Under the pieces are notes generated by a model. That model was not told the DNA's origin. It did no database searches and worked only from the letters and a program-made list of their open reading frames with translations. A stretch of DNA of 64,000 nt, from assembly GCF_014646075.1 (NCBI RefSeq), contig NZ_BMMT01000004.1, positions 204,200-268,199 on the forward strand. Direction: 5' to 3'. The position numbers and the translations under genes were made by a program. Source of the DNA: Saccharopolyspora thermophila (lineage in GTDB: Bacteria > Actinomycetota > Actinomycetes > Mycobacteriales > Pseudonocardiaceae). Positions 1 to 64,000 of this stretch are shown here, in pieces. Numbering within the stretch: position 1 is the stretch's first letter; each line of letters begins with the position of its first letter.

Positions 1-543
1 GTCCCAGCCCTTGGCCAGGCCCTCGGCACCCGAGGCGCAGGCCGACGCGGGGGAGTGCACTCCGGCGCGGGCCCGCAGGTCCAGGCTGACCATGGCGGCC
101 GGGCCGTTGGGCATGAGCATCGGGACGGTCAGCGGCGAGACCTTGCGCACCCCGCCGGTCTCCAGCAGGTCATCCTGCTGCAGCAGGGTCAGCGGGCCGC
201 CGATGCCGGTGCCCAGCGACACCCCCAGCCGGTCGGGGTCGACCGGTTCGGAGTCGTCGGTGGGCAGCTCGAAACCGGCGTCCGCCCACGCCTCGCGGGC
301 GGCGATGACCGCGATGGCCTCGCACCGGTCCATCCGGCGCAGCTGCACGCGCGGCAGCACCTCGCTCGGCTCGACCGCCAGCGGCGCACCGATCCTGGCC
401 GGCAGCTCGTAGCGGTCCAGCCACTCGGCCTCCAGCCGGCGGATGCCGGTCGCGCCGTTGAGCACCCCGTCCCAGGTGGATGCGACGTCACCGCCCAGCG
501 GCGTCGTCGCGCCCAACCCGGTGATGACGACCTCGGTGGTCAT
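1..543 (-). CDS. fabF: Beta-ketoacyl-ACP synthase II (FabF), N-terminal part, cut by window edge
   Basis: Condensing enzyme of type II fatty acid synthesis that elongates acyl-ACP with malonyl-ACP in the cytoplasm. Only the first 181 residues lie in the window. The protein opens MTTEVVITGLGATTPLG, a typical KAS-II start, and the nucleophile motif ASACASG places the active-site cysteine at about residue 169. The catalytic histidines would lie beyond the edge. Its ATG overlaps the acpP stop (ATGA), so it is translationally coupled to acpP at the distal end of the fab operon. Family and role are certain; the 3' end is not visible. Confidence 0.96.
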   Translation of the reverse strand, partial: MTTEVVITGLGATTPLGGDVASTWDGVLNGATGIRRLEAEWLDRYELPARIGAPLAVEPSEVLPRVQLRRMDRCEAIAVIAAREAWADAGFELPTDDSEPVDPDRLGVSLGTGIGGPLTLLQQDDLLETGGVRKVSPLTVPMLMPNGPAAMVSLDLRARAGVHSPASACASGAEGLAKGWD

Positions 544-791
544 GCGTTCTTGGTGATGTAGTCCACCGCATCACCGACGGTCTTGAGGTTGGCCAGTTCG
601 TCGTCCGGGATCTTCACCCCGAACTTGTCCTCCGCCTGCACGGCGATCTCGACCATGGACAGCGAGTCGATGTCCAGGTCGTCGACGAACGACTTGTCGG
701 TGGTCACGTCGGCGGCGTCGACCCCGGCGACCTCCTCGACGATGGCGGCGAGGCCCTCGGTGATCTGCTCGTTGGTCAGCTCGTTCGACAC
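540..791 (-). CDS. acpP: Acyl carrier protein
   Basis: 83-residue carrier protein that holds growing acyl chains as thioesters on a 4'-phosphopantetheine arm. The attachment motif DIDSLSMVEI is present with the modified serine at about residue 43, and length and acidity fit AcpP. I chose GTG at 791 because an AGGAAGGA ribosome-binding site lies just upstream and the product then begins VSNELTNEQI; the longer open frame upstream is Arg/Pro-rich and not ACP-like. It lies 70 nt downstream of fabH and overlaps fabF by four bases, as in the streptomycete fabD-fabH-acpP-fabF order. Confidence 0.97.
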   Translation of the reverse strand: MSNELTNEQITEGLAAIVEEVAGVDAADVTTDKSFVDDLDIDSLSMVEIAVQAEDKFGVKIPDDELANLKTVGDAVDYITKNA

Positions 792-861
792 GGGATGGTT
801 CCTTCCTCGTTCTTGCGTTGTGCACCGAGGGCCCTCGCGGGCCCGCGGTAGTTTGGGGGGC

Positions 862-1842
862 TCAGGGGCAGACGGCGACCTGCGCCGAGTACGACAGCCC
901 GGCACCGAAGCCCACGAGCAGCATCACGTCGCCGCTGCGGATCTCCCCGGCAGCCCGCATGTGATCGATCGCCAACGGGATCGAAGCCGACGATGTGTTG
1001 CCGGAGTAGACGATGTCACGCGCGACCACGAGGTCCTCACGCGCACCCTGACTCTGCAGCTTCCGCGCGATGGCCTCGATGATCCGCAGGTTCGCCTGAT
1101 GCGGCACCAGGACGTCCACATCGGACAGCTGGAGTCCGGCGGCCTCGACCGCGCGGGCCGCCACCGGGGCGATCCGGGTGGTCGCCCACCGGAAGACCGA
1201 CTGCCCCTCCTGGTGGATGTACTTGCCGTCGCGCAGGTAGATCAGGTCCACCAGGTCGCCGGCGCTGCCCAGCACGCTCGGCCCGAGCAGCGGCTCCTCG
1301 GACGGGCCGACCACCGCCGCGCCCGCGCCGTCGGCGAAGATGATGCAGTTGGCCCGGTCCTGCCAGTCCACCCACTCCTGGAACCGCTCCGCCCCGATCA
1401 CCAGCACGTTGCGGGCCGACCCGGCGCGCACCGCATCAGAGGCCGCCGACAGCGCGTAGACGAACCCGGCGCAGGCGGCGTTGAGGTCGTAGGCGCTGCG
1501 GGCCTTGATGCCGATCTGGTCGGCCACCTGGGCCGCGGCGTTGGGGATGCCGCCCGGCATGGTGCAGGTGGCCACGATCACCTGGTCCACGTCCGACGGC
1601 GACAGGCCCGCGTCGGCGACGGCCTTGGCCCCGGCCTCCACCGCCATGCTGACCACGGTCTGGTCGTCGTCGCCGAGGCGGCGGTGCACGATGCCGACCC
1701 GCTGCCGGATCCACTCGTCGTTGGTGTCCACGATCTTGGCCAGGTCGTCGTTGGTGACGATCCGGTTGCCCTGCGTGCTGCCGAAACCCAGCAGTTTGGT
1801 TCCGGGCGGGGGCGTGGTCTGGGCAATGCGGGGACGGGTCAC
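862..1842 (-). CDS. fabH: Beta-ketoacyl-ACP synthase III (FabH)
   Basis: Initiates fatty acid synthesis by condensing an acyl-CoA starter (branched or acetyl in actinomycetes) with malonyl-ACP. The 326-residue protein carries the full KAS-III triad: Cys124 in NAACAGF, His248 in VPHQANLR and Asn282 in SGNTSSAS. The GTG start overlaps the fabD stop (GTGA), giving translational coupling. N-terminal residues 1-15 are extended and proline-rich compared with E. coli FabH, which is common in actinomycetes. Starter-unit preference cannot be read from sequence alone. Confidence 0.97.
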   Translation of the reverse strand: MTRPRIAQTTPPPGTKLLGFGSTQGNRIVTNDDLAKIVDTNDEWIRQRVGIVHRRLGDDDQTVVSMAVEAGAKAVADAGLSPSDVDQVIVATCTMPGGIPNAAAQVADQIGIKARSAYDLNAACAGFVYALSAASDAVRAGSARNVLVIGAERFQEWVDWQDRANCIIFADGAGAAVVGPSEEPLLGPSVLGSAGDLVDLIYLRDGKYIHQEGQSVFRWATTRIAPVAARAVEAAGLQLSDVDVLVPHQANLRIIEAIARKLQSQGAREDLVVARDIVYSGNTSSASIPLAIDHMRAAGEIRSGDVMLLVGFGAGLSYSAQVAVCP

Positions 1843-2759
1843 GCGTCGCTCCCGAGCAGTTCGGCGACCTTGTCCAGGTCGTGTGGGGTCTTGAGGGCGA
1901 CGGTCGTGACGCCCTTGAGCTCGCGGCGCACCAGGCCGCTGAGGACTCCCGCGGGCGGGAGTTCCACCGTCGCCCGCACCCCCCGCTCGGCCAGCGCGGC
2001 CATGCAGCTGTCCCAGCGCACCGGGGCGGTCACCTGGGCGACCAGCCGGTCGAGGACCTCGGCGGCCCCGCTGACGACCGCGCCGTCGGCGTTGGACAGC
2101 AGCGGCAGGGTCGCGTCGGCGGCGGTCACCTTCTCCGCGTGCTGGGCCAGGGCCTCCTGCGCGGGAGCCATGAAGCGCGTGTGGAAGGCCCCGGCCACCG
2201 GCAGCGGGCGGACCCGCGCGCCGGCCGGGGGCTCCGCGCCGAGCTGTTCCAGGGCGGACAGGCGGCCCGCGGCGACGATCTGACCGGCGCCGTTGCGGTT
2301 GGCCGGGTCGAGACCAAGCTGTTCGAGGTGCGTGATCACGTCGTCCGGGTCGCCGCCGAGCACGGCGGACATCCCGGTCGGCTCCAGCGCGCAGGCCGCG
2401 GCCATCTCGCGGCCGCGGACGGCGGCCAGCGCGACCGCGTCGTCGGCGTTGAGGGCCCCGGCCACGGCGGCGGCCGCCAGCTCACCGACGGAGTGCCCGG
2501 CGACGTGCGTGTCGGCGGGGATGGTCACGCGGCGGCGCAGCTCTTCGGCGGCGATCAGCGACAGCGCCACCACCAGCGGCTGGGTGACCGCGGTGTCCTT
2601 GATCTCGTCGGCGTCGGCGGTGGTTCCGAGCCGGATCAGATCCAGGCCGGTCACCTCGGACCAGGTGCCGAGGCGCTCGGCGACACCGTCCAGCTCGAGC
2701 CACGGGTTGAACATCCCTGGGGTCTGCGACCCCTGTCCGGGGGCGAGAAGCGCGATCAC
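1839..2759 (-). CDS. fabD: Malonyl-CoA:ACP transacylase (FabD)
   Basis: Transfers malonyl groups from CoA to ACP, supplying extender units for FabH and FabF. The protein has the acyltransferase start VIALLAPGQGSQTPGMF, the nucleophilic elbow GHSVGE with Ser90, and the partner His193 in GAFHTRFM. I chose GTG at 2759 because the conserved family N-terminus begins there; the open frame extends far upstream but reads as noise. No strong Shine-Dalgarno precedes this GTG, so a short or leaderless transcript is possible. Product is 306 aa, normal for FabD. First gene of the fab operon, 239 bp downstream of fasR. Confidence 0.95.
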   Translation of the reverse strand: MIALLAPGQGSQTPGMFNPWLELDGVAERLGTWSEVTGLDLIRLGTTADADEIKDTAVTQPLVVALSLIAAEELRRRVTIPADTHVAGHSVGELAAAAVAGALNADDAVALAAVRGREMAAACALEPTGMSAVLGGDPDDVITHLEQLGLDPANRNGAGQIVAAGRLSALEQLGAEPPAGARVRPLPVAGAFHTRFMAPAQEALAQHAEKVTAADATLPLLSNADGAVVSGAAEVLDRLVAQVTAPVRWDSCMAALAERGVRATVELPPAGVLSGLVRRELKGVTTVALKTPHDLDKVAELLGSDA

Positions 2760-2998
2760 TCTTGCTACTGAACACGCCCAGAGCGGGTCCACGTGATGTC
2801 GACAGAGACGAAGTCCGGCCGCCAAAGTTGTGGAGTGTCTACAAGCGTCGTCGCGGGACTGTGCCGCCGAGTGAGAAATCCTTGTCGGCTGTGTCCGGAT
2901 GATGACGGACCGGTGAGCGCCCGCCAGGCCATGTTCCCAAAGCGCCCGCGCACCGGCCAGGCCCGGCGGGCCGACGACCGCGACATCACCCGGTGGGC

Positions 2999-4213
2999 TC
3001 ACCACAGGCCGCGCGCCTTGGCCAGGCGGCCCACGGCGAGCCCCACCCGCAGCACGTGCGCGTCGCGGGCGTTGGACGGGGTGCGCCCGGTGAGCTCGGC
3101 CACCCGCCGCAGCCGGTAACGGACGGTGTTCGGGTGCACGTACAGCTGGCGCGCGCAGTTCTCCAGCACGCCGCCGACCTCCAGGTAGGTGTCGACGGTT
3201 TCCATCAGCGCGCCGCCGGCGTCCACCAGCGGCAGCACGATCCGCTCGACCAGCTGCCGCTCCGCCTCCGGGTCCCCGGCCAGCGCCCGCTCCGGCAGCA
3301 GGTCACCGGAGGGCACCGGGCGGGGCGCGGTGGGCCAGGCCACCACGGCCCGCAGCGCCGACATCGCGTCGCCCGCCGACCGGTGCGCCTCCGCCAGGCT
3401 CGGCACCGTCGGGCCCACCACGACCGGGCCGTCGTCGAAGGCCTCCGACAGCCGCCGGGCCGCCTCCTGGGTGGCGCGGTCGTCACCGAGCCCGCCGAAC
3501 ACCACCACCAGCCGGGACCCCTGCACGCCCAGCAGCACCGGGCAGCCGACCCGGGCGGCGCGGCTGCGCACCTGGTAGACGATCGTCGGCGGGTCGTCCG
3601 ACGGGGCGTTGCCGACCAGCACGGTCGCCTCCGAGGACGGCTCCCAGCCGAGCGCGGCGGCGCGCGACAGCAGCGACTCCTCCGCGTCGCCGCGGACGAT
3701 GCCGTCCACGACCAGCGCCTCCAGCCGCGCGTCCCAGGCGCCGCGCGCCTCCGCGGCGGCCGCGTAGGAGGTCGCCGCGGCGAACGCGATCTCCCGGGTG
3801 TAGCGCAGGATCGACTCGGTCAGCAGGATCCGCTCGTGCTCCTGGTCGGCCAGTTCGGGCAGCCGCTGCTCGAACACGTCGATCGCGACCCGCACCAGCT
3901 CCAGGGTCTGCCGCAGGCTGACCCACCGGGACAGATCCCGCGGCGCGGTCCGGAACGCCTCGGCGGTCAACCGGATCGCCTCGGTGGGGTCCTGCAGCCA
4001 CGCGACGAAGTTGGCGACCCCCGTCTGGGTCACCAGCAGGACGCTGGCCCGCTGGTCGGCGGGCAGCCGACGGAACCACGGCAGCCGCTGCTCCATCGCG
4101 GTAACGCTGGCGCTGGCAAGCCCACCGGAGCCGTGTTCGAGGCGGCGCAGGGTGGCCGCGGAGATCTGCCGCTGCATACCGGTATCCCGCTCACCTGCGC
4201 GTTCGGTGCTCAT
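2999..4213 (-). CDS. fasR: FasR-type PucR/CdaR-family transcriptional activator
   Basis: 404-residue regulator with a GGDEF-like middle part and a C-terminal PucR-type helix-turn-helix around residues 350-380 (ENCARQLYVHPNTVRYRLRR). In streptomycetes the protein encoded immediately upstream of fabD in this orientation (FasR) activates the fabDHPF operon. Position and architecture match, so the same job is inferred here. The 239-bp gap to fabD should hold its target promoter. The start ATG at 4213 is the first in frame. No signal sequence or membrane segments. Confidence 0.88.
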   Translation of the reverse strand: MSTERAGERDTGMQRQISAATLRRLEHGSGGLASASVTAMEQRLPWFRRLPADQRASVLLVTQTGVANFVAWLQDPTEAIRLTAEAFRTAPRDLSRWVSLRQTLELVRVAIDVFEQRLPELADQEHERILLTESILRYTREIAFAAATSYAAAAEARGAWDARLEALVVDGIVRGDAEESLLSRAAALGWEPSSEATVLVGNAPSDDPPTIVYQVRSRAARVGCPVLLGVQGSRLVVVFGGLGDDRATQEAARRLSEAFDDGPVVVGPTVPSLAEAHRSAGDAMSALRAVVAWPTAPRPVPSGDLLPERALAGDPEAERQLVERIVLPLVDAGGALMETVDTYLEVGGVLENCARQLYVHPNTVRYRLRRVAELTGRTPSNARDAHVLRVGLAVGRLAKARGLW

Positions 4214-4440
4214 GGCTCCAGAATCGCACGTCGCTGATCAGGCCCGGCGGGCAGCGGTGGGCGCGGTCCGCGGTCTCACCGAGGGCGATCGATTGATTAC
4301 TCGGCATCTCTGATCACGCGAACAGGTGGAGGTGCTCACCCGGTGGGTGGGGCCCGGCCATTTTCCCGTGCTGGAGCGTGTCGTTCGACGCCGGTCACGC
4401 CACCATGAGGGAACGCACCAAGCCAGGAGGGTGATCAGCT

Positions 4441-5310
4441 GTGGCCTTGCCTCTCGTCTGGCTCGCGGACGTGCTGCGCGCCGCCGGGCTGACCGTCGTG
4501 GAAACCGACGGCTGGCGCGAGCGGACCGCGACCTCGGGACCGCAACCGGCGCCCGTGGGCGTGCTGGAGCACCACACGGCCACCACGGCGTCCTACGACA
4601 ACCCGGCCCCGAGCGTGCAGCTGTGCATCGACGGCCGCCCCGACCTCGCTGGACCGCTGTGCCACGCGCTGATCGGCTTCGACGGCGTCGTGCACACGAT
4701 CGCCGCCGGGCGCGCGAACCACGCCGGCAGGGCGAAGGCGTCCGGGCCCAATCCGGGCGGCGACGGCAACGCACTCTACGTCGGTTTCGAGTGGGACTAC
4801 CAGGGCGTGCACCAGGGGCCGAGCCCGGCGCAGTACGCCGCCGCGCTGAAGGCGACCGCGGCGGTGCTGAACCACCTCGGGCGGCCGATGGACGCGGCGC
4901 GCGGTCACAAGGAGACCAGCGTCACGGGCAAGATCGACCCCGGGCACGTCGACATGGACCGGTTCCGCGCCGAACTGGCGGGCAGGCGTGGGCCGGGCGG
5001 CATGACGCCGGAACAGGACGCGGTGCTGCGGCGGCTGGAGCACGAACTGCTCGGTCCGCGCGGGCCGAACGGCGAGATCCAGGGGTGGCGGACCGAACTC
5101 GGGCCGCGCACCATCGTCGCGATGCTCGTCGACCTGGTCAACGCGCTGGTGGCCAAGCCGCAGGCCCCGGCGCCCAACGCGGACATGATCAAGGCAGCCT
5201 TCCGAGCCCTCCCGCCCGACCAGGCGGCCCCGCTGCTGGCCGAACTCGTGCGCATCCAGCAGGCCCGCCAGCTCCCCCCGGAACAGCACGCCGAACAGGC
5301 CACGAACTAG
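4441..5310 (+). CDS. Peptidoglycan N-acetylmuramoyl-L-alanine amidase (Amidase_2), endolysin-like
   Basis: 289-residue protein whose first 180 residues form an Amidase_2/PGRP-type zinc amidase. Putative metal ligands are the His pair in VLEHHTA, the NHAG histidine and the C-terminal GHVDMD segment; the enzyme should cleave the MurNAc-L-Ala bond. GTG at 4441 follows an AGGAGG site at 4425-4430. The N-terminus (VALPLVWLADVLRAAGL) is soluble and strongly resembles actinophage lysin A openings. There is no signal peptide, so export is unexplained. The C-terminal 100 residues are Ala/Pro-rich with a predicted helix. No holin or phage genes are nearby, so it may be a domesticated phage lysin. Confidence 0.85.
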   Translation: MALPLVWLADVLRAAGLTVVETDGWRERTATSGPQPAPVGVLEHHTATTASYDNPAPSVQLCIDGRPDLAGPLCHALIGFDGVVHTIAAGRANHAGRAKASGPNPGGDGNALYVGFEWDYQGVHQGPSPAQYAAALKATAAVLNHLGRPMDAARGHKETSVTGKIDPGHVDMDRFRAELAGRRGPGGMTPEQDAVLRRLEHELLGPRGPNGEIQGWRTELGPRTIVAMLVDLVNALVAKPQAPAPNADMIKAAFRALPPDQAAPLLAELVRIQQARQLPPEQHAEQATN

Positions 5311-5325
5311 CCGTCGGCACCGCGT

Positions 5326-5559
5326 TCAGCGGCCGTGCGCGGCGCGGCGCCGCTGCCGTTCGTCGCGGCGGCGCTGGAGGCGTTTGACCAGGGCGGGCTG
5401 TTGCTGCAGCGCCTCGGGCTCGTCGAGGAGGCGGTTCAGCCGCTGGTAGTAGCGGTTCGGGGACACGCCGAAGCGCTCCTGGATGACCCGTTCCTTGTTG
5501 CCCTGGTAGTGCCAGTGCTCCTGCTCGAAGGCGAGGATGGCGCGGTCCATGTCGTTCAT
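5326..5559 (-). CDS. DUF3263 small protein
   Basis: 77-residue protein of the actinobacterial DUF3263 family. It opens MNDMDRAILAFEQEHW and contains the family segment FGVSPNRYYQRLNRLLD, which looks like a helix-turn-helix. The C-terminal third is Arg/Gln-rich (basic). A DNA- or RNA-binding role is plausible but unproven. It converges on the amidase gene with only 15 bp between the stop codons. An AGGGGACG-type site precedes the ATG. Confidence 0.85.
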   Translation of the reverse strand: MNDMDRAILAFEQEHWHYQGNKERVIQERFGVSPNRYYQRLNRLLDEPEALQQQPALVKRLQRRRDERQRRRAAHGR

Positions 5560-5752
5560 CCGACGTCCCCTCCTCGGCGCTGTCGATCTGCCGAGATCTT
5601 ACTCGCAGGGGCACGGGTGTTCGATCAGCCATCCGGCTTGTGAGGGGCGCGTGCGGGCGCTTTTCCCTCCGCGTCGCGGCTTCTGTGACGCACCGCACGT
5701 ATCGCTGCCGGAACAGGGTCGGCGCGGACGATGTTGTCGCCAGTGACCTGAT

Positions 5753-5883
5753 CGTGCGCTCCGGGGCTCGGTGCAAGTCCGAACCGGCGGTGACAGTCCG
5801 CGAACCGGCTTCCTCGCGGGGGCCGGCCGAACCGGTGGAATTCCGGTGCCGACGGTGAAAGTCCGGATGGGAGGCAGCGCACG
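5753..5883 (+). promoter_or_regulatory. FMN riboswitch (RFN element)
   Basis: Matches the RFN aptamer core: closing stem CGTGCGCT (5753-5760) pairs with AGCGCACG (5876-5883). Conserved blocks ACCGGCGGTGACAGTCCGCG, the GGTGGAATTCC segment, CCGACGGTGAAAGTCC and GGATGGGAGGCAGC occur in the right order. It ends 87 nt before the pnuX/ribM start, and a GC-rich foldable expression platform lies between. Binding of FMN should shut off the transporter downstream. Confidence 0.95.
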
Positions 5884-5970
5884 GGCGGCTGAACACGGCC
5901 GTCGACGCCGGGCGCCGACGGCTGCCGTCCGCGCACCCCGGCGCGCGCGTCGCCGGTGGGAGGAGCGGGC

Positions 5971-6612
5971 GTGCGAACTGTCGCGGAATGGTTGCTCGGC
6001 AACGGGATCACCGTGCTGGGCCAGCAGATCTCCTGGGCCGAACTCGTCGGGCAGCTGTGTGCGCTGGCCGTGGTGTTCCTGGCGCAGCGCCGGACCCTGG
6101 CGACGTGGCCGGTGCAGGTGTCGGCGACCGTGCTGCTGTTCGCCGTCTACGCCTCGGTCCACCTGGGCGGGCTGGCGATCCGGCAGGTGATGATCCTGCT
6201 GATCTCGCTCTACGGCTGGTGGGCATGGAACCGGCGCAGCGACCCGGTGTACGGCGTCGCGGTCCGCAGGGCCCGGCCGGTGGAGCGGCTGGTGCTGCTG
6301 GCGGCGCTGGTCGCCGGGACGTCCGCGTTCGCCCTGTTGCTGACGGCCCTGGACGCCTCCTGGGCACCGTGGCCGGACGCCTGGATCTTCGTCGGCACCC
6401 TCGCCGCCTTCTGGGCGCAGGGCCGCGGTCTGGTCGAGTTCTGGCTGGTCTGGCTGGCCGTCGACGCGGTCGGCGTGCCGCTGCAGGTGGCCTCCGGGCT
6501 GTACTTCAGCGCCGCGGTGTACGTGGTGTTCGCGGTCCTGGTGATCCACGGCTGGTGGAGCTGGAACCGCACCGCGAAGGTGCAGCGGGAGCGCGCCACC
6601 GCGACGGTCTGA
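5971..6612 (+). CDS. pnuX: PnuC-family riboflavin transporter (PnuX/RibM-like)
   Basis: 213-residue integral membrane protein with about seven hydrophobic segments and two PnuC-like aromatic repeats (LYGWWAWNR near residue 85, VIHGWWSWNR near the C-terminus). PnuC-family proteins facilitate vitamin uptake. The FMN riboswitch just upstream marks this one as a riboflavin importer rather than a nicotinamide riboside one. I chose GTG at 5971, preceded by GGGAGGAG at 5958-5965; an in-frame GTG at 5956 would overlap that site. A symmetrical terminator follows. Membrane location is certain; substrate is inferred from the riboswitch. Confidence 0.88.
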   Translation: MRTVAEWLLGNGITVLGQQISWAELVGQLCALAVVFLAQRRTLATWPVQVSATVLLFAVYASVHLGGLAIRQVMILLISLYGWWAWNRRSDPVYGVAVRRARPVERLVLLAALVAGTSAFALLLTALDASWAPWPDAWIFVGTLAAFWAQGRGLVEFWLVWLAVDAVGVPLQVASGLYFSAAVYVVFAVLVIHGWWSWNRTAKVQRERATATV

Positions 6613-6623
6613 TCAGCGCTTTC

Positions 6624-6652
6624 GAGGGGCGCCCGGGCGAAGGGCGCCCCTC
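6624..6652. terminator. Bidirectional stem-loop between pnuX and aceE
   Basis: Perfect 11-bp stem, GAGGGGCGCCC at 6624-6634 and its complement at 6642-6652, with a 7-nt loop. It sits between the convergent stops of pnuX (6612) and aceE (6678), so it can serve both strands. No long T-tract is present, as is usual in this GC range. Confidence 0.75.
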
Positions 6653-6677
6653 ATTGCGCACCGGAGCCGGCTGGCGG

Positions 6678-9443
6678 TCACGCCACGCCGGGGTCCGAGG
6701 TCTGCGGACCCGCGGCCTGGACGTCGTCGAGCCGGTAGCGGCGCGCGGCCTCCACCACCTGCGACCGGTCCATCTCGCCGGCGCGCGCCAGGGCGGCCAG
6801 CGTGGCGACCACGGTGGACTCGGCGTCCACCAGGAACACCCGCCGCGCGGCCGGACGCGTGTCGGAGAACCCGAAACCGTCGGTGCCCAGGCTCACCATG
6901 TCGCCGGGCACCCACGGCCGGATCAGGTCCGGCACCGCGCGCATCCAGTCGCTGACGGCCACCACCGGCCCCGGGGCCGCCGACAGCGCCCGCGTCACGT
7001 ACGGCACCCGCGGCTCCGCTCCCGGGTTCAGCAGATTGTGCCGGTCGACGGCCTCGGCCTCCCGCCGCAGCTGCGACCACGACGTCGCCGACCACACGTC
7101 GGCCTGCACGCCCCACTCCTCGGCCAGCATCCGCTGTGCCCGCAGCGCCTCCGGCATGAGCACGCCGGCGGCCAGGATCTGCGCCCTCGGCCCGGAACCG
7201 CCCGGTGCGGCCTGGTAGCGGTACAGGCCCCGCAGCAGGCCGTCGACATCCAGGTCCGCGGGCTCCGCGGGCTGCTGGTAGGGCTCGTTGTAGACGGTGA
7301 GGTAGTAGAAGACGTTCTCGGCGTCCTCCCCGTACATCCGCCGCAGGCCGTCCTTGACGATGTGCGCCACCTCGAACGCCCACGCCGGGTCGTAGGCGAT
7401 CACCGCCGGGTTGGTCGCCGCGATCAGCTGCGAGTGCCCGTCGGCGTGCTGCAGGCCCTCACCGGTCAGCGTGGTGCGCCCGGCGGTCGCGCCGAGCACG
7501 AACCCGCGGGCCATCTGGTCGGCGGCGGCCCAGAAGCTGTCGCCGGTGCGCTGGAAACCGAACATCGAGTAGAAGATGTAGACTGGGATCATCGGCTCGC
7601 CGTGTGTGGCGTAGCTGGTGCCCGCCGCGGTGAACGACGCGGCCGACCCGGCCTCGTTGATGCCCTCGTGCAGGATCTGCCCCTGCTCGCTCTCCCGGTA
7701 GGCCAGCATCAGCTGGTAGTCCACCGGCGTGTAGAGCTGGCCGAGCGGGTTGTAGATCTTCTGTGACGGGAACATCGAGTCCATGCCGAACGTGCGTGCC
7801 TCGTCCGGGATGATCGGCACGATCCGCGGCCCGATCTCCTTGTCCTTGGCCAGGTCCTTGAGCAGCCGGACGAAGGCCATCGTGGTGGCCACCTCCTGCT
7901 TGCCCGACCCACGCCGGATCACGTCGTAGACCTTGTCGCCGGGCAGCACCAGCGGCTTGGCCTTGACCCGGCGTTGCGGCAGGTAGCCGCCGAGCTGGCG
8001 GCGCCGCTCCTGCAGGTACTGGATCTCCGGCGCGTCCGGGCCGGGGTGGTAGTACGGCGGCAGGTACGGGTCCAGCTCGTCGTCGCTGATCGGGATGCGC
8101 AGGCTGTCCCGGAACAGCTTGAGGTCGTCCAGCGTCAGCTTCTTCATCTGGTGCGTGGCGTTGCGGCCCTCGAAGTGCGGGCCGAGCCCGTAGCCCTTGA
8201 TCGTCTTGGCCAGGATGACGGTGGGCTGGCCGTGGTGCTCGGTGGCCGCCTTGTAGGCCGCGTAGATCTTGCGGTAGTCGTGCCCGCCGCGGCGCAGGCC
8301 CCAGATCTGGTCGTCGGTGAGGTGCCGGACCATCTCCTTGGTGCGCGGGTCGCGGCCGAAGAAGTGCTCCCGGACGAAGGCACCGTCGTTGGCCTTGTAG
8401 GTCTGGTAGTCGCCGTCCGGGGTGGTGTTCATCAGGTTCACCAGGGCGCCGTCGCGGTCGGCGTGCAGCAGCGCGTCCCACTCGCGACCCCAGATCACCT
8501 TGATCACGTTCCACCCGGCGCCGCGGAAGAACGCCTCCAGCTCCTGGATGATCTTGCCGTTGCCGCGCACCGGGCCGTCCAGCTGCTGCAGGTTGCAGTT
8601 GACCACGAAGGTGAGGTTGTCCAGGCCCTCGTTGGCGGCCACGTGCAGCAGGCCGCGCGACTCGGGCTCGTTCATCTCGCCGTCGCCCAGGAACGCCCAC
8701 ACGCGCTGCTGGCTGGTGTCCTTGATGCCGCGGTCGTGCAGGTAGCGGTTGAAGCGGGCCTGGAAGATCGCGTTCATCGGGCCCAGCCCCATGGACACGG
8801 TGGGGAACTCCCAGAAGTCCGGCATCAGCCGCGGGTGCGGGTAGGACGGCAGCCCGCCGCCCGGCCCGGCGTGCGAGTACTCCTGGCGGAACCCGTCGAG
8901 CTGGTCGGCGGTCAGCCGGCCCTCCAGGAACGCGCGGGCGTAGACGCCGGGGGAGGCGTGGCCCTGGATGTAGAGGTGGTCACCCCCGCCCGGGTGGTCC
9001 TTGCCGCGGAAGAACCAGTTGAAGCCGACCTCGTAGAGGCTGGCCGAGGAGGCGAACGAGGAGATGTGGCCGCCCACGCCGACGCCGGGGCGCTGCGCGC
9101 GGTGCACCATCATCGCGGCGTTCCACCGCATCCAGGCCCGGTACCGGCGCTCGGTCTCCTCGTCGCCGGGGAACCACGGCTCCTGCTCGGTGGGGATGGT
9201 GTTGACGTAGTCCGTGCTGGTCAGCGACGGGACGCCGACGCCGCTCTCGCGGGCCCGCTGCAGCAGCCGCAGCATCAGGTACCGCGCCCGCTGCTGCCCG
9301 TTGGCCGCCAGCACCGAGTCGAAGGACTGCAACCACTCCTCGGTCTCCTGCGGATCGATGTCCGGCAGGTGGGAGGCGAGACCGTCCCGGATGACCCGCA
9401 CCCGCTGGGTGGGGACGGCGGTGTCGTTGTTGAGCGGGGACAA
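6678..9443 (-). CDS. aceE: Pyruvate dehydrogenase E1 component, homodimeric type (AceE)
   Basis: 921-residue thiamine-diphosphate enzyme that decarboxylates pyruvate for transfer to the lipoyl E2 of the PDH complex. The TPP motif runs from [10 protein letters not shown] to [16 protein letters not shown], and the transketolase-like segment [11 protein letters not shown] lies in the second half. I chose TTG at 9443, because GAGGAG sits five bases upstream and the product begins [17 protein letters not shown]; the frame upstream is unlike the family. Single gene facing divergently from the DUF3052 gene. Single-chain AceE is normal in actinobacteria. Confidence 0.95.
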
Positions 9444-9739
9444 GGGAACTCCTCGACTACGTCGTGGATGTGGCAGGGTGTCCGGACAGTGACGTCCGAC
9501 ACTCCCATGGTCCCCCATGGCAGGGGTCGATGCGTACATCCGGCGGCAACACCGCCCGCACCAAGGCTGTCGGTGCGGTCTTCACCGGTCTAGAGTCGAA
9601 TCTCTACGCGTTGCTACGGCGTGTCGTGCCGTCAGCAGTTGCGCCGGTGGCGGTTGGCAGTGTTCGCTATCGGCCAGGTCGACAAGGAGTGCGGCGCTGA
9701 ACGGTCGCCGCACCGGTGCATTGGAGGAGTGAGAAAGCC

Positions 9740-10174
9740 GTGGTCGCCGCGGGAGACGCCGGTAAAGGCAGGACCGACGTCGCCGAGAGGCTCGACATCG
9801 AGCCCGAGATGGTTGTCCAGGAGCTCGGCTGGGACGAGGACGTCGACGACGACGTCCGGGCCGCGATCGAGGAGCGCTGCGGGAGCGAGCTGCTCGACGA
9901 AGATGCTGACGAAGTGGTCGATGTCGTGCTGCTGTGGTGGCGCGAGGATGATGGCGACCTGACGGACACGCTTCTCGATGCCATGACGCCGCTGTCCGAC
10001 GACGGGGTCATCTGGGTGCTGACGCCCAAGACCGGCCGGGACGGCTACGTCGAGCCGGCCGACATCGCCGAGGCGGCGTCGACGGCGAACCTGGCCCAGA
10101 CGGCGAACGTCAGCGTCAGCGAGGGGTGGATGGGCACCCGGCTGGCCTACCGCCGGGCCAAGGCCCGGCGCTGA
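9740..10174 (+). CDS. DUF3052 family protein
   Basis: 144-residue acidic protein, DUF3052 family, known mainly from actinobacteria and of unknown function. The core contains MVVQELGWDEDVDDDVR and a conserved LLWWREDDGDL segment; the C-terminus holds SEGWMGTRLAYRR. GTG at 9740 is chosen because GGAGGA lies at 9723-9728. It is divergent from aceE and 243 bp upstream of ahpE, with a strong terminator between it and ahpE. No signal peptide or membrane segment. Confidence 0.88.
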   Translation: MVAAGDAGKGRTDVAERLDIEPEMVVQELGWDEDVDDDVRAAIEERCGSELLDEDADEVVDVVLLWWREDDGDLTDTLLDAMTPLSDDGVIWVLTPKTGRDGYVEPADIAEAASTANLAQTANVSVSEGWMGTRLAYRRAKARR

Positions 10175-10255
10175 GCGCACGCCCACCCCGCGGGCACCGG
10201 CGTCGCCCACAGGCGCCCGCGGCGGTGGGCTGGTCGCGGGTGTCACGACCCGAGC

Positions 10256-10291
10256 CCAGGGCGTGCGGTCCGGTGGCCCCGCACGCCCTGG
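10256..10291 (+). terminator. Rho-independent-type hairpin after DUF3052 gene
   Basis: Perfect 13-bp stem (CCAGGGCGTGCGG at 10256-10268 with its complement at 10279-10291) and a 10-nt loop, about 80 bp past the DUF3052 stop and well before ahpE. It separates the two transcription units. Confidence 0.75.
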
Positions 10292-10417
10292 TCCCTGTCG
10301 GTGCGGAGAATGTGGTGCCCACGCCGTGGGAACCCGGTGTCGGCATCGGCGCCGGCGGCGGTGGCCCCGGTGTAGGTTCGGCAGTGACAAGGTCACGTCA
10401 CACAGGAGGATGCATCC

Positions 10418-10882
10418 ATGACGGTCGAGGTCGGTGCGCAGGCGCCGGACTTCACGCTGCCGGACTACAACAAGGAGAAGGTCTCGCTGGCCGACTTCCG
10501 GGGCAAGAAGAACGTGCTGCTGGTCTTCTACCCCTTCGCGTTCAGCGGGATCTGCCAGGGTGAGCTGTGCCAGGTCCGGGACGACCTCGGCGAGTTCCAG
10601 AACGACCGGGTTCAGGTGCTCGGGGTGTCGGTGGACTCCCCGTTCGCGCTCAAGGCGTGGGCGGAGAAGGAGGGCTACACCTTCCCGCTCCTGTCGGACT
10701 TCTGGCCGCACGGCGAGGTGGCCAAGGCATACGGCGTGTTCAACGAGGCCGCCGGCATGGCCAACCGCGGGACGTTCCTGATCGACACCGAGGGCAAGGT
10801 CCGCTTCGCCGAGGTGAACCAGCCGGGCGAGGCCCGCGACCAGAACGTCTGGAAGAAGGCGCTGGCCGAGCTCACCGCGTGA
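10418..10882 (+). CDS. ahpE: AhpE-type peroxiredoxin with C-X4-C motif
   Basis: 154-residue thiol peroxidase reducing H2O2, peroxynitrite and organic peroxides. It matches mycobacterial AhpE along its length: peroxidatic Cys46 in FSGICQGEL, followed by LLSDFWPHG and NRGTFLIDTEG. Unlike M. tuberculosis AhpE, which has Asp at the equivalent place, Cys51 sits four residues after Cys46, the PrxQ/BCP spacing for an internal disulfide. It may therefore work as an atypical 2-Cys enzyme. AGGAGGA at 10404-10410 sets the ATG. Likely reduced by mycothiol/mycoredoxin or thioredoxin (family knowledge). Confidence 0.93.
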   Translation: MTVEVGAQAPDFTLPDYNKEKVSLADFRGKKNVLLVFYPFAFSGICQGELCQVRDDLGEFQNDRVQVLGVSVDSPFALKAWAEKEGYTFPLLSDFWPHGEVAKAYGVFNEAAGMANRGTFLIDTEGKVRFAEVNQPGEARDQNVWKKALAELTA

Positions 10883-10989
10883 GCAGGTTTCCGAGCAGCG
10901 GTGGCGGTCGACCGGGTTCCGGGGACCCGGCCGAGCACCGGTAAGGTGTCGACGGTGATCCGACCGGCGGTGCCGGCCGACCGCCACGG

Positions 10990-11064
10990 GGGCGCATAGC
11001 TCAGTGGAAGAGCACCTGCCTTACAAGCAGGGGGTCGCTGGTTCGAACCCAGCTGCGCCCACCA
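10990..11064 (+). tRNA. tRNA-Val (anticodon UAC), CCA encoded
   Basis: Cloverleaf reads clearly. The acceptor stem GGGCGCA at 10990-10996 pairs with TGCGCCC ending at 11060, then discriminator A and genomic CCA at 11062-11064. The anticodon stem CCTGC/GCAGG encloses CTTACAA, giving anticodon UAC. The T arm has GGTTCGAACCC. The tRNA marks the start of the accessory stretch that follows. Confidence 0.97.
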
Positions 11065-11066
11065 CC

Positions 11067-11104
11067 CAGGTGGCGACCAGGGACAACAGCGATTTCCTTG
11101 GTCG
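11067..11104 (+). repeat. Imperfect direct repeat, copy A (next to tRNA-Val)
   Basis: A 38-bp segment three bases after the tRNA that matches 15597-15635 at 32 of 39 aligned positions (one gap). The last 12 bases, TTTCCTTGGTCG, are identical. The pair encloses about 4.5 kb of decayed accessory genes. It could be remnants of element ends, but no copy of the tRNA 3' end accompanies copy B. Confidence 0.55.
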
Positions 11105-11157
11105 CGGTGTCTGTTGCACAGCCACAGCGACACCAGAACCTCCTTTTCGGGAATGCA

Positions 11158-12362
11158 TCACACGGTGAGGCTCCAGTGGTGTTCGCCGTGCGGCTGGTCG
11201 ATCCACAACCACTGATCGTCCGCCTCGGTGGTCACGCCGAGGCGCGACCACCCCGGTTCGCCCGCGGCCTGCCACACCTGGTGTGCCTGCTCGACCGCTG
11301 CCCATAGCGGTGTGGGTCCGCTTTCGGTCACCGGCCGTGTTCCGGCGGCGGTCGGTCCAAGCATCACGACGGCGTGCGATCCGTCCGGCGCGGTGATCGT
11401 CCCGGCGGTCGGCCGCCGGGTGTCGGGATCGATCCGTAGCCCGAACCGCGTTCCGGCCGGTAGGCCGGTGAAGTGGGCCAGGAACCACACCACGCGGTGG
11501 GTGTTCCACGGGTTCGGCGGCGTGTTCGTGGCACGTGTGCGCGCTCCTCGCCGTTGGGCGTGTGCAGGGCGGGCGGCTGTTCGTGGTGGTGGCGCATCGC
11601 CATGAACGCAGCCCACCGGTCCGTGAACCGCCCTTCCAGCCGTTCACCGTCCCGGCGCAGCAGCACGAGGTTTCCCGCGCTGGTGCCGACCTTGATGTCG
11701 ACCAGGAGCAGCCCGTCGTCGACGAGCTGGTCACGCCAGGCGCGCGGCACCGTCGGCACCGAGCACGTCGCGATGATCCGGTCGTACGGCGCGTGCTCGC
11801 GCACGCCTTCGGCGCCGTCGCGGGTGACGAGCGTGGGGCGCAGGCCGATCGAGGCCAGCCGTTCCCGCGCCGGGTCGACGATCTCGGCGTCCAGGTCGAC
11901 GGAGAACACCCGCTCGTCACCGAGCCGGTGCGCCAACAAGCCGAACGCGGCCATCAGCGACCGGACGCCCGCGGCCACGTCCATCAGCTCGTAGGTCAGG
12001 GCGTCGTAGTCCGAGCGCCAATCCACGTACGATGCCGCGTTGCCCGCATGGATCGCCGCCGCCGTCAGGTGCTCGCCTATGACGATGACACGCACCTCGA
12101 ATGACTTCGGCACCCACCGCTGCACCACGTGGGTGGTGACCTCGATACCTCGGAGATCGACGAGGTCAGCGGCATCGAGAACCCGCGTCCACGACAGTTT
12201 CCGTGTTCCCTGTTCCGAGATCGTGTTCGACCCGAACAACTTGGTCACCGACCGGCCCTGTTCGGCGAAGTCACGGAACGCGGCTGGCTCGTTGGTGATC
12301 ACCGTGTCCGGCACCGACAGCCCGGCCGCCGCGGCCCGCACCAGCTGCACCGGCTTGTGACA
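11158..12362 (-). pseudogene. Collapsed graspetide locus: ATP-grasp maturase fragment fused to methyltransferase fragment, plus frameshift
   Basis: Three pieces of a RiPP maturation locus are joined. Piece 1 (about 12362-11937) is the middle of an ATP-grasp peptide maturase (HKPVQLVRAAAAGLSVPDT, then WVPKSFEVRVIVIGEHL and HAGNAASYVDWRSDYDALTY). It lacks the N-terminal domain and the metal-binding C-terminus. Piece 2 (about 11936-11520) is the SAM-binding part of a PCMT-like methyltransferase (LAHRLGDERVFSVDLDAE, YDRIIATCSVPTVP), lacking its N-terminus and fused in frame to piece 1. Piece 3 (about 11535-11158) is the methyltransferase tail (WNTHRVVWFLAHFTGLPAG) in another frame. Such pairs (TgmB/TgmC type) install ester or amide crosslinks and methyl groups on precursor peptides. 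No precursor gene is visible. Surely non-functional as a system. Confidence 0.82.
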
Positions 12363-12652
12363 TCGGCCGACGGATCGAGATCGCGAGCGAGGAACCATCT
12401 GGTCGGCTCGAGGTCGGCCGTGCCGGGGGCGGGTGGCTGGGCGGCGTCGGGGGTCTCGCCGCCCAGCCGTCCGGGTGCCGTCCCGCCCGGGAGATCGACG
12501 GTTGGGCGCCCGGATTCGGGGCCGGTCGGCGCGCCGGGGAAGCGCCGACCGGGTTTGGTGCCCGGCGGGGTGGTGAACCGAGGGGCGGCCCACCACCCCG
12601 GCCGGGGCGACTCGGTACCGGCGGAGGGGGTGCGACAGTACCGAGCCGGGTC

Positions 12653-12985
12653 TCACAGGGTTTCGAGCTTGGCCAGAATGCGTCGCAGTAGTCCGGGATG
12701 CCGGGACATCGCTTCGCTGTTGTCGACAGGTATCCCGGATTCGACCAGCGGCAGTATCCGTGTTTCCTCGTCGTCGGTCAGGTCCCCGCGAAGCTGCATC
12801 GTGCGTGGCTCGCGCAGCCGGTGCCGGCCGCCGCTGGTCTCGGCCTCGACTCGCGCGACCAGGTAGGCCACGGTCACCGCGCCTTCGCCACCCCCGGCAT
12901 GCCGAGCCGGGGCGTAGGAGACCATCGCCCACAACGCGACACCGCCGACCCCGAGCGCCGCGACCGCGATCAACGCCGCGATCAC
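12653..12985 (-). CDS. Small single-pass membrane protein
   Basis: 110 residues with an N-terminal membrane segment (IAALIAVAALGVGGVALWAM) followed by a polar, charged cytoplasmic or extracellular tail; no recognised domain. The GTG start at 12985 has GGGAGG eight bases upstream and overlaps the preceding gene's stop (GTGA). Last gene of a three-gene small-protein operon divergent from the XRE/DUF397 pair. A 73-bp stretch of it (12801-12873) is repeated at 15524-15596, where it is only a fragment. Confidence 0.7.
   Translation of the reverse strand: MIAALIAVAALGVGGVALWAMVSYAPARHAGGGEGAVTVAYLVARVEAETSGGRHRLREPRTMQLRGDLTDDEETRILPLVESGIPVDNSEAMSRHPGLLRRILAKLETL
12801..12873 (-). repeat. 73-bp direct repeat, copy 1 (inside small membrane-protein gene)
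   Basis: Identical to 15524-15596 except for one base. It encodes part of the tail of the small membrane protein (VAYLVARVEAETSGGRHR). Same orientation as copy 2, so recombination between copies would delete 2.7 kb including the XRE/DUF397 pair. Confidence 0.95.
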
Positions 12986-13191
12986 CGCTCCGTCCTCCCG
13001 TCGACCACGCGCGGCGGAACGTAGGTGGCGCACTTGTCCCGCAGCGTCGCGGACAACTCCGCGAGCACGTCGGCCATGTCGATGAGCTGCCCGTCGGTGG
13101 CGCACCGCTCGCGCACGTCGTCGGCCAAGTCGTCCAGTGCCGCAGCCGCGCGCACCAACAGCGAGTGCAGCGGCGGAACCACGCTGCTCAT
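12982..13191 (-). CDS. Small helical protein of unknown function
   Basis: 69 residues beginning MSSVVPPLHSLLVRAAAALDD, predicted almost wholly alpha-helical, with two cysteines and no membrane segment. ATG at 13191 overlaps the stop of the Cys-rich protein gene (ATGA), and its own stop overlaps the following GTG. The tight coupling implies co-translation with both neighbours. I do not recognise a family. Confidence 0.68.
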   Translation of the reverse strand: MSSVVPPLHSLLVRAAAALDDLADDVRERCATDGQLIDMADVLAELSATLRDKCATYVPPRVVDGRTER

Positions 13192-13445
13192 GACGCACCG
13201 CCCGTCTTGGCGACCGCGTCGCCCAGCACCGGCGGGAGACCGGCGAGCACCCGCGCCGCAGCGTTGCACTCCGGGCACGTCTCCCACAGCCAGGCGGTTT
13301 CAGTGTTGTCCGCGATCAGCTGATGGCCGCACAGCGTCTGGACAGTCATGCCAGTGGGATAGCCACCCGCCGGTTTCGCGTCGGTGCTCGCGTGCCGCTG
13401 ACCGACAGCGGGGACCCACGAGAAGGGATGCGGGCGGTACGGCAT
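13188..13445 (-). CDS. Small putative zinc-binding protein
   Basis: 85 residues. His/Cys placements TLCGHQ and WETCPECNAAAR form a plausible zinc site, of a kind common next to XRE/DUF397 regulators in Pseudonocardiaceae. The ATG at 13445 follows GGAGG in the sequence GGGAGGACACC. First gene of the three-gene operon, transcribed away from the XRE gene with about 150 bp between the starts. Function unknown; a regulatory partner of the divergent pair is inference. Confidence 0.7.
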   Translation of the reverse strand: MPYRPHPFSWVPAVGQRHASTDAKPAGGYPTGMTVQTLCGHQLIADNTETAWLWETCPECNAAARVLAGLPPVLGDAVAKTGGAS

Positions 13446-13595
13446 GGTGTCCTCCCAATAGGCTCCGGTCACCACGAACCGTGGTGCCATCATTACCAGT
13501 GTTGCGGCACCAGAGTGACAGTTGGTAAGGGTGAGCCGCAATGATCTGATCGGAGGATCTGTGCTCACTGCTCGCATCTGTTTATGCTGTGGTGC

Positions 13596-14441
13596 ATGGC
13601 TGGTACCACACCGAAAGCGCGTGCACTCGGCGCCGAGCTGCGAGCAGCGCGTGAAGCGGCCGGGATCGGACTGCGCCAGTTGGCCGAGCAACTCGAAACG
13701 TCGCACGCGACGGTGTCGCGCTGGGAGACGGGCGCCCGCTCACCCAAGCCGGAACACGTAGCCGCGTACCTGGCGAAGGTCGGTGCTTCTGCCGAACAGC
13801 GGGAGCAGCTGGTCGAGCTGGCGCGGGACCCGGACGGGTCGCACTGGCTTTCGGTGGGAATGCCAGAGCAGCAGCGACAGCTCGCTGCGCTCCTGGAGAT
13901 CGAGCGGGAGGCAAAGCGCATCACCACCGTGTCGCCGCTGCTGATCCCTGGCCTGTTGCAGACCGCCGAATACGCGCGGGAGATCATGAAGACGGGCGGC
14001 GTGCCAGCCTCCGAGATCGATACTCGGGTCGCCGTTCGTCTCGGGCGACGCGACGCGATCACCCGCAAGAATCCCGCTGAACTGCGTGCTTTCATTGGTG
14101 AATCGGTGCTCTACCAATTGATCGGTAGTGCGGAGATCATGACCGATCAGCTGGAAGCACTGCTGAAGTACGCAGAACTGGACAACGTCGAACTTCGAAT
14201 CATCCCAACCCGATGCGGCTGGCACCCCGGGCTTGAGGGACCCTTCTCGCTGGCGGAGTTCGATGATCGAAACCGAACCCCGGTGGTGCACCTGGAAAAC
14301 CGAATCTCGGGATTGTTCCTGCACGAGCCCGACGAGGTGAGTGCCTACGAGATAGCCCTCGATAGGGTGGAGGAAGTTGCGATGAGCCCGGACGCCTCTT
14401 CCAGGCTCATCGCTGATGTCATCAGAACGGAGACGACGTAA
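13596..14441 (+). CDS. XRE-family regulator with DUF5753 domain (WhiJ-like)
   Basis: 281 residues. An N-terminal helix-turn-helix covers residues 10-65 (LRQLAEQLETSHATVSRWETG), followed by a DUF5753 ligand or partner domain (LLIPGLLQTAEYAR is its signature). This is the WhiJ-type class, abundant in actinomycetes and paired with DUF397 proteins. ATG at 13596 is preferred to the in-frame ATG at 13584 because the family starts near AGTTPKARALG; no clear Shine-Dalgarno is seen for either. Its stop overlaps the DUF397 start (TAATG). Confidence 0.9.
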   Translation: MAGTTPKARALGAELRAAREAAGIGLRQLAEQLETSHATVSRWETGARSPKPEHVAAYLAKVGASAEQREQLVELARDPDGSHWLSVGMPEQQRQLAALLEIEREAKRITTVSPLLIPGLLQTAEYAREIMKTGGVPASEIDTRVAVRLGRRDAITRKNPAELRAFIGESVLYQLIGSAEIMTDQLEALLKYAELDNVELRIIPTRCGWHPGLEGPFSLAEFDDRNRTPVVHLENRISGLFLHEPDEVSAYEIALDRVEEVAMSPDASSRLIADVIRTETT

Positions 14442-14644
14442 TGAGCGTATCTCACGCCATCCCGATCGGCTGGCGTAAGTCGAGCCGCAGCACCAACACA
14501 GACAACTGTGTCGAGGTCGGCCGCATCGGTGACGGCGCCGCAGTGCGCGACACCAAGAACCGCGGCGGCGGGTACTTCACCACCACCGGGCCGCAGTGGT
14601 CCGCGTTCGTCGACGCGATCAAGAGCGGCCGGTTCGACCGCTGA
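14441..14644 (+). CDS. DUF397 protein
   Basis: 67 residues with the complete DUF397 signature: WRKSSRSTNTDNCVEVG, VRDTKNRGGGYFT, then WSAFVDAIKSGRFD. DUF397 proteins are small partners of XRE/DUF5753 regulators (WhiJ/BldB-type loci) and are thought to modulate them or act in a toxin-antitoxin-like manner. The one-base overlap with the XRE gene shows translational coupling. Confidence 0.92.
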   Translation: MSVSHAIPIGWRKSSRSTNTDNCVEVGRIGDGAAVRDTKNRGGGYFTTTGPQWSAFVDAIKSGRFDR

Positions 14645-14695
14645 ACGCAGACAGCGAACCGCTCCCGGCGTCCGTGGCGCTGGGGGCGGTTCCGT

Positions 14696-14872
14696 TCACA
14701 TCATGAGTGAGCAGCCAACGCCAGCCATCCGGCTGTCGCACGAGCCACCCCACGTACTGCCGCGATACATCAGCAGGTAGCCGTGCCTGGTGTCGCGACC
14801 GCGGACGCGGGCAACCGTCCACCCGTTCGCGGTGACCCACTGCGGTTCGGGTTCGCGCCATCGACGGCTCAT
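14696..14872 (-). pseudogene. Small orphan protein gene with apparent 1-base deletion
   Basis: ATG at 14872 has GGAGG six bases upstream and reads MSRRWREPEPQWVTANGWTV onward for about 38 natural-looking residues, up to a YRG segment. The frame then turns into low-quality sequence and stops at 14696. The alternate frame continues convincingly (QYVGWLVRQPDGWRWLLTH). Adding one C in the GGCAGT stretch would join the two. I infer a small protein of about 60-75 residues disabled by a deletion; alternatively a sequencing error. Confidence 0.45.
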
Positions 14873-15523
14873 CGCACACCTCCGACCCGCCGCAGAAATG
14901 TCTGGATCGGGGGAGCGAAACCGGGGCGTCGTGCGTCCTAGCGAGCGGTGGGCGTCCGGAGCTTTGGGGGCGCTCCGCAGTTATCCGCGCCCCCGGCCCC
15001 GGACGACCACCCGTCCTCGGCGCAGTCATCTGCCCGGAAGTCGGCCCCAAATTCCGGCAAACATGGGGGTCGGTCCCCCAGGTTCAGGCAGTGATGATGT
15101 GGGTGGTGATCGTTCGGGGCGTCTGACCCGAGTTTGGGCCGACACCCCTCTTGGGTGGGTTGTCCTGAGTTTGATCTGTCGGCGTCTCCGGGGGGTCACC
15201 GTGTTGTCGGGGGCGCCGGGTGTGTGGGGTGTGACCTGATAGGAGCCTGCAAACATGGGATCCAGCAGGGCCCCCCAAGTTTCGGCTTAGATCCTTGCCG
15301 AATAAGCGTGGCATCGAAGCGACATCGTCAGTTCGTCCACAGCAACCACCTCCCCGCCACATCATGCCCTTACACGCCCTCCAGATATACGCAACTGCGG
15401 TAATCATGACGGTCATCCCCGAAAGAGCCGCCCGAAGGGCACCAGGTCATCCCGAGGTGAGTGCCACACGCTCATGGTGCCGGTCGTGCTGAACGCAGTC
15501 TGCGCCGACGTGGGTGGTGCACC
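14873..15523. other. Gene-poor accessory stretch
   Basis: No convincing coding sequence on either strand. It contains the 25-bp motif listed at 15046-15070 with a GGGGG/CCCCC stem immediately after, a T/G-rich block (15100-15235), and an unusually AT-richer block (15290-15410) unlike its surroundings, suggesting foreign or decayed DNA. Confidence 0.5.
15046..15070 (+). repeat. Dispersed 25-bp motif, copy 1
   Basis: Matches 46391-46415 at 22 of 25 positions (CCCAAATTC, GGCAAA and GGGGGT blocks conserved). A CGGAAG also precedes both. Both copies are in non-coding DNA on the same strand, 31 kb apart. Confidence 0.5.
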
Positions 15524-15596
15524 GTGCGCGGCTCGCGCAGCCGGTGCCGGCCGCCGCTGGTCTCGGCCTCGACTCGCGCGACCAGGTAGGCCACGG
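15524..15596 (-). repeat. 73-bp direct repeat, copy 2 (gene fragment)
   Basis: One mismatch to 12801-12873. Read on the minus strand it keeps the same peptide, but no start, membrane segment or proper end surrounds it. It is a relic of a paralogous small membrane-protein gene or of a local duplication. It abuts copy B of the imperfect repeat at 15597. Confidence 0.95.
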
Positions 15597-15635
15597 CAGG
15601 TGGGTGACCAGAGAAAACAAAGCTTTCCTTGGTCG
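15597..15635 (+). repeat. Imperfect direct repeat, copy B
   Basis: Partner of 11067-11104; 32 of 39 aligned positions agree, with identical TTTCCTTGGTCG at the end. It begins exactly where the 73-bp repeat stops. Confidence 0.55.
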
Positions 15636-16006
15636 GGTTGCCGAGTGTTGACCCCCCGGGGGGGGGGAGTGCGCTGATCCGTGACTTCGGCAAGGCGCTC
15701 AAGCGCGAGAACAAATCACCAAGACAGCTGGGCTCGGTCAAACAACCCGTTTACGCGCTGGACCAGCGCTCGCCCGTCCAGTAGCCTCGCCGATGCCCGG
15801 CCGCTGCGCCATCCCCATGTGCTGTGGCCGGGACCAAGCGAAACGCCCCCACATCCTTCCGGTTCGCCGGTCGGGTGCGGGGGCGATTTTTCTGTCGGCG
15901 CCCGGCTCGCTGGGGATCCAGGCCGAACGCGCGCGTCGATCGACGCGGCGCGGGGCCGTGCTCGCCGCGACCGCGAAGGCATCGACCGGCCGACCTGCAC
16001 GACGAA
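15636..16006. other. Non-coding stretch with terminator
   Basis: No supported gene. It has a GC homopolymer run near 15655-15668 (CCCCCC then ten G) and the T-tailed hairpin listed at 15844-15885. Partial reading frames here lack start sites and family resemblance. Confidence 0.5.
15844..15885 (+). terminator. Stem-loop followed by T-tract
   Basis: CGCCCCCACA at 15844-15853 pairs with TGCGGGGGCG at 15876-15885 (one A-C mismatch), followed directly by ATTTTTCT. It is one of the few hairpins here with a real T-tail, but no intact + strand gene lies just upstream; it may terminate a lost gene. Confidence 0.55.
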
Positions 16007-16040
16007 CGCGCCCCGCACCGGTCACCAGGTGCGGGGCGCG
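16007..16040 (-). terminator. Strong hairpin downstream of MetRS-like fragment
   Basis: Perfect 13-bp stem (CGCGCCCCGCACC at 16007-16019 and complement at 16028-16040) with an 8-nt loop. It lies 17 bp past the end of the minus-strand frame at 16057. Confidence 0.7.
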
Positions 16041-16056
16041 GGCTGGCGCGAGCGTG

Positions 16057-16362
16057 TTACTCGTCGGCTGGCAGCTCGATGCGGGGGAACAGCGGTGTGG
16101 GCTTGGCGAGTTCGTCGCCGCCGTCGCCGAGCTGTGCGGCAACGCGTCGAGCGGCGCCGGGCAGGAACAGGGTCAGCTCGTCGGCCACCAGGCGCTCGGC
16201 GTCGACCAGCGTGCGCAGCACCACGTCGAGACGGGCGGCGGCGTCCTGGTCGCCGTTTTTCTCCGCCTTCGCCAGGGTCCACGGGGCGTTCTCGACGACG
16301 TACCGGTTGGCCTCGTCCACGATCTCCCACAGTGCGGCGGCGAGCCGAGCTTGCGGCGAGCC
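16057..16362 (-). pseudogene. Methionyl-tRNA-synthetase-like anticodon-binding fragment
   Basis: About 100 residues resembling only the C-terminal helical domain of MetRS: ALWEIVDEANRYVVENAPW, LRTLVDAERLVADELTLFLP, and the ending PLFPRIELP. The catalytic Rossmann domain (HIGH, KMSKS) is absent. No good start codon precedes it; the frame continues upstream through another gene. Either a relic of an extra metG or a stand-alone domain using an alternative start (GTG within EIVDEAN would be too late). It overlaps no other real gene and ends 17 bp before a strong hairpin. Confidence 0.6.
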
Positions 16363-16372
16363 AAAATCACGG

Positions 16373-16669
16373 TCACGACCGCATTTCGCCGCGGACCCGC
16401 AGGATCTCGGTGCGGCACGGGCCGCACTCGGGCATGGTGATCCAGTCCAGCGGCGACGATTCATCCAGGTTGACCACCACGCCGCACACCGTGCGGACCT
16501 CGGCCTCCTGGCCGTCCCAGCGGCGCCCCCAGAACGCATGACGGGTGCCTGCACGCACCCCGGCCCCTTCAACAGTCCCGTCGGATGCCGGTACCTGCTG
16601 GTCGGGTACCGGCATCCAGAACACCCGGTCCACGTGCGGGCTGTGGGGGCGGCTGTCGACCATGCTCAT
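16373..16669 (-). CDS. Small cysteine-containing hypothetical protein
   Basis: 98 residues (MSMVDSRPHSPHVDRVFWM start). The C-terminal half has Cys at VRTVCGVVV and MPECGPCRTEIL, a possible zinc site like that of other small XRE-associated proteins in actinomycetes. The stop codon is followed within a few bases by the MetRS-like frame, so the two may once have formed an operon. No family assigned. Confidence 0.5.
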   Translation of the reverse strand: MSMVDSRPHSPHVDRVFWMPVPDQQVPASDGTVEGAGVRAGTRHAFWGRRWDGQEAEVRTVCGVVVNLDESSPLDWITMPECGPCRTEILRVRGEMRS

Positions 16670-16728
16670 GCCCAGAACGTATGGGCGTTGATCGACAGCC
16701 TGGTAGGACGTGGTGTCCTACTACCTGA

Positions 16729-17938
16729 TCAGCTGACCCCAAGGGTGGTGGCCAGGTTCCGCAGCACCGGTGACCGCTGTTTGGTGGTGTGCAGCAGTTC
16801 CCGGGTCACCACCTTGGGAAGTTGCTGGTGCTTGGCCCAGTTCGGCGACGACTGCACCGCCGTGGCCACCAGTGGAAGCGCGTTCTCGGGTTGCCCGAGA
16901 CGGAGGTGAGCCAGCGCGCGGTCAGCCAGGTGGCGGCAGCCCGCCATCGTGGGCAGCGCCGCGCCCTGGTTGGGCATCGTCGCCGCGGCTCGCACTGCCC
17001 GGTCGTAGTCGCCGAGTGCAATGTGGACGTCGGCGGCCTGCATCGCGATCAGCGACGGCCCGAAGGTGGTGGAGTAGTCGTTGCGATCTTCACCGACCCG
17101 TTGGGCTACCTCGGCGGCTGCGTCGAGGTAGTCGTGAGCCGCGGCGCGGTTTCCGGCCCGCGCTGCGGCGTTGCCCGATTGCATCAGCAGCGACCCGTAG
17201 GCCGACAGGTGCGAAGCCGGTGCAGACCCGTCGGGCTCGATGCTGGCGGCGGCCCGGTCGGTCAGCCGCAACGACTCGGTATAGCGCCCGGAGACCATCA
17301 GCTGCCACGCCAGCGATCCCTGGACGGTGGCGTGCATCCACGGGTCGTTGCTTTCGGCGGCCAACCGCACCGCCCACCGAGTGGCGGCCGACGCGGTGTC
17401 GTTGTGCCGGAGATGCATCAGCGTTGACCCCGCCGCCCACAGCGTGCGGGACAGGGCGTAGGCGAGAGCTGGCTTGTCTGGGAGGTTGGCGGTGGCGTAC
17501 CCGGCGCGTAGTCCGTAGATCAGGTTGGGGAGTGCCGCCGCGGCGGCGTCGTGGTCGCCGGACCAGTAGATCCCCCAGGTAGACCTCGGCGCGCTGGGCG
17601 GCGTCAACGTCGCGCGGTTCGACATCATCGGGTGCACCGATCAGGTCGTCCAGGTCCGTGACGGCGTGCCGCAGTTCGACCGCGTTTTCCTGCGGCGCCT
17701 GGTCCGGGATGCGGGCCGGGCCGATCAGGTCTGCCAGCGTGACGTCCAGCGCTCGCGCGATCCGGTGCAGCGTGCCCACCGATGCGGTGCTGCGCTGGCC
17801 CTGTTCGAGCTTGCGCACCACGTCGATGGACACATCCGCCTTCTCGGCGAGTTCCCGCTGAGTGAGCAGCTTGCCGCGCAGCTGGCGAACACGGTCGCCG
17901 ATCGGCTGATGAGGTTCGATGACCCTACCCACGGTCAC
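16729..17938 (-). pseudogene. XRE regulator with TPR-like domain, frameshifted
   Basis: The first part (about 17938-17580) encodes a helix-turn-helix domain (LTQRELAEKADVSIDVVRKL, then VGTLHRIARALDVTLADLIG). The second (about 17575-16729) encodes a tetratricopeptide-like helical domain of 280 residues (SGDHDAAAAALPNLIYGLRA, YDRAVRAAATMPNQGAALP). They are in different frames. Removing one G from the five-G run at about 17574-17578 joins EVYLG to IYWSGDH perfectly. Full length would be about 400 aa, typical of this actinomycete regulator class. True mutation, phase-variable G-run and sequencing error cannot be separated here. Start GTG at 17938 is approximate. Confidence 0.75.
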
Positions 17939-18147
17939 CCTCGATTCGCGGAGTCGGGGATCCTCGCGGAATGCCCCCAGCCGGGGCGTCATGACCGCCG
18001 CGAGAAGGTGCACGGCCAGGGTAGCGGCGAGACGATCAGGTGACGAGCCTGTCAGGTGGAAGCGGTGGGATCTTCGTGCGGGTGCTGGGCCTGCCGGGCT
18101 GCTCGATACTTGGCTCGGGACTGGGGGCTCGGGCGAAGGAGGGCGGC

Positions 18148-18609
18148 ATGGGGCCATCGGAGGAGGCTCGGGCCAGGCTGGAGGACGAGATCCGTGCGCT
18201 GCGGGCCCGGCGGCGGGAACTGCTCGACGAACTGGAGCAGCAGCGGGACTGGGCGGGCGACCGCGGGGACTCCTCGCAGGAGTTGCAGGGCGGTGACGAG
18301 CTCGTCGCCATCGACGACCGCATCGCCGAACTCGAGTGGCGGCTGGCCGGAGGCACCGCCAAGACCAGCGGGCTGCCACCGGGCACCGAGGTCAAGCTCC
18401 GCATGGAGCACGGCACGGTGCAGACCTGGCGCGTGGTGGCGATCCCGGAGGAGATCGCGCCCGGGGCCGAGGACACGTCTCTCACCTCGGACAGCCCGCT
18501 GGGCATGGCACTGGTGAACAGCCGACCCGGCCAGACGGTCACCTACTCCACGCCGAACGGCGAAGCGGAGGTCGAGGTGATCGAAATCCGCCTTCCCGGC
18601 ATCGGCTGA
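18148..18609 (+). CDS. GreA/GreB-family protein
   Basis: 153 residues: an N-terminal antiparallel coiled coil (about 1-70, rich in Glu/Arg, RARLEDEIRALRARRRELLD) and a C-terminal FKBP-like Gre domain (LPPGTEVKLRMEHG to VEVIEIRLPGIG). Gre factors enter the RNA polymerase secondary channel and stimulate cleavage of backtracked RNA; divergent actinobacterial paralogues may have other roles. The ATG at 18148 has AAGGAGGG at 18136-18143. It stands alone, converging on the oxidoreductase gene. Confidence 0.82.
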   Translation: MGPSEEARARLEDEIRALRARRRELLDELEQQRDWAGDRGDSSQELQGGDELVAIDDRIAELEWRLAGGTAKTSGLPPGTEVKLRMEHGTVQTWRVVAIPEEIAPGAEDTSLTSDSPLGMALVNSRPGQTVTYSTPNGEAEVEVIEIRLPGIG

Positions 18610-18688
18610 ACCCGTCCGGGGCAAGCGTGACGGGCGCCATTGGTCGGGTGAGCCGGTTGGCGGCGTCTGACCGTTGTGGTGGTGCTGT

Positions 18689-21600
18689 TCAGGCTGTGGT
18701 GGGGACGGGTTCGAGTGCGGTCAGAAGTTCCTGCTGCTTGTGGCGGTAGGTGGCCGCGTTCGCCAGCTTGATGTCCTCATAACCCCGGACCATGTCCGGG
18801 AGTTCGGCCAGTTCCAGGGTCGCCGGGTGGTCCGGGTTCGCCAGGGCCCGGGTCATCGCCGAGCGGTACTCGGCGATGAGGTCGCGTTCCACGCGGCGGA
18901 CGCGGGTGTGGCCGAACACGTCGAGGCGGGTGCCGCGGAGCCTACGCATGCCGCGGAGCACGCGCAGGACCGGGCGGAACCACGGTCCCAGGCTGATCTT
19001 GCGGTTCATGCCCAGGGCCCGCAGGACCGGTGGGTGCAGCTGGTAGGCGACGCGGGCGCCGTCGCCGAACCGGGCTTGGACGTCGGCCAGCACGCGCTCG
19101 TCCAGCGACAGCCGCGCGACCTCGTACTCGTCCTTGTAGGCCATCAGCTTGTGCAGGTTGCGGGCGACCGCCTCGGTGACCGCCGGCGGGGCCGCCCGGC
19201 GCACCCGTTCCACGAACTCCGCGTACTCGCGGGCGTATCTCTCGCTGTGGTAGTCGACGAGGTCCGGGATCCGGATGTCCAGCAGCCGCGCTAGCTCCGA
19301 GCCCTCCGGGGCGTCGACCAGCGCCCGCACCCGGCGCGCCGCCTCGCTCGGCGCGGGCACCGCCGCCGGGGCGGGCGGCGTGATCTCCGCCCGCAGCGCC
19401 TCGGGGTCGGCGATCGCCTGGCGGCCGCGGCGGAACGCCTGGATGTTGGCCGCCACCGCGGTGCCGTTCAGCTCGATCGCCTGCTCGATGGCCGTCGCGG
19501 ACAGCGCCAGCGCACCGCTCTGGTAGGCCGCGCCCAGCTGCAGGATGTTGGCGAACTGGTCGTCGTCGAACAACTCCTCGGACAGCCCGCGCGCGTCCAG
19601 GTAGAAGGCCCGCGCGCTCGCCTCGTCCAGCGGGGTCCGGATGGTGTCCTGCGCCGGGAACGACACGCTCGTGTCCACCACCATCCGCCCCGTCGGGACC
19701 TCGGTCGTGGACACCACCGCGGTGGTGCGGTCCGGATCGGCCGCCGCCAGGTGCGTCGGGTCGGCACCCACGAGCAGGTCGCAGGCCAGGTAGAGGTCGC
19801 ACTCACCGGCGGCCAGCTTCGGGGCCTGCGCCACCGGTTCCGCGGTGATCTTGAGGTCGGAGACCACCGCGCCGCCCTTCTGCGCCAGGCCGATCTGGTC
19901 GAGCGTGCGCACCTGCCGCCCGTCGATCACCGCCGCGGTGGCCAGGATCTGGGTCACCGTCACGACGCCGGTCCCGCCGATGCCGGTGATGCGAACCGTG
20001 AAGTCACCGGCAATCGACCGCTGCGGCTCGGGCAGCGCGTCCGCGGCCAGCTCCCCGACCCGGCGACCCGATCGACGCCCACCGGGCACCACGGTCATGA
20101 AGGACGGGCAGTCCCCGGCCAGGCACGAGTAGTCGACGTTGCAGGACGGCTGGTGGATGCGGGTCCTGCGGCCGAACTCGGTGGCCACCGGCTGCACGGA
20201 CAGGCAGTTCGACTTCGCGCCGCAGTCGCCGCAGCCCTCGCAGACCCGCTCGTTGATCACCACCTTCCTCGCCGGGGTCGGCTGCTTGCCGCGGCGTCGC
20301 TTGCGGCGCTTCTCGGCCGCGCACTCCTGGTCGTGGATCAGCACCGTCACGCCCGGCACGGCCGCCAGCTCCTGCTGCGCCGCCAGCAGTTCGTCGCGGT
20401 GGCGGACCTCGACGCCCTTCGGCAGGCGCCCGGCGAGCCGCTTGGGCTGGTCGGTGGTGACGACGACCTTGGCGACGCCCTCCAGCAGCAGGACCTCGGC
20501 GAGTCGCGCCAGCGGCAGCGCGCCGACGGCGTCCTGGCCGCCGGTCATCGCCACGGCCGAGTTGTGCAACAGCTTGTAGGTGATGTTGACCCCGGCAGCG
20601 ACGGCGGCGCGTACGGCCAGGCTGCCGGAGTGCGTGAACGTGCCGTCGCCGATGTTCTGCACGAAGTGCTCCGTGCCGACGAACGGCGCCATGCCGATCC
20701 ACTGCGCGCCCTCACCGCCCATCTGGGTGAGCCCGACGACGTCGCCGACCTGGTCGGGGTCCATGAACAGCGCCATCGTGTGGCAGCCGATCCCGGCGCC
20801 GACCACCGTGCCGTCCGGCACCTTGGTCGAGGAGTTGTGCGGGCAGCCGGAGCAGAAGTAGGGGGTGCGGGCCAGCAGCGGCACGGAGATCCGCTGCGGA
20901 CGGCGGCGCCGCCGCCACGCCTCGATCGGCGCCACCTCGCCGTGCGCGGTCAGCCGGCGGGCCAGCCCCTCGGCGATCCCGTCCGGGTTCAGCTCGCCGA
21001 GCTCGGTGAACAGGGTCCGGCCGTCCGCGTCCTTCTTGCCGTGCACGGCGGGCGCGTCCGGCAGGCCGTAGAGGACCTCCTTGATCGCCGACTCCAGAAA
21101 CGAGCGCTTCTCCTCCACGACCACGATCTCGGTCAGGCCGCGGGCGAAGTCCCGCACGATGTGCGGGTCCAGCGGGTGGATGGCGCCGAGCTTGAGCAGC
21201 CGGACGCCGTGGCGGGCCAGTTCCGCGTCGTCGAGGCCGAGCGCCCGCAGCGCCTGCCGGACGTCGAGGTAGGACTTGCCCGCGGCCACGATGCCGATCC
21301 GGTCGTCGGCACCGCTGCGCACCACCTGGTTGAGGTCGCTGGCCCGGATGTACTCCAGCGCCAGCGGCAGGCGCACGGTGTACAGGCTGTGCTCCAGGGT
21401 GGCCAGCTCGGGGCCGAGCAGCCGCGCGTTGGGGCGGTGTGAGTAGGGCCTGAGCTCGGCGGGCAGCTGCGGTGCGCTCCAGTCCGGTCGCACCACGGCG
21501 GTCCCGGCGGCGTCGGCCACGTTCGCCACCACCTTCAGCGACGTCCACAGGCCGCTGGCTCGGGACAGCTCCACCGCGTGCAACCCGTAATCGAGCAGGT

Positions 21601-22126
21601 CCTGGGAGTCGGCGGGGAACAGCACCGGCATGGCCAGGTCGGCGAGCGCGGCCTCCGAGGCCGCGGGCACCGTGGACGACTTCGCGTTCGGGTCGTCGCC
21701 GACCAGCGCCACCGCGCCGCCCCGCGGGTTCGTGCCCGCCAGGTTGGCGTGCCGCAGCGCGTCGCTGGCCCGGTCCAGGCCCGGCGCCTTGCCGTACCAG
21801 ACGCCGACCACGCCGTCCGGGCGCTGCGTGCCGAGGCGCTCGGCGAGCTGGCTGCCCAGCACCGACGTGGCCGCGATTTCCTCGTTCAGACCGGGCTGGT
21901 GCACCACGTCGTGGTCGGCGAGCAGCTTCGCGCGACGGGCGAGCTCCAGGTCGAATCCGGCCAGCGGGGAGCCCTCGTAGCCGGAGACGAACGCGGCCGT
22001 GCGCAGTCCAGAGCGGCGGTCGTGGCGGATCCGGTCGAACAGCATGCGCACGAGGGCCTGCACGCCGGTCACGTAAACCGTGCCCGCTTCCCGCAGGTAG
22101 CGGTCGTCCAGGGTGAAGGCGGCCAT
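18689..22126 (-). CDS. ior: Indolepyruvate:ferredoxin oxidoreductase, fused alpha-beta type
   Basis: 1145-residue cytoplasmic enzyme that oxidatively decarboxylates aryl- or branched-chain 2-oxo acids to acyl-CoA, reducing ferredoxin. Order: N-terminal pyrimidine-binding domain (to about 400), TPP domain with PYFCSGCPHNSS and NIGDGTFTHSG (about 420-600), a ferredoxin-like Cys cluster CEGCGDCGAKSNC (about 627-639), then the gamma domain (RITGIGGTGVVTV). Only one Fe-S cluster motif plus other cysteines is obvious. Divergent from an Lrp regulator with a palindromic operator between them, which suggests amino-acid-responsive control of transaminated amino acid breakdown. Confidence 0.93.
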   Translation of the reverse strand: MAAFTLDDRYLREAGTVYVTGVQALVRMLFDRIRHDRRSGLRTAAFVSGYEGSPLAGFDLELARRAKLLADHDVVHQPGLNEEIAATSVLGSQLAERLGTQRPDGVVGVWYGKAPGLDRASDALRHANLAGTNPRGGAVALVGDDPNAKSSTVPAASEAALADLAMPVLFPADSQDLLDYGLHAVELSRASGLWTSLKVVANVADAAGTAVVRPDWSAPQLPAELRPYSHRPNARLLGPELATLEHSLYTVRLPLALEYIRASDLNQVVRSGADDRIGIVAAGKSYLDVRQALRALGLDDAELARHGVRLLKLGAIHPLDPHIVRDFARGLTEIVVVEEKRSFLESAIKEVLYGLPDAPAVHGKKDADGRTLFTELGELNPDGIAEGLARRLTAHGEVAPIEAWRRRRRPQRISVPLLARTPYFCSGCPHNSSTKVPDGTVVGAGIGCHTMALFMDPDQVGDVVGLTQMGGEGAQWIGMAPFVGTEHFVQNIGDGTFTHSGSLAVRAAVAAGVNITYKLLHNSAVAMTGGQDAVGALPLARLAEVLLLEGVAKVVVTTDQPKRLAGRLPKGVEVRHRDELLAAQQELAAVPGVTVLIHDQECAAEKRRKRRRGKQPTPARKVVINERVCEGCGDCGAKSNCLSVQPVATEFGRRTRIHQPSCNVDYSCLAGDCPSFMTVVPGGRRSGRRVGELAADALPEPQRSIAGDFTVRITGIGGTGVVTVTQILATAAVIDGRQVRTLDQIGLAQKGGAVVSDLKITAEPVAQAPKLAAGECDLYLACDLLVGADPTHLAAADPDRTTAVVSTTEVPTGRMVVDTSVSFPAQDTIRTPLDEASARAFYLDARGLSEELFDDDQFANILQLGAAYQSGALALSATAIEQAIELNGTAVAANIQAFRRGRQAIADPEALRAEITPPAPAAVPAPSEAARRVRALVDAPEGSELARLLDIRIPDLVDYHSERYAREYAEFVERVRRAAPPAVTEAVARNLHKLMAYKDEYEVARLSLDERVLADVQARFGDGARVAYQLHPPVLRALGMNRKISLGPWFRPVLRVLRGMRRLRGTRLDVFGHTRVRRVERDLIAEYRSAMTRALANPDHPATLELAELPDMVRGYEDIKLANAATYRHKQQELLTALEPVPTTA

Positions 22127-22225
22127 GGGGCAACTCCTCGTCGACTCCAGATCGGATGGTGATCGACGACACCTCAGCGGATCGTCCGCGCCCGCACAAC
22201 ACCACGCGCCGAACTACGGGTCAGC

Positions 22226-22273
22226 ACGCAAAATTCGGTGGTCTCAGGACGACCATCCGGCCAAATTTTGCGT
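22226..22273. promoter_or_regulatory. Probable Lrp operator and leaderless lrp promoter
   Basis: A perfect 10-bp inverted repeat, ACGCAAAATT at 22226-22235 and AATTTTGCGT at 22264-22273, sits in the 160-bp divergent gap. TAACAT at 22273-22278 abuts the right arm nine bases before the lrp GTG, where a leaderless transcript's -10 box would be. The regulator can thus cover its own promoter and the ior promoter side. Confidence 0.65.
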
Positions 22274-22286
22274 AACATGCCCACCC

Positions 22287-22736
22287 GTGGCCGACGCGAC
22301 GTTGGATGCGACCGACCGGGAGATCCTCGAACTGCTGCGGGAGGACGCCCGCCGGACCCTGTCGGACATCGCCACCCGGGTGACCCTGTCCACCGCCGCG
22401 GTGAAGCGCCGCATCGACCGGATGCAGGAGCTCGGCGTGATCCTCGGCTACACCGTGCAGGTGGACCACGCCAAGCTCGGGTGGGGCGTGGAGGCGTTCA
22501 TCGAACTGCGCTTCCTGGGCACCAGCGGCGTCGACGAGATCATCCAGACCACCACCCGGATGCCTGAGGCGCAGGCGGTGTTCACCATCGCCGGCGACCC
22601 GGACGCGCTGGTGTGGCTGCGGGTGCGCGACATGGCGCACCTGCAGCGCACCATCGACGAGATCCGCCGCAGCCACCGGGTGACCAGCACCAAGACGCTG
22701 ATCGCGCTGGACTCCTGGATGCGCGGCCGCCGCTGA
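22287..22736 (+). CDS. Lrp/AsnC-family transcriptional regulator
   Basis: 149 residues: winged helix-turn-helix at 1-60 (DATDREILELLREDARRTLS, then STAAVKRRIDRMQELGVI) and a RAM ligand-binding domain at 65-145 (VEAFIELRFLG). The GTG at 22287 is preceded by no Shine-Dalgarno but by a -10-like TAACAT nine bases away, so the mRNA is probably leaderless. Divergent from the 2-oxo-acid oxidoreductase gene, its likely target; an amino acid such as Phe, Leu or Trp is a plausible effector (inference). Confidence 0.92.
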   Translation: MADATLDATDREILELLREDARRTLSDIATRVTLSTAAVKRRIDRMQELGVILGYTVQVDHAKLGWGVEAFIELRFLGTSGVDEIIQTTTRMPEAQAVFTIAGDPDALVWLRVRDMAHLQRTIDEIRRSHRVTSTKTLIALDSWMRGRR

Positions 22737-22793
22737 CGTCCGCTCGCCCGGATCAGATCGACAGGACGAACCCGGCGGGGCGGAGATCCGCGG

Positions 22794-24329
22794 TCACATG
22801 ACGGTGCCGATGTGCCACGGGACGAACTCCTCCTCGCCGTAGCCGAGGTCCTCGCTCTTGGTGTGCTCGCCGGAGGCCACCCGCAGGATCTGCTGGAAGA
22901 TCTCCTCGCCGAGCGCCTCGACGGTGGTCTCCCCGTCGATGATCCGGCCGCAGTTGACGTCCATGTCCTCGCTCATGTGCTCATACAGCGGGGTGTTGGT
23001 GGCCAGCTTCAGGCTCGGGACCGGGGCGCAGCCGAAGGCCGAGCCGCGCCCGGTGGTGAAGCAGACGACGTTGGCGCCGCCCGCGACGATGCCGGTCACC
23101 GACACCGGGTCGTAGCCGGGTGTGTCCATGAAGACGAAACCCCTGCTGGTGATCGGTGCGGCGTAGTCGACGACGTCGCGCAGCGCGGTGGTGCCGCCCT
23201 TGGCGACCGCGCCCAGCGACTTCTCCAGGATCGTGGTCAGCCCACCGGCCTTGTTGCCCGGCGACGGGTTGTTGTCCATCGAACCGCCGTTCCTGGCCGT
23301 GTAGTCCTGCCACCAGGCGATCTTGGCCAGCAGCTTCTCGCCGACCTCGCGGCTGGCGGCGCGGCGCACCAGCATGTGCTCGGCGCCGTAGATCTCGGGC
23401 GTCTCGCCGACGATGCCGGTGCCGCCGTGGGCGACGAGCCGGTCCACCGCCGCGCCCAGCGCGGGGTTGGCGGTGATGCCGGAGTAGGAGTCGGAGCCGC
23501 CGCAGTTGGTGCCCAGCACGAGTTTGCTGGCGGGCACCGTGCTGCGCCGCGCCGCATCGACGTCGGGCAGCAGTTCGGTGAGCCGGGCGACGCCCTCCCG
23601 GACGGTTCTGGTGGTGCCGCCGAGTTCCTGGATGGTGGCGGTGGTGATCGGCAGGTCCTCACGCAGGTCGACGTCCTGGGTGATCCTGACGATCTGGTTG
23701 TCCTCGCAGCCGAGGCCCAGGACGAGGAAACCGGCGAAGTTGGGGTGCGTGAGGTAGCCGCGCATCACCCGGCGCAGTACGTCGATGCCCTCGCCGTCGG
23801 GCGCCATGCCGCAGCCGGTGCCGTGGGTCAGCGCGACCACGCCGTCGACGTTCGGGAAGTCGTCCAGCACGCCGGAGAAGCGCATCTGCTGGGCGATGAG
23901 TTTCGCCGCGGTCGCCGAGCAGTTGACGCTGGTGAGCACGCCGAGGTAGTTGCGGGTGCCGACCTTGCCGTCGGAGCGCACGTAGCCCTCGAAGGTGGCG
24001 CGCTGGTCTTCCGGCAGCAGGTGCTCCGGCTGGGCGTCGACGGAGAACTCGTAGGCCCGCTCGAACTCCCGGTACTCCAGGTTGTGCAGGTGGACGTGCT
24101 CGCCGCCGGCGATGTCGCGTCCGGCGAACCCGATCACCTGGCCGTAGCGGCGCACCTCGCTGCCCGCGGCGATGTCGTGCACCGCGACCTTGTGCCCGCG
24201 TGGGACGTCGCCGCGCAGCACCACCGCGGCGGTGCCGACCCGTGCTTCGGTTCCCGCGCTCAGGTCCGCGCCGGCGATGGCGACGTCGTCCTCGTCGCGC
24301 AGGTGGATGAGGGTCGGGCTGTTCGACAT
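22794..24329 (-). CDS. UxaA-family (altronate/galactarate-type) dehydratase
   Basis: 511 residues. N-terminal SAF domain (about 1-95) followed by the UxaA dehydratase domain with GTRNYLGVLTSVNCSATA, HGTGCGMAPDGEGID, GLGCEDNQI, GTNCGGSDSYSGITANPALG and GRGSAFGCAPVPSLKLATN. Cysteines in these motifs likely bind iron. Substrate is a sugar acid; altronate and galactarate types cannot be told apart by eye. The ATG at 24329 gives the usual length. Single gene with no sugar-acid neighbours, which is unusual for uxaA. Confidence 0.87.
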   Translation of the reverse strand: MSNSPTLIHLRDEDDVAIAGADLSAGTEARVGTAAVVLRGDVPRGHKVAVHDIAAGSEVRRYGQVIGFAGRDIAGGEHVHLHNLEYREFERAYEFSVDAQPEHLLPEDQRATFEGYVRSDGKVGTRNYLGVLTSVNCSATAAKLIAQQMRFSGVLDDFPNVDGVVALTHGTGCGMAPDGEGIDVLRRVMRGYLTHPNFAGFLVLGLGCEDNQIVRITQDVDLREDLPITTATIQELGGTTRTVREGVARLTELLPDVDAARRSTVPASKLVLGTNCGGSDSYSGITANPALGAAVDRLVAHGGTGIVGETPEIYGAEHMLVRRAASREVGEKLLAKIAWWQDYTARNGGSMDNNPSPGNKAGGLTTILEKSLGAVAKGGTTALRDVVDYAAPITSRGFVFMDTPGYDPVSVTGIVAGGANVVCFTTGRGSAFGCAPVPSLKLATNTPLYEHMSEDMDVNCGRIIDGETTVEALGEEIFQQILRVASGEHTKSEDLGYGEEEFVPWHIGTVM

Positions 24330-24673
24330 GCCTGCTCCGTGTCTGATATTTCGAACGTTGGTTGATATACCGTATTCGCGCTGCTCGTCGACTGTCAACG
24401 ACAGCCGTGGGGCGATGCTGCCGGACGCGTCCGCTGCCGCGAGGCCCTGGTGGGGTGGGGTGTTCCCCACCCCGAGGCGGGGGAATTCCCGTCCGAAATT
24501 CTTCGGGTTCTGCGTCGCTTTTCGGCGGGTTCGCACCATCGGAGCGGGATGCCTCGGTCCGCAAACTAGATGCATCGGCATGAACGGAGCCGACGGAATC
24601 CAGAAGCCAAACCCACAGCTGTCAGGCCGCGGACACCAGGGCCGGGTGGGCAGCACCGGAAAGGAAGAAATCC
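24330..24673. other. Divergent intergenic region
   Basis: AT-rich patch at 24338-24378 next to the dehydratase start: two TGATAT words around the palindrome AACGTT, and TATATC that could be a -10 box on the minus strand. The rest (24400-24660) leads to the repeat protein. GGAAAGGAAG at 24657-24666 is its ribosome-binding site. No gene seen. Confidence 0.5.
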
Positions 24674-25390
24674 ATGAAGAAGACGACGAAGGCTATTGGT
24701 ATCGCAGCTGCGATCGCTGCGGGTGCTCTTGCTCCGAGCACCGCTTTCGCCGCCACCCCGGCTCCCTCCGCGGTCGTGCACATGGCCGAGGACGACAACG
24801 TCAATGTGAACCAGTCGAACAACAATTCCGGTAACGCCAATGGTGGTTCGATCAGGCAGGAGAACAACAACTCGGGCAATGCTAACGGTGGTTCGATCAC
24901 CCAGAAGAACAACAACAAGGGCAACGCTAACGGTGGTTCGATCACCCAGAAGAACAACAACTCGGGCAATGCCAATGGTGGTGTGATCAAGCAGGGGAAC
25001 AACAACTCCGGTAATGCCAATGGTGGGGCGATCAAGCAGGAGAACAACAACTCGGGTAACGCCAATGGTGGTGTGATCAGGCAGGAGAACAACAACTCGG
25101 GTAACGCCAATGGTGGTGTGATCAAGCAGGGGAACAACAACTCCGGTAATGCCAATGGTGGGGCGATCAAGCAGGAGAACAACAACAAGGGCAACGCCAA
25201 TGGTGGTTCGATCAGGCAGGAGAACAACAACTCGGGCAACGCCAACGGTGGTTCGATCAAGCAGCACAACAACAACGCGGGCCATGTCAAGCACCACGCG
25301 CCCGCCTGGGTCCCGCACTGGGTCCCGAGCTGGGTCCCGCCGTTCTGGAACTGGGTGCCGCCGTTCTGGCACTGGGGCTATTGGTTCTGA
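24674..25390 (+). CDS. Secreted Asn/Gly-rich tandem-repeat protein with aromatic C-terminus
   Basis: 238 residues in four parts. A Sec signal peptide covers 1-26 (MKKTTKAIGIAAAIAAGALA, cleavage after AFA). A short linker follows (27-48). Ten exact-length 15-residue repeats occupy 49-198, consensus NNNSGNANGGxIxQx, where x varies among S/V/A, K/R/T and E/K/G. The C-terminal 30 residues have Trp-Val-Pro and Trp-His motifs (WVPHWVPSWVPPFWNW) ending WGYWF. The Gln/Asn pattern at fixed spacing recalls curlin-type beta-solenoid amyloid repeats. No membrane anchor or LPXTG. Strong terminator follows. Function unknown; a surface fibre or matrix protein is inference. Confidence 0.85.
   Translation: MKKTTKAIGIAAAIAAGALAPSTAFAATPAPSAVVHMAEDDNVNVNQSNNNSGNANGGSIRQENNNSGNANGGSITQKNNNKGNANGGSITQKNNNSGNANGGVIKQGNNNSGNANGGAIKQENNNSGNANGGVIRQENNNSGNANGGVIKQGNNNSGNANGGAIKQENNNKGNANGGSIRQENNNSGNANGGSIKQHNNNAGHVKHHAPAWVPHWVPSWVPPFWNWVPPFWHWGYWF
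24818..25267 (+). repeat. Ten tandem 45-bp repeats
   Basis: In-frame coding repeats of 45 bp. Units 4-5 and units 7-8 are nearly identical in DNA, 135 bp apart, showing recent internal duplication of three units. Repeat number could change without breaking the frame. Confidence 0.95.
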
Positions 25391-25427
25391 TGCCCTGATC
25401 GGCACAACCGAACAACAGATCCCAGAG

Positions 25428-25465
25428 GGGGTCGGGGCGGGCGTCGAGGCGCCCGCCCCGACCCC
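25428..25465 (+). terminator. Strong terminator hairpin after repeat protein
   Basis: Perfect 16-bp stem (25428-25443 with 25450-25465) and a 6-nt loop TCGAGG, 38 bp past the stop. The most stable hairpin in the window by length. Confidence 0.85.
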
Positions 25466-25515
25466 GTCGGCGTGCGTGTTGACCTCCAGCGCGGTCGAGG
25501 TGTCAACGTTCCGAC

Positions 25516-26355
25516 ATGAGCGAACACATCAGGGACGAGTGGCAGATCGGCAGCCTCGACGTCGACGAGTACCTGGCGCGCATCTCGCACCCGCGCGTCG
25601 AGCCTTCGTCGGCGGCGCTGCGCTCGCTGCACGAGGCGCACGTGCGGACCATCCCCTTCGAGAACGTCGATGCCGTCCTCGGTGCGCATCCCGGCCTGGA
25701 CCTGCCCGTCATCGCCGACAAGCTGGTGCGCCGCCGCCGCGGCGGCTACTGCTTCGAGCACGCCCTGCTCTTCGCGGCCGTGCTGGAGAACCTGGGCTTT
25801 GACGTGCAGCGCCGGATGGCGCGGACCCAGCCGCACCGGCCGGGCTACCGGACGCACATGATGCTGCGGGTGCGCGTGGACGGTGAGGATCACCTGGCCG
25901 ACGTCGGCTTCGGCGCCGGGATGCTCCGGCCGATGCCGCTGCGCGACGGCGTCGTGGTCGACCAGGCCGGGTGGAAGCACCGCCTGGTGCGCGATGGTGC
26001 ACTGTGGACGTTGGAGAAGGAGGGCGCGGGTGGCTGGGAGGCGCTGCACTCCTCCGACGAGATGCCGCAGCACTTGACCGACTACCTGGTGGCCAACCAC
26101 TTCATCGCCACCCACCCGAAGTCGCCGTTCAGCCGGAAGCTGGTGGTCATGCGGCTGGACCACGGGATCAGCCGTCGCCTGGTCGGTGACGAGCTCACCG
26201 TGGAGCACGCCGACGGACACGTCACGACAACGCGGATCACGCCCACGCAGCTCGACGACACCCTGCGACAGCTCGACGTGGTGCTGACCCCGGAGGAGCT
26301 GGCCGCGCTCCAGCGTCACCAAGAGTCCACTCTGGATCAGCTTGACTTTGAGTAA
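25516..26355 (+). CDS. nat: Arylamine N-acetyltransferase
   Basis: 279-residue cytoplasmic enzyme transferring acetyl from acetyl-CoA to arylamines. The Cys-His-Asp triad is intact: Cys79 in RRGGYCFEH, His114 in YRTHMML, Asp129 in LADVGFG; the N-terminal RTIPFENVD is also conserved. ATG at 25516. Next gene starts 55 bp after the stop, possibly the same transcript. In actinomycetes NATs also act on lipids, siderophore or ansamycin-type substrates; nothing here selects one. Confidence 0.95.
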   Translation: MSEHIRDEWQIGSLDVDEYLARISHPRVEPSSAALRSLHEAHVRTIPFENVDAVLGAHPGLDLPVIADKLVRRRRGGYCFEHALLFAAVLENLGFDVQRRMARTQPHRPGYRTHMMLRVRVDGEDHLADVGFGAGMLRPMPLRDGVVVDQAGWKHRLVRDGALWTLEKEGAGGWEALHSSDEMPQHLTDYLVANHFIATHPKSPFSRKLVVMRLDHGISRRLVGDELTVEHADGHVTTTRITPTQLDDTLRQLDVVLTPEELAALQRHQESTLDQLDFE

Positions 26356-26409
26356 TGTCGAAGTTTCAGGATGGTGGGACGACGGCACCCACTTGGAAGG
26401 AGAACGGCC

Positions 26410-26931
26410 ATGTCCGAGCGGGCCCTGCGGTTGGGCGTCATCGTCGGAAGCACCCGGGAGGGGCGCTACGGCCGGACGGTGGCCGACTGGTTCGCCGACC
26501 TCGCCCGCCAGCACCCCGAGCTGGACGTCGACGTCATCGACCTGGCCGAGTCCAGGCTGCCGCCGGTGCACCCGGCGCAGGACACACCACCGCTGCGAGA
26601 GTTCCGCGACCGGCTGGCCGCGGCCGACGTGTTCGCGGTGATCACCCCGGAGTACAACCACGGCTACCCGGCCTCGCTGAAGTTCGCCATCGACTCGGCC
26701 TACCAGGAGTGGCACACCAAGCCGGTCGGATTCGTCTGCTACGGCGGCATTTCCGGCGGACTGCGCGCGGTGGAGCAGCTGCGCCAGGTCTTCGCCGAAC
26801 TGCACGCCGTGACCGTGCGCGACACGGTCAGCTTCCACGGCGTGCACGAGTGCTTCGACGAGACCGGTATTCCGAAGGACAATGCGGTCCCGGCCGCGGC
26901 CAAGGTGCTGCTCGACCAGCTCGTGTGGTAG
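26410..26931 (+). CDS. NADPH-dependent FMN reductase / flavodoxin-fold oxidoreductase
   Basis: 173 residues with the FMN_red flavodoxin-like fold. The phosphate loop is GVIVGSTREGRYGRTVADW near the N-terminus, and the flavin-binding segment is ITPEYNHGYPASLKFAID, characteristic of the azoreductase/chromate-reductase subgroup. The ATG at 26410 has AAGGAG about 8 bases upstream; the frame extends farther but without a site. It follows nat closely. Quinone or azo reduction is inferred from family. Confidence 0.88.
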   Translation: MSERALRLGVIVGSTREGRYGRTVADWFADLARQHPELDVDVIDLAESRLPPVHPAQDTPPLREFRDRLAAADVFAVITPEYNHGYPASLKFAIDSAYQEWHTKPVGFVCYGGISGGLRAVEQLRQVFAELHAVTVRDTVSFHGVHECFDETGIPKDNAVPAAAKVLLDQLVW

Positions 26932-27021
26932 GCCCGGGCCACGTCGGAAGCCCGAGCGCGGCGTCCCTACCGCTGACGCAACACCGGTCGGTGTCGGTGT
27001 GGGTGGCTACGCTCGGACGTC

Positions 27022-27867
27022 ATGAGCGACCGTCGCCTGCTGCTGGTGCACGCCCACCCCGATGACGAGTCCACGGCCACCGGGGCCACCATGGCCCGTT
27101 ACTGCGCGGAGGGGGCCGCGGTGTCGTTGGTGACCTGCACCAGCGGCGAACTCGGCGAGGTCGTCGCCGACGACCTCGCGCACCTGCGCGGGAACCCGGA
27201 CGCGCTGGGCGAGCACCGGCGCCAGGAGATCCGCGAGGCGCTGGCCGAGCTGGGCGACGTCCGACACCACTGGCTGGGCGGCCCGGGCCGCTGGCGGGAC
27301 AGCGGCATGGCGGGGGAGGCGTCCAACGGTGCGGACGGCGCGTTCGCGGCCGCGGACCCGGTGGAGGTGACCCGCGCGATGGTGGCGGTGCTGCGGGCGG
27401 AACGACCACAGGTCGTGGTGACCTACGACGAGTTCGGCGGCTACGGCCACCCCGACCACATCGCCGCGCACCGCGCGGTCATGACGTCGCTGGACCCGGC
27501 GGCCGACCCGGACTACGCACCGGAGCTGGGCGAGCCGTGGCAGGTGGCGAAGGTGTACTGGACAGCCCTGCCGCGCTCGATCCTCAAGCAGGTCGAGGAG
27601 GCCGGGGTCGAGGGCTTCGAGCCGTACACGGTGCCGGACCAGGAGCTGACCGCGGTGCTGGACGGCCGCGCCTTCCACGCGGCCAAGCTGCGCGCGCTGC
27701 GGCGCCACCGCAGCCAGGTGAACCTGGACGACGGCGGGTTCTTCGCCTCGATCACGGCGCGCCCGGAGTTCGCCATCGAGCACTACCTGCTGGTCCGCGG
27801 CGACCGCGGCCCCGGTTCCGGCCCCTACGACTGGGAGTCGGACCTCTTCGCCGGCCTGGACGGCTGA
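27022..27867 (+). CDS. mshB: MshB: GlcNAc-inositol deacetylase of mycothiol synthesis
   Basis: 281 residues, LmbE/PIG-L family. Zinc-site motifs are AHPDDES (His12, Asp15) and GGYGHPDHIAAH (His143/His146). GGPGRWRDSGMAG matches MshB rather than the conjugate amidase Mca. It removes the acetyl group from GlcNAc-Ins to give GlcN-Ins, the third step to mycothiol. Its presence supports an actinomycete host. Single gene. Confidence 0.9.
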   Translation: MSDRRLLLVHAHPDDESTATGATMARYCAEGAAVSLVTCTSGELGEVVADDLAHLRGNPDALGEHRRQEIREALAELGDVRHHWLGGPGRWRDSGMAGEASNGADGAFAAADPVEVTRAMVAVLRAERPQVVVTYDEFGGYGHPDHIAAHRAVMTSLDPAADPDYAPELGEPWQVAKVYWTALPRSILKQVEEAGVEGFEPYTVPDQELTAVLDGRAFHAAKLRALRRHRSQVNLDDGGFFASITARPEFAIEHYLLVRGDRGPGSGPYDWESDLFAGLDG

Positions 27868-27951
27868 GCGGGTCTTCATGCTTGGCAGTGGTGGTGCGGG
27901 CAGCGGCTGCGCGCCCCGTCTGCGCGCGTCCTCGGTCAAACCGATCGCGCA

Positions 27952-28686
27952 CTAAGGGGTGTAGTCCCGGTAGGCGGCGACCAGTTGTGCCTCGGCGGCG
28001 TCGAAGTACTCGTCGAGCCGGTCGGCCGCCCGGTCCAGCTGGCCGTCGCTGATCAGGTCCGCGATCTCCCGGTTCAGCTCCAGATACGGCTCGTGGAACT
28101 CCCGCGGGCGCGACATCACGTGGAACGCCAGCCGCAGCTCGGCCAGCAGCTGGCGCATCGTCTCGTTCACCCGCGGGCTGGCGGCCAGCGCGGCCAGTGC
28201 CTCGTGGAAGCGCATGTTCGCGGTGCCGACGTCCCGCCAGCGCTCGGCCGCCGCGGCACGCTCGCCGTCACCGACCGCCCTGTCGACGGCCGCGACGAGC
28301 TCCGGCACCGACCGGTCGGCCCGGCGCACCGCGCTGGTCTCCAGCAGGCGGCGGATCCGGTAGAGGTCGATGACGTCCTCGGCGCTGAGCACGCGGACGA
28401 AGACCCCGCGGTGGAACTCGTGCACCAGCAGGCGTTCATGGACCAGCAGGCGGAACGCCTCGCGCAGCGTGTTGCGGGACACCGCCAGGGCGCGACCGGC
28501 GCTTTCCTCGGACAGCCGGGTGCCCGGGGCGAGCGCGCCGTCGATGATGCGCTGCCGGAGCACGTCGGCGACCCGTTCGGCTGTGCTGGTGCGGTCCAGC
28601 AGCGACCGGTCGGCCGCCAACAGGTCCACCCACGGGGCGGCGGTGGTCAATCGAGCTCCCCACGACGCGAGTTGATCGGGGCTCAA
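27952..28686 (-). CDS. GntR-family (FadR/FCD subfamily) repressor
   Basis: 244 residues: winged HTH at about 30-95 (VADVLRQRIIDGALAPGTRL, then SRNTLREAFRLLVHERLL) and an all-helical FCD ligand domain behind it with Arg/His metal-site candidates. Divergent from the 5-oxoprolinase operon and next to a perfect ATTGTT-C-AACAAT palindrome in its promoter, so it most likely controls that operon. Start is uncertain: TTG at 28686 gives this length; GTG at 28629 is an alternative. No strong ribosome-binding site for either. Confidence 0.85.
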   Translation of the reverse strand: MSPDQLASWGARLTTAAPWVDLLAADRSLLDRTSTAERVADVLRQRIIDGALAPGTRLSEESAGRALAVSRNTLREAFRLLVHERLLVHEFHRGVFVRVLSAEDVIDLYRIRRLLETSAVRRADRSVPELVAAVDRAVGDGERAAAAERWRDVGTANMRFHEALAALAASPRVNETMRQLLAELRLAFHVMSRPREFHEPYLELNREIADLISDGQLDRAADRLDEYFDAAEAQLVAAYRDYTP

Positions 28687-28714
28687 GTCTAACGAGGAAG
28701 TTCCACCGAGGGTA

Positions 28715-28744
28715 TTGCAGGATTGTTCAACAATTCACTATGTT
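28715..28744 (+). promoter_or_regulatory. Promoter and GntR operator of the oxoprolinase operon
   Basis: TTGCAG (28715-28720) and TATGTT (28739-28744) are separated by 18 bp and fit a housekeeping promoter. The perfect palindrome ATTGTT-C-AACAAT (28722-28734) fills the spacer. Such placement should block RNA polymerase when the FCD-type GntR protein binds. Confidence 0.65.
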
Positions 28745-28824
28745 GACCGGCGCCGCGGCCCACCGCTGCGGAAGTCGTCGTCCCACACCGGCCTCGACCC
28801 GGTGATCACGCTGATCGGAGTGCC

Positions 28825-30045
28825 ATGGCTCAGACGACCACGGCCAGAACCCCGTCCTCGGCGGCCCGGCGCAGCACGCTGCTGGGCGCCGTGTTCCTGA
28901 TGGCCACCAGCGCCATCGGCCCCGGCTTCATCACCCAGACCACCGAGTTCACCATCCAGCTCGGTGCCGCCTTCGCGTTCGCCATCGTGGTGTCGATCCT
29001 GGTCGACATCGCGGTGCAGCTGAACGTCTGGCGCGTCATCGGCGTCTCCGGCATGCGCGCCCAGGACCTGGGCAACCGCGTGCTGCCCGGCGTCGGCTAC
29101 GTGATGGCCGCGCTCGTCGTCTTCGGCGGGCTGGTGTTCAACGTCGGCAACGTCGCGGGCACCTCGCTGGGCCTGGACGCGATGCTGGGGCTGGACGCCA
29201 AGATCGGTGGCACCGTCTCGGCCGTCATCGCGATCGGCATCTTCCTCAGCAAGCGGGCCGGGGTGGCGATGGACCGCATCGTCGTGGTCCTCGGCGTGGT
29301 GATGATCGCGCTGACCGCCTTCGTGGCGTTCTCCTCCGCGCCGCCGGTCGGGCAGGCGCTGGTCCAGGCGGTGTGGCCGGGCGAGGTTGACTTCCTGGCC
29401 ATCACCACCCTGATCGGCGGCACCGTCGGCGGCTACATCACCTACGCCGGGGCGCACCGGCTGGTCGACGCCGGGGTGACCGGGCCCGACCGGGTCGTCG
29501 ATGTCAGCCGCAGCTCCGTGGTGTCCCTGCTGGTCACCGGTGTCATGCGGCTGGTGCTGTTCCTGGCCGTGCTCGGCGTGGTCGCCGGCGGCGTCACCCT
29601 GACGTCGGCCAACCCCGCGGCCGAGGCGTTCCAGCACGCGGCCGGGGAGGTGGGCCTGCGGCTGTTCGGCATGATCCTGTGGGCGGCCAGCATCACCTCG
29701 GTGGTCGGCGCCGCCTACACCTCGGTGTCGTTTCTGGTCACCTTCTCCGAGAGGCTGGCTCGCGCCCGCAACTGGCTGGTGGTGGGCTTCGTCGCGCTGT
29801 CCGCGGCGGTGTTCCTGCTGCTGGACCAGGCTCCGACCACGCTGCTGGTGCTCGCCGGGGCGCTCAACGGGCTGCTCCTGCCGGTCGGCTTCGGGGTGCT
29901 GATGTTCGTCGCGGTCCGCCGGCGCGACCTGCTCGGGGGATACCGGTACCCGTGGTGGCTGCTGATCGTGGGTGTGATCGCCTGGTTGCTGACCCTCTAC
30001 CTGGGTGCGAACTCGCTCAGCGGCATTGCCGCGCTGTGGAAGTGA
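28825..30045 (+). CDS. NRAMP-like transporter of the oxoprolinase operon
   Basis: 406-residue membrane protein with about 11 hydrophobic segments. The N-terminal [13 protein letters not shown] replaces the metal-binding DPGN of true NRAMP Mn/Fe transporters. This subgroup occurs next to pxpABC, and its substrate is therefore more likely 5-oxoproline or another organic acid than a metal (inference). ATG at 28825. First gene of an operon with pxpA, pxpB, pxpC and a DUF1445 gene. Confidence 0.85.
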
Positions 30046-30052
30046 GGTGGAC

Positions 30053-30814
30053 GTGGACCTCAACTCGGACCTTGCCGAAGGCTTCGGTCGCTGGGAGCTC
30101 AGCGACGACGAGGCGCTGCTGCGCATCGTCACCAGCGCGAACGTGGCCTGCGGCTACCACGCCGGGGACGCCACGGTGATCCGGCGGGCCTGCGAGCAGG
30201 CTGCCGAGCACGGCGTCGTGGTCGGCGCGCAGGTCAGCTACCGGGATCTGGCCGGGTTCGGCCGCCGGTTCATCGACGTGCCCCCGGCCGAGCTGACCAA
30301 CGACGTGGTTTACCAGATCGGCGCACTCGCCGCGTTCGCCCGCGTCGCGGGCACCGAGGTCGGCTACGTCAAGCCGCACGGCGCCCTCTACAACGCGATC
30401 GTGCACCACGCGGAGCAGGCCGCCGCGGTGGTGGCGGCGATCCGCAGCTACGACCCGTCGCTGGCGGTGCTCGGCCTGCCCGGGTCGCAGTGGCTGGAGC
30501 AGGCCGAGCAGGCCGGGTTGCGGGTGTTCCGCGAAGCCTTCGCCGACCGCGCCTACACCCCCGAGGGCACCCTGGTGCCGCGGCGCGAGCCCGGCGCGGT
30601 GCTGCACGACCCGGACGAGATCGCCGAGCGCTGCCTGAAGCTGGCGGCCGGCGAGCCGATCGAGGCCATCGACGGCACCGAGATCAAGATCGAGGCCGAC
30701 TCGATCTGCGTGCACGGCGACAGCCCCGGCGCGGTGGCCATCGCCGAGGCGGTGCGGAACCGGCTGGTGGCGGCCGGGGTGGAGCTGGCGCCGTTCGCCC
30801 GGCGAGGTGCGTGA
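30053..30814 (+). CDS. pxpA: 5-oxoprolinase subunit A (LamB/YcsF family)
   Basis: 253 residues. With PxpB and PxpC it hydrolyses 5-oxoproline to glutamate using ATP. Starts [14 protein letters not shown], the family N-terminus; GTG at 30053 is chosen over GTG at 30047 for that reason, and GAGG sits just upstream. [12 protein letters not shown] and VKPHGALYN are conserved active-site segments. Its stop overlaps pxpB's ATG (TGATG). Confidence 0.93.
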
Positions 30815-31425
30815 TGCGGTTCCTGCCCTGCGCCGACTCCGGTCTGCTCGTCGAACTGGCCGATCTCGACGCCGTGCAGGCGCTGTACGCGGTGCTCGCC
30901 GAAAACCCGCCGGACGGCGTCACGGACCTGGTCCCCGCGGCCCGCACGCTGCTGTTGCACCTCGATCCGCGGCGGGCCGACGTCCGGGCGATCGAGGCGG
31001 CGGTGCGGGCCGCCGAACCGCGCAACGGTTGGCGCACCGAAGGCGAACTGCTGGAGGTGCCGGTCGTCTACGACGGCGCGGACCTCGCCGAGGTCGCCAA
31101 GCTGACCGGGCTCACCGAACGCGAGGTGGTGCGGCAGCACACCAGTGCGGAGTGGACGGTGGCCTTCGGCGGTTTCGCGCCCGGTTTCGGCTACCTCTCC
31201 GGTGGGCCACCGGACCTGGTGGTGCCCCGGCGGACCGAGGCCCGGACGAAGGTGCCGCCCGGCTCGGTGGGGCTCGCGGGCGCGTTCAGCGGCATCTACC
31301 CGCGTGAGTCGCCCGGCGGGTGGCAGCTGATCGGCCGCACCGAGCTGGAGATCTGGCGGGTCGACCGCGATCCGCCGGCGCTGCTGCGACCGGGGGTGCG
31401 GGTGCGGTTCCAGGAGGTCGGATGA
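30814..31425 (+). CDS. pxpB: 5-oxoprolinase subunit B (allophanate hydrolase subunit 1 family)
   Basis: 203 residues of the KipI/AHS1 family. AFGGFAPGFGYLSG and the VPPGSVGLAGAFSGIYP segment form the active-site end, and an N-terminal domain opens RFLPCADSGLLVEL. Acts as a complex with PxpC. The ATG overlaps the pxpA stop, and its own stop overlaps pxpC (ATGA). Confidence 0.93.
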   Translation: MRFLPCADSGLLVELADLDAVQALYAVLAENPPDGVTDLVPAARTLLLHLDPRRADVRAIEAAVRAAEPRNGWRTEGELLEVPVVYDGADLAEVAKLTGLTEREVVRQHTSAEWTVAFGGFAPGFGYLSGGPPDLVVPRRTEARTKVPPGSVGLAGAFSGIYPRESPGGWQLIGRTELEIWRVDRDPPALLRPGVRVRFQEVG

Positions 31426-32297
31426 GCTGTCTGGAAGTGCTCGCCACCGGACCACTGTCGACGATCCAGGACCTGGGCCGCCCGGGGCTGGCCAACATCG
31501 GCGTGGGGCCCTCCGGCGCGGCCGACACCGGCGCGTTCCGGCTGGCCAACCGGCTGGTCGGCAACGACGAGGGCGCCGCGGCGGTGGAGGTCACTCTCGG
31601 TGGCCTGGCGGTCCGGGCGCACCGCGATCTGACCGTCGCGGTCACCGGCGCACCCTGTCCGATCACAGTGGACGGTCGCGCCGAGCCGACCAACGCCGTG
31701 CTGCGGATTCCGGCGGGCACGGAACTGCGGCTGGGCGTGCCGCCGCGGGGCCTGCGCAGCTACCTGGCCGTGCGCGGCGGGATCGCCGTGGAGCCGGTGC
31801 TGGGTTCCCGCGCCACCGACGTGCTCGCCGGGCTGGGGCCGGACCCGCTCGCGCCCGGCGCGCTCCTGCCGGTCGGGCCCGCGCCCGCGCGGTTCCCGCT
31901 GGTCGACGTGGCCCCGGTGGCGCCGTGCCCGGATGACGAGATCGTGCTGCGCGTCGAGCCCGGACCGCGCCACGACTGGTTCGCCGAGAGCGCGCTGACC
32001 ACACTGGTCAGCTGCCCCTACGAGGTGACCGCCGAGAGCAACCGGATCGGCATGCGGCTGGACGGTCCGGCGCTGGAGCGCTCCCGCACCGAGGAACTGC
32101 CCAGCGAGGGCATGGTCGCCGGTGCGCTCCAGGTGCCCCCGGCCGCGCGCCCCACCCTGTTCCTCGCCGACCACCCGGTGACCGGTGGGTACCCGGTGAT
32201 CGCCGTGGTTACCGCCGCGGACCTGGACAAGGCCGCCCAGGCCCGCCCCGGCCAGCGGATCCGCTTCCGCTTCACCAGGAGGAGTGCCGCCCGATGA
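31422..32297 (+). CDS. pxpC: 5-oxoprolinase subunit C (biotin-dependent carboxylase-like, AHS2 family)
   Basis: 291 residues, KipA/AHS2 fold. [20 protein letters not shown] and the cis-Pro-rich [15 protein letters not shown] are diagnostic, as are [14 protein letters not shown] and [16 protein letters not shown]. Forms the catalytic unit with PxpB. The ATG overlaps the pxpB stop. Confidence 0.93.
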
Positions 32298-33076
32298 CAC
32301 AGCCGCACGAGATGACCCCGGAGCAGGCCAGAGCCGCGTTCCGCGCCGGGCTCCGGGTCCCGACGTCCGGCTACAGCGCGGGCTGGACGCAGGCCAACCT
32401 GATCGCGCTGCCCCGCGAGTACGCCTACGACTTCCTGCTGTTCGCGCAGCGCAACCCGAAGTCCTGCCCGGTGCTGGACGTGACCGAGCCGGGGCAGACG
32501 AGCGCGTCGATCTTCGCCGGCGACCTGCGCACCGACCTGCCCGCCTACACCGTCTACCGGGACGGCGAGCTCGTCGAGGAGCGCACCGACGTCACCGACC
32601 TGTGGCGGGACGACCTGGTGTCGTTCCTGGTGGGCTGCAGCTTCACGTTCGAGGCGGCGCTGCTGGAGGCCGGTGTGCCGGTACGCCACGTCGAGGCGGG
32701 CCGCAACGTGCCGATGTACCGCACGAACCGGGAGTGCCGCCCGGCCGGTCGGCTGGCCGGGCCGCTGGTGGTGTCGATGCGCCCGGTCCCGGCGGAGCTG
32801 GTGTCGACGGCGGTGCGCGTGACGTCCCGCTACCCGGCGGTGCACGGGGCGCCGGTGCACATCGGAGAGCCGGCGGCGCTGGGCATCCGGGACCTCGCCG
32901 CGCCGGACTTCGGCGAGCCGGTGGAGGTCCGGCCCGGTGAGATCCCGGTGTTCTGGGCGTGCGGCGTCACGCCGCAGGCGGCGGTCATGCGCTCCAAGCC
33001 GCCGTTCGCGATCGGCCACGCTCCGGGCCACATGGCGATCACCGACGCCCGCGACAGCCGCTTCCTCGTGCCGTAG
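32294..33076 (+). CDS. DUF1445/UPF0317 putative hydro-lyase (D-glutamate cyclase family)
   Basis: 260 residues. Conserved motifs: [19 protein letters not shown], then [17 protein letters not shown] and [24 protein letters not shown], ending with [11 protein letters not shown]. Bacterial members are called putative hydro-lyases; the vertebrate relative converts D-glutamate to 5-oxo-D-proline. Its ATGA overlap with pxpC makes a role in 5-oxoproline or D-glutamate metabolism likely. Last gene of the operon, with a strong terminator downstream. Confidence 0.85.
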
Positions 33077-33157
33077 CGCCCTGGTTCGCCCGGTGCGGCG
33101 TGCCGAGGCGTCGATCTGCGCCAGCCGCCGCAGCGGTGTGGGCCTGGCCCACCACTC

Positions 33158-33193
33158 GAAGACCCCCGCCGGTTTGAGAAGGCGGGGGTCTTC
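33158..33193 (+). terminator. Terminator of the oxoprolinase operon
   Basis: Perfect 13-bp stem GAAGACCCCCGCC (33158-33170) with complement at 33181-33193 and a 10-nt loop, 82 bp after the DUF1445 stop. Confidence 0.85.
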
Positions 33194-33683
33194 GCACGTG
33201 GCGGTCGATACGCCGGTCGCCTCTGCGGCGATAGGCGCGACGCGGCTCCAGCCGGACGGTATTCCGCGAAGGCAACAGTTGAGGCCCGGGGGACACGGGC
33301 GCATCGACCAACCTCTCCAACGGTCCGCCGTCCCACGGTGTTCCGGTTCGGGGTGTGAGCCATCCCTCACTTGATCGAGGCGTCGTCCCGGCGGAACCCT
33401 GCCCGGCTGCCGGGGCTCCGGTGCTCCCGGCCCACGGCAGAAATCGTCCAGGCGGACGGCGCGTCGGACAGCTCATCCACGGGATCACCGTCGGAGCACC
33501 TCACGCGGGGTTCTTCCGCTCGCGGACAACGCGCGTTCGCCTGCCGGAAAGGATTCCGTGAGGATTGTCGGAAAACGGTTTGCGGCGCGCCGAAAAGGGC
33601 CTTTGGTGAATGGGAACAACACTTTTGGACGAAACGCGGAACCGGCGGTGTTGATATTCCTGGAAAAAGGGGTACGGTGACCG
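33194..33683. other. Non-coding leader region upstream of manganese riboswitch
   Basis: No gene supported. The stretch from 33540 to 33670 is richer in A/T than its surroundings (GGAAAAC, AACACTTTTGG, GATATTCC) and probably holds the promoter for the riboswitch transcript. Confidence 0.5.
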
Positions 33684-33835
33684 GCGGAAAGAAGGGGAGT
33701 AGTCCGCAATATCGCGGTCGACATGCTGGTGCGTCGAATTCGCACCCGGTCGCGGAGCCCCGGCCATCGGGGTGGGCGAGACCTTCGGCAACCGGCAGTG
33801 CTGCCGGGCCGAGGTCATGCGCACCTGCGGCCCGG
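33684..33835 (+). promoter_or_regulatory. yybP-ykoY manganese riboswitch
   Basis: Diagnostic blocks are present in order: AAGGGGAGTAG at 33693-33702, then a variable arm, then GGGCGAGACCTTCGGC near 33775-33789 and GCCGAGGTC...GCGCACC at 33808-33825. The GAGACC and GCGCACC loops form the Mn2+ site of the class. It sits about 25 nt upstream of the UPF0016 gene, a classic target. Edges are approximate. Confidence 0.85.
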
Positions 33836-33859
33836 CTCGAGCGGAAAGGCGGACCTCGC

Positions 33860-34438
33860 GTGCTGGGCAGTCTTGCGGTCAGTTCGATGGCCATCTTCCT
33901 GGCCGAACTCGGGGACAAGTCGCAACTGATGGCGCTGACCTTCGCGACCCGCTACCGCGCGTGGCAGGTGCTGCTGGGCATCACCGTCGCCACCACCCTG
34001 GTGCACGCCGTGTCGGTGGCCCTCGGGTTCGGCCTGGGCGAGCTGCTCCCGACGGAGTGGATCGCGCTGATCGCCGGCGTGGCGTTCCTGGGGTTCGCCG
34101 CGTGGACGCTGCGCGGCGACCACCTGACCGAGGACGAGAAGCGGAAGGCCACCCGGCGCGCGGGATCCGCGGTGCTCGTGGTGACGGCCGCGTTCTTCCT
34201 CGCCGAGCTCGGCGACAAGACGATGCTGGCGACGGTCACCCTCGCCACGCACCACGACTGGCTGGGCACCTGGATCGGCTCGACGGTGGGCATGGTGCTG
34301 GCCGACGCGGTGGCGATCGGCGCGGGCCTGCTGCTCGGCAGGCACCTGCCGGAGAGGGTGATCCGCTACGGTGCCGCCGCGCTGTTCGCGGTCTTCGGCG
34401 GCTGGCTGGTGGTCGACTCGCTGATCGCCCAGCTGTGA
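33860..34438 (+). CDS. UPF0016/GDT1-family manganese exporter
   Basis: 192-residue membrane protein with six segments in two homologous halves. Each carries the signature ELGDK(S/T): AELGDKSQLMALT near residue 16 and AELGDKTMLATVT near 115. Family members move Mn2+ (or Ca2+) out of the cytosol. GTG at 33860 follows GAAAGGCGG. The Mn riboswitch immediately upstream supports Mn2+ efflux as its role. Confidence 0.9.
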   Translation: MLGSLAVSSMAIFLAELGDKSQLMALTFATRYRAWQVLLGITVATTLVHAVSVALGFGLGELLPTEWIALIAGVAFLGFAAWTLRGDHLTEDEKRKATRRAGSAVLVVTAAFFLAELGDKTMLATVTLATHHDWLGTWIGSTVGMVLADAVAIGAGLLLGRHLPERVIRYGAAALFAVFGGWLVVDSLIAQL

Positions 34439-34484
34439 CGCTGACCGGGTGCGGGACCGGGCCGCGGTGCCGCACCCGGCCGGA

Positions 34485-34871
34485 TCAGCACCTGTCGAAG
34501 GTCACCGACGGGGAGCGGTAGACGGCCCCGGTCGAGCTCCTCGTCTCGGTGTGCACCCGGACCTGGCCGCCGGTGGTGCAGGGAGCCTTCGCGGCCAGGT
34601 TGATCTCGGTGCCGCTCTGCACCAGCTCGCCGAGCACCTTCGCCGTCGCGTCCTGCTGCTCGAACATCAGGCGCACGGTCACCGTGGCGGTGTTCCGGCA
34701 ACCGATGCGGCCGCCGGTGGCGACGAGGGTGTTGCCCTCGCGCGTCGGCTGGTTGGCGAACAACGTGCAGATCGGCGCCTGCGGGCTGGCGGCGAGCGCC
34801 GGTGCGGTGGGCAGGACCGCGAAAGCGGCGAGGGCTGCTGCAGCGCTGAACAGAACGGGGGAGCGTCGCAT
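34485..34871 (-). CDS. Small secreted protein of unknown function
   Basis: 128 residues with a Sec signal peptide (MRRSPVLFSAAAALAAFAVL, cleavage after ALA near 28). The mature domain of about 100 residues has four cysteines (ICTLF, GCRN, PCTTG and the terminal DRC), probably two disulfides, and is beta-rich. ATG at 34871 with AAGAAGG upstream. I do not recognise the family; similar small secreted proteins are common in actinomycetes. Converges on the UPF0016 gene. Confidence 0.75.
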   Translation of the reverse strand: MRRSPVLFSAAAALAAFAVLPTAPALAASPQAPICTLFANQPTREGNTLVATGGRIGCRNTATVTVRLMFEQQDATAKVLGELVQSGTEINLAAKAPCTTGGQVRVHTETRSSTGAVYRSPSVTFDRC

Positions 34872-35224
34872 CCGATGCCTTCTTTCGTGGCAGAAGAATT
34901 GCTGACAGGGGTGCGAAAATTCGATCACCGGGCATGACGGCTGTCAATTTTCGGTAACCCGAATCCACCTTTTTTCACCCGAGGGGGTTCGGTTTCGCGT
35001 TGGAGTGGACGTTTCCCTCGAATGCGGTTCTCGGTGGTTCGGTCCGCGGCTCCGCGCACCGCGATCGCCGCCTCGCTCGGGCACACCCGCGGAGCCTGCC
35101 CACAGCCGCACGGCAGGCCGAGGCCGCGGTCACACTCGGGTGAGATCGGTGCGGCGAGGCAACCCGTGAGCGGGTTCGGGGGTGTTCGTCAGCAGGATGT
35201 TCAGCTGTGCCCGGGAGGAGCCCG
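34872..35224. other. Divergent intergenic region
   Basis: Between the secreted-protein gene (minus) and the saccharopine-dehydrogenase-like gene (plus). AT-richer patch at 34945-35000 (CAATTTTCGG, CCTTTTTTCACC) probably holds the minus-strand promoter. GGGAGGAG at 35214-35221 is the ribosome-binding site of the next gene. No gene seen. Confidence 0.5.
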
Positions 35225-36280
35225 ATGACCTGGATGATCTACGGCGCGAACGGCTACACCGGACGGTTGGTCGCCGACCTGGCGGTCGACCGCGGTGAAC
35301 GCCCCGTGTTGGCGGGCCGCGACCCGGCCAAGGTCGCCGGGCTGGCGGTACCGCGCGGGCTGCCGTACCGGGTCTTCGACCTGGCCGATCCGGACGCGGT
35401 GGCCGAGGCGTTGCGCGGCGTGGAGGTGGTCGCGCACTGCGCCGGGCCGTTCTCGGCGACCTCGGCCCCCATGGTGGAGGGCTGTCTGCGGGCCGGTGCG
35501 CACTACCTCGACATCACTGGCGAGATCGACGTGTTCGAGGCCGTCTTCGCGCGCCACGAGCAGGCCCGCCGCGCAGGTGTGGTGCTGCTGCCCGGCGCGG
35601 GTTTCGACGTCGTGCCCACCGACTGCCTGGCCGCGATGGTCGCCGCCGAGCTGCCCACCGCCACCCACCTGGACCTGGCCTTCCACGCCACCGGCGGGGT
35701 CAGCGGCGGCACGCTCAAGAGCGCGCTGGAAGGCGCTGCGGTGGGCGGCCGGGCGCGCGTGGACGGCGCGGTGCGCAGCGTGCCGCTGGCGTGGCGGCGG
35801 CGCGAGGTCCCGTTCCCGTCCGGTTCGCGGCGGGTCGCCTCGCTGCCGTGGGGCGACGTCAGCACGGCCTACCGCAGCACCGGCATCCCCAACATCACCA
35901 CGTTCGCCCACCTGCCCGGCCTGGACCGGGTCGGTCCGCGTTCGTCGCGGCTGTCGGAGCTGGTGATGCGCTCGCACGTGGTGCAGCGGCTGGGGCGGGC
36001 GATGGTCAGCGCGGTGGTGCGCGGTCCGGCCCGTGTGACGCGGTCGCGCAGCTGGGTCGAGGTGTACGCGGAGGCGACCGACTCGGAGGGACGCAGCGTG
36101 TCGGCAGCGCTCATCGGGCCGGACACCTACGACCTGACCGCCGATTCGGTGTTGCGGGCGGTGAGCGCGCTGCGCTGCGAACCCCCGGCTCCGGGCGCGC
36201 ACACCCCGTCGACGGCGTTCGGTGCGGACTTCGTCCGGCGCCTGCACGGTGTGCGGATCATCGAACCCGCCCGCCGCTGA
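35225..36280 (+). CDS. Saccharopine dehydrogenase-like NAD(P)-binding oxidoreductase
   Basis: 351 residues. N-terminal Rossmann fold (MIYGANGYTGRLVADLAV) and a helical domain with HCAGPFSATSAPMVEGCL and GAHYLDITGEIDVFEA. It is in the same family as the mycobacterial trans-acting enoyl reductase; here no polyketide synthase is adjacent, so the substrate is unknown. ATG at 35225 is set by GGGAGGAG. Single gene converging on the VOC gene. Confidence 0.82.
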   Translation: MTWMIYGANGYTGRLVADLAVDRGERPVLAGRDPAKVAGLAVPRGLPYRVFDLADPDAVAEALRGVEVVAHCAGPFSATSAPMVEGCLRAGAHYLDITGEIDVFEAVFARHEQARRAGVVLLPGAGFDVVPTDCLAAMVAAELPTATHLDLAFHATGGVSGGTLKSALEGAAVGGRARVDGAVRSVPLAWRRREVPFPSGSRRVASLPWGDVSTAYRSTGIPNITTFAHLPGLDRVGPRSSRLSELVMRSHVVQRLGRAMVSAVVRGPARVTRSRSWVEVYAEATDSEGRSVSAALIGPDTYDLTADSVLRAVSALRCEPPAPGAHTPSTAFGADFVRRLHGVRIIEPARR

Positions 36281-36365
36281 CCGGCACCGCAACCCGCGGT
36301 ATGGACCGTGCTGCTGCCTGCGATCGCATGGCGCGGATGTCGTAGGCGGTGCTCCACTTCTGGAG

Positions 36366-36926
36366 CTACTCGGCGAGGACGCGCAGCATGCCCTCCGGGC
36401 CGGTCCTGCTGTGCAGGAACTCCAGGAACGGGCCCTCGTTGGAAGGCGGTCGCAGGGACGCGAACCCGGAGCGTTCCCCGGCAAGCTCCATCCCGGTGGC
36501 CTTCGCCCAGGAACGGGCCTGCGAGCGCGGGTCCGGGCAGTCCACCACGATCGCGGCGATCGGTCCGGTGTGCGCGTAGACCCTGCGGGGTTCGAGCACG
36601 CACAGCTCGTTGCCCTCCGGGTCGGCCATCACCACCCACGGCACGTCGTCGCTCTGGTCTATGTCGGCGAAGCGGGCACCGGCGTTGAACAGCCGCTCGA
36701 CGATGTGGTTCTGGTCGTCGTGCGACCCGCTGCGCAGGTCCAGGTGCACACCGTTCTTGCGGGTCTTGGCGCGCGCGCTGACCAGGAACCGCAGCGGCAC
36801 GCCCAGGGCGGTGGGCCGGACGACCATCCCCTCCCGGGTGTCCAGGCGCCAGCCGAGCGCCTCGGCCCACCAACGCGCCAACCGCTCCGGTTCCCGCGCG
36901 GAGAACTCCACCACGAGCGAAGGCAT
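36366..36926 (-). CDS. VOC/glyoxalase-fold protein
   Basis: 186 residues made of two betaalphabetabetabeta modules (about 1-110 and 115-186). LVVEFSAREPERLARWWAEA, WVVMADPEGNELCVLEP and the second-module IVVDCPDPRSQARSWAK fit the vicinal-oxygen-chelate Glyoxalase_6 group. It begins 10 bp after the jetD stop on the same strand, so it may be read through from the Wadjet operon, but no functional link is known. Confidence 0.8.
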   Translation of the reverse strand: MPSLVVEFSAREPERLARWWAEALGWRLDTREGMVVRPTALGVPLRFLVSARAKTRKNGVHLDLRSGSHDDQNHIVERLFNAGARFADIDQSDDVPWVVMADPEGNELCVLEPRRVYAHTGPIAAIVVDCPDPRSQARSWAKATGMELAGERSGFASLRPPSNEGPFLEFLHSRTGPEGMLRVLAE

Positions 36927-36935
36927 GTGCCGAAG

Positions 36936-38225
36936 CTACGGCCTTTTCGGCGGCCGCGCAGACCCGGGCGGGTCAGCTTCGGTGCGTTTCCGCAGGTCGG
37001 CGAGCAGCACGGACAGGACGGTCTCCTCTTCGACGGCCCGGGCCGCGGTGCTCATCAGCACCGGCAGCTCCGGGTCCCACGGGGTGTCGACGGGAGAACC
37101 GACGAGGTTGGGCAGGTCGGTGCGCTGCGCGGCGGCCCGGTCGAGAGCTTCCCGGTAGTCCGCCGCCGCCATCCGCCACGGCCGGGCGTCGCGAAGTTCG
37201 AGGAGGGTGCGGGCGATGGTGACGCCGGGCCAGTCGAAGTCGCAGTGGACGTGCAGGCGCGCACCGTCGTCAACCAACCGCCGCAGCAGCATGCGTGCGG
37301 CAGTCGACGGGAGGCCTGCCACGCACACGACGGGGTGGGCGAGGTGTTCGGCCACGGCGGCCTCCAGCACGCGCGGGTGCTCGCACACCGCGATGTCCGT
37401 TCCAGCCTCGACCAGCCGCGCGGGAGCCGTGCGTAGGTCGAGCAGCGTGAGGTGCGTGGGCAGACCGAGCGCGGTGCGCTGCCGGACCCCGCGGGACCAC
37501 GCGTCCGCACCGACCAGCGGCAACGCCCAGCACAGCACCGTCGCCGACACCGCATCGAGCGTGACGCCGCAGCGCTCCCACAACGCGCGCCGCTCACGCT
37601 CGTTGCTCGGCGCGTCGACACCGTGCGCCAGCGCCGCGGCCCGGAGCACGACCCGGCTCAGCGTCGTGCCGTTGTCGAGCTCCGCCGCGTCTCCGGTGCG
37701 AGCGGCCAGCGAGCTGCGCGACGTCCACTCCTGCGGCGGTTCCGCCAGCGCCAGGTGCGCCAGCACGTCCGCCGCGCGCTCCGCGATCCGCGCCAGTTCC
37801 GCGTCATCAACGCGGCCGTACTGGTGGACCCACTGGATCCACGGCTCCGCCCACGCGGCCTGCGCCAGGCCGCGCCGTTCCAGGGCCGCGCGTAGCGTCC
37901 CGCCACTCCGCTCGCGGTGTTCGTCCCGCGCCGTGGTGCCGCCGCGCTGCACGGGCCGGCCGTGCAGGATCTCCAGCACCTCGGGCAGCCCCAGCCCGAA
38001 CCGGCTGCCGCGCACCGCGTCGTCCAGTCTGGACACACTGATCCGGGTGCCGTGCCCGAGCATCGGGCGGCCGTAGACCTCGCCGACGGCTCGCTGCGCC
38101 TGCGCGTCGGGCAGCTCCAGGCGGAAGGTCCGCTCACCGGCCTCCAGCGCTTCCCGCGCCCTCGCCCACAGCCCGCGCAGCGCCGCCCCGCCCCACGCGG
38201 CGCGAACCTCGTCCGCTACGCCCAT
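36936..38225 (-). CDS. jetD: JetD nuclease subunit of type II Wadjet (TIGR02679, DUF3323/DUF2399)
   Basis: 429 residues. The C-terminal DUF2399 domain has a Toprim-like centre: CEHPRVLEAAV followed by HVHCDFDWPGVTIARTLLE, acidic residues at about 329 and 331. Toprim subunits of Wadjet and MksG cut plasmid DNA trapped by the SMC complex. N-terminal DUF3323 domain about 1-190. ATG at 38225, 94 bp after jetC. Last gene of jetABCD. Confidence 0.92.
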   Translation of the reverse strand: MGVADEVRAAWGGAALRGLWARAREALEAGERTFRLELPDAQAQRAVGEVYGRPMLGHGTRISVSRLDDAVRGSRFGLGLPEVLEILHGRPVQRGGTTARDEHRERSGGTLRAALERRGLAQAAWAEPWIQWVHQYGRVDDAELARIAERAADVLAHLALAEPPQEWTSRSSLAARTGDAAELDNGTTLSRVVLRAAALAHGVDAPSNERERRALWERCGVTLDAVSATVLCWALPLVGADAWSRGVRQRTALGLPTHLTLLDLRTAPARLVEAGTDIAVCEHPRVLEAAVAEHLAHPVVCVAGLPSTAARMLLRRLVDDGARLHVHCDFDWPGVTIARTLLELRDARPWRMAAADYREALDRAAAQRTDLPNLVGSPVDTPWDPELPVLMSTAARAVEEETVLSVLLADLRKRTEADPPGSARPPKRP

Positions 38226-38319
38226 GTCCGCTCCGATCGCCTCGAATCTGGTGGGAGTCCTTCGCCGTGGTGGGTTCCGCACCACGCGCGCCCGCCGCGT
38301 CCCGGGTGTCCGATGCGGA

Positions 38320-41300
38320 TCATCTGTCGGCGCGTTCGAGGCCGGTGCCGTCCCACGTCGTGTGGGTGCACGCGATGCCGTGGCCGCTTCGCGGGCGCAG
38401 GACGTCGTAGATGTGCATCTTCGGGATCTTCGGCGACACGCCCCAACCGCTGGGCCAGGTGATCAGCCAGTCCATGTCCAAATCCACCAGCAGGCCCAGC
38501 ATCCGCGCGATGGTGGGGTCGTCGAGCCGCTCGAACGCCTCGTCCAGCAGCACCAGGCGCAGCGGGCCGCGCCCGTCGGAGGACACGCTGACCGCATCGT
38601 AGAACGCCGCCGCAGCGGCGAACAGCGTCACGTACGAGATGAGCCGGGTTTCGCCGGACGACAGCTGCCGCAGGCGCCGCACCCGCGGCTTGCCGTCCGG
38701 GCCCGTGTCGCGCACCCGCACGGTGAATGCGAACCAGGACCGGTAGTCCAAAGCCCGCGCCAGGATTTCCGCGTAGCCGCCGGAGGTGCTGTCCCGCTCG
38801 GACTCGATGAGGTTCGTGAACACACGGCGCAGCAACGCGTCCTGGTCGTCGCTGCGGTCGGCGAACGGGGTGCGCACCAGCTTGATGGCCTGCTTGATGT
38901 CGTCGCCCAGCGCGGCCGACGGCTGCCACTCCAGCTGGACGTGCACGCCCTGGCTGGAGCGGGCGCCGTCGAGCACCTCGTTCATCCGCCGGCACAGGTC
39001 CTCGGCGATGCCCACCTGGCCGCGCAGCCGGTCGGCGAGGTCGCGGATCAGGTAGTCGGCGAAGATCGACTGGTAGCGCTCGTTGAGGTAGCCGCGCTGC
39101 TCGGACAGCCGTTGTGCGACCCGGCGGGCGGCCTCGGCCACCGGCTGCGGGCCCTCCTCCCCGGTGACGGTCACCGTGAGCAGCCCGTCCTGGTCGGCGG
39201 CGGTGATGTCGTAGTTGCCGCTCAACGAGTGCTGCAACGCCTGCAGCCGGTTGAGCACGGTGGTCTCCGACGAGCCGCGCCGGTCGGCGTCCAGCAGCGC
39301 CCGTGCCGCCTCGTCCGGGTCCGGTTCCTCCTCGGAGACGTCCGCGGCCGACCACAGGCCGGGGACGCGCAGCGCCTGCCGGAAGGCGCGGTCGGCGGTG
39401 TCGGCCTCCTCCTCGCGCCCCGCGAGCTGCGACTGCTTGTGCTCGAGCTGCGTTTCCAGCCGCGCCGACGCTTCACGCAACCCGCTCAGCTGCTCCCGCG
39501 CCTGCGGCAGCCGCTCGCGCACCTCGCCGCGTTCCCGCTCGTACGCGGAGACCGTGTCAGCGATCTGCTGCGCCTGTCCGCCTGCGGCGGAGGTCAGCTC
39601 GGCCAGCGCGGCGGCCTGCTCCGCGTACTCGGCACACCGCCGCTCCGCCTGCGCCTCGGCCTCCATCCGGTCGGCCACCGCGGCGTCGTGGTGCAGGGTC
39701 ACCTCGCGCAGGTCGGCGAGGGTCGGCAGGCAGCGCGACTCGATCGCCTCGCGCAACGCGTCGATCCCGGCCCGGGCGTCCAGCGCCGCCCGGTGGGCGG
39801 CCTCCAGGGCCTGCGTGTCGGCGGGCAGGCCGGCTTCCCCGGCCGCACGCACCAGTTCGGCCCGCTTCGCCTGCCAGCGCTGCTCGGCGCTGTCGTGCTG
39901 TTCCCGCAGCTGCACGGTCTTCCGGTCGGCGTCGGCCGAGGTTTCCAGCGCCGTCGCCAGCTTCGCGTGGCCGGTGAGCAGATCGCTGTCGTCCGGGTAG
40001 GACTCCAGGTGCTGCTCCAGCGCGGCGGCGTGCTCGGTCGCCTCGCGGTGCCGCCGCTCGGCTTCGCCGATGTCGGCGCGCAACCGCGCCAGTTTCTCCT
40101 CGAGTTCCGCGATACGCCGCGTCCGGGCGGCCTCCCGCGCGCCCGCCCCGACGTACTCGGCGGCGTCCTTGCACCACGAGCCGGACAGCACCCCGGCCTG
40201 CCAGGCACCGGTGACCGACACCGAAAGCCCGGCGTCGCCGTTGGTGGACACCGAAGCCAGCAGTGCCGCGACCCGCTCCGGCGGCACCGGGCAGTCCGCC
40301 TCGGCCGCGGGAACCAGCAACTCGGCCAGCGTCCCCGAGGTGCCTGCGCGCGCCGGTGCGGCGAGCAGGTCCGCGAGACCGGGCACCGAACCGTCCGCGG
40401 TGACCCAGGCGTTGAGCAGGCCGCTGGACTGCAACGCCGCCTCCAGCCCGGCCCGGTCCGCCGCGGACAGCGCCGGGTGGAAGTCGACCAGCTCGTAGAA
40501 GGCGCGCCCCTGCGCCGGGTCGCGGTCGGCCACGGCCCACTCCGGCCGCGCCGGGGTCCGTTCGTGACCGGCGCGCAGCTCAACGAGTTCCCGCTCGCGG
40601 GCCTGCAACACCGCCCGCAGCTCGGCGATCTCCTGCTCGACGGCCGACACCGCGCGCCGCGCCTCGTGCAGCTGCGGTTTCGCCCAGCGGCGCACGTCCT
40701 CGCGGGCCCGCCGCGTCGCGGCCCGGTCGGCGGCGAGCTCCTCGGCGGCCGGCGGTTCGGGCAGCGTTGCGTCCACCGTGGACGGCCATTCCGCCGCCCA
40801 CTTCTGCGCCCGCTCCACCCACACCGCGGCGGCGTCGGTGAGTTCCTGCTGCGCCTGGTTGCGGCGGCCCGCCGCCTCGGTGGCGGTCAGCTGCGCCTGC
40901 CTGGCCAGCCGCTGCAGCTCGGCGACCCTGTCCCGCGCGGCGTCCAGTTCCCGGGCCTGCTGGTGTAGCGCCAGCGTCACCGCCGAACGCTGCCGCGCGA
41001 CCTCGGCCGCGTGCGCCGAACCGCCCAGCGCGGCCTGGAACTCGGCGGTCAGGGCATCGGCGTCCAGCTGCGGCGCGACAGCGCGCTCCACGTCGGACGG
41101 TTCGGCGCCGGGGTCCGGGGAGATCCGCACCCGGGCCGGTTCGGTGCGCAGCTCGGCCACCGGCACCGCCGGCGGTCGCGGCACCAGCGACCCGTCCAAC
41201 CCCGCGGTCGACAACTGCTGCGCGGCGCGCGCCGCGGCCTGTCCGGCCGCTTCGGTGTCCCCCGCCAACCGGCGCAGCAGACCCACCACCGATTCCGCCG

Positions 41301-42420
41301 ACCGGTGCTCCTGCGCGCGGTGCCGGCCCGCGGTGTCCAACGCCGACACGGCGGCGTTGCGCGCGCTGTCCACCAGCCGTTCGCGGTCCCGCAGGTTCTG
41401 TAGCTCCGAGTACGCCGGGTGGGAGCGCAACGCGTCGATACTGGACTCCAGCTCCGCTTCACGCCGTTCCAGCTCGGCGATCGCCTGCTGCGCGGCCGCG
41501 CGTTCCGTGGCCTTGGCCTCGACCTGCCTGCGCAACCCGGTGAGGTCCCGGCGCAGCATGCGCAGCTTGTCCTGCGCGGCGCGGCGGGCCTCCGCGCGCT
41601 CCCGCAGCGCGGCGAACGCGTACCCGGAGTAGGTCGACAAAAACGCTTTCAACGCCTTGTCGGCGCTGGTCAACCGGACGATGTTGGACCGGATCGACTC
41701 CAGGTCGTCGAACGAGGTGGCCAGCCGCTCGATCAGCCCCGGGTCCAGCGGCGGCAGCGCGTCGGACAGGATCTGCTCCAGCTGGCCCTCCAGCACCTTC
41801 AACCCCACGTCGGGGTTGCGCAGCGTGCGCTGCAGGTGCAGCAGGTCGCCGTAGCGCGCGGCCGGCACGCCGTAGACCGTCGCCGCGACCTTCGCCCGGA
41901 ACGCCTGGTCGTCGAGCACGCAGTCCGCACCCAGCAGCTCCCGCAGCTGCGCCGCCCCCAGCGGCACCCGGTCCGCGCCCACCAGGTGCAGGTTGATGCC
42001 CACCCGGCGGCTGGTGACGAACCGCCACGAGTCGCTGATCGACTGCGACGTCTTCGACGCCTTCACCCCGATTCCGCAGGTGAGGAATTCCTCGCCCCCG
42101 TCCGGGGTTTCGCGGCGCAGCTCGATCCACGAGTAGCCGATGCGGTTCGGCCCGCCCGGGTACTCGTCGAGCATCAACCGCCGGATGCTGACCGTGTCGA
42201 AGCCCTTGGAGCCCAGCTGCCGCAGATCGCCGTCCAGGCACAGCGGCAGCAGCAGCTCCAGGGTCCGCGACTTGCCGGAGCCGTTGGTGCCCTGGAAGAT
42301 CGCCCGGCCGCCGTCGAGGTCGAACGTGGTCTCGGCGTACTGCCAGATGTTGACGATCCCGCCGCGGTGCAGCCGCCAGCGGTTCGCAGCGGGCGCCGGG
42401 TCGGTGCTTGCTGGGCTCAC
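38320..42420 (-). CDS. jetC: JetC SMC-like ATPase of type II Wadjet (TIGR02680)
   Basis: 1366-residue SbcC/MukB-like motor. Walker A GTNGSGKS at 44-51, long Ala/Glu/Arg coiled coils at about 270-470 and 690-1000 separated by a hinge-like globular stretch, the signature LSSGETRLISYV at 1253-1264 and Walker B LRLVLLDEAFE at about 1287-1297. Known role: loop extrusion that recognises small circular DNA for cleavage by JetD. The GTG start at 42420 overlaps the jetB stop (GTGA). Confidence 0.95.
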   Translation of the reverse strand: MSPASTDPAPAANRWRLHRGGIVNIWQYAETTFDLDGGRAIFQGTNGSGKSRTLELLLPLCLDGDLRQLGSKGFDTVSIRRLMLDEYPGGPNRIGYSWIELRRETPDGGEEFLTCGIGVKASKTSQSISDSWRFVTSRRVGINLHLVGADRVPLGAAQLRELLGADCVLDDQAFRAKVAATVYGVPAARYGDLLHLQRTLRNPDVGLKVLEGQLEQILSDALPPLDPGLIERLATSFDDLESIRSNIVRLTSADKALKAFLSTYSGYAFAALRERAEARRAAQDKLRMLRRDLTGLRRQVEAKATERAAAQQAIAELERREAELESSIDALRSHPAYSELQNLRDRERLVDSARNAAVSALDTAGRHRAQEHRSAESVVGLLRRLAGDTEAAGQAAARAAQQLSTAGLDGSLVPRPPAVPVAELRTEPARVRISPDPGAEPSDVERAVAPQLDADALTAEFQAALGGSAHAAEVARQRSAVTLALHQQARELDAARDRVAELQRLARQAQLTATEAAGRRNQAQQELTDAAAVWVERAQKWAAEWPSTVDATLPEPPAAEELAADRAATRRAREDVRRWAKPQLHEARRAVSAVEQEIAELRAVLQARERELVELRAGHERTPARPEWAVADRDPAQGRAFYELVDFHPALSAADRAGLEAALQSSGLLNAWVTADGSVPGLADLLAAPARAGTSGTLAELLVPAAEADCPVPPERVAALLASVSTNGDAGLSVSVTGAWQAGVLSGSWCKDAAEYVGAGAREAARTRRIAELEEKLARLRADIGEAERRHREATEHAAALEQHLESYPDDSDLLTGHAKLATALETSADADRKTVQLREQHDSAEQRWQAKRAELVRAAGEAGLPADTQALEAAHRAALDARAGIDALREAIESRCLPTLADLREVTLHHDAAVADRMEAEAQAERRCAEYAEQAAALAELTSAAGGQAQQIADTVSAYERERGEVRERLPQAREQLSGLREASARLETQLEHKQSQLAGREEEADTADRAFRQALRVPGLWSAADVSEEEPDPDEAARALLDADRRGSSETTVLNRLQALQHSLSGNYDITAADQDGLLTVTVTGEEGPQPVAEAARRVAQRLSEQRGYLNERYQSIFADYLIRDLADRLRGQVGIAEDLCRRMNEVLDGARSSQGVHVQLEWQPSAALGDDIKQAIKLVRTPFADRSDDQDALLRRVFTNLIESERDSTSGGYAEILARALDYRSWFAFTVRVRDTGPDGKPRVRRLRQLSSGETRLISYVTLFAAAAAFYDAVSVSSDGRGPLRLVLLDEAFERLDDPTIARMLGLLVDLDMDWLITWPSGWGVSPKIPKMHIYDVLRPRSGHGIACTHTTWDGTGLERADR

Positions 42421-43613
42421 CGCGAATCCTCTTCCATCTCGTCGAACAGTGACCAGCCCGCGGGTTCCGGCGCGGGCGGTTGCGGTTCCCGGCCGGGCGC
42501 CGGGGTGGCGTCGGGCTGCGGCAACCAGCGGTGCGCGGCCGGGCTGAGCAGCCACCGCCCGTCGTGCTCCTGCACCAGTCCGAGGCGGCGCAGCAGCGCC
42601 ACCACCGCATGCACCAGGTCCTGGTGGTCCTCGGTGGCCTGCCGCGACCACGCCGCGGGATAGGAGTCGACCAGCTCCTGGCAGACGTCGGTGAGGTCCT
42701 GCCAGGTCACCGGGTGCCTGCCGGAGCAGTCCGGCTCGGCCCGGGACAGCAGCTTCGGCAGCGCCAGCTGCGTGATTCGGGCGACCGTGCCGGGGCCGGG
42801 GAAGGCCACGTCGGTGAGGTAGTCCTCCGGGTCACAGACCACCACGCCCTCCGCGCGGCACTCGCTGACCAGGCCGAAGAACCGCTCCAGCAGCCGGGAC
42901 TCCGCGACCACGTGCTCGCGCAGCCAGGCGGCCTGCTCTGGCGGCAGGTCGTCGTAGAGCACGACCGGATCCTCGACCAGCCGGCGACGCACCGCGTGCG
43001 CCACGTTGCGTGGCCCGGCCGCGGCGGCCAGCTCGACCAGCCGCTGCGGGCTGTCGGCCTCGCCCAGCGGCCCGGCGACGAGCTGGCCGAGCAGGTCGGT
43101 GTCGATGGTGATCAGTGCCTCGGCGATGGCGTCCGCGGTCACCGAGCCCTCCGTCTCGGTGATCACCCCCAGCGCCACCAGGTGCCGCAGCGCCGCGGTG
43201 AGCGCCCGGCGGTCCGCCGGGTCGTCGACCACCGGGATGTCGGCCTCCGCTGCCGCCGCCCGGATGTCGCTGACCAGCCGGGACAGCAGCACCTGGCGGC
43301 CGATGCCGGTCAGCGCCGCCAGCGTCAGCGCCAGGTACGCGTACCCGCGCGGCGACAGCGACGCCTCACCGCGGGTGGCGTCCGCCCCGGGACCCGACTT
43401 GTACAGCCGCGCGAACCGCCGCTCCACCACGAGCCGGTAGCCCAGCAGCGACGCGAACAGCTCCTGCAGCACGGTGCGCTGCCGGTAGATCATCGGCAGC
43501 AGGTCGCCGTCCGGTCCGTCCGCACGCAGCAGCGGGCGGCGCAGCAGCACCCGCGCGCAGCGCACCACGTTCGCCGCGTCGATGTCCGGCAGGTCGTCGA
43601 AGGTCGCGATCAC
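42417..43613 (-). CDS. jetB: JetB of type II Wadjet (TIGR02678, DUF2398)
   Basis: 398 residues, MukE-like winged-helix subunit. DUF2398 features include LLGYRLVVERRFARLYK and, later, VVLYDDLPPEQAAWLREH; the C-terminal tail (about 350-398) is Pro-rich. The GTG start overlaps the jetA stop. Couples JetA to the JetC ATPase heads (family knowledge). Confidence 0.92.
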   Translation of the reverse strand: MIATFDDLPDIDAANVVRCARVLLRRPLLRADGPDGDLLPMIYRQRTVLQELFASLLGYRLVVERRFARLYKSGPGADATRGEASLSPRGYAYLALTLAALTGIGRQVLLSRLVSDIRAAAAEADIPVVDDPADRRALTAALRHLVALGVITETEGSVTADAIAEALITIDTDLLGQLVAGPLGEADSPQRLVELAAAAGPRNVAHAVRRRLVEDPVVLYDDLPPEQAAWLREHVVAESRLLERFFGLVSECRAEGVVVCDPEDYLTDVAFPGPGTVARITQLALPKLLSRAEPDCSGRHPVTWQDLTDVCQELVDSYPAAWSRQATEDHQDLVHAVVALLRRLGLVQEHDGRWLLSPAAHRWLPQPDATPAPGREPQPPAPEPAGWSLFDEMEEDSR

Positions 43614-45250
43614 CGGGCGGACCCCCGCGCGGCCTCGGGCACGGCCCCGCCGCCGGACACCTCCAGCACCGTGTCGCGCAGCGTCAGCGTGCCCGAAGCG
43701 CTACGGATCCGGGTCTCCCGACCGGTTTCCGGCCGGACCGTCACCCGCAGCCGGTGCACCGGGTCCAGCGCCGAACCGGCGTCGTCGGCGCCCTCGCGCT
43801 GCGCCATCGCCAGCGTCAGTAGCTCGCACAGCACACCCAGCGCGTCGGCGGACAGCTTCCGCTCGGCCAGCCGCCCACCCGCCGTCGCCAGCTCGGCGAC
43901 CGCTGCGCTGCGCCGCTCGTCGGCCTGGCGGGCCTGCGCCAGCAGCGTTTCTTCGGTCATCGGGTCGTCGAGCACCCGAGAGGTCCGGCCGCGCGCGCCG
44001 CGGTCGCCGCGGCTGCGCACGCTCACCGTCACGTCGAGCACCGGTCCGTCCCGCCACGGCACCTTGTCGTTGTCGCTGTCGTAGTCCGGAGCCGGTTGCA
44101 GGTGCCGCGCCGAGTGCAGGCCGAACGCGGCCGAGTAGAGCTGGTGCGCGGTGTCGTCGTCGGCGGTGTCCAACCACTTCGCCAGCTTCAGCAGCTCACC
44201 CCGGCGACCCGGCACCAGACCACCACCCGCGGTGGCGCGCTTGACGCTGGCCAGCAGCGAGCCGATCGCGCGGGCGGTCGCCTCGCGCAGCGCGGACACC
44301 TGGCTCGGGCGGCCCGGCGAGTCGACGAACCAGTCGGTCAGCTCCTGCCAGTCCGCCGCGGTGCGGCCCCGCGCGCGCTCCACGTCGGCGCCCAGCTGGT
44401 CGGCCGGGCCGAGCAGCCGCAGCAGCTCGGAACGCACGCCCGCCAGCCCGGCGAGCGAGGCGGCGATGGTCTCGGTGTGCCGCAGCACGTCCTCGACGAC
44501 CATCTGGATGTAGTCGACCAGCAGGTTGCGGAATCCGGAGATCTCGTCCGGCGCCAGCTGGTGGCGGGTCACCACCTGGCCGAGGTAGGCGTAGAAGTCG
44601 CGGACCGTGGCCGCGAGCTCGGCGTGCTGCAGGAACACCGTGGTGACCTGCTCGGCGAGCCGTTCCCGGGCCTGCCGCGCGGCCTTCGCCCCCGGGTCGC
44701 GGCGTTCGGCGGACAGCGCCTCCGACAGCGCCGCCCCGATCCCGGACAGTCCCCGGTCGATGGCTGGCAGCAGCTCACGGGTGACCTCGCGCGCGCCCTC
44801 GGGCGCCCGCAGCAGCGCGTCGACGTCCCGCTGCACCCGCACCGCGAGCTTGCTGACCTGGTAGCGGACGCTGCCGTGCTGGAACTCGGCGATGCTCGAC
44901 GCGATCGTCTCCCGGCGGCCGACGACCAGGTTGCCCCACCGGACCAGCTGCTTGAGCCGGTCGATCACGGTGTCCACATCGGACTCACCGGGAGCCACCC
45001 GGCCCTCCCGCTCGGCCGCGGCCAGCGCCGCGCTGACCTCGCCCGCGGACAGGTCGGCCAGCAACGTCGAGGTGAACAGCCGCATGATCGCGAGGTACGT
45101 GCGGTGCTCGGGCGCCTGCAGGTACGCGAACAGCTGCAGGCGCTGCCCGTCGTCGCGGGTCTGCTCGGGAGCCTGCGTCGGCACGTCCGCCGCGGTGGTA
45201 CCCGCGACGCCCGCGCGCAGCACGTCGGCTTCGTGATCCGGGGCCGTCAC
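43610..45250 (-). CDS. jetA: JetA of type II Wadjet (TIGR02677, DUF2397)
   Basis: 546 residues, MukF/kleisin-like subunit. FAYLQAPEHRTYLAIMRLFT opens the DUF2397 domain; long helices follow, with MVVEDVLRHTETIAASLAGL in the middle. The start is uncertain: GTG at 45250 gives a normal N-terminus, GGCGG lies upstream, and an upstream extension would be Arg-rich noise. First gene of the operon, divergent from cobD with two inverted repeats in the gap. Confidence 0.92.
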   Translation of the reverse strand: MTAPDHEADVLRAGVAGTTAADVPTQAPEQTRDDGQRLQLFAYLQAPEHRTYLAIMRLFTSTLLADLSAGEVSAALAAAEREGRVAPGESDVDTVIDRLKQLVRWGNLVVGRRETIASSIAEFQHGSVRYQVSKLAVRVQRDVDALLRAPEGAREVTRELLPAIDRGLSGIGAALSEALSAERRDPGAKAARQARERLAEQVTTVFLQHAELAATVRDFYAYLGQVVTRHQLAPDEISGFRNLLVDYIQMVVEDVLRHTETIAASLAGLAGVRSELLRLLGPADQLGADVERARGRTAADWQELTDWFVDSPGRPSQVSALREATARAIGSLLASVKRATAGGGLVPGRRGELLKLAKWLDTADDDTAHQLYSAAFGLHSARHLQPAPDYDSDNDKVPWRDGPVLDVTVSVRSRGDRGARGRTSRVLDDPMTEETLLAQARQADERRSAAVAELATAGGRLAERKLSADALGVLCELLTLAMAQREGADDAGSALDPVHRLRVTVRPETGRETRIRSASGTLTLRDTVLEVSGGGAVPEAARGSAR

Positions 45251-45263
45251 GGTCCGCCACGAT

Positions 45264-45309
45264 ATCCCGTCGGGATGACACGGCCGGTCACCTGGCAGGC
45301 GGTGACCGG
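45264..45309. promoter_or_regulatory. Two inverted repeats between jetA and cobD
   Basis: ATCCCG-T-CGGGAT (45264-45276) lies 13 bp upstream of the jetA start; a 9-bp stem CCGGTCACC/GGTGACCGG (45284-45292 and 45301-45309) follows. They could be operator sites or transcript hairpins for either divergent unit. No regulator gene adjoins. Confidence 0.4.
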
Positions 45310-45399
45310 TCCCACCAGCCCCAGCGGTAGCGTTCCGACCAGCTCCGCGGCTGTCGAATCCGCGGAGTGCACAGCGGTTGATCAGGAGGAATGGCACCG

Positions 45400-46353
45400 G
45401 TGAGTGCGGGACGGGCGGTCGGACTCTTACTCGGAGTGGCTGCGGACGCGGCGATCGGCGATCCGCGGCGTGGGCACCCGGTTGCGGCCTTCGGCAAGGT
45501 CGCGCAGGCGGCGGAGCAGCTGCTGCACCGCGACCACCGGCTCCCCGGCATCGCCTACACGGGCCTGCTGGTCGGCGGCACCGTCGGGCTCGGCGTGCTG
45601 GCGCAGTGGTTGTCCCGGCGCAGCCCGGTGCTGGAGGCGATGGTCACCGGCCTGGCGACCTGGGCGGTGCTCGGTGGCTCGTCGCTGGCCGACGAGGGCA
45701 CCGCGATGGCGCGGATGCTCGACGCCGGGGAGCTCGACGCGGCCCGGGCCCGCCTGCGCAACCTGTGCGGACGCGACTCGGCCGTGCTCGACGGGCAGGG
45801 CCTGGCGCGGGCGACGGTCGAGTCGGTCGCGGAGAACACCTCCGACGCCGTGGTGGCACCGCTGGTGTGGGGCGCGGTCGCCGGGGTCCCCGGGCTGCTC
45901 GGCTACCGGGCGATCAACACCCTCGATGCGATGGTCGGGCACCGCTCGCCGCGCTACCGCAACTTCGGCTGGGCGTCCGCGCGCCTGGACGACCTGGCCA
46001 ACCTGGTTCCGTCCCGCATCGCCGCCGTGCTGACGTCGGCCTGCGCACCGGTGGTGGGCGGTTCGGCGAGCGGGGCATGGCGCACCTGGCGGCGGGACGC
46101 CGCGGCGCACCCCAGCCCGAACGCCGGGCAGGTCGAGGCGGCCTTCGCGGGGGCGCTGCAGATCCGCCTCGGCGGTCGCACGGTGTACGGCCACGCCGTC
46201 GAGCAGCGCCCGATCCTGGGGGAAGGCCGCACGGCCGACGCGGGCGACGTGACGCGCAGCGTGGAGCTGTCCCGCGTGATCGGCACGGTCACGGGTGTCC
46301 TGGCAGCAGGCGTGGCCCTGACCCGCGCCCTCCGCCGCCCCCGCACCCCCTGA
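45400..46353 (+). CDS. cobD: Adenosylcobinamide-phosphate synthase (CobD/CbiB)
   Basis: 317-residue membrane protein that attaches the aminopropanol arm to adenosylcobyric acid. Segments DAAIGDPRRGHPVAAFG, SVAENTSDAVVAPLVWG and GYRAINTLDAMVGHRSPRY are diagnostic, as is ARLDDLANLVPSRI. I chose GTG at 45400 because AGGAGGA at 45384-45390 is spaced correctly for it; the ATG at 45391 would abut that site. No cobalamin riboswitch is visible upstream. Confidence 0.94.
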   Translation: MSAGRAVGLLLGVAADAAIGDPRRGHPVAAFGKVAQAAEQLLHRDHRLPGIAYTGLLVGGTVGLGVLAQWLSRRSPVLEAMVTGLATWAVLGGSSLADEGTAMARMLDAGELDAARARLRNLCGRDSAVLDGQGLARATVESVAENTSDAVVAPLVWGAVAGVPGLLGYRAINTLDAMVGHRSPRYRNFGWASARLDDLANLVPSRIAAVLTSACAPVVGGSASGAWRTWRRDAAAHPSPNAGQVEAAFAGALQIRLGGRTVYGHAVEQRPILGEGRTADAGDVTRSVELSRVIGTVTGVLAAGVALTRALRRPRTP

Positions 46354-46390
46354 CCCGCGCGCCCACGCCCCCCGCCGCACAGCGGAAGCT

Positions 46391-46415
46391 CCCAAATTCG
46401 GGCAAATACGGGGGT
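46391..46415 (+). repeat. Dispersed 25-bp motif, copy 2
   Basis: Partner of 15046-15070, in the short gap between cobD and the SURF1 gene; 22 of 25 identical. Confidence 0.5.
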
Positions 46416-46456
46416 GGCTTCGGCCTGGCGCCGGGGTGTCCGTGTTGGGTTTGCGG

Positions 46457-47332
46457 TTACTGGTTTGCCGACGTTTCGCGGGCGTGGCGTTCTGCTTCCT
46501 CGCGGCGCTCGTCCTCGGCGATCGCCTCGGCCACCGACATGCGCCTGCGGCGGCCCTTGCGGGCCTTGTCGGCGGGAGCGCCGTCTGCGGCGCTGGCCTC
46601 GGCGTCACCCGACCGCAGTTCGGAATAGATCAGGTAACCGATCGCGATGATCGCCATGGTGCCGAAGGCGATCCACTGCAGCGCGTAGGAGAAGTACGGG
46701 CCCGATTCCAGACGTGGCAGGGGCAGCGCACCGAGCACACCCGGCTGGCCTTCGGTGAGCGCGAAGTAGCCCGGGCGCAGCGTGATGCCGGTGCCGGTGG
46801 CGACGGTCTGCGAGTTCACCGCATACGTCCAACGGTGGCCGTCGTGGTCGAACAGCGGGCGGTTCTTACTGTCCTGCTCGTCGGCGCGGACGCGGGCGAC
46901 GACGGTGACGTCGCCGGTCGGTGGCGCCGCGTACTCCGGCGCCTGCGTGCCGTTGACGGGGCGGACGAAGCCCCGGTCGACCAGCACCGTCGAGCCGCCC
47001 TCAAGCCGGAACGGGGTCAGTACCTCGAACGCGGGCTCGCCGAGCACGGTCCGCTGCCAGGCCAGCGTCTCGCCCTCCGGCAGGTACCGGCCGCGCAGCA
47101 CGACCTGCGCCCACTCGGTGCGCTCGCTGGGGGCCTGTCCGGCGGGAAGAACCTCGGCGAGCGGTTTCGGCGGTGCGTGGAACGACTCGCTGATCGCGCT
47201 GTTGCGCGCCTGCGTCTCCTCGTTGCGGCTGAACTGCCACGGTGCGAGCAGGGTGAAGCACAGCGTGGCGAAGACCACGACCAGTCCGATCAGGCCGAGC
47301 CACCCGGGCCGCAGCAGAAACTTCAGACGCAC
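46457..47332 (-). CDS. SURF1-family protein
   Basis: 291 residues with two membrane segments, one near the N-terminus (about 8-28) and one near 210-230, flanking an extracytoplasmic domain (ARGRYLPEG-like VVLRGRYLPEGETLAW, then VLVDRGFVRP). SURF1 assists haem-copper (aa3-type) cytochrome oxidase assembly. The C-terminal tail is Arg/Ala-rich (KARKGRRRRMS). GTG at 47332 is preferred. Confidence 0.9.
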   Translation of the reverse strand: MRLKFLLRPGWLGLIGLVVVFATLCFTLLAPWQFSRNEETQARNSAISESFHAPPKPLAEVLPAGQAPSERTEWAQVVLRGRYLPEGETLAWQRTVLGEPAFEVLTPFRLEGGSTVLVDRGFVRPVNGTQAPEYAAPPTGDVTVVARVRADEQDSKNRPLFDHDGHRWTYAVNSQTVATGTGITLRPGYFALTEGQPGVLGALPLPRLESGPYFSYALQWIAFGTMAIIAIGYLIYSELRSGDAEASAADGAPADKARKGRRRRMSVAEAIAEDERREEAERHARETSANQ

Positions 47333-47436
47333 ACCCCTACGGTAGGCGGCCACCGACGGGTGGTGCTGCCGCCCCCAGCGCCGGTGTCACCTGTTCCACA
47401 TGGCGCGAGAACGGGGCGCGATGCGACGCCGTGCAC

Positions 47437-48306
47437 TCAGCGGGCGCGGAGGGCGTTGCGGGCCGCGGCCACGGCTTGGGCGGCGTAGCCGCCGCCGAAG
47501 AGCACGGTGTGCACCAGCAGAGGGAAGAGCTGGTGCAGGTGGATGCGGTCGGCCCAGCCCTCGGCCAGCGGGCTGACCTCCTGGTAGGCGGCCAGCACCC
47601 GGTCCAGGTGTGGGCAGCCGAACAGGTGCAGCATCGCCAGGTCGGTCTCGCGGTGGCCGCCGTGCGCGGCCGGGTCGATCAACCAGGCCCGCTGCCCGCC
47701 CCAGTGCACGTTGCCGCTCCACAGGTCGCCGTGCAGCCGCGCGGGCGGTTCCGCCGGCCCGGCCAGCGCGTCGATGTCCGCGCACACCCGGCCGATCACC
47801 TCGGCCCCGTCCGGCCCGAGCAGGCCCGCATCCACCGCGCGCCGCAGGTACGGCTCCACGCGGTGGCGGGCGTAGAACGACGGCCACCGCTCGCAGGGTT
47901 CGTTGCGCATCGGCGCGAGCCCGATCCAGGCGTCCGCCGGACCGCCGGGCGGGGCGGCGCCGAACGCCGGTGCCCCGGCGGCGTGCAGCGCGGCCAGTTC
48001 CCGGCCGAGCCGCTCGGCGGCGCGTGGGGTGGGGGCCGCCTCCGGGATGTGTTCGGTGACCAGCCAGCGTTCGGTGTGCCCGTGCACGGCGGGTACCGCG
48101 ACCGAGTCCGACTCGGCCAGCCACGCCAGGGACGCCGCTTCGGCCGCGACGGCGCCCGGCATCGTCTCCAGGGCGGTCTTGGCGAACACGGTCGTCCCGT
48201 CGTCGAGGCGGACGGCGAACGCCGCCGCCGTGTCGCCACCTCCGAGCCGGTGCACCTCCACCGGTTGCCGACCGGTGATCTCCGCCACTGCGTCCCGGGG
48301 GTTCAT
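47437..48306 (-). CDS. Fructosamine kinase family protein
   Basis: 289 residues with the aminoglycoside-phosphotransferase-like fold: GGGDTAAAFAVRL nucleotide loop, LHGDLWSGNVHWG catalytic loop and LIDPAAHGGHRETDLAML metal loop. Phosphorylates ketosamines so the glycation adduct decays (deglycation). Start ATG at 48306, four bases after the phosphatase gene: an operon of two. This pair (LMW-PTP + fructosamine kinase) is common in actinomycetes. Confidence 0.93.
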   Translation of the reverse strand: MNPRDAVAEITGRQPVEVHRLGGGDTAAAFAVRLDDGTTVFAKTALETMPGAVAAEAASLAWLAESDSVAVPAVHGHTERWLVTEHIPEAAPTPRAAERLGRELAALHAAGAPAFGAAPPGGPADAWIGLAPMRNEPCERWPSFYARHRVEPYLRRAVDAGLLGPDGAEVIGRVCADIDALAGPAEPPARLHGDLWSGNVHWGGQRAWLIDPAAHGGHRETDLAMLHLFGCPHLDRVLAAYQEVSPLAEGWADRIHLHQLFPLLVHTVLFGGGYAAQAVAAARNALRAR

Positions 48307-48310
48307 CGGT

Positions 48311-48769
48311 TCACACCCGCTCGCGAACCCAGTCCAGCAGACCCGGCATCGCGGCCTCGACCATCTCCAGCACGTCGTCGAACCCGCTCGGACCCCCGTA
48401 GTACGGGTCGGGCACCTCGGCCCGGTCCGCGGCGTCCGGATCGAAGGAGCGCAGCAGCCGCACCTTCGCCGGGTCGTCGACCATGCGGCGCACCGCCCGC
48501 AGGTGCCCGGCGTCCATGGCGACCAGCAGGTCGGCGCCGAGGTGCGTCTCGTCGATCTGCGCCGCGACGTGGTCGGTGGGGTAGCCGTGCTCGGCGAGCA
48601 CCTTCGCGGTGCGCGGGTCCGCGGGTTCGCCGACGTGCCACGGCCCGGTCCCGGCGCTGCTGACCTCGACCTGCCCGTCCAGCCCGGCGCGCCGGACCTG
48701 CTCACGGAAGACCAGGGCGGCCATCGGGGACCGGCAGATGTTGCCGGTGCAGATGAACGAGATGTGCAC
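48311..48769 (-). CDS. Low-molecular-weight protein tyrosine phosphatase
   Basis: 152 residues. P-loop CTGNICRSP (Cys7, Arg13) and the general-acid Asp121 in VPDPYYGGPSGF are intact. GTG at 48769 gives the family start VHISFICTGN. In this operon it may act on phosphoesters such as fructosamine phosphates as well as phosphotyrosine (the former inferred from its fructosamine kinase neighbour). Confidence 0.94.
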   Translation of the reverse strand: MHISFICTGNICRSPMAALVFREQVRRAGLDGQVEVSSAGTGPWHVGEPADPRTAKVLAEHGYPTDHVAAQIDETHLGADLLVAMDAGHLRAVRRMVDDPAKVRLLRSFDPDAADRAEVPDPYYGGPSGFDDVLEMVEAAMPGLLDWVRERV

Positions 48770-48986
48770 GTCCGGGAAGCATACGTGCCCGACTCCGCCG
48801 CGGACCTCGGCGCACCACCAGCGCCGCTTCCACCGCGGGCGCCGCCCGAAGCCTCGTCCGGTTCGGCCGAGCCGAGGTGAGCACCGCCAGGCGGTGCGGA
48901 CCGCAACGCTTGTCGACCCGGTGGGCTCGAAGGGCAGTCGTCGTGACCCGGCGTCGGGGTTTTCCGTCCTGGTTAGACTGCGCGGG

Positions 48987-50036
48987 ATGAGCAGCGGGCA
49001 TGATCGGGAGCTGTTGCGCCACCACGGCGACGTCGACGCCGGACCCGGCCTGCTCGACTTCGCCGTCAACGTCCGGCTCGACCGGCCCCCGACCTGGCTT
49101 CGCGACCGCCTCGCGGCGGCCCTGGACCGCCTCGGCCGTTACCCGTCCGCCGCCGACGACCTGGCCGCTCGGACGGCCGCCGCCGCCCGCCACGGCCGCG
49201 ACGCCGACGAGGTGCTGCTGCTCGCGGGCGCGGCGGAGGGCTTCGCGCTCCTGCCCTCGCTGCGCCCCCGCCTCGCGGCGCTGGTGCACCCCTCGTTCAC
49301 CGAGCCGGAGCTGGCGCTGCGCACCGCGGGGGTCGAGGTGGCGCGGGTGCAGCTGAATCCGCGCGACGGCTACCGGCTGGATGCCGCGGCGGTGCCGGAG
49401 CAGGCTGATCTGGTGGTTCTGGGCAACCCGACCAACCCGACCTCGGTGCTGCACCCCGCTGCGGAGATCCGCAAGCTCCTGCGCCCGGGGCGCGTGGTCG
49501 TGGTGGACGAGGCGTTCGCCGACACCGTGCCGGGCGAGCCGGAGTCGCTGGCCGGGTTCGGGGAACCGGGGCTGCTGGTGTTGCGCAGCCTGACCAAGAT
49601 GTGGGGGCTGCCGGGTTTGCGCGCCGGGTACGCGCTGGGTGACCCGGGGCTGCTCGCCGAGCTCGCCCGCAACCGTCCACACTGGCCGGTCAACACGCTG
49701 GTGTTGGAGGCGGTGGCGGCCTGCTGCGAGCCCGCGGCGCTCGCGGAGTCCGAGCAGGCCGCGGCGCAGTTGCAGGAGCACCGGGCGGCGCTGGCGGGGG
49801 CACTGGCCGGAATCCCGGGGGTGCGGGTCAACTCGCCCGCGCGAGCGCCTTTCCTGCTGCTGGAGGTGCCCGACGGGGAGCGGGTCCGCGCGGGGCTGCG
49901 GGAGCGCGGCGTCGCGGTGCGCCGCGGCGACACCTTCCCCGGGCTGGGTGCCGACCACCTCCGGGTCGCGGTACGCGACCCGGAGACGAACGCCTTGCTG
50001 GTCAAGGCTGTGCGCGATGTCGTGGAACGGGGGTGA
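48987..50036 (+). CDS. cobC: Threonine-phosphate decarboxylase-like aminotransferase (CobC-type)
   Basis: 349-residue class I/II PLP enzyme making (R)-1-amino-2-propanol phosphate for CobD. The opening HGDVDAGPGLLDFAVNVR is typical of CobC/CobD decarboxylases. GNPTNPTSVLHP and VVDEAFADT precede SLTKMWGLPGLRAGYALG, with the PLP lysine in SLTK. ATG at 48987; a TTAGACT -10-like box lies just upstream. Followed 4 bp later by the Nif3-like gene. Confidence 0.9.
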   Translation: MSSGHDRELLRHHGDVDAGPGLLDFAVNVRLDRPPTWLRDRLAAALDRLGRYPSAADDLAARTAAAARHGRDADEVLLLAGAAEGFALLPSLRPRLAALVHPSFTEPELALRTAGVEVARVQLNPRDGYRLDAAAVPEQADLVVLGNPTNPTSVLHPAAEIRKLLRPGRVVVVDEAFADTVPGEPESLAGFGEPGLLVLRSLTKMWGLPGLRAGYALGDPGLLAELARNRPHWPVNTLVLEAVAACCEPAALAESEQAAAQLQEHRAALAGALAGIPGVRVNSPARAPFLLLEVPDGERVRAGLRERGVAVRRGDTFPGLGADHLRVAVRDPETNALLVKAVRDVVERG

Positions 50037-50040
50037 ACCG

Positions 50041-50898
50041 GTGGCGGTTCGGATTCAGGACGTGGTCGAGGCGCTGGAGGCGGCCTACCCACCCGAGTTG
50101 GCGGAGAGCTGGGACGCGGTCGGCCTGGTGTGCGGCGACCCGCAGGCCGTGGTGCAGCGCGTGCTGTTCTGCGTGGACCCGGTCGAGGCCACTGTGGACG
50201 AATCGATCGACTTCGGCGCGCAGCTGCTCGTCGCGCACCACCCGCTGCTGCTGCGTGGCGTGCACGGCGTGCCCGCCGACGACCCGAAGGGCCGAATCGT
50301 GCACCGGCTGATCAGGGCCGGCATCGGCCTGTACTGCGCGCACACCAACGCCGACAGTGCGGTGCACGGGGTCTCGGACGCCCTGGCGGCGGCGCTGGGG
50401 CTGACCGTGCTGCGCCCGCTGGCGCCGCACGCCGAAGGCGCGCAGACCGGGCTGGGGCGGATCGGCGAACTGTCCGAGCCCGAACCGTTCCGGGACTTCG
50501 TCCAGCGCGTCGCCAACAGCCTGCCCACCACCGCGTGGGGCGTGCGCGGGGCCGGTGACCCCGAGCGCCCCATCCGCACCGTCGCGGTCTGCGGCGGGGC
50601 GGGCGACTCGTACCTCGCCACCGCCGTGGCGGCCGGGGTGGACGCGTACGTGACCGCCGACCTGCGGCACCACCCGGCGGGCGAGCACCTGTCGCGGGCC
50701 GACGTCCCGGGTACCCGGGTACCGGCGCTGGTGGACGTGGCGCACTGGGCCAGCGAGTGGCCGTGGTGCCAGCAGGCCGCCGACACCGTCGCTGCGGCGC
50801 TGCCGGATACAGTCGAAGTCCTCGTTTCCACCCGCCGCACCGATCCGTGGACCGTCCATGCGGGTGCGGCATCCGACCCAGGGAGGGCGCTCGCGTGA
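50041..50898 (+). CDS. Nif3-like dinuclear metal-centre protein
   Basis: 285 residues, NIF3/YbgI family, toroidal hexamer with two metals. Ligand motifs: LLVAHHPLLLRGV, CAHTNADSAVHG and, near the C-terminus, LVDVAHWASEWP. GTG at 50041. In actinobacteria it sits beside the zinc-ribbon coiled-coil gene and RNase H/CobC gene as here. The molecular function is not settled; its stop overlaps the next start (GTGA). Confidence 0.92.
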   Translation: MAVRIQDVVEALEAAYPPELAESWDAVGLVCGDPQAVVQRVLFCVDPVEATVDESIDFGAQLLVAHHPLLLRGVHGVPADDPKGRIVHRLIRAGIGLYCAHTNADSAVHGVSDALAAALGLTVLRPLAPHAEGAQTGLGRIGELSEPEPFRDFVQRVANSLPTTAWGVRGAGDPERPIRTVAVCGGAGDSYLATAVAAGVDAYVTADLRHHPAGEHLSRADVPGTRVPALVDVAHWASEWPWCQQAADTVAAALPDTVEVLVSTRRTDPWTVHAGAASDPGRALA

Positions 50899-51629
50899 AA
50901 GCCGACCCCGCCGTGCAACGACGGCTGCTCGATCTCGCGGAGGCGGACGCGGATCTCAACCGCGTCGAGCACCGGCGGCGCACGCTGCCCGAGTTGGAGC
51001 AGATCGGCCAGGTCGAGCGAGACGTGCAGGCGAAGCGCGACGAACTGGTGGTGGCCCAGACGGCGTTCGGCGACCTGGACCGCGAGGTTCGGCGCCTGGA
51101 GAACGAGGTCGAGCAGGTGCGCGCGCGGGAGCAGCGTGACCGCGACCTGATGGCGGCCGGGGGCTCCGCCAAGCAGCTGGCGGACCTGGAGCACGAGCTG
51201 CAGACCCTGGCCCGGCGGCAGGGCATCCTCGAGGATGAGCTGCTGGAGGCCATGGAGCAGCGCGAGGCGCTGGAGGCGAACGTGACCCGGTCCCGCGAGG
51301 CGGTCGTCGCCGCCGAGGAGCGGCTGGCGGAGATCCGCGCGCGCCGCGACGAGGCGCTGGCCGACCTGGAGGTCACCCAGACGCGCCGCCGGGCGGAGCG
51401 GGAGCTGATCGCCAAGGCGCTGCCGGAGGACCTCGCCGCGCTCTACGAACGGATCCGTGCGCAGCGCGGGGTCGCGGCCGGGCTGCTGCAGGGCTCCCGG
51501 TGCGGGGCGTGCCGCATCGAGCTGGACCGCAGCGCGCTGAACGAGGTGCGCGAGGCTGCGGCCGACGAGGTCGTCCGGTGTGAGGAGTGCGGCGCGATCC
51601 TGGTGCGCAGCGGGGAGCCGGGCCGGTGA
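50895..51629 (+). CDS. Coiled-coil protein with C4 zinc ribbon
   Basis: 244 residues: residues 1-190 form a long antiparallel coiled coil (REVRRLENEVEQVRAREQRD and similar); the tail has CGACRIELDRS and VRCEECGAILVR, a four-cysteine zinc ribbon. Homologues occur throughout actinobacteria between nif3-like and rnhA-cobC genes. Role unknown, possibly nucleic-acid or ribosome related. The GTG overlaps the Nif3 stop; its own stop overlaps the RNase H start. Confidence 0.9.
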   Translation: MKADPAVQRRLLDLAEADADLNRVEHRRRTLPELEQIGQVERDVQAKRDELVVAQTAFGDLDREVRRLENEVEQVRAREQRDRDLMAAGGSAKQLADLEHELQTLARRQGILEDELLEAMEQREALEANVTRSREAVVAAEERLAEIRARRDEALADLEVTQTRRRAERELIAKALPEDLAALYERIRAQRGVAAGLLQGSRCGACRIELDRSALNEVREAAADEVVRCEECGAILVRSGEPGR

Positions 51630-52747
51630 GCCTGCGCGTCGTCGTCGAGGCCGACGGCGGGTCGCGCGGCAACCCCGGGCCCGCCGGGTGCGGTGCGGTG
51701 GTGCGTGACGCGGCCTCCGGGGCGCTGCTCGCGGAGCGGTCGGTCGCGCTGGGCGTCACCACCAACAACGTGGCCGAGTACCAGGGGCTCATCACCGGGC
51801 TGCGGGCCGCGGCCGAGCTCGGTGCCACCGAGGTCGAGGTGCGCATGGACGCCAAGCTGGTGATCGAGCAGATGGCCGGTCGCTGGCGCGTCAGGCACGC
51901 CGCCCTGAAGCCGCTGCACGCCGAGGCGGCGCGGCTGGTGGCGGAGTTCGCCGCGGTGTCCTTCGAGTGGGTGCCGCGTGCCCGCAACGCGCACGCCGAC
52001 CGGCTCGCCAACGAGGCGATGGACCAGCAGGCGGGCGGCCACGCGGCGGAGGGTGGCGGCGAGTCGCCGACCGCGACGGCCCGCGGCCGCGCTGCGGGCT
52101 GGCTCGACGCGGACGGCACCCCGACCAAGCTGCTGCTCCTGCGGCACGGCCAGACGCCGATGTCGGTGGAGCGGCGCTACTCCGGCCGCGGCGACGTGGC
52201 GCTGACCGAGTTCGGGCAGCGGCAGGCGCGCGCCGCGGGCAAGCGGCTGGCCGCGATGGACGGCGTGATCGCGATGGACGGCGTGGCCCCGGTGATCGCC
52301 TCGCCGCTGACCCGCACCCGGCAGACCGCGCAGGCGGTGGTCGACGCCATCGGCGGCGAGCTGCACTTCCACGACGGCCTGCTGGAAACCGACTTCGGCG
52401 CCTGGGAGGGCCTGACCTTCCGCGAGGCGGCCGAGCAGTTTCCGCGGCTGCACCGCGCCTGGCTGGGCGACCCGACGGTGGAGCCGCCCGGTGGGGAGAG
52501 CCTGGAAGCGGTCTTCGCGCGGGTGACGGCGGCCCGCGACGACCTGCTGGAGCGCTACGCGGGTCGCACGATCATCGTGGTGAGTCACGTGACCCCGATC
52601 AAGGCGCTGCTGCGGCTGGGCCTGGACGTCGGCCCGCAGATGTTCTACCGCCTGCACCTCGACCTGGCGTCGCTGTCCATCGTGGAGTTCTACCCGGACG
52701 GGAACGCCTCGGTCCGGCTGGTCAACGACATCTCCCACTGGGCCTGA
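51626..52747 (+). CDS. Bifunctional RNase H type I / alpha-ribazole phosphatase-type protein
   Basis: 373 residues in two domains, like mycobacterial Rv2228c. RNase H fold 1-135: VEADGGSRGNPGPAG, NNVAEYQGLITGL, RMDAKLVIEQM and ARNAHADRLAN supply the acidic active site. Histidine-phosphatase fold about 165-373: LLLRHGQTPMSVERRYSG and the VVSHVTPIKALLRL histidine. The second domain is assigned to B12 lower-ligand metabolism (CobC-like); a linker lies between. GTG overlaps the preceding stop. Confidence 0.93.
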   Translation: MSLRVVVEADGGSRGNPGPAGCGAVVRDAASGALLAERSVALGVTTNNVAEYQGLITGLRAAAELGATEVEVRMDAKLVIEQMAGRWRVRHAALKPLHAEAARLVAEFAAVSFEWVPRARNAHADRLANEAMDQQAGGHAAEGGGESPTATARGRAAGWLDADGTPTKLLLLRHGQTPMSVERRYSGRGDVALTEFGQRQARAAGKRLAAMDGVIAMDGVAPVIASPLTRTRQTAQAVVDAIGGELHFHDGLLETDFGAWEGLTFREAAEQFPRLHRAWLGDPTVEPPGGESLEAVFARVTAARDDLLERYAGRTIIVVSHVTPIKALLRLGLDVGPQMFYRLHLDLASLSIVEFYPDGNASVRLVNDISHWA

Positions 52748-52859
52748 CCCACCGCGCCGGGCGGGACCGGAACACCCCTCGCCAGAGTACGGTCCCGCAC
52801 AGCCATCCGAACGCGTACGGAGCCGGGCGCGTTCGTCTCGGCAAGATCCTGCAACCCGG

Positions 52860-53170
52860 ACGGCGGCGCTGGCCGGGCTGCCCCCGAATCCGCCGTTCGC
52901 CGCACACACCTCGGCGTGCCTGGCCGGGGCGAACCTGCCCCGCGAGGAACGGGAGCTGCGCCGCGCGATGGCCGAGCGCGGCTGGTCGGCCTCGGTGACG
53001 GTGGCCAACGACACCTTCGCGCTGCTGCGGGCGGGCACCGAGGACGGCGTCGGCGTCGCCCCCGACGGGCGCACCGCGCGGTTCCCCGCGATCGGGCGCA
53101 TCTCCGGCGACTGGGGCGGCGGGGCGTTCCTCGGCCACGAGGTCCTGTGGTGGGCGGTGCGCCGCGGTCG
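52860..53170 (+). pseudogene. Relic of a BadF/NagK-type N-acetylglucosamine kinase
   Basis: In one frame, FAAHTSACLAGANLPREERE and SVTVANDTFALLRAGTED are followed by GVGVAPDGRTARFPAIGRIS and WGGGAFLGHEVLWWAVRR. These are family segments, but the stretch between ATED and GVGVA that should contain a VVCGAGIN-type phosphate loop is missing, and both ends are absent. No start site. Lies between rnhA-cobC and rnpB. An inactive fragment. Confidence 0.75.
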
Positions 53171-53320
53171 CGCCCGGGCCGAGGTGCGCCTGGTCGAAGC
53201 GGCCCCGGTCCTCGGTGCGGGCCTTCTCGGCCTGGACCACCTCGGTGCCGGCCCGCCGGCCCGGCGTCGGCTGCGCGGGGCTGATCCGCGGCCCGACGCC
53301 CGACACGGCTAGACTCGTCG

Positions 53321-53727
53321 GTGCGGATGAGCCGGCCGGGTGACCGCGGCGGGGAGCGAACCCGCCGAGGAAAGTCCGGACTCCACAGGGCAGGGTGGTT
53401 GCTAACGGCAACCCGGGGAGACCCGCGGGACAGTGCCACAGAAAACAGACCGCCCGGCGGCTGACGCCGGGTAAGGGTGAAACGGTGGTGTAAGAGACCA
53501 CCAGCATCCCGGGTGACCGGGGTGGCTTGGTAAACCCCACCCGGAGCAAGGTCAAGAGGACGCCGGCGAACGGCGTCTGCGCGGACGTTCGAGGGCTGCC
53601 CGTCCGAGGTCCGCGGGTAGACCGCACGAGCCTGTCGGCGACGGCAGGCCCAGATGGATGGTCACCGAATGGGAGCGCCGCAAGGCACCCAGGAACAGAA
53701 TCCGGCTTACAGGCCGACTCATCCGCT
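53321..53727 (+). ncRNA. rnpB: RNase P RNA (rnpB), bacterial type A
   Basis: The ends pair: GCGGATGAGCCGGCC near 53323 with GGCCGACTCATCCGC near 53712-53726. Universal core elements occur in order: GAGGAAAGTCCGGACTCC, CAGGGCAGGGTGGTTGCTAA, the ACAGAAAACAGACCGCC segment, AAGGGTGAAACGGTGGTGTA and, near the end, ACAGAATCCGGCTTACAGG. Length about 405 nt is normal for actinobacteria. Confidence 0.97.
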
Positions 53728-54384
53728 TCTCGTCGTGTTCCAGTGATGGCTTCGGCGTCGCGGGCTGCGTCGCTCGCAACGGCGTCGACGGTTGTCGGTT
53801 CTGGTCGCGCCCGTGCCTCGCGTCCGGATCGTGGGATGGGCATTGCCGTTCGGACAGGGCTGGTCCGGGTGGCGGGAGCGCGGATCGTCCATAGTGGCGG
53901 TTGCTCGTTGGGCTGATCGGGTGTCGGTGCATGGCGGGGCGGCCCTGGGGCGGACGGGCCGTGGCGTAACCGCTACTCTGAGATGGGCGCCAAGATCACC
54001 TTTTTCGGATCTGTTCCCGCGGCACCGTGTCCGCGTGAGCCGGTCGGGTGCATCGCGGCGCGATGTGCGGAAATCCACCGGCCCACCGGTTCGTGCACGG
54101 TGCGTTACGAAGGAGCTCGCAAGCGGGTGAACAGTCACGAGATTCCGGCCCGGAACCGGCCTGATGAGCGTCCTTTTCCCGGCAGTGCGCCGAAAGCGGC
54201 ATGCCCGAACGGCCTATTCGCGGCGTGACGGCGCCAGATCCGCAACGCCGTTTCCGCCACACCCGGACTCGCAACCACTACTTCTGGTCACCATGTCATG
54301 TTCTACTCGTACCTGCGTGCCGGGTCACGCCCGGCGGGCTGAGGTACCGACCCGACGACACTCCGCGCACTCAGGGGTAACAAG
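53728..54384. other. Non-coding stretch before the T4SS-like operon
   Basis: Nothing convincing on either strand; the longest frames are Arg-rich shadows without ribosome-binding sites. A slightly AT-richer patch at 53970-54010 (CTACTCTGAGATG, CACCTTTTTCGG) may be promoter DNA for the operon starting at 54385. Confidence 0.5.
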
Positions 54385-54675
54385 ATGACCGCCACGCCGC
54401 TGGAAACACTGGCGCACCTGGACGTACTCGCGCAGCAGACGCAGCTCGGCACCAATGGCATCCAGGGCTGGATCCTCAACAACCTGCTCCCCCTGCTGCT
54501 GCTGACCGTGGCGATCCTGCTGCTGTGGCTCGGCGGCGGCAAGGGCGACAACGCGGGCGTGATGCGCCGCGTCGGCGGCGTCTTCGTCGCCTTGGCGATC
54601 ATCGGGTTGGCGGTGACCGGAGCCGGCGTCGACATCGGCACCTTCATCGCCGGTCTGTTCAGCACCAGCGGGTGA
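54385..54675 (+). CDS. Small two-TM protein at head of T4SS-like operon (pilin-like)
   Basis: 96 residues with two hydrophobic stretches (about 30-50 LLPLLLLTVAILLLWLGGG and 65-92). Size, position and topology resemble VirB2/TrbC-type pilin or core subunits, but no cleavable signal is obvious and the resemblance is by context only. AGGGG precedes the ATG weakly. Next gene begins six bases after its stop. Confidence 0.7.
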   Translation: MTATPLETLAHLDVLAQQTQLGTNGIQGWILNNLLPLLLLTVAILLLWLGGGKGDNAGVMRRVGGVFVALAIIGLAVTGAGVDIGTFIAGLFSTSG

Positions 54676-54681
54676 TGACCA

Positions 54682-55185
54682 GTGCGGATCCGCACCGACG
54701 ACGAGATCTACCGGGTCGACGCGGTCTGGCTCGGCCCGCCGAAGGCGACGTTCCCGTGGCGCGCCCGCTACGTGGCCTGGGGCGTGGGAATCGTGGTGTT
54801 CCTGATCGTGCTGGCCGTGGAACGCCGCATGAACATCGGCTTCGGCTTCTTCTCCACCGCCTGGGCCGTGATCATCACCATCGTCGTCACCCGCATCATC
54901 TGCTCGCGCATCAGCCACGAACGACCGCTGGGTGCGGTCATGGTGATGTGGCTGCGCGAACTCACCGCGCCCCGCGAGAAGACGTCCGGCACGGGGGGAG
55001 CCGCCAGCGCGGCGCGGATCAGGGTACGGGCGCAGCGGCCCCGCCCCAGGACGTCCAAGCGTGGCCGCACCCAACAGCGGCAGCGGCCCGCGCCGACCAG
55101 GCAGCAGGTCGCCCGCAGCACGGTCCCCAGCAGGCGCGCGCGTAGCAAGGAGGTTCGCGGTGTTCGGTCGGCGGCGAGGCCGTGA
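54682..55185 (+). CDS. PrgI/SCO6881-like membrane protein
   Basis: 167 residues: short N-terminal cytoplasmic part (MRIRTDDEIYRVDAVWLGPP), two membrane helices (about 30-75), then a very basic, disordered C-terminus (RPRPRTSKRGRTQQRQRPAP). This is the layout of PrgI-like proteins that couple to VirB4 in Gram-positive T4SS. GTG start; its end overlaps the start of the VirB4-like gene by 26 bp. Confidence 0.75.
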   Translation: MRIRTDDEIYRVDAVWLGPPKATFPWRARYVAWGVGIVVFLIVLAVERRMNIGFGFFSTAWAVIITIVVTRIICSRISHERPLGAVMVMWLRELTAPREKTSGTGGAASAARIRVRAQRPRPRTSKRGRTQQRQRPAPTRQQVARSTVPSRRARSKEVRGVRSAARP

Positions 55186-58039
55186 GCGCAACACGCACCA
55201 GGTCCCAGGTCCCCGCGGCTCGAACGGCAAGGTTCGCAACGCCCGGAAGCGCCCGGCCAAGCGCGGGCGGGGACTGGGTGACGAGCAGTCCATCCCCACC
55301 TACACGCCGTCGATCGCCGCGCGCTCGATCGACGGGCACCTGCTGCGCACCGGTCAGGACGTGTTCGCCTGGTACCGGCTCGCCCCGCAGCGCTGGTCGT
55401 TCCGCTCCGACTCGCAGCGCCAGGACCTGATCGCCGCGATCGCCGGGCAGTACGCCGAGCTGCAGGGCCGCTGGTTGCACCTGCGGGTGACCACCCGGCC
55501 CTACCCGATCCGGATGTGGGCCGAGGCGCACGTGCACAACGTCCGCAACCCGCTGCCGGACACCCCCGGCGCGCTGAGCTTCGACGACTACATGGTCGGC
55601 GAGCAGCAGCAGCTGATGGGCCGGTCGATGGCGGAGAAGGAGGTGTACCTGGGAGTCCAGGTGCAGACCCGCAACGTCGTGGACCGGGCCGTGGAGCGCG
55701 CCGCGCCGCTGTTGCGCCGGGTCTTCCCGGAAGCCGTGGACGCCGAACTCGTCGCCCTCGACAGCGAGATCGAGCACCTGGACCAGGTGATCGGCTCGGC
55801 CGGGCTGGACGGGCGGCCGGTGACCGCCGAGGAGATGTCCTGGCTGATGCACCGGTCGTGCTCGCTGGGGCTGCCCGCGCCGCGCAACCTGCCTGCGGTG
55901 CCCGGGGCGCCGTGGGAACCGGAGGACCTGGCGTCGTTCACCGACGCCGCCGACATGCACCAGGACCCGTACGCGCCGACGGTCACCGTCCGCGGCCGCA
56001 CCGGCTCCAACGCGGGCGTCACCCGGCACGTGGCGGTGCTGACCGTCGGGCAGACCCACGGCCTGCAGATCCCGGAGATCGACGACCCGTGGATGCAGCA
56101 CTCCGACCGGCTGCCCGCACCGGTGGAGTGGTCGGCTCGGATCTACGTGCGCCGCCCCGAGGACGTCGCCGGTGAACTGCAGCGCCAGATGAACAAGGTG
56201 CGCTCCCAGGTGCGGCACTACACCGAGGAGCACGGCCTCGAGCCGCCGACCTCGCTGGCCCGGCAGGCCAACCGGGTGCTGGAGATCGACGACGAGATGA
56301 CCTCCGGGTTCACCGCGCTGGCCACTCGCGTCAAGTCGTGGTGGCGGCTGGCGGTGTCCGGCCCGACCGAACGCGACGCGTTGCGGCTGGCGCAGCAGAT
56401 CCTCGACCTCTACAAACCCAAGATCGCCATCGAGCACCCCGAGGCGCAGTACGCGATGGCGCGCGAGTTCATCCCCGGCGAGCCGCTGGCCAACGGCGCC
56501 TACCTGCGGCGCGGTTCGGTGGTGTGGGCCGCCTCGGCGGTGCCGCAGGCCACCGCGGAGGTCGGCGACCGGCGCGGCATCCTGCTCGGCGAGACCTGCA
56601 CCGCGACCCGTCGGCCGGTGGCCTGGGACCCGTGGATGGCGCAGGAGGTCCGCGATGCCTCGGGGCTGACGGCCATGGTCGCCGGGCTCGGCGGCGGTAA
56701 GTCGTTCCTCGGCGGCGGCATCGTCTACAAGACCCTGCGCTCCGGGGCGCACTGGACGCTGCTGGACCCGTCCGGGCCGCTCGCGGAGCTGTGTGAGCTG
56801 CCCGAACTGCGCCCCTACGCGCGGCCGATCAACCTGCTCAACGCCCAGCCCGGCATCCTCAACCCGTACCGGGTGGTCGCCGAACCCGAACTGGAGCACT
56901 TCGTCGACGAGGACGACCCGGAACGCAGCTGGCGCCGGGAACGCGCGCTGGCCGCGGCCACCCGCCGCCGGCTCGTCCTCGACGTGCTCACCGGTCTGCT
57001 GCCCTACGAGGTGGCACGACTGCCGCAGACCCGGATTGTGCTGCTGCGCGCGGTCCGTGCCGTCGGCGGACGCCCCGACGCCCACCCGGGCATGGTCTTC
57101 GAGGCGCTGCGCCGTGACGCCAGCGAGCACCACGAACACGCGGTGGTGGTGGCCGATTTCCTCGACGAGATCCGGGAGCGCATGTCGCTGCTGATCCCGG
57201 AGGCCAACGCCGACCCATACTCCGAGCGCCGCGAGGACCGGCTGACGGTGCTGACCATGGCCGGGCTGACGCTGCCCAAGGACGGCGTGGGCCGGGAGCA
57301 CTGGACCGACGCCGAAGCGCTCGGCGTGGAGATGCTCAACCTCGCCGCCTGGTTGACGCAGCGGTCGATCTACGAGCGGCCCAAGAACGAGCGCAAGGGC
57401 GTCTGGATCGACGAGGCGTTCTTCCTCAGCGAGGTGCCGACCGGCCGCGTGCTGATGAACCGGTTCGCCCGCGACTCCCGTAAGTGGAACGTGCGCGTGT
57501 TGCTGTCCAGCCAGATCCCGGCGGACTTCCTGCGCATCCAGGGCTTCGTGTCGCTGCTGGACTCGGTGTTCATCGGCCGCCTGGACGACGAGCAGGCGCA
57601 GGCCGACGCGCTGCGGCTGCTCAAGGTGCCCGTCGGCGCCGGCTACGAGCAGGTGGTGGCGGCGCTGGGCCGCCGCCCGGGCCCGGCGCGCAACGCCACC
57701 GAGCGGGACCGCTCGCCGCGGCAGTTCATCTTCGGCGACGGCGCCGGCGGGGTGGAGAAGATCCGCATCGACTTCTCCGGGCCGCACCTGGCGCACCTGC
57801 GCGACGCGCTGGACACCACGCCCGCGGCCGAGGACCACGTCGAGCGACGCGCCCTGCAGCCGGCCGATAACGGCGCGAACTCCGACGCGGCGGTGCCGGC
57901 GCTGGCCCCGGCGGACGACTACGCCGACGACCTGGAGTCCTTCGACGAGTTCGAGCTGGAGACCGTCGGCATCGGCTACGACGACGGTGGCGACCGCTCG
58001 CCCCGCCCGGGCGAGCGGGGTGGGGACGACGCCCGGTGA
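55160..58039 (+). CDS. VirB4/TraC-like AAA+ ATPase
   Basis: 959-residue cytoplasmic motor of the T4SS-like machine. Walker A GLGGGKS at 509-515 and Walker B KGVWIDEAFFLSE near 747-759, with LLSSQIPADFLRIQGF following as in VirB4. Residues 1-480 form the membrane-proximal domain. The true start is GTG 55160, with AAGGAGG at 55147-55153; upstream codons are noise. The stop overlaps the next GTG (GTGA). Confidence 0.88.
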   Translation: MFGRRRGRERNTHQVPGPRGSNGKVRNARKRPAKRGRGLGDEQSIPTYTPSIAARSIDGHLLRTGQDVFAWYRLAPQRWSFRSDSQRQDLIAAIAGQYAELQGRWLHLRVTTRPYPIRMWAEAHVHNVRNPLPDTPGALSFDDYMVGEQQQLMGRSMAEKEVYLGVQVQTRNVVDRAVERAAPLLRRVFPEAVDAELVALDSEIEHLDQVIGSAGLDGRPVTAEEMSWLMHRSCSLGLPAPRNLPAVPGAPWEPEDLASFTDAADMHQDPYAPTVTVRGRTGSNAGVTRHVAVLTVGQTHGLQIPEIDDPWMQHSDRLPAPVEWSARIYVRRPEDVAGELQRQMNKVRSQVRHYTEEHGLEPPTSLARQANRVLEIDDEMTSGFTALATRVKSWWRLAVSGPTERDALRLAQQILDLYKPKIAIEHPEAQYAMAREFIPGEPLANGAYLRRGSVVWAASAVPQATAEVGDRRGILLGETCTATRRPVAWDPWMAQEVRDASGLTAMVAGLGGGKSFLGGGIVYKTLRSGAHWTLLDPSGPLAELCELPELRPYARPINLLNAQPGILNPYRVVAEPELEHFVDEDDPERSWRRERALAAATRRRLVLDVLTGLLPYEVARLPQTRIVLLRAVRAVGGRPDAHPGMVFEALRRDASEHHEHAVVVADFLDEIRERMSLLIPEANADPYSERREDRLTVLTMAGLTLPKDGVGREHWTDAEALGVEMLNLAAWLTQRSIYERPKNERKGVWIDEAFFLSEVPTGRVLMNRFARDSRKWNVRVLLSSQIPADFLRIQGFVSLLDSVFIGRLDDEQAQADALRLLKVPVGAGYEQVVAALGRRPGPARNATERDRSPRQFIFGDGAGGVEKIRIDFSGPHLAHLRDALDTTPAAEDHVERRALQPADNGANSDAAVPALAPADDYADDLESFDEFELETVGIGYDDGGDRSPRPGERGGDDAR

Positions 58040-59970
58040 GCGCCGCGGTGCTGGCGGCCGCCCTGGCCGCCGCGATCGTCACGGCCGTGCGGCTGCGGAA
58101 ACGGCGTGGCGCTGCGGGCACAGCGTCGAGTCGATCGCCCTGGAAACCGCGCGCCAGGCGGGGCGCGGTGGCGCTGGTCGCCGGACTGGTGGCGATGCAG
58201 GCACTGATCGGCGCCCCTGCCTGGGGCCAGGGCTTCGACTGCAAGGAGGCGCCCAACCCGGAACGCCCGGGCTCGGGCATGGTCGGGGAGATCGACCGGG
58301 GGTCCCTCGGGACGGGGTATCCGGGCAGCCCCTACAACGAGGTCGGCTACGCCGGGCTGGTCTGGCACACCTATGACCTGGGCTGCGGCCCGCAGGGGGT
58401 GACCAACCCCAACGCGCTGGTCGACACCTGGGTCGGCAACGAGCTGTTCAACGTCGCCAAGAACCTCGTGGGCGCGACCAACGGGCTGCATTACGCGCTG
58501 CTCAACGGCAGCCTCCTCAGCCCGTTGGACGAGCTCATCGCCACCGGCACCGTGGCCCTCTACGACAGTGTGTTCGCGCCGTGGTTCGGGCTGGTCGCGC
58601 TGGTGCTGGCGATCGTGCTGTTCCGCTACATCTGGTCGGGCGACCTGGCGGCCATCGGCAAGCGCGGCATGTGGGCGCTGGCCGCGCTGTGGTTCGCCTC
58701 CGCGACGTATCTGACCCCGCTGGTTTACACGCATGCCCTGGACGACGTGCTGATCCGCGGGACGTCGGCGGTGCAGGCCGGTTTCCTGCAGGAGGTCGGC
58801 GTCGACGAGCGGCACGCGCTGCCGACGCTGCTGCACGACCAGGTCGTCTACCGCAACTGGCTGCGCGGTGAGTTCGGCTCTCCGGACTCGCCGCAGGCCC
58901 AGCAGCTGGGCCGGGAGCTGCTGCGCGCCCAGGCGTGGACCCGGCAGGAGGTCGAGAGCGGGGCGGACGCCGGATCGCCCGAGCCGAAGAAGCAGGCGTT
59001 CGAGGACGTCGCGGGCAAGATGGGCAGCGCCTACGGCTACTTCCAGGGGGTGGACGGCAGCCGGGTCGGTGCCGGGATGCTGGCCATGGTGCAGGGATTC
59101 GCCTACGCCTCGTTCCAGCTGCTGGCCAAGGCCACCATCCTGCTCGCCCAGGTGCTGCTGCGGGTGCTGATCCTGGCCGGGCCGCTGATCGGCCTCGTCG
59201 CGATGATCTACCACCAGGTGCTGCGCACCATCGGCCGGGTGGCCGGGGCCGCGGTGCTCAACGTGGTGCTGATCTCGGCGATGGCCGGGCTGCACACCCT
59301 GATCCTCACCTGGATCTTCGACCCGGTTCGCGGCTTCTCACCGCTCACCCAGATCATGCTGGCGGCCCTGGTGACGATCGTGTTCCTGCTGGTCGCCAAG
59401 CCGATCCGGCGGATCGGTCAGATGGTCCAGCTGTCGGTGGGCACCGTCGGCCAGGCCGTGCCGCGTGCCCCGCAGGGTTTCTTCTCCCGCTTCCGCGGCC
59501 GGCGGACCGAGGAGGCGGACGGCGGTTTCTGGGAGCAGGTGCGCGACATGGACCCGGACGCCGAGTACGCCGAGCCGCAGCGCGGGCGGCGCCGCAGCCG
59601 CCCGGAGGCGCAGCACCCGTCGGTGACGGCGACCGCGCAGCGGCTGGACCAGGTCGTGCCGGCCGAGGTGAGCGGCGGGGCCAGCGCGGCGCTGCCCGCG
59701 GGGATGACAGTGCGCCGACCGGGTGGTGCGCAGGCCCTCCCGGAGGGCCGCACCATGAGCCGCGTCGTCGACACCAACCCGGTGGCGGATGCCAGATGGG
59801 ACGGGATGGACGAAGATCCGGTGCTGATCCCGTCTCGCGCAGCCGCGTCCCCGATCTCCGGCCCAGCCGAGCAGCAGGGCCCGCGCCGCGCCGAGATGGA
59901 GGTCGTGGCCGGCCGTCCGGTGTATGTGATCTACCGGCCATCGAGGGGGCTGGAGGTGGCCGATGGCTGA
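58036..59970 (+). CDS. VirB6/TrbL-like polytopic membrane protein
   Basis: 644 residues. N-terminal helix and signal-like segment (1-70), then periplasm-type loops, four to six membrane helices between about 185 and 460 (VALVLAIVLFRYIW, LLRVLILAGPLIGLVAMIYH, ALVTIVFLLVAKPI), and a 170-residue disordered cytoplasmic tail rich in Arg/Pro/Glu. This matches channel subunits of conjugative T4SS. GTG overlaps the VirB4-like stop. Confidence 0.8.
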   Translation: MSAAVLAAALAAAIVTAVRLRKRRGAAGTASSRSPWKPRARRGAVALVAGLVAMQALIGAPAWGQGFDCKEAPNPERPGSGMVGEIDRGSLGTGYPGSPYNEVGYAGLVWHTYDLGCGPQGVTNPNALVDTWVGNELFNVAKNLVGATNGLHYALLNGSLLSPLDELIATGTVALYDSVFAPWFGLVALVLAIVLFRYIWSGDLAAIGKRGMWALAALWFASATYLTPLVYTHALDDVLIRGTSAVQAGFLQEVGVDERHALPTLLHDQVVYRNWLRGEFGSPDSPQAQQLGRELLRAQAWTRQEVESGADAGSPEPKKQAFEDVAGKMGSAYGYFQGVDGSRVGAGMLAMVQGFAYASFQLLAKATILLAQVLLRVLILAGPLIGLVAMIYHQVLRTIGRVAGAAVLNVVLISAMAGLHTLILTWIFDPVRGFSPLTQIMLAALVTIVFLLVAKPIRRIGQMVQLSVGTVGQAVPRAPQGFFSRFRGRRTEEADGGFWEQVRDMDPDAEYAEPQRGRRRSRPEAQHPSVTATAQRLDQVVPAEVSGGASAALPAGMTVRRPGGAQALPEGRTMSRVVDTNPVADARWDGMDEDPVLIPSRAAASPISGPAEQQGPRRAEMEVVAGRPVYVIYRPSRGLEVADG

Positions 59971-59988
59971 GTGGAAGAGGGGTAGCTG

Positions 59989-60564
59989 ATGCCGATCCGG
60001 ACGCACCGCGGGCGGGCCGCGGTGTACCGCAGGTTGTGGGGTTGGCCGCTGCGCTCGCCCAAACACCTGGTGGCCGCGGTGGTCGTGCTCGCCGCGGTCG
60101 CGACGATGATCGGTTTCCTGCTGCCCGAACCACCGCCCAGCCAGCACGTCGCGGCCGGCCGCACCACCGCGGCCGAGCACTCCGCCGTCGTGCCGCCCAC
60201 CCGGACCAAGTCGCCGCCCACGATCTCGGTGCCGCAGACCCCGCCGCCGCAGGTGCCCCCCGACCCCGCCGGGTTGGCGGTCGTCGAGGCGTGGGGCCGC
60301 GCGTGGGTGGACCACCCGGTGGGGGCCGACCGGCAGCAGTGGCTCGACAAGCTGCGGCCCTACACGACCGAGGAGTTCCTCACCGAGATGGCGACGGTCG
60401 ATCCGGCCAACGCCGGCAACGTGATCACCGGTTCGGCGAGCGCGCTCAGCGCGACGGAGGGATCGATGGTGGTGCGGTTACCCACGGACATCGGCACCCT
60501 ACGGGTGATCGTCAACAGGACCCCGGCGGGCTGGCGCGTCGCCCAGTACGACAAGGAAGCCTGA
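59989..60564 (+). CDS. VirB8/TcpC-like single-pass protein
   Basis: 191 residues: cytoplasmic basic start, membrane helix at about 27-45 (LVAAVVVLAAVATMIGFLL), Pro/Thr-rich linker (60-90) and a C-terminal NTF2-like domain (about 92-190, GLAVVEAWGRAWVDHPVG and RVIVNRTPAGWRVAQYD). Same layout as VirB8/TcpC scaffold proteins. ATG at 59989 after AGAGGGG. Confidence 0.7.
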   Translation: MPIRTHRGRAAVYRRLWGWPLRSPKHLVAAVVVLAAVATMIGFLLPEPPPSQHVAAGRTTAAEHSAVVPPTRTKSPPTISVPQTPPPQVPPDPAGLAVVEAWGRAWVDHPVGADRQQWLDKLRPYTTEEFLTEMATVDPANAGNVITGSASALSATEGSMVVRLPTDIGTLRVIVNRTPAGWRVAQYDKEA

Positions 60565-60565
60565 C

Positions 60566-61582
60566 ATGCGCAAACTCGTGGTGGCGTTCGTCGTGCTCGC
60601 GGGTTTCGCAGGTCTGATCGGGGTGGGCGCGGTGACCGCGCTGCTGGTCGGCAGCGGAGGGCGCGGCGCGGGCTGGTCGGCCTGCAGCGCCTACCTCGGC
60701 CCGTGGGGCGACGGCGCGGGCCGCGGCGAGCGGGACGCGGCGACCCTCAACGAGGAGTCGATCGGCATCGTCCGGCGGATCATCGAGATCGGCAAGCAGC
60801 GCGGCCTGCCGCCGCGGGCGTGGCAGATCGCGATCCAGGCCGGCAAGACCGAGTCGAACCTACGCAACATCCACTACGGCGACCGCGACTCGCTGGGCAT
60901 CTTCCAGATGCGGCCGTCGATGGGCTGGGGCACCCCGCAGCAGATCACCGACGTCGACTACGCGATCAACAAGTTCTACGACGTGCTGCTGGCGGTGCCT
61001 GGCTGGGAGGAGATGCGCCCCGGCACCGCGGCCCAGCGGGTGGAGCGCTCGGCGTTCCCGCTGCGCTACCACCGGTGGGAGCCGATGGCCGCATACCTGG
61101 TGAGCGTGGAGGGCGATGTCCCGGGCATCAGCGCCTGCGACGGCCTGCCGCGCGCCAGCGTGCTGGCCGCGCAGGCGATCCAGTACGCGCAGGCCCAGCT
61201 GGGCAAGCCGTACGTGTGGGGCGCGGCCGGCCCCCACGCGTTCGACTGCTCCGGGCTGACGCAGCAGGCGTGGAAGGCCGCCGGGGTGGAGATCCCCAAG
61301 TACTCCCAGACCCAGTACTTCCAGGGCGGCGTGCACGTGCCGCTGTCTCAGGCCCAACCGGGTGATCTGGTGTTCTGGGGTTACGGCCGGGACCCGAACA
61401 GCATCCACCACGTGGCGCTCTACCTGGGCGACAACGAGGTGCTGCACGCCCCGCAGCCCGGCGAGTCGGTCGAGGTCACCAAGCTCTGGGACGGCGGGGA
61501 GCTGCTGCCGACGGTGGTCCGCCCGGCGGCCGACACGCCGCAGCCGCCCTCGCCGGCACCCGCCGCCGAGGGCCAGCGTTAG
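60566..61582 (+). CDS. Cell-wall hydrolase: goose-lysozyme-like plus NlpC/P60 domains
   Basis: 338 residues: signal-anchor helix 1-30, a transglycosylase-like domain about 60-185 (QAGKTESNLRNIHYGDRDSL, GIFQMRPSMGWGT, candidate Glu96) and an NlpC/P60 endopeptidase about 200-310 (Cys228 in FDCSGLTQQ, His281 in SIHHVALYLGDN). Ends with a Pro-rich tail. VirB1-like enzyme that would open peptidoglycan for the secretion machine. ATG one base after the previous stop. Confidence 0.9.
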   Translation: MRKLVVAFVVLAGFAGLIGVGAVTALLVGSGGRGAGWSACSAYLGPWGDGAGRGERDAATLNEESIGIVRRIIEIGKQRGLPPRAWQIAIQAGKTESNLRNIHYGDRDSLGIFQMRPSMGWGTPQQITDVDYAINKFYDVLLAVPGWEEMRPGTAAQRVERSAFPLRYHRWEPMAAYLVSVEGDVPGISACDGLPRASVLAAQAIQYAQAQLGKPYVWGAAGPHAFDCSGLTQQAWKAAGVEIPKYSQTQYFQGGVHVPLSQAQPGDLVFWGYGRDPNSIHHVALYLGDNEVLHAPQPGESVEVTKLWDGGELLPTVVRPAADTPQPPSPAPAAEGQR

Positions 61583-61713
61583 GTAAGAATGGCGGCGGCC
61601 TGCTGACACCGCGAGCGCGCGGATCGGCTCGTGCGGGCGGTCCCGCGGTGGAACCTGCGGGAGGTCGACCCGCGCAGCGGGGATCCGCGCGCCTCCTCCG
61701 GAAAGGGTTGATC

Positions 61714-62172
61714 ATGTTCACTCCGAACCCGATTCCGCGGCCGTCCGGTCCGCCCGCGTCGAGCACCCCGCTCGGCGACTACCTGAACCAGGCCCGGCAC
61801 GGCGTCGACAGCGGCTACGCGGTGCTGCCCCGTTCGTTGGCCGAGGCCATGCCGTTGCCCTGGCAGCAGCAGATGCGCAACCTGCTCGCCGAGTTCCACC
61901 AGGCGTTCGGGCACCTGCAGTGGCCGGTGTACCGGGTGGTGCCGTCCCGCTACGAGCGGCTGGTGGACCTCGACGACGACCAGCTCGCCGAGGTCGGCTG
62001 CACCGTGGAGGTCGGTGACGACGGGGAGCTGGAGTACCGGATGCGGGACGGGCGGCGGATCGACGCTCCGGAGCAGCATCAGGTGCTGGTGTCGTGCCTG
62101 GATCCGATCCCGCGGCAGCACCCGGGCGGCTGGCAGCCGACCCCGGCCGCGCCCCCGCCCCCGGCCTGGTGA
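61714..62172 (+). CDS. Conserved hypothetical protein at end of T4SS-like operon
   Basis: 152 soluble residues. The N-terminus is Pro-rich; the central part (RSLAEAMPLPWQQQMRNLLAEF, WPVYRVVPSRYERLVDLDDD) is conserved-looking, the end Pro-rich. ATG at 61714 follows GGAAAGGG. I do not recognise the family; co-orientation suggests it belongs with the secretion genes. Confidence 0.65.
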   Translation: MFTPNPIPRPSGPPASSTPLGDYLNQARHGVDSGYAVLPRSLAEAMPLPWQQQMRNLLAEFHQAFGHLQWPVYRVVPSRYERLVDLDDDQLAEVGCTVEVGDDGELEYRMRDGRRIDAPEQHQVLVSCLDPIPRQHPGGWQPTPAAPPPPAW

Positions 62173-62244
62173 GCGGTTGGGACATCCCGGTCGTCTCGGC
62201 TCCGGACGCGTGACAGGCGCTGCTGCTCGTGCGAGGCTCGGAAC

Positions 62245-62430
62245 ATGGGCCGCGGAGGATGGTATTTCTGTCTCAAGCATCGGCAGGTCGAGCCGAAGGC
62301 GGGTTGCCGTGCCGCTGAGCGCCTGGGGCCGTACCCGGACCAGGAGACCGCGGCCCGCGCCCTGGAGATAGCCGCGGAGCGGACCAAGGCGGCGGACGAG
62401 GCCGACCGGCGCTGGGACCGCGAGGACTGA
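62245..62430 (+). CDS. Small conserved actinobacterial protein
   Basis: 61 residues opening MGRGGWYFCLKHRQVEP and containing CRAAERLGPYPDQETA, followed by a helix. The cysteine pair may bind metal. Similar short proteins are common in actinomycetes; function unknown. The stop lies six bases before the RNB gene. Confidence 0.7.
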   Translation: MGRGGWYFCLKHRQVEPKAGCRAAERLGPYPDQETAARALEIAAERTKAADEADRRWDRED

Positions 62431-62436
62431 GTTCCG

Positions 62437-63900
62437 ATGGCGGCGGCGGGTGGTCCACCGGGCGGCATCGCTGTTGCCGCCGCCGCGCCGTCCGGCCGGG
62501 TGCGTCCGGAAGCGGGATGGGACTTCTCGGCGGTCCGCGCCGAACTCGGGCTGCCCGCGGACTACCCGACGGCCGCGCTGGCCGAGGCGGAGCAGAGCGT
62601 CGCGCAGCCGGTGGCGACCGGGCAGCGGCTGGACGCCACCGGGTTGCCCCTGGTCACGGTGGACCCGCCGGGGGCCAAGGACCTGGACCAGGCGGTGCTG
62701 GTGCAGCGTCGGCGCAGCGGGTACCGGATCCACTACGCGATCGCGGACGTGGCCGCCTTCGTGGTGCCCGGCGGGGCGCTGGACGTTGAGGTCCGGCGGC
62801 GCGGGCAGACGCTCTACCTGCCCGACGGCAACGTCCCGCTGCACCCGCCCAGCCTGTCCGAGGACGCCGCAAGCCTGCTGCCAGGCCAGGTGCGCGCGGC
62901 AGTGCTGTGGACGATCGACCTGGACTCCGACGGCCTCCCGGTTCGGGTGGACGTGCGGCGCGCGCTGGTGCGGTCGGTGGCGCAGTTGGACTACGAGGGC
63001 GTGCAGCGCTCGCTGGCGGCTGGTGACCCGCACCCGTCGATCGCGTTGTTGCCCGAGGTGGGGCGCCTGCGGCGGGAGCAGGCGCTGCTGCGCGGCGCGA
63101 TCGAGCTGGGGTTACCGGAGCAGCAGGTGGAGCCCGATGGTGACGGGGGTTGGCGGCTGGTGCTGCGTCCCCGGCTGGTCGTGGAGGCGTGGAACGCCGA
63201 GATCTCGCTGCTGACCGGGATGTGCGCGGCGGAGATGATGCTGGCCGCGGGGATCGGGGTGCTGCGGACCGTGCCCGACCCGGAACCGGAAACCGTGGCG
63301 GGGCTGCGCCGTTCGGCGTCGCGCCTCGGCGTGCACTGGCCGGACCACGTCCCGCCCGCCGCCGCGCTGGCCGCGATGGACCCGGTCCGGCCGGAGGCGT
63401 TGGCGGTGCACGTCGCGGCGACGCGGCTGCTGCGCGGCGCCGGCTACACCGCGTTCGGCGACGGCGCGCCCGCCAAGGCCAACCACGCGGGTATCGGCGC
63501 CTCGTACGCGCACGTGACCGCACCCCTGCGGCGGCTCGTCGACCGCTACAGCGCCGAGGTGTGCCTGGCCGTCTCCTCGGACCGCCAGGTCCCGGAGTGG
63601 GTGCGGGAGGCGCTGGCGGAGCTGCCGTCGGCGATGGGCAGTTCCGACCGGGTCGCCGGGCAGGTGGAGCGGGCCTGCATCGCCCAGGCGCAGGCGTGGT
63701 CGCTGGTCTCGCGGGTGGGGGAGGAGTTCGCCGCGACGGTGCTGCGGGTGCCCAACGGTTCGGCCGGTGAGGTCTTCCTGGCCGACCCGCCGGTGATCGC
63801 GCGCTGCACGGGCAGCGGTCTCGGGGAGGGCCAGCAGGTGCGGGTGCGGTTGGTCGCCGCGGACCCGGCGAGCCGTGACGTGGCGTTCGAAGTGGCCTGA
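62437..63900 (+). CDS. RNB-domain ribonuclease (RNase II family)
   Basis: 487 residues. The RNB catalytic stretch reads VDPPGAKDLDQAVLVQ: the equivalents of E. coli RNase II Asp201, Asp207 and Asp209 are kept, while that of Asp210 is Gln, as I recall for actinobacterial members. HYAIADVAAFV and YAHVTAPLRRLVDRY are further conserved. Cold-shock and S1 domains are short or absent. Processive 3'-5' exonuclease by family. ATG at 62437. Confidence 0.9.
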   Translation: MAAAGGPPGGIAVAAAAPSGRVRPEAGWDFSAVRAELGLPADYPTAALAEAEQSVAQPVATGQRLDATGLPLVTVDPPGAKDLDQAVLVQRRRSGYRIHYAIADVAAFVVPGGALDVEVRRRGQTLYLPDGNVPLHPPSLSEDAASLLPGQVRAAVLWTIDLDSDGLPVRVDVRRALVRSVAQLDYEGVQRSLAAGDPHPSIALLPEVGRLRREQALLRGAIELGLPEQQVEPDGDGGWRLVLRPRLVVEAWNAEISLLTGMCAAEMMLAAGIGVLRTVPDPEPETVAGLRRSASRLGVHWPDHVPPAAALAAMDPVRPEALAVHVAATRLLRGAGYTAFGDGAPAKANHAGIGASYAHVTAPLRRLVDRYSAEVCLAVSSDRQVPEWVREALAELPSAMGSSDRVAGQVERACIAQAQAWSLVSRVGEEFAATVLRVPNGSAGEVFLADPPVIARCTGSGLGEGQQVRVRLVAADPASRDVAFEVA

Positions 63901-64000
63901 AGCACACCCCGTGTCGGTGGTGCTTCCGCCGTCACCGGTTGATCGTGGATGGCGCAGGGTCGAGGGAGACGAAAGGGGCCGGGGTGGCTGATGTGCGGGA

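Follow-up and report, generated by a model that had tools for sequence, protein, structure and literature searches.

A secreted 15-residue repeat protein of Saccharopolyspora thermophila with a curli-type kernel, a candidate self-assembling surface fibre

A single gene of Saccharopolyspora thermophila (24674-25390, plus strand) encodes a Sec-secreted protein in which each of ten tandem repeats holds a seven-residue kernel similar to that of the curli subunits. Coordinates refer to the window, by which we mean the whole stretch of 64,000 nucleotides analysed. Judged from its sequence, this protein is a good candidate for a self-assembling surface fibre. Our main reading, to which we assign a probability of about 45%, is that the protein is secreted, folds as a curli-like beta-solenoid, is held non-covalently and probably self-assembles. 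The beta-solenoid fold may be proposed with fair confidence, polymerisation less firmly than the fold, and a role for the tail and a location on the cell only weakly.

The repeat gene and its surroundings

The gene is one open reading frame of 238 residues with an ATG start. The initial annotation had described a signal peptide, ten repeats of 15 residues and an aromatic tail, and all three are confirmed by the reading frame, TRF, and column and residue counts. The features of the gene and its neighbourhood are as follows.

22794-24329, minus strand: galactarate/altronate dehydratase ('uxaA'), by Pfam
24456-24667, plus strand: own upstream (promoter) region, best-kept blocks CGCACCATCG (24532-24541) and GCATCGGC (24572-24579), from alignment with both homologues
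24662-24667, plus strand: Shine-Dalgarno-like AGGAAG, from the sequence
24674-24751, plus strand: Sec-type signal peptide, residues 1-26, from the sequence (cleavage between MKKTTKAIGIAAAIAAGALAPSTAFA and A, placed by eye)
24752-24817, plus strand: mature N-terminal lead-in, residues 27-48, last residues DNVNVNQS, from the sequence
24818-25267, plus strand: ten 15-residue repeats NNN[SK]GNANGG[SVA]I[KRT]Q[EKGH], kernel N-G-G-x-I-x-Q in each, by TRF and column count
25268-25387, plus strand: eleventh repeat start, His-containing link and Trp/Pro-rich tail, residues 199-238, final Phe, from the sequence
25403-25418, plus strand: 3' element CRCAACYGAACAACMG directly past the stop codon, in all three loci, from flank alignment
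25428-25465, plus strand: 17-bp hairpin without a T-run, from a fold of the 130 bases past the stop codon
25516-26355, plus strand: arylamine-type N-acetyltransferase (Acetyltransf_2), by Pfam
26371-26931, plus strand: FMN reductase (FMN_red), by Pfam
27022-27867, plus strand: PIG-L deacetylase, by Pfam

The signal peptide runs from a basic start through a hydrophobic run to AFA before the cut and A after it. Asn makes up 27% of the mature protein (57/212), and the last 30 residues contain, by hand count, eight Trp, seven Pro, four Val, three Phe and two His, with neither Lys nor Arg. A regular-expression search found no lipobox, Cys or LPxTG-like motif in the protein, and the sortase motif L[PA].T[GAN] is absent from it and from its two homologues described below. 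The gene is present in a single copy in its own genome (E <= 1). Two minus-strand reading frames, 24566-25405 and 24622-25290, overlap it and are read as a mirror of the repeat, since the plus-strand protein has homologues.

The repeats are spaced by exactly 15 residues over residues 49-198 (n=10), after which a further start, NNNAGH, merges into the tail. In the DNA, TRF reports a 45-bp period with 10.4 copies (score 610) and a 135-bp period (score 682). Eleven of the 15 columns are invariant in 10/10 repeats, variation being confined to columns 4 (S/K), 11 (S/V/A), 13 (K/R/T) and 15 (E/K/G/H). Across all 45 repeat pairs, pS is 0.321 and pN 0.105, a ratio of 0.33 (0.59 and 0.44 in the two homologous genes, G015 and G013). 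Because synonymous differences among the repeats exceed amino-acid-changing ones, the comparison speaks for selection on the protein repeat of this gene rather than fresh DNA duplication.

Conservation extends into the flanks. The 230 bp upstream align pairwise among all three loci, with 0, 2 and 0 of 2000 Markov shuffles reaching the observed scores, and this likeness includes the non-syntenic G013 locus. CCATCG and GCATCGGC are kept about 95-145 bp before the start codon (window 24444-24673 and the upstream regions of L002 and L003), and the conserved blocks are a possible shared promoter or regulator site. No known RNA scored above the gathering score upstream of the gene; elsewhere in the window, on the plus strand, there are an FMN riboswitch (RF00050, 5754-5882, 93.7 bits), a class A RNase P RNA (RF00010, 53328-53725, 285 bits) and a tRNA (10990-11061). 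The first 100 bp downstream align less strongly than the upstream region (7, 22 and 0 of 2000 shuffles for the three pairs), and the presence of the 3' element in the three loci is by construction, its pattern having been built from them. Hairpins also lie 3' of the G015 gene and, less perfect, of the G013 gene. The hairpin at 25428-25465 is a possible transcription terminator, and the gene is thus perhaps monocistronic. None of the four Pfam-named neighbours is partner-like, and no csg-like neighbour was seen by eye among the reading frames at 20-31 kb of the window.

Homologues within the genus

Three of 22 genomes of the genus match the protein at E <= 0.1: its own, G015 (5.6e-8) and G013 (1.1e-7). 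The latter two, both congeneric, are the genuine relatives found. The G015 gene occupies the same site, divergent from uxaA, and encodes eleven 20-residue repeats, and the G013 gene lies at another locus and encodes five 14-residue repeats with a further kernel ahead of them. Signal peptide, upstream region, 3' element with hairpin, and kernel are common to all three genes, and the rest of the repeat has been exchanged. The signal peptide of the window protein is like that of G015 and of G013 (0/2000 shuffles each). The window and G015 tails are related (13/2000 shuffles), and the G013 tail, of about seven residues, shows no measurable kinship to the window or G015 tail (1109 and 265 of 2000); all three proteins nevertheless end in W-[FY].

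At the corresponding site of two further genomes, G008 and G018, uxaA and acetyltransferase matches lie 153 and 293 bp apart with no repeat gene between them, and neither genome matches the protein anywhere (E <= 0.1). The uxaA genes of the window genome, G015, G008 and G018 are 89-99% identical in DNA, against 73-77% to four other copies, so presence of the repeat gene varies within one close group. In G015, an apparent C-terminal remnant of the acetyltransferase (L055, about 8091-8363, minus strand; best of three frames, score 51, 0/1000 shuffles) separates the repeat gene from that for the FMN reductase. Because this remnant follows the G015 gene, the order uxaA, repeat gene, acetyltransferase is probably common to G015 and the window. 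With so few genomes, gain and loss of the repeat gene are indistinguishable.

Wider searches returned matches to the window protein in at least 12/390 genomes of the family and at least 6/394 of the class (E <= 0.001), to a three-row profile in at least 3/397 genomes of the order, and to the G015 protein in at least 4/297 of the family. These counts are lower bounds, as at most seven or eight candidates were scored per genome, and members with other repeats escape such searches: the G015 protein itself misses the window protein at E 0.001. Each locus was read, and all matches other than the three genes were judged to be chance or unrelated repeats, those outside the genus being frames of low complexity, translated CRISPR arrays or repeat proteins of other kinds (rejected loci: L004, L005, L008, L009, L010, L011, L050, L051, L072, L073, L074, L075, L076, L077, L078, L079, L080-L088). 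Sixteen rejected look-alike loci from outside the genus hold 0 or 1 kernel each. A scan of named genomes flagged 314 stretches by pattern; a single locus was confirmed, that of a Cohnella protein sharing the signal peptide only. Eleven signal-peptide-only matches (E 0.015 to 1) have 0-2 kernels in frame, none tandem among the matches listed. The plasmids, phages and viral contigs searched yielded no relative.

Some of the rejected loci merit a remark of their own. L008, L010 and L011, all of genome G276, are regular DNA repeats with unrelated spacers, by eye CRISPR arrays, and such arrays mimic repeat proteins in six-frame searches. L009 (frame about 598-1824, plus strand; genome G155, of another genus of the family) has G-x-G-D-V repeats resembling by eye those of the putative adhesin 3pet, and is the best but one family match of the G015 protein outside the genus (E 3e-4). 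L085 presumably resembles a pentapeptide-type PPE protein.

A curli-type kernel outside the known families

The repeats of curli subunits are built on a kernel N-$-psi1-$-psi2-$-Q, in which $ denotes outward-facing residues (PMC10192328, in excerpt). In the window protein N-G-G-x-I-x-Q occurs in 10/10 repeats; G013 has N-N-A-x-[VI]-x-Q six times; and G015 has 22 kernels, either G-x-G-x-[IV]-x-Q or G-x-A-x-V-x-Q in type, with N first in 1 and G first in 21. Matches to the pattern [NG]x[AIVLSTG]x[IVLA]xQ number 10, 22 and 6 in the mature window, G015 and G013 proteins, where shuffling gives means of 0.4, 0.67 and 0.15. When the residues of each unit are permuted, the kernel number is reached in 4.0% of cases for the window, 0.20% for G015 and 3.2% for G013; the order of residues inside the repeat unit matters. 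The counts and the permutation figures are descriptive, the pattern having been relaxed after the sequences were seen (Gly admitted in place 1; aliphatics only at psi2). As background, 6 of 1091 stop-to-stop frames of 60 or more residues in the window and four other stretches (123,904 bases) hold three or more kernels; three of them are the window, G015 and G013 genes (10, 22 and 6), and each of the remaining three has exactly 3. Beyond the kernel, the three repeat units have almost nothing in common. Near-total exchange of the repeat among three homologous genes that keep a curli-type kernel would suggest that selection sees the kernel, not the repeat.

The variability of the columns bears on how such a unit might fold. 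In the window protein, variable columns 11 and 13 fall at outward kernel places and column 15 just beyond, the in/out pattern being limited to columns 11-15; since psi1 is Gly, a thin core is expected. In the G015 protein, even columns have a mean entropy of 0.16 bits against 1.66 for odd columns (4 of 200,000 permutations, computed on ten repeats without the eleventh, which merges into the tail), and a 14-column version of the test gives 49 of 100,000. As read from the sequence, this alternation over all 20 residues is a signature of a beta-strand that is independent of AlphaFold, and leads one to expect a pleated, stacked strand, not disorder.

The comparison with curlin CsgA made in the initial annotation thus holds for the kernel, present in 10/10 repeats and in two homologues, and for the alternation in G015, and fails for the curlin profile and the Gln spacing. 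Like CsgA and CsgB, these are Sec-secreted repeat proteins with a similar kernel and predicted beta structure at the repeat spacing. A published degenerate curlin pattern, ..[AIVLSTG].[IVLQTA].Q.G, occurs at 11 places in G015 (shuffled mean 0.81), but nowhere in the window or G013 protein, and the kernel with N first is found 10 times in the window protein and 6 times in G013 but only once in G015. Unlike curli, two of the three proteins have one kernel per repeat, and a Trp-rich tail is present. Curlin repeats span 23 +/- 5 residues (PMC10192328, in excerpt), against 14, 15 or 20 here. The Curlin_rpt profile (PF07012) has no match up to E 10 in the window, G015 or G013 proteins, and is over cut-off in 0/22 genomes of the genus, two of which match at E 0.63 and 0.83; among 14 named control genomes three match, including E. 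coli, one of them over cut-off. QX10Q spacing is found 0, 1 and 0 times (window, G015, G013) against shuffled means of 0.46, 2.14 and 0.26. Profile, spacing and repeat length together lead us to reject curlin membership for the window protein.

Chaplins and rodlins are likewise small, secreted actinobacterial surface proteins (PMC7766987, in excerpt). The chaplin domain PF03777 is absent from the window protein and has 0 matches in its genome, which excludes a chaplin; it is found in 14/22 genomes of the genus at E <= 0.01 (8 above cut-off) and in 0/14 named control genomes. The Pfam scan gave no rodlin match to the window protein. Filing the protein as a curlin or chaplin is not warranted, though it would be curli-like in its working if our reading is right.

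Searches of Pfam, NCBIfam and PHROGs returned nothing over cut-off or at E < 0.01 for the three proteins, the nearest matches being those of G013 with PF22807 (E 0.017) and phrog_24159 (E 0.019). The best phmmer matches of the window protein among PDB sequences (E 0.022, 0.05, 0.24 and 0.82) are headed by 4yfo and 5dra, which we take to be designed pentapeptide-repeat-like proteins. Fifteen is three fives, but the window protein lacks a Leu/Phe centre every five residues. Pfam shows no pentapeptide match at E 10 or below, and the best PDB match stands at only E 0.022; this assignment was rejected. A profile of the window repeats had no match to PDB sequences up to E 1. The absence of a named family, as first annotated, is borne out in the Pfam, NCBIfam, PHROG and PDB searches, and such a protein is undescribed among the matches listed from open-licence literature on actinobacterial or Gram-positive curli, chaplins and rodlins, Asn-rich repeats and Trp-rich tails. 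Similarity to a handful of prototypes, CsgA among them, is how most of the known bacterial amyloids came to light (PMC13119156, in excerpt); the present genes would suggest that curli-like proteins exist beyond the reach of the curlin profile.

Structural models and competing readings

AF2 models were made for the window and G015 proteins from single sequences. The window protein was modelled with two short strands per 15 residues (pLDDT 57.6, pTM 0.40), and the G015 protein with eleven strand segments at 20-residue spacing (pLDDT 78.1, pTM 0.71) in one model out of five, the other four having a mean pLDDT of 41-54. AF2 has been reported to build confident yet unrealistic solenoids from random perfect repeats, and turned 32/78 such sequences into beta-solenoids (PMC11795689, in excerpt); because of this bias the models are given little weight beside the column pattern. 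Such an artefact is less likely for G015, whose repeats are not identical to one another and whose conserved even columns are all uncharged. Foldseek found no PDB match at E <= 0.001 for either model. At the top of the lists for the two models stand a self-associating protein (E 1.8) and SufB-SufC-SufD (E 0.084); the G015 list includes the curli subunit 8c50 (E 1.9) and, at rank 5, the Pseudomonas functional amyloid FapC (9u4u; E 0.20, probability 0.03, not significant). An AlphaFold model had been proposed at the outset as a check for a beta-solenoid, which in curlins is left-handed with two sheets: it returned beta structure at the repeat spacing, though at a pLDDT of 57.6 and without a significant PDB match.

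In the curli-like reading, a single-gene cassette would supply a repeat protein secreted by Sec, a step that the sequence itself supports. Each repeat would contribute a single short N-G-G-x-I-x-Q strand. Its Asn, small residue, Ile and Gln would face the interior and line up in ladders, with variable columns 11, 13 and 15 outward and the NNNSGNA stretch as a turn. Outside the cell, these strands would pile up around a thin core of Gly, Ala, Ile and Val with ladders of Asn and Gln, and the open strand edges at both ends could allow subunits to join end to end into extracellular fibres. Given that the protein lacks a sorting motif, a lipobox and a clear membrane helix, its Trp/Pro/His-rich tail would be the best candidate for a non-covalent attachment to membrane, wall or a partner, or else for a nucleating patch. 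A bolder extension, which we regard as tentative and rather doubtful, is that of a stand-alone curli-kernel amyloid in an actinobacterial genus, devoid of recognisable curlin repeats and with fixed ends (upstream region, signal peptide and 3' element), in which the repeat unit is exchanged (14, 15 or 20 residues) under selection for the kernel only and the Trp-rich tail replaces a dedicated nucleator. The three natural versions form a ready-made set for asking what residues are required for assembly and whether proteins with different repeats would assemble together.

The same kernel and alternation would also fit a secreted beta-solenoid that does not polymerise, such as a rod-like adhesin, a spacer or a ligand- or ice-binding surface with the tail as a cap, a reading we consider unlikely but deserving of weight. 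The G015 repeats match the putative adhesin 3pet by phmmer (E 2e-6), both being rich in G-x-G-D/N-[VI], and L009 has a similar look. This match, however, is one of low-complexity repeats that falls to E 0.5 with the repeat profile, its alignment lacks the kernel Gln series, and G015 has no Pfam match over cut-off. Ice-binding solenoids carry rows of Thr, which the T-A-T of 7/11 G015 repeats recalls, but the window and G013 repeats are without it. Near-identical, open-ended repeats would moreover favour stacking.

About equally unlikely is a disordered Asn/Gly-rich matrix or wall protein, for which the solenoid would be an AF2 artefact and the aromatic tail the binding part. The low AF2 confidence for the window protein, the repeat bias of the program and the Asn content fit this account, and Actinoplanes offers a putatively disordered, sortase-anchored spore wall protein, SspA (PMC13293333, in excerpt). 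Against it stand the alternation in G015, the invariant Ile and Gln, and a kernel kept amid exchange of nearly all else, which one would not anticipate in a disordered protein.

It is improbable that the repeat scaffold serves to present or store a tail, rich in Trp and Pro, that is membrane-active or antimicrobial. Indolicidin is a Trp/Pro-rich peptide that the tail resembles in its eight Trp and seven Pro, and in each of the three proteins the final residue is aromatic and follows a Trp, but the last 30 residues are without Lys or Arg, the G013 tail is very short, and no immunity or processing gene was seen by eye among the neighbours. Least probable of all is a young, largely non-adaptive low-complexity frame growing by slippage, which would fit the patchy presence in 3/22 genomes, the turnover of repeats and a G+C of 57.2% against 71.9% for the whole window, but sits poorly with the repeat pN/pS of 0.33 and with the signal peptide, upstream region and 3' element kept at three loci. 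The GC3 of the gene is 78.2%, against 91-96% in the four neighbouring genes, and part of its low G+C and GC3 follows from its many Asn and Gly codons.
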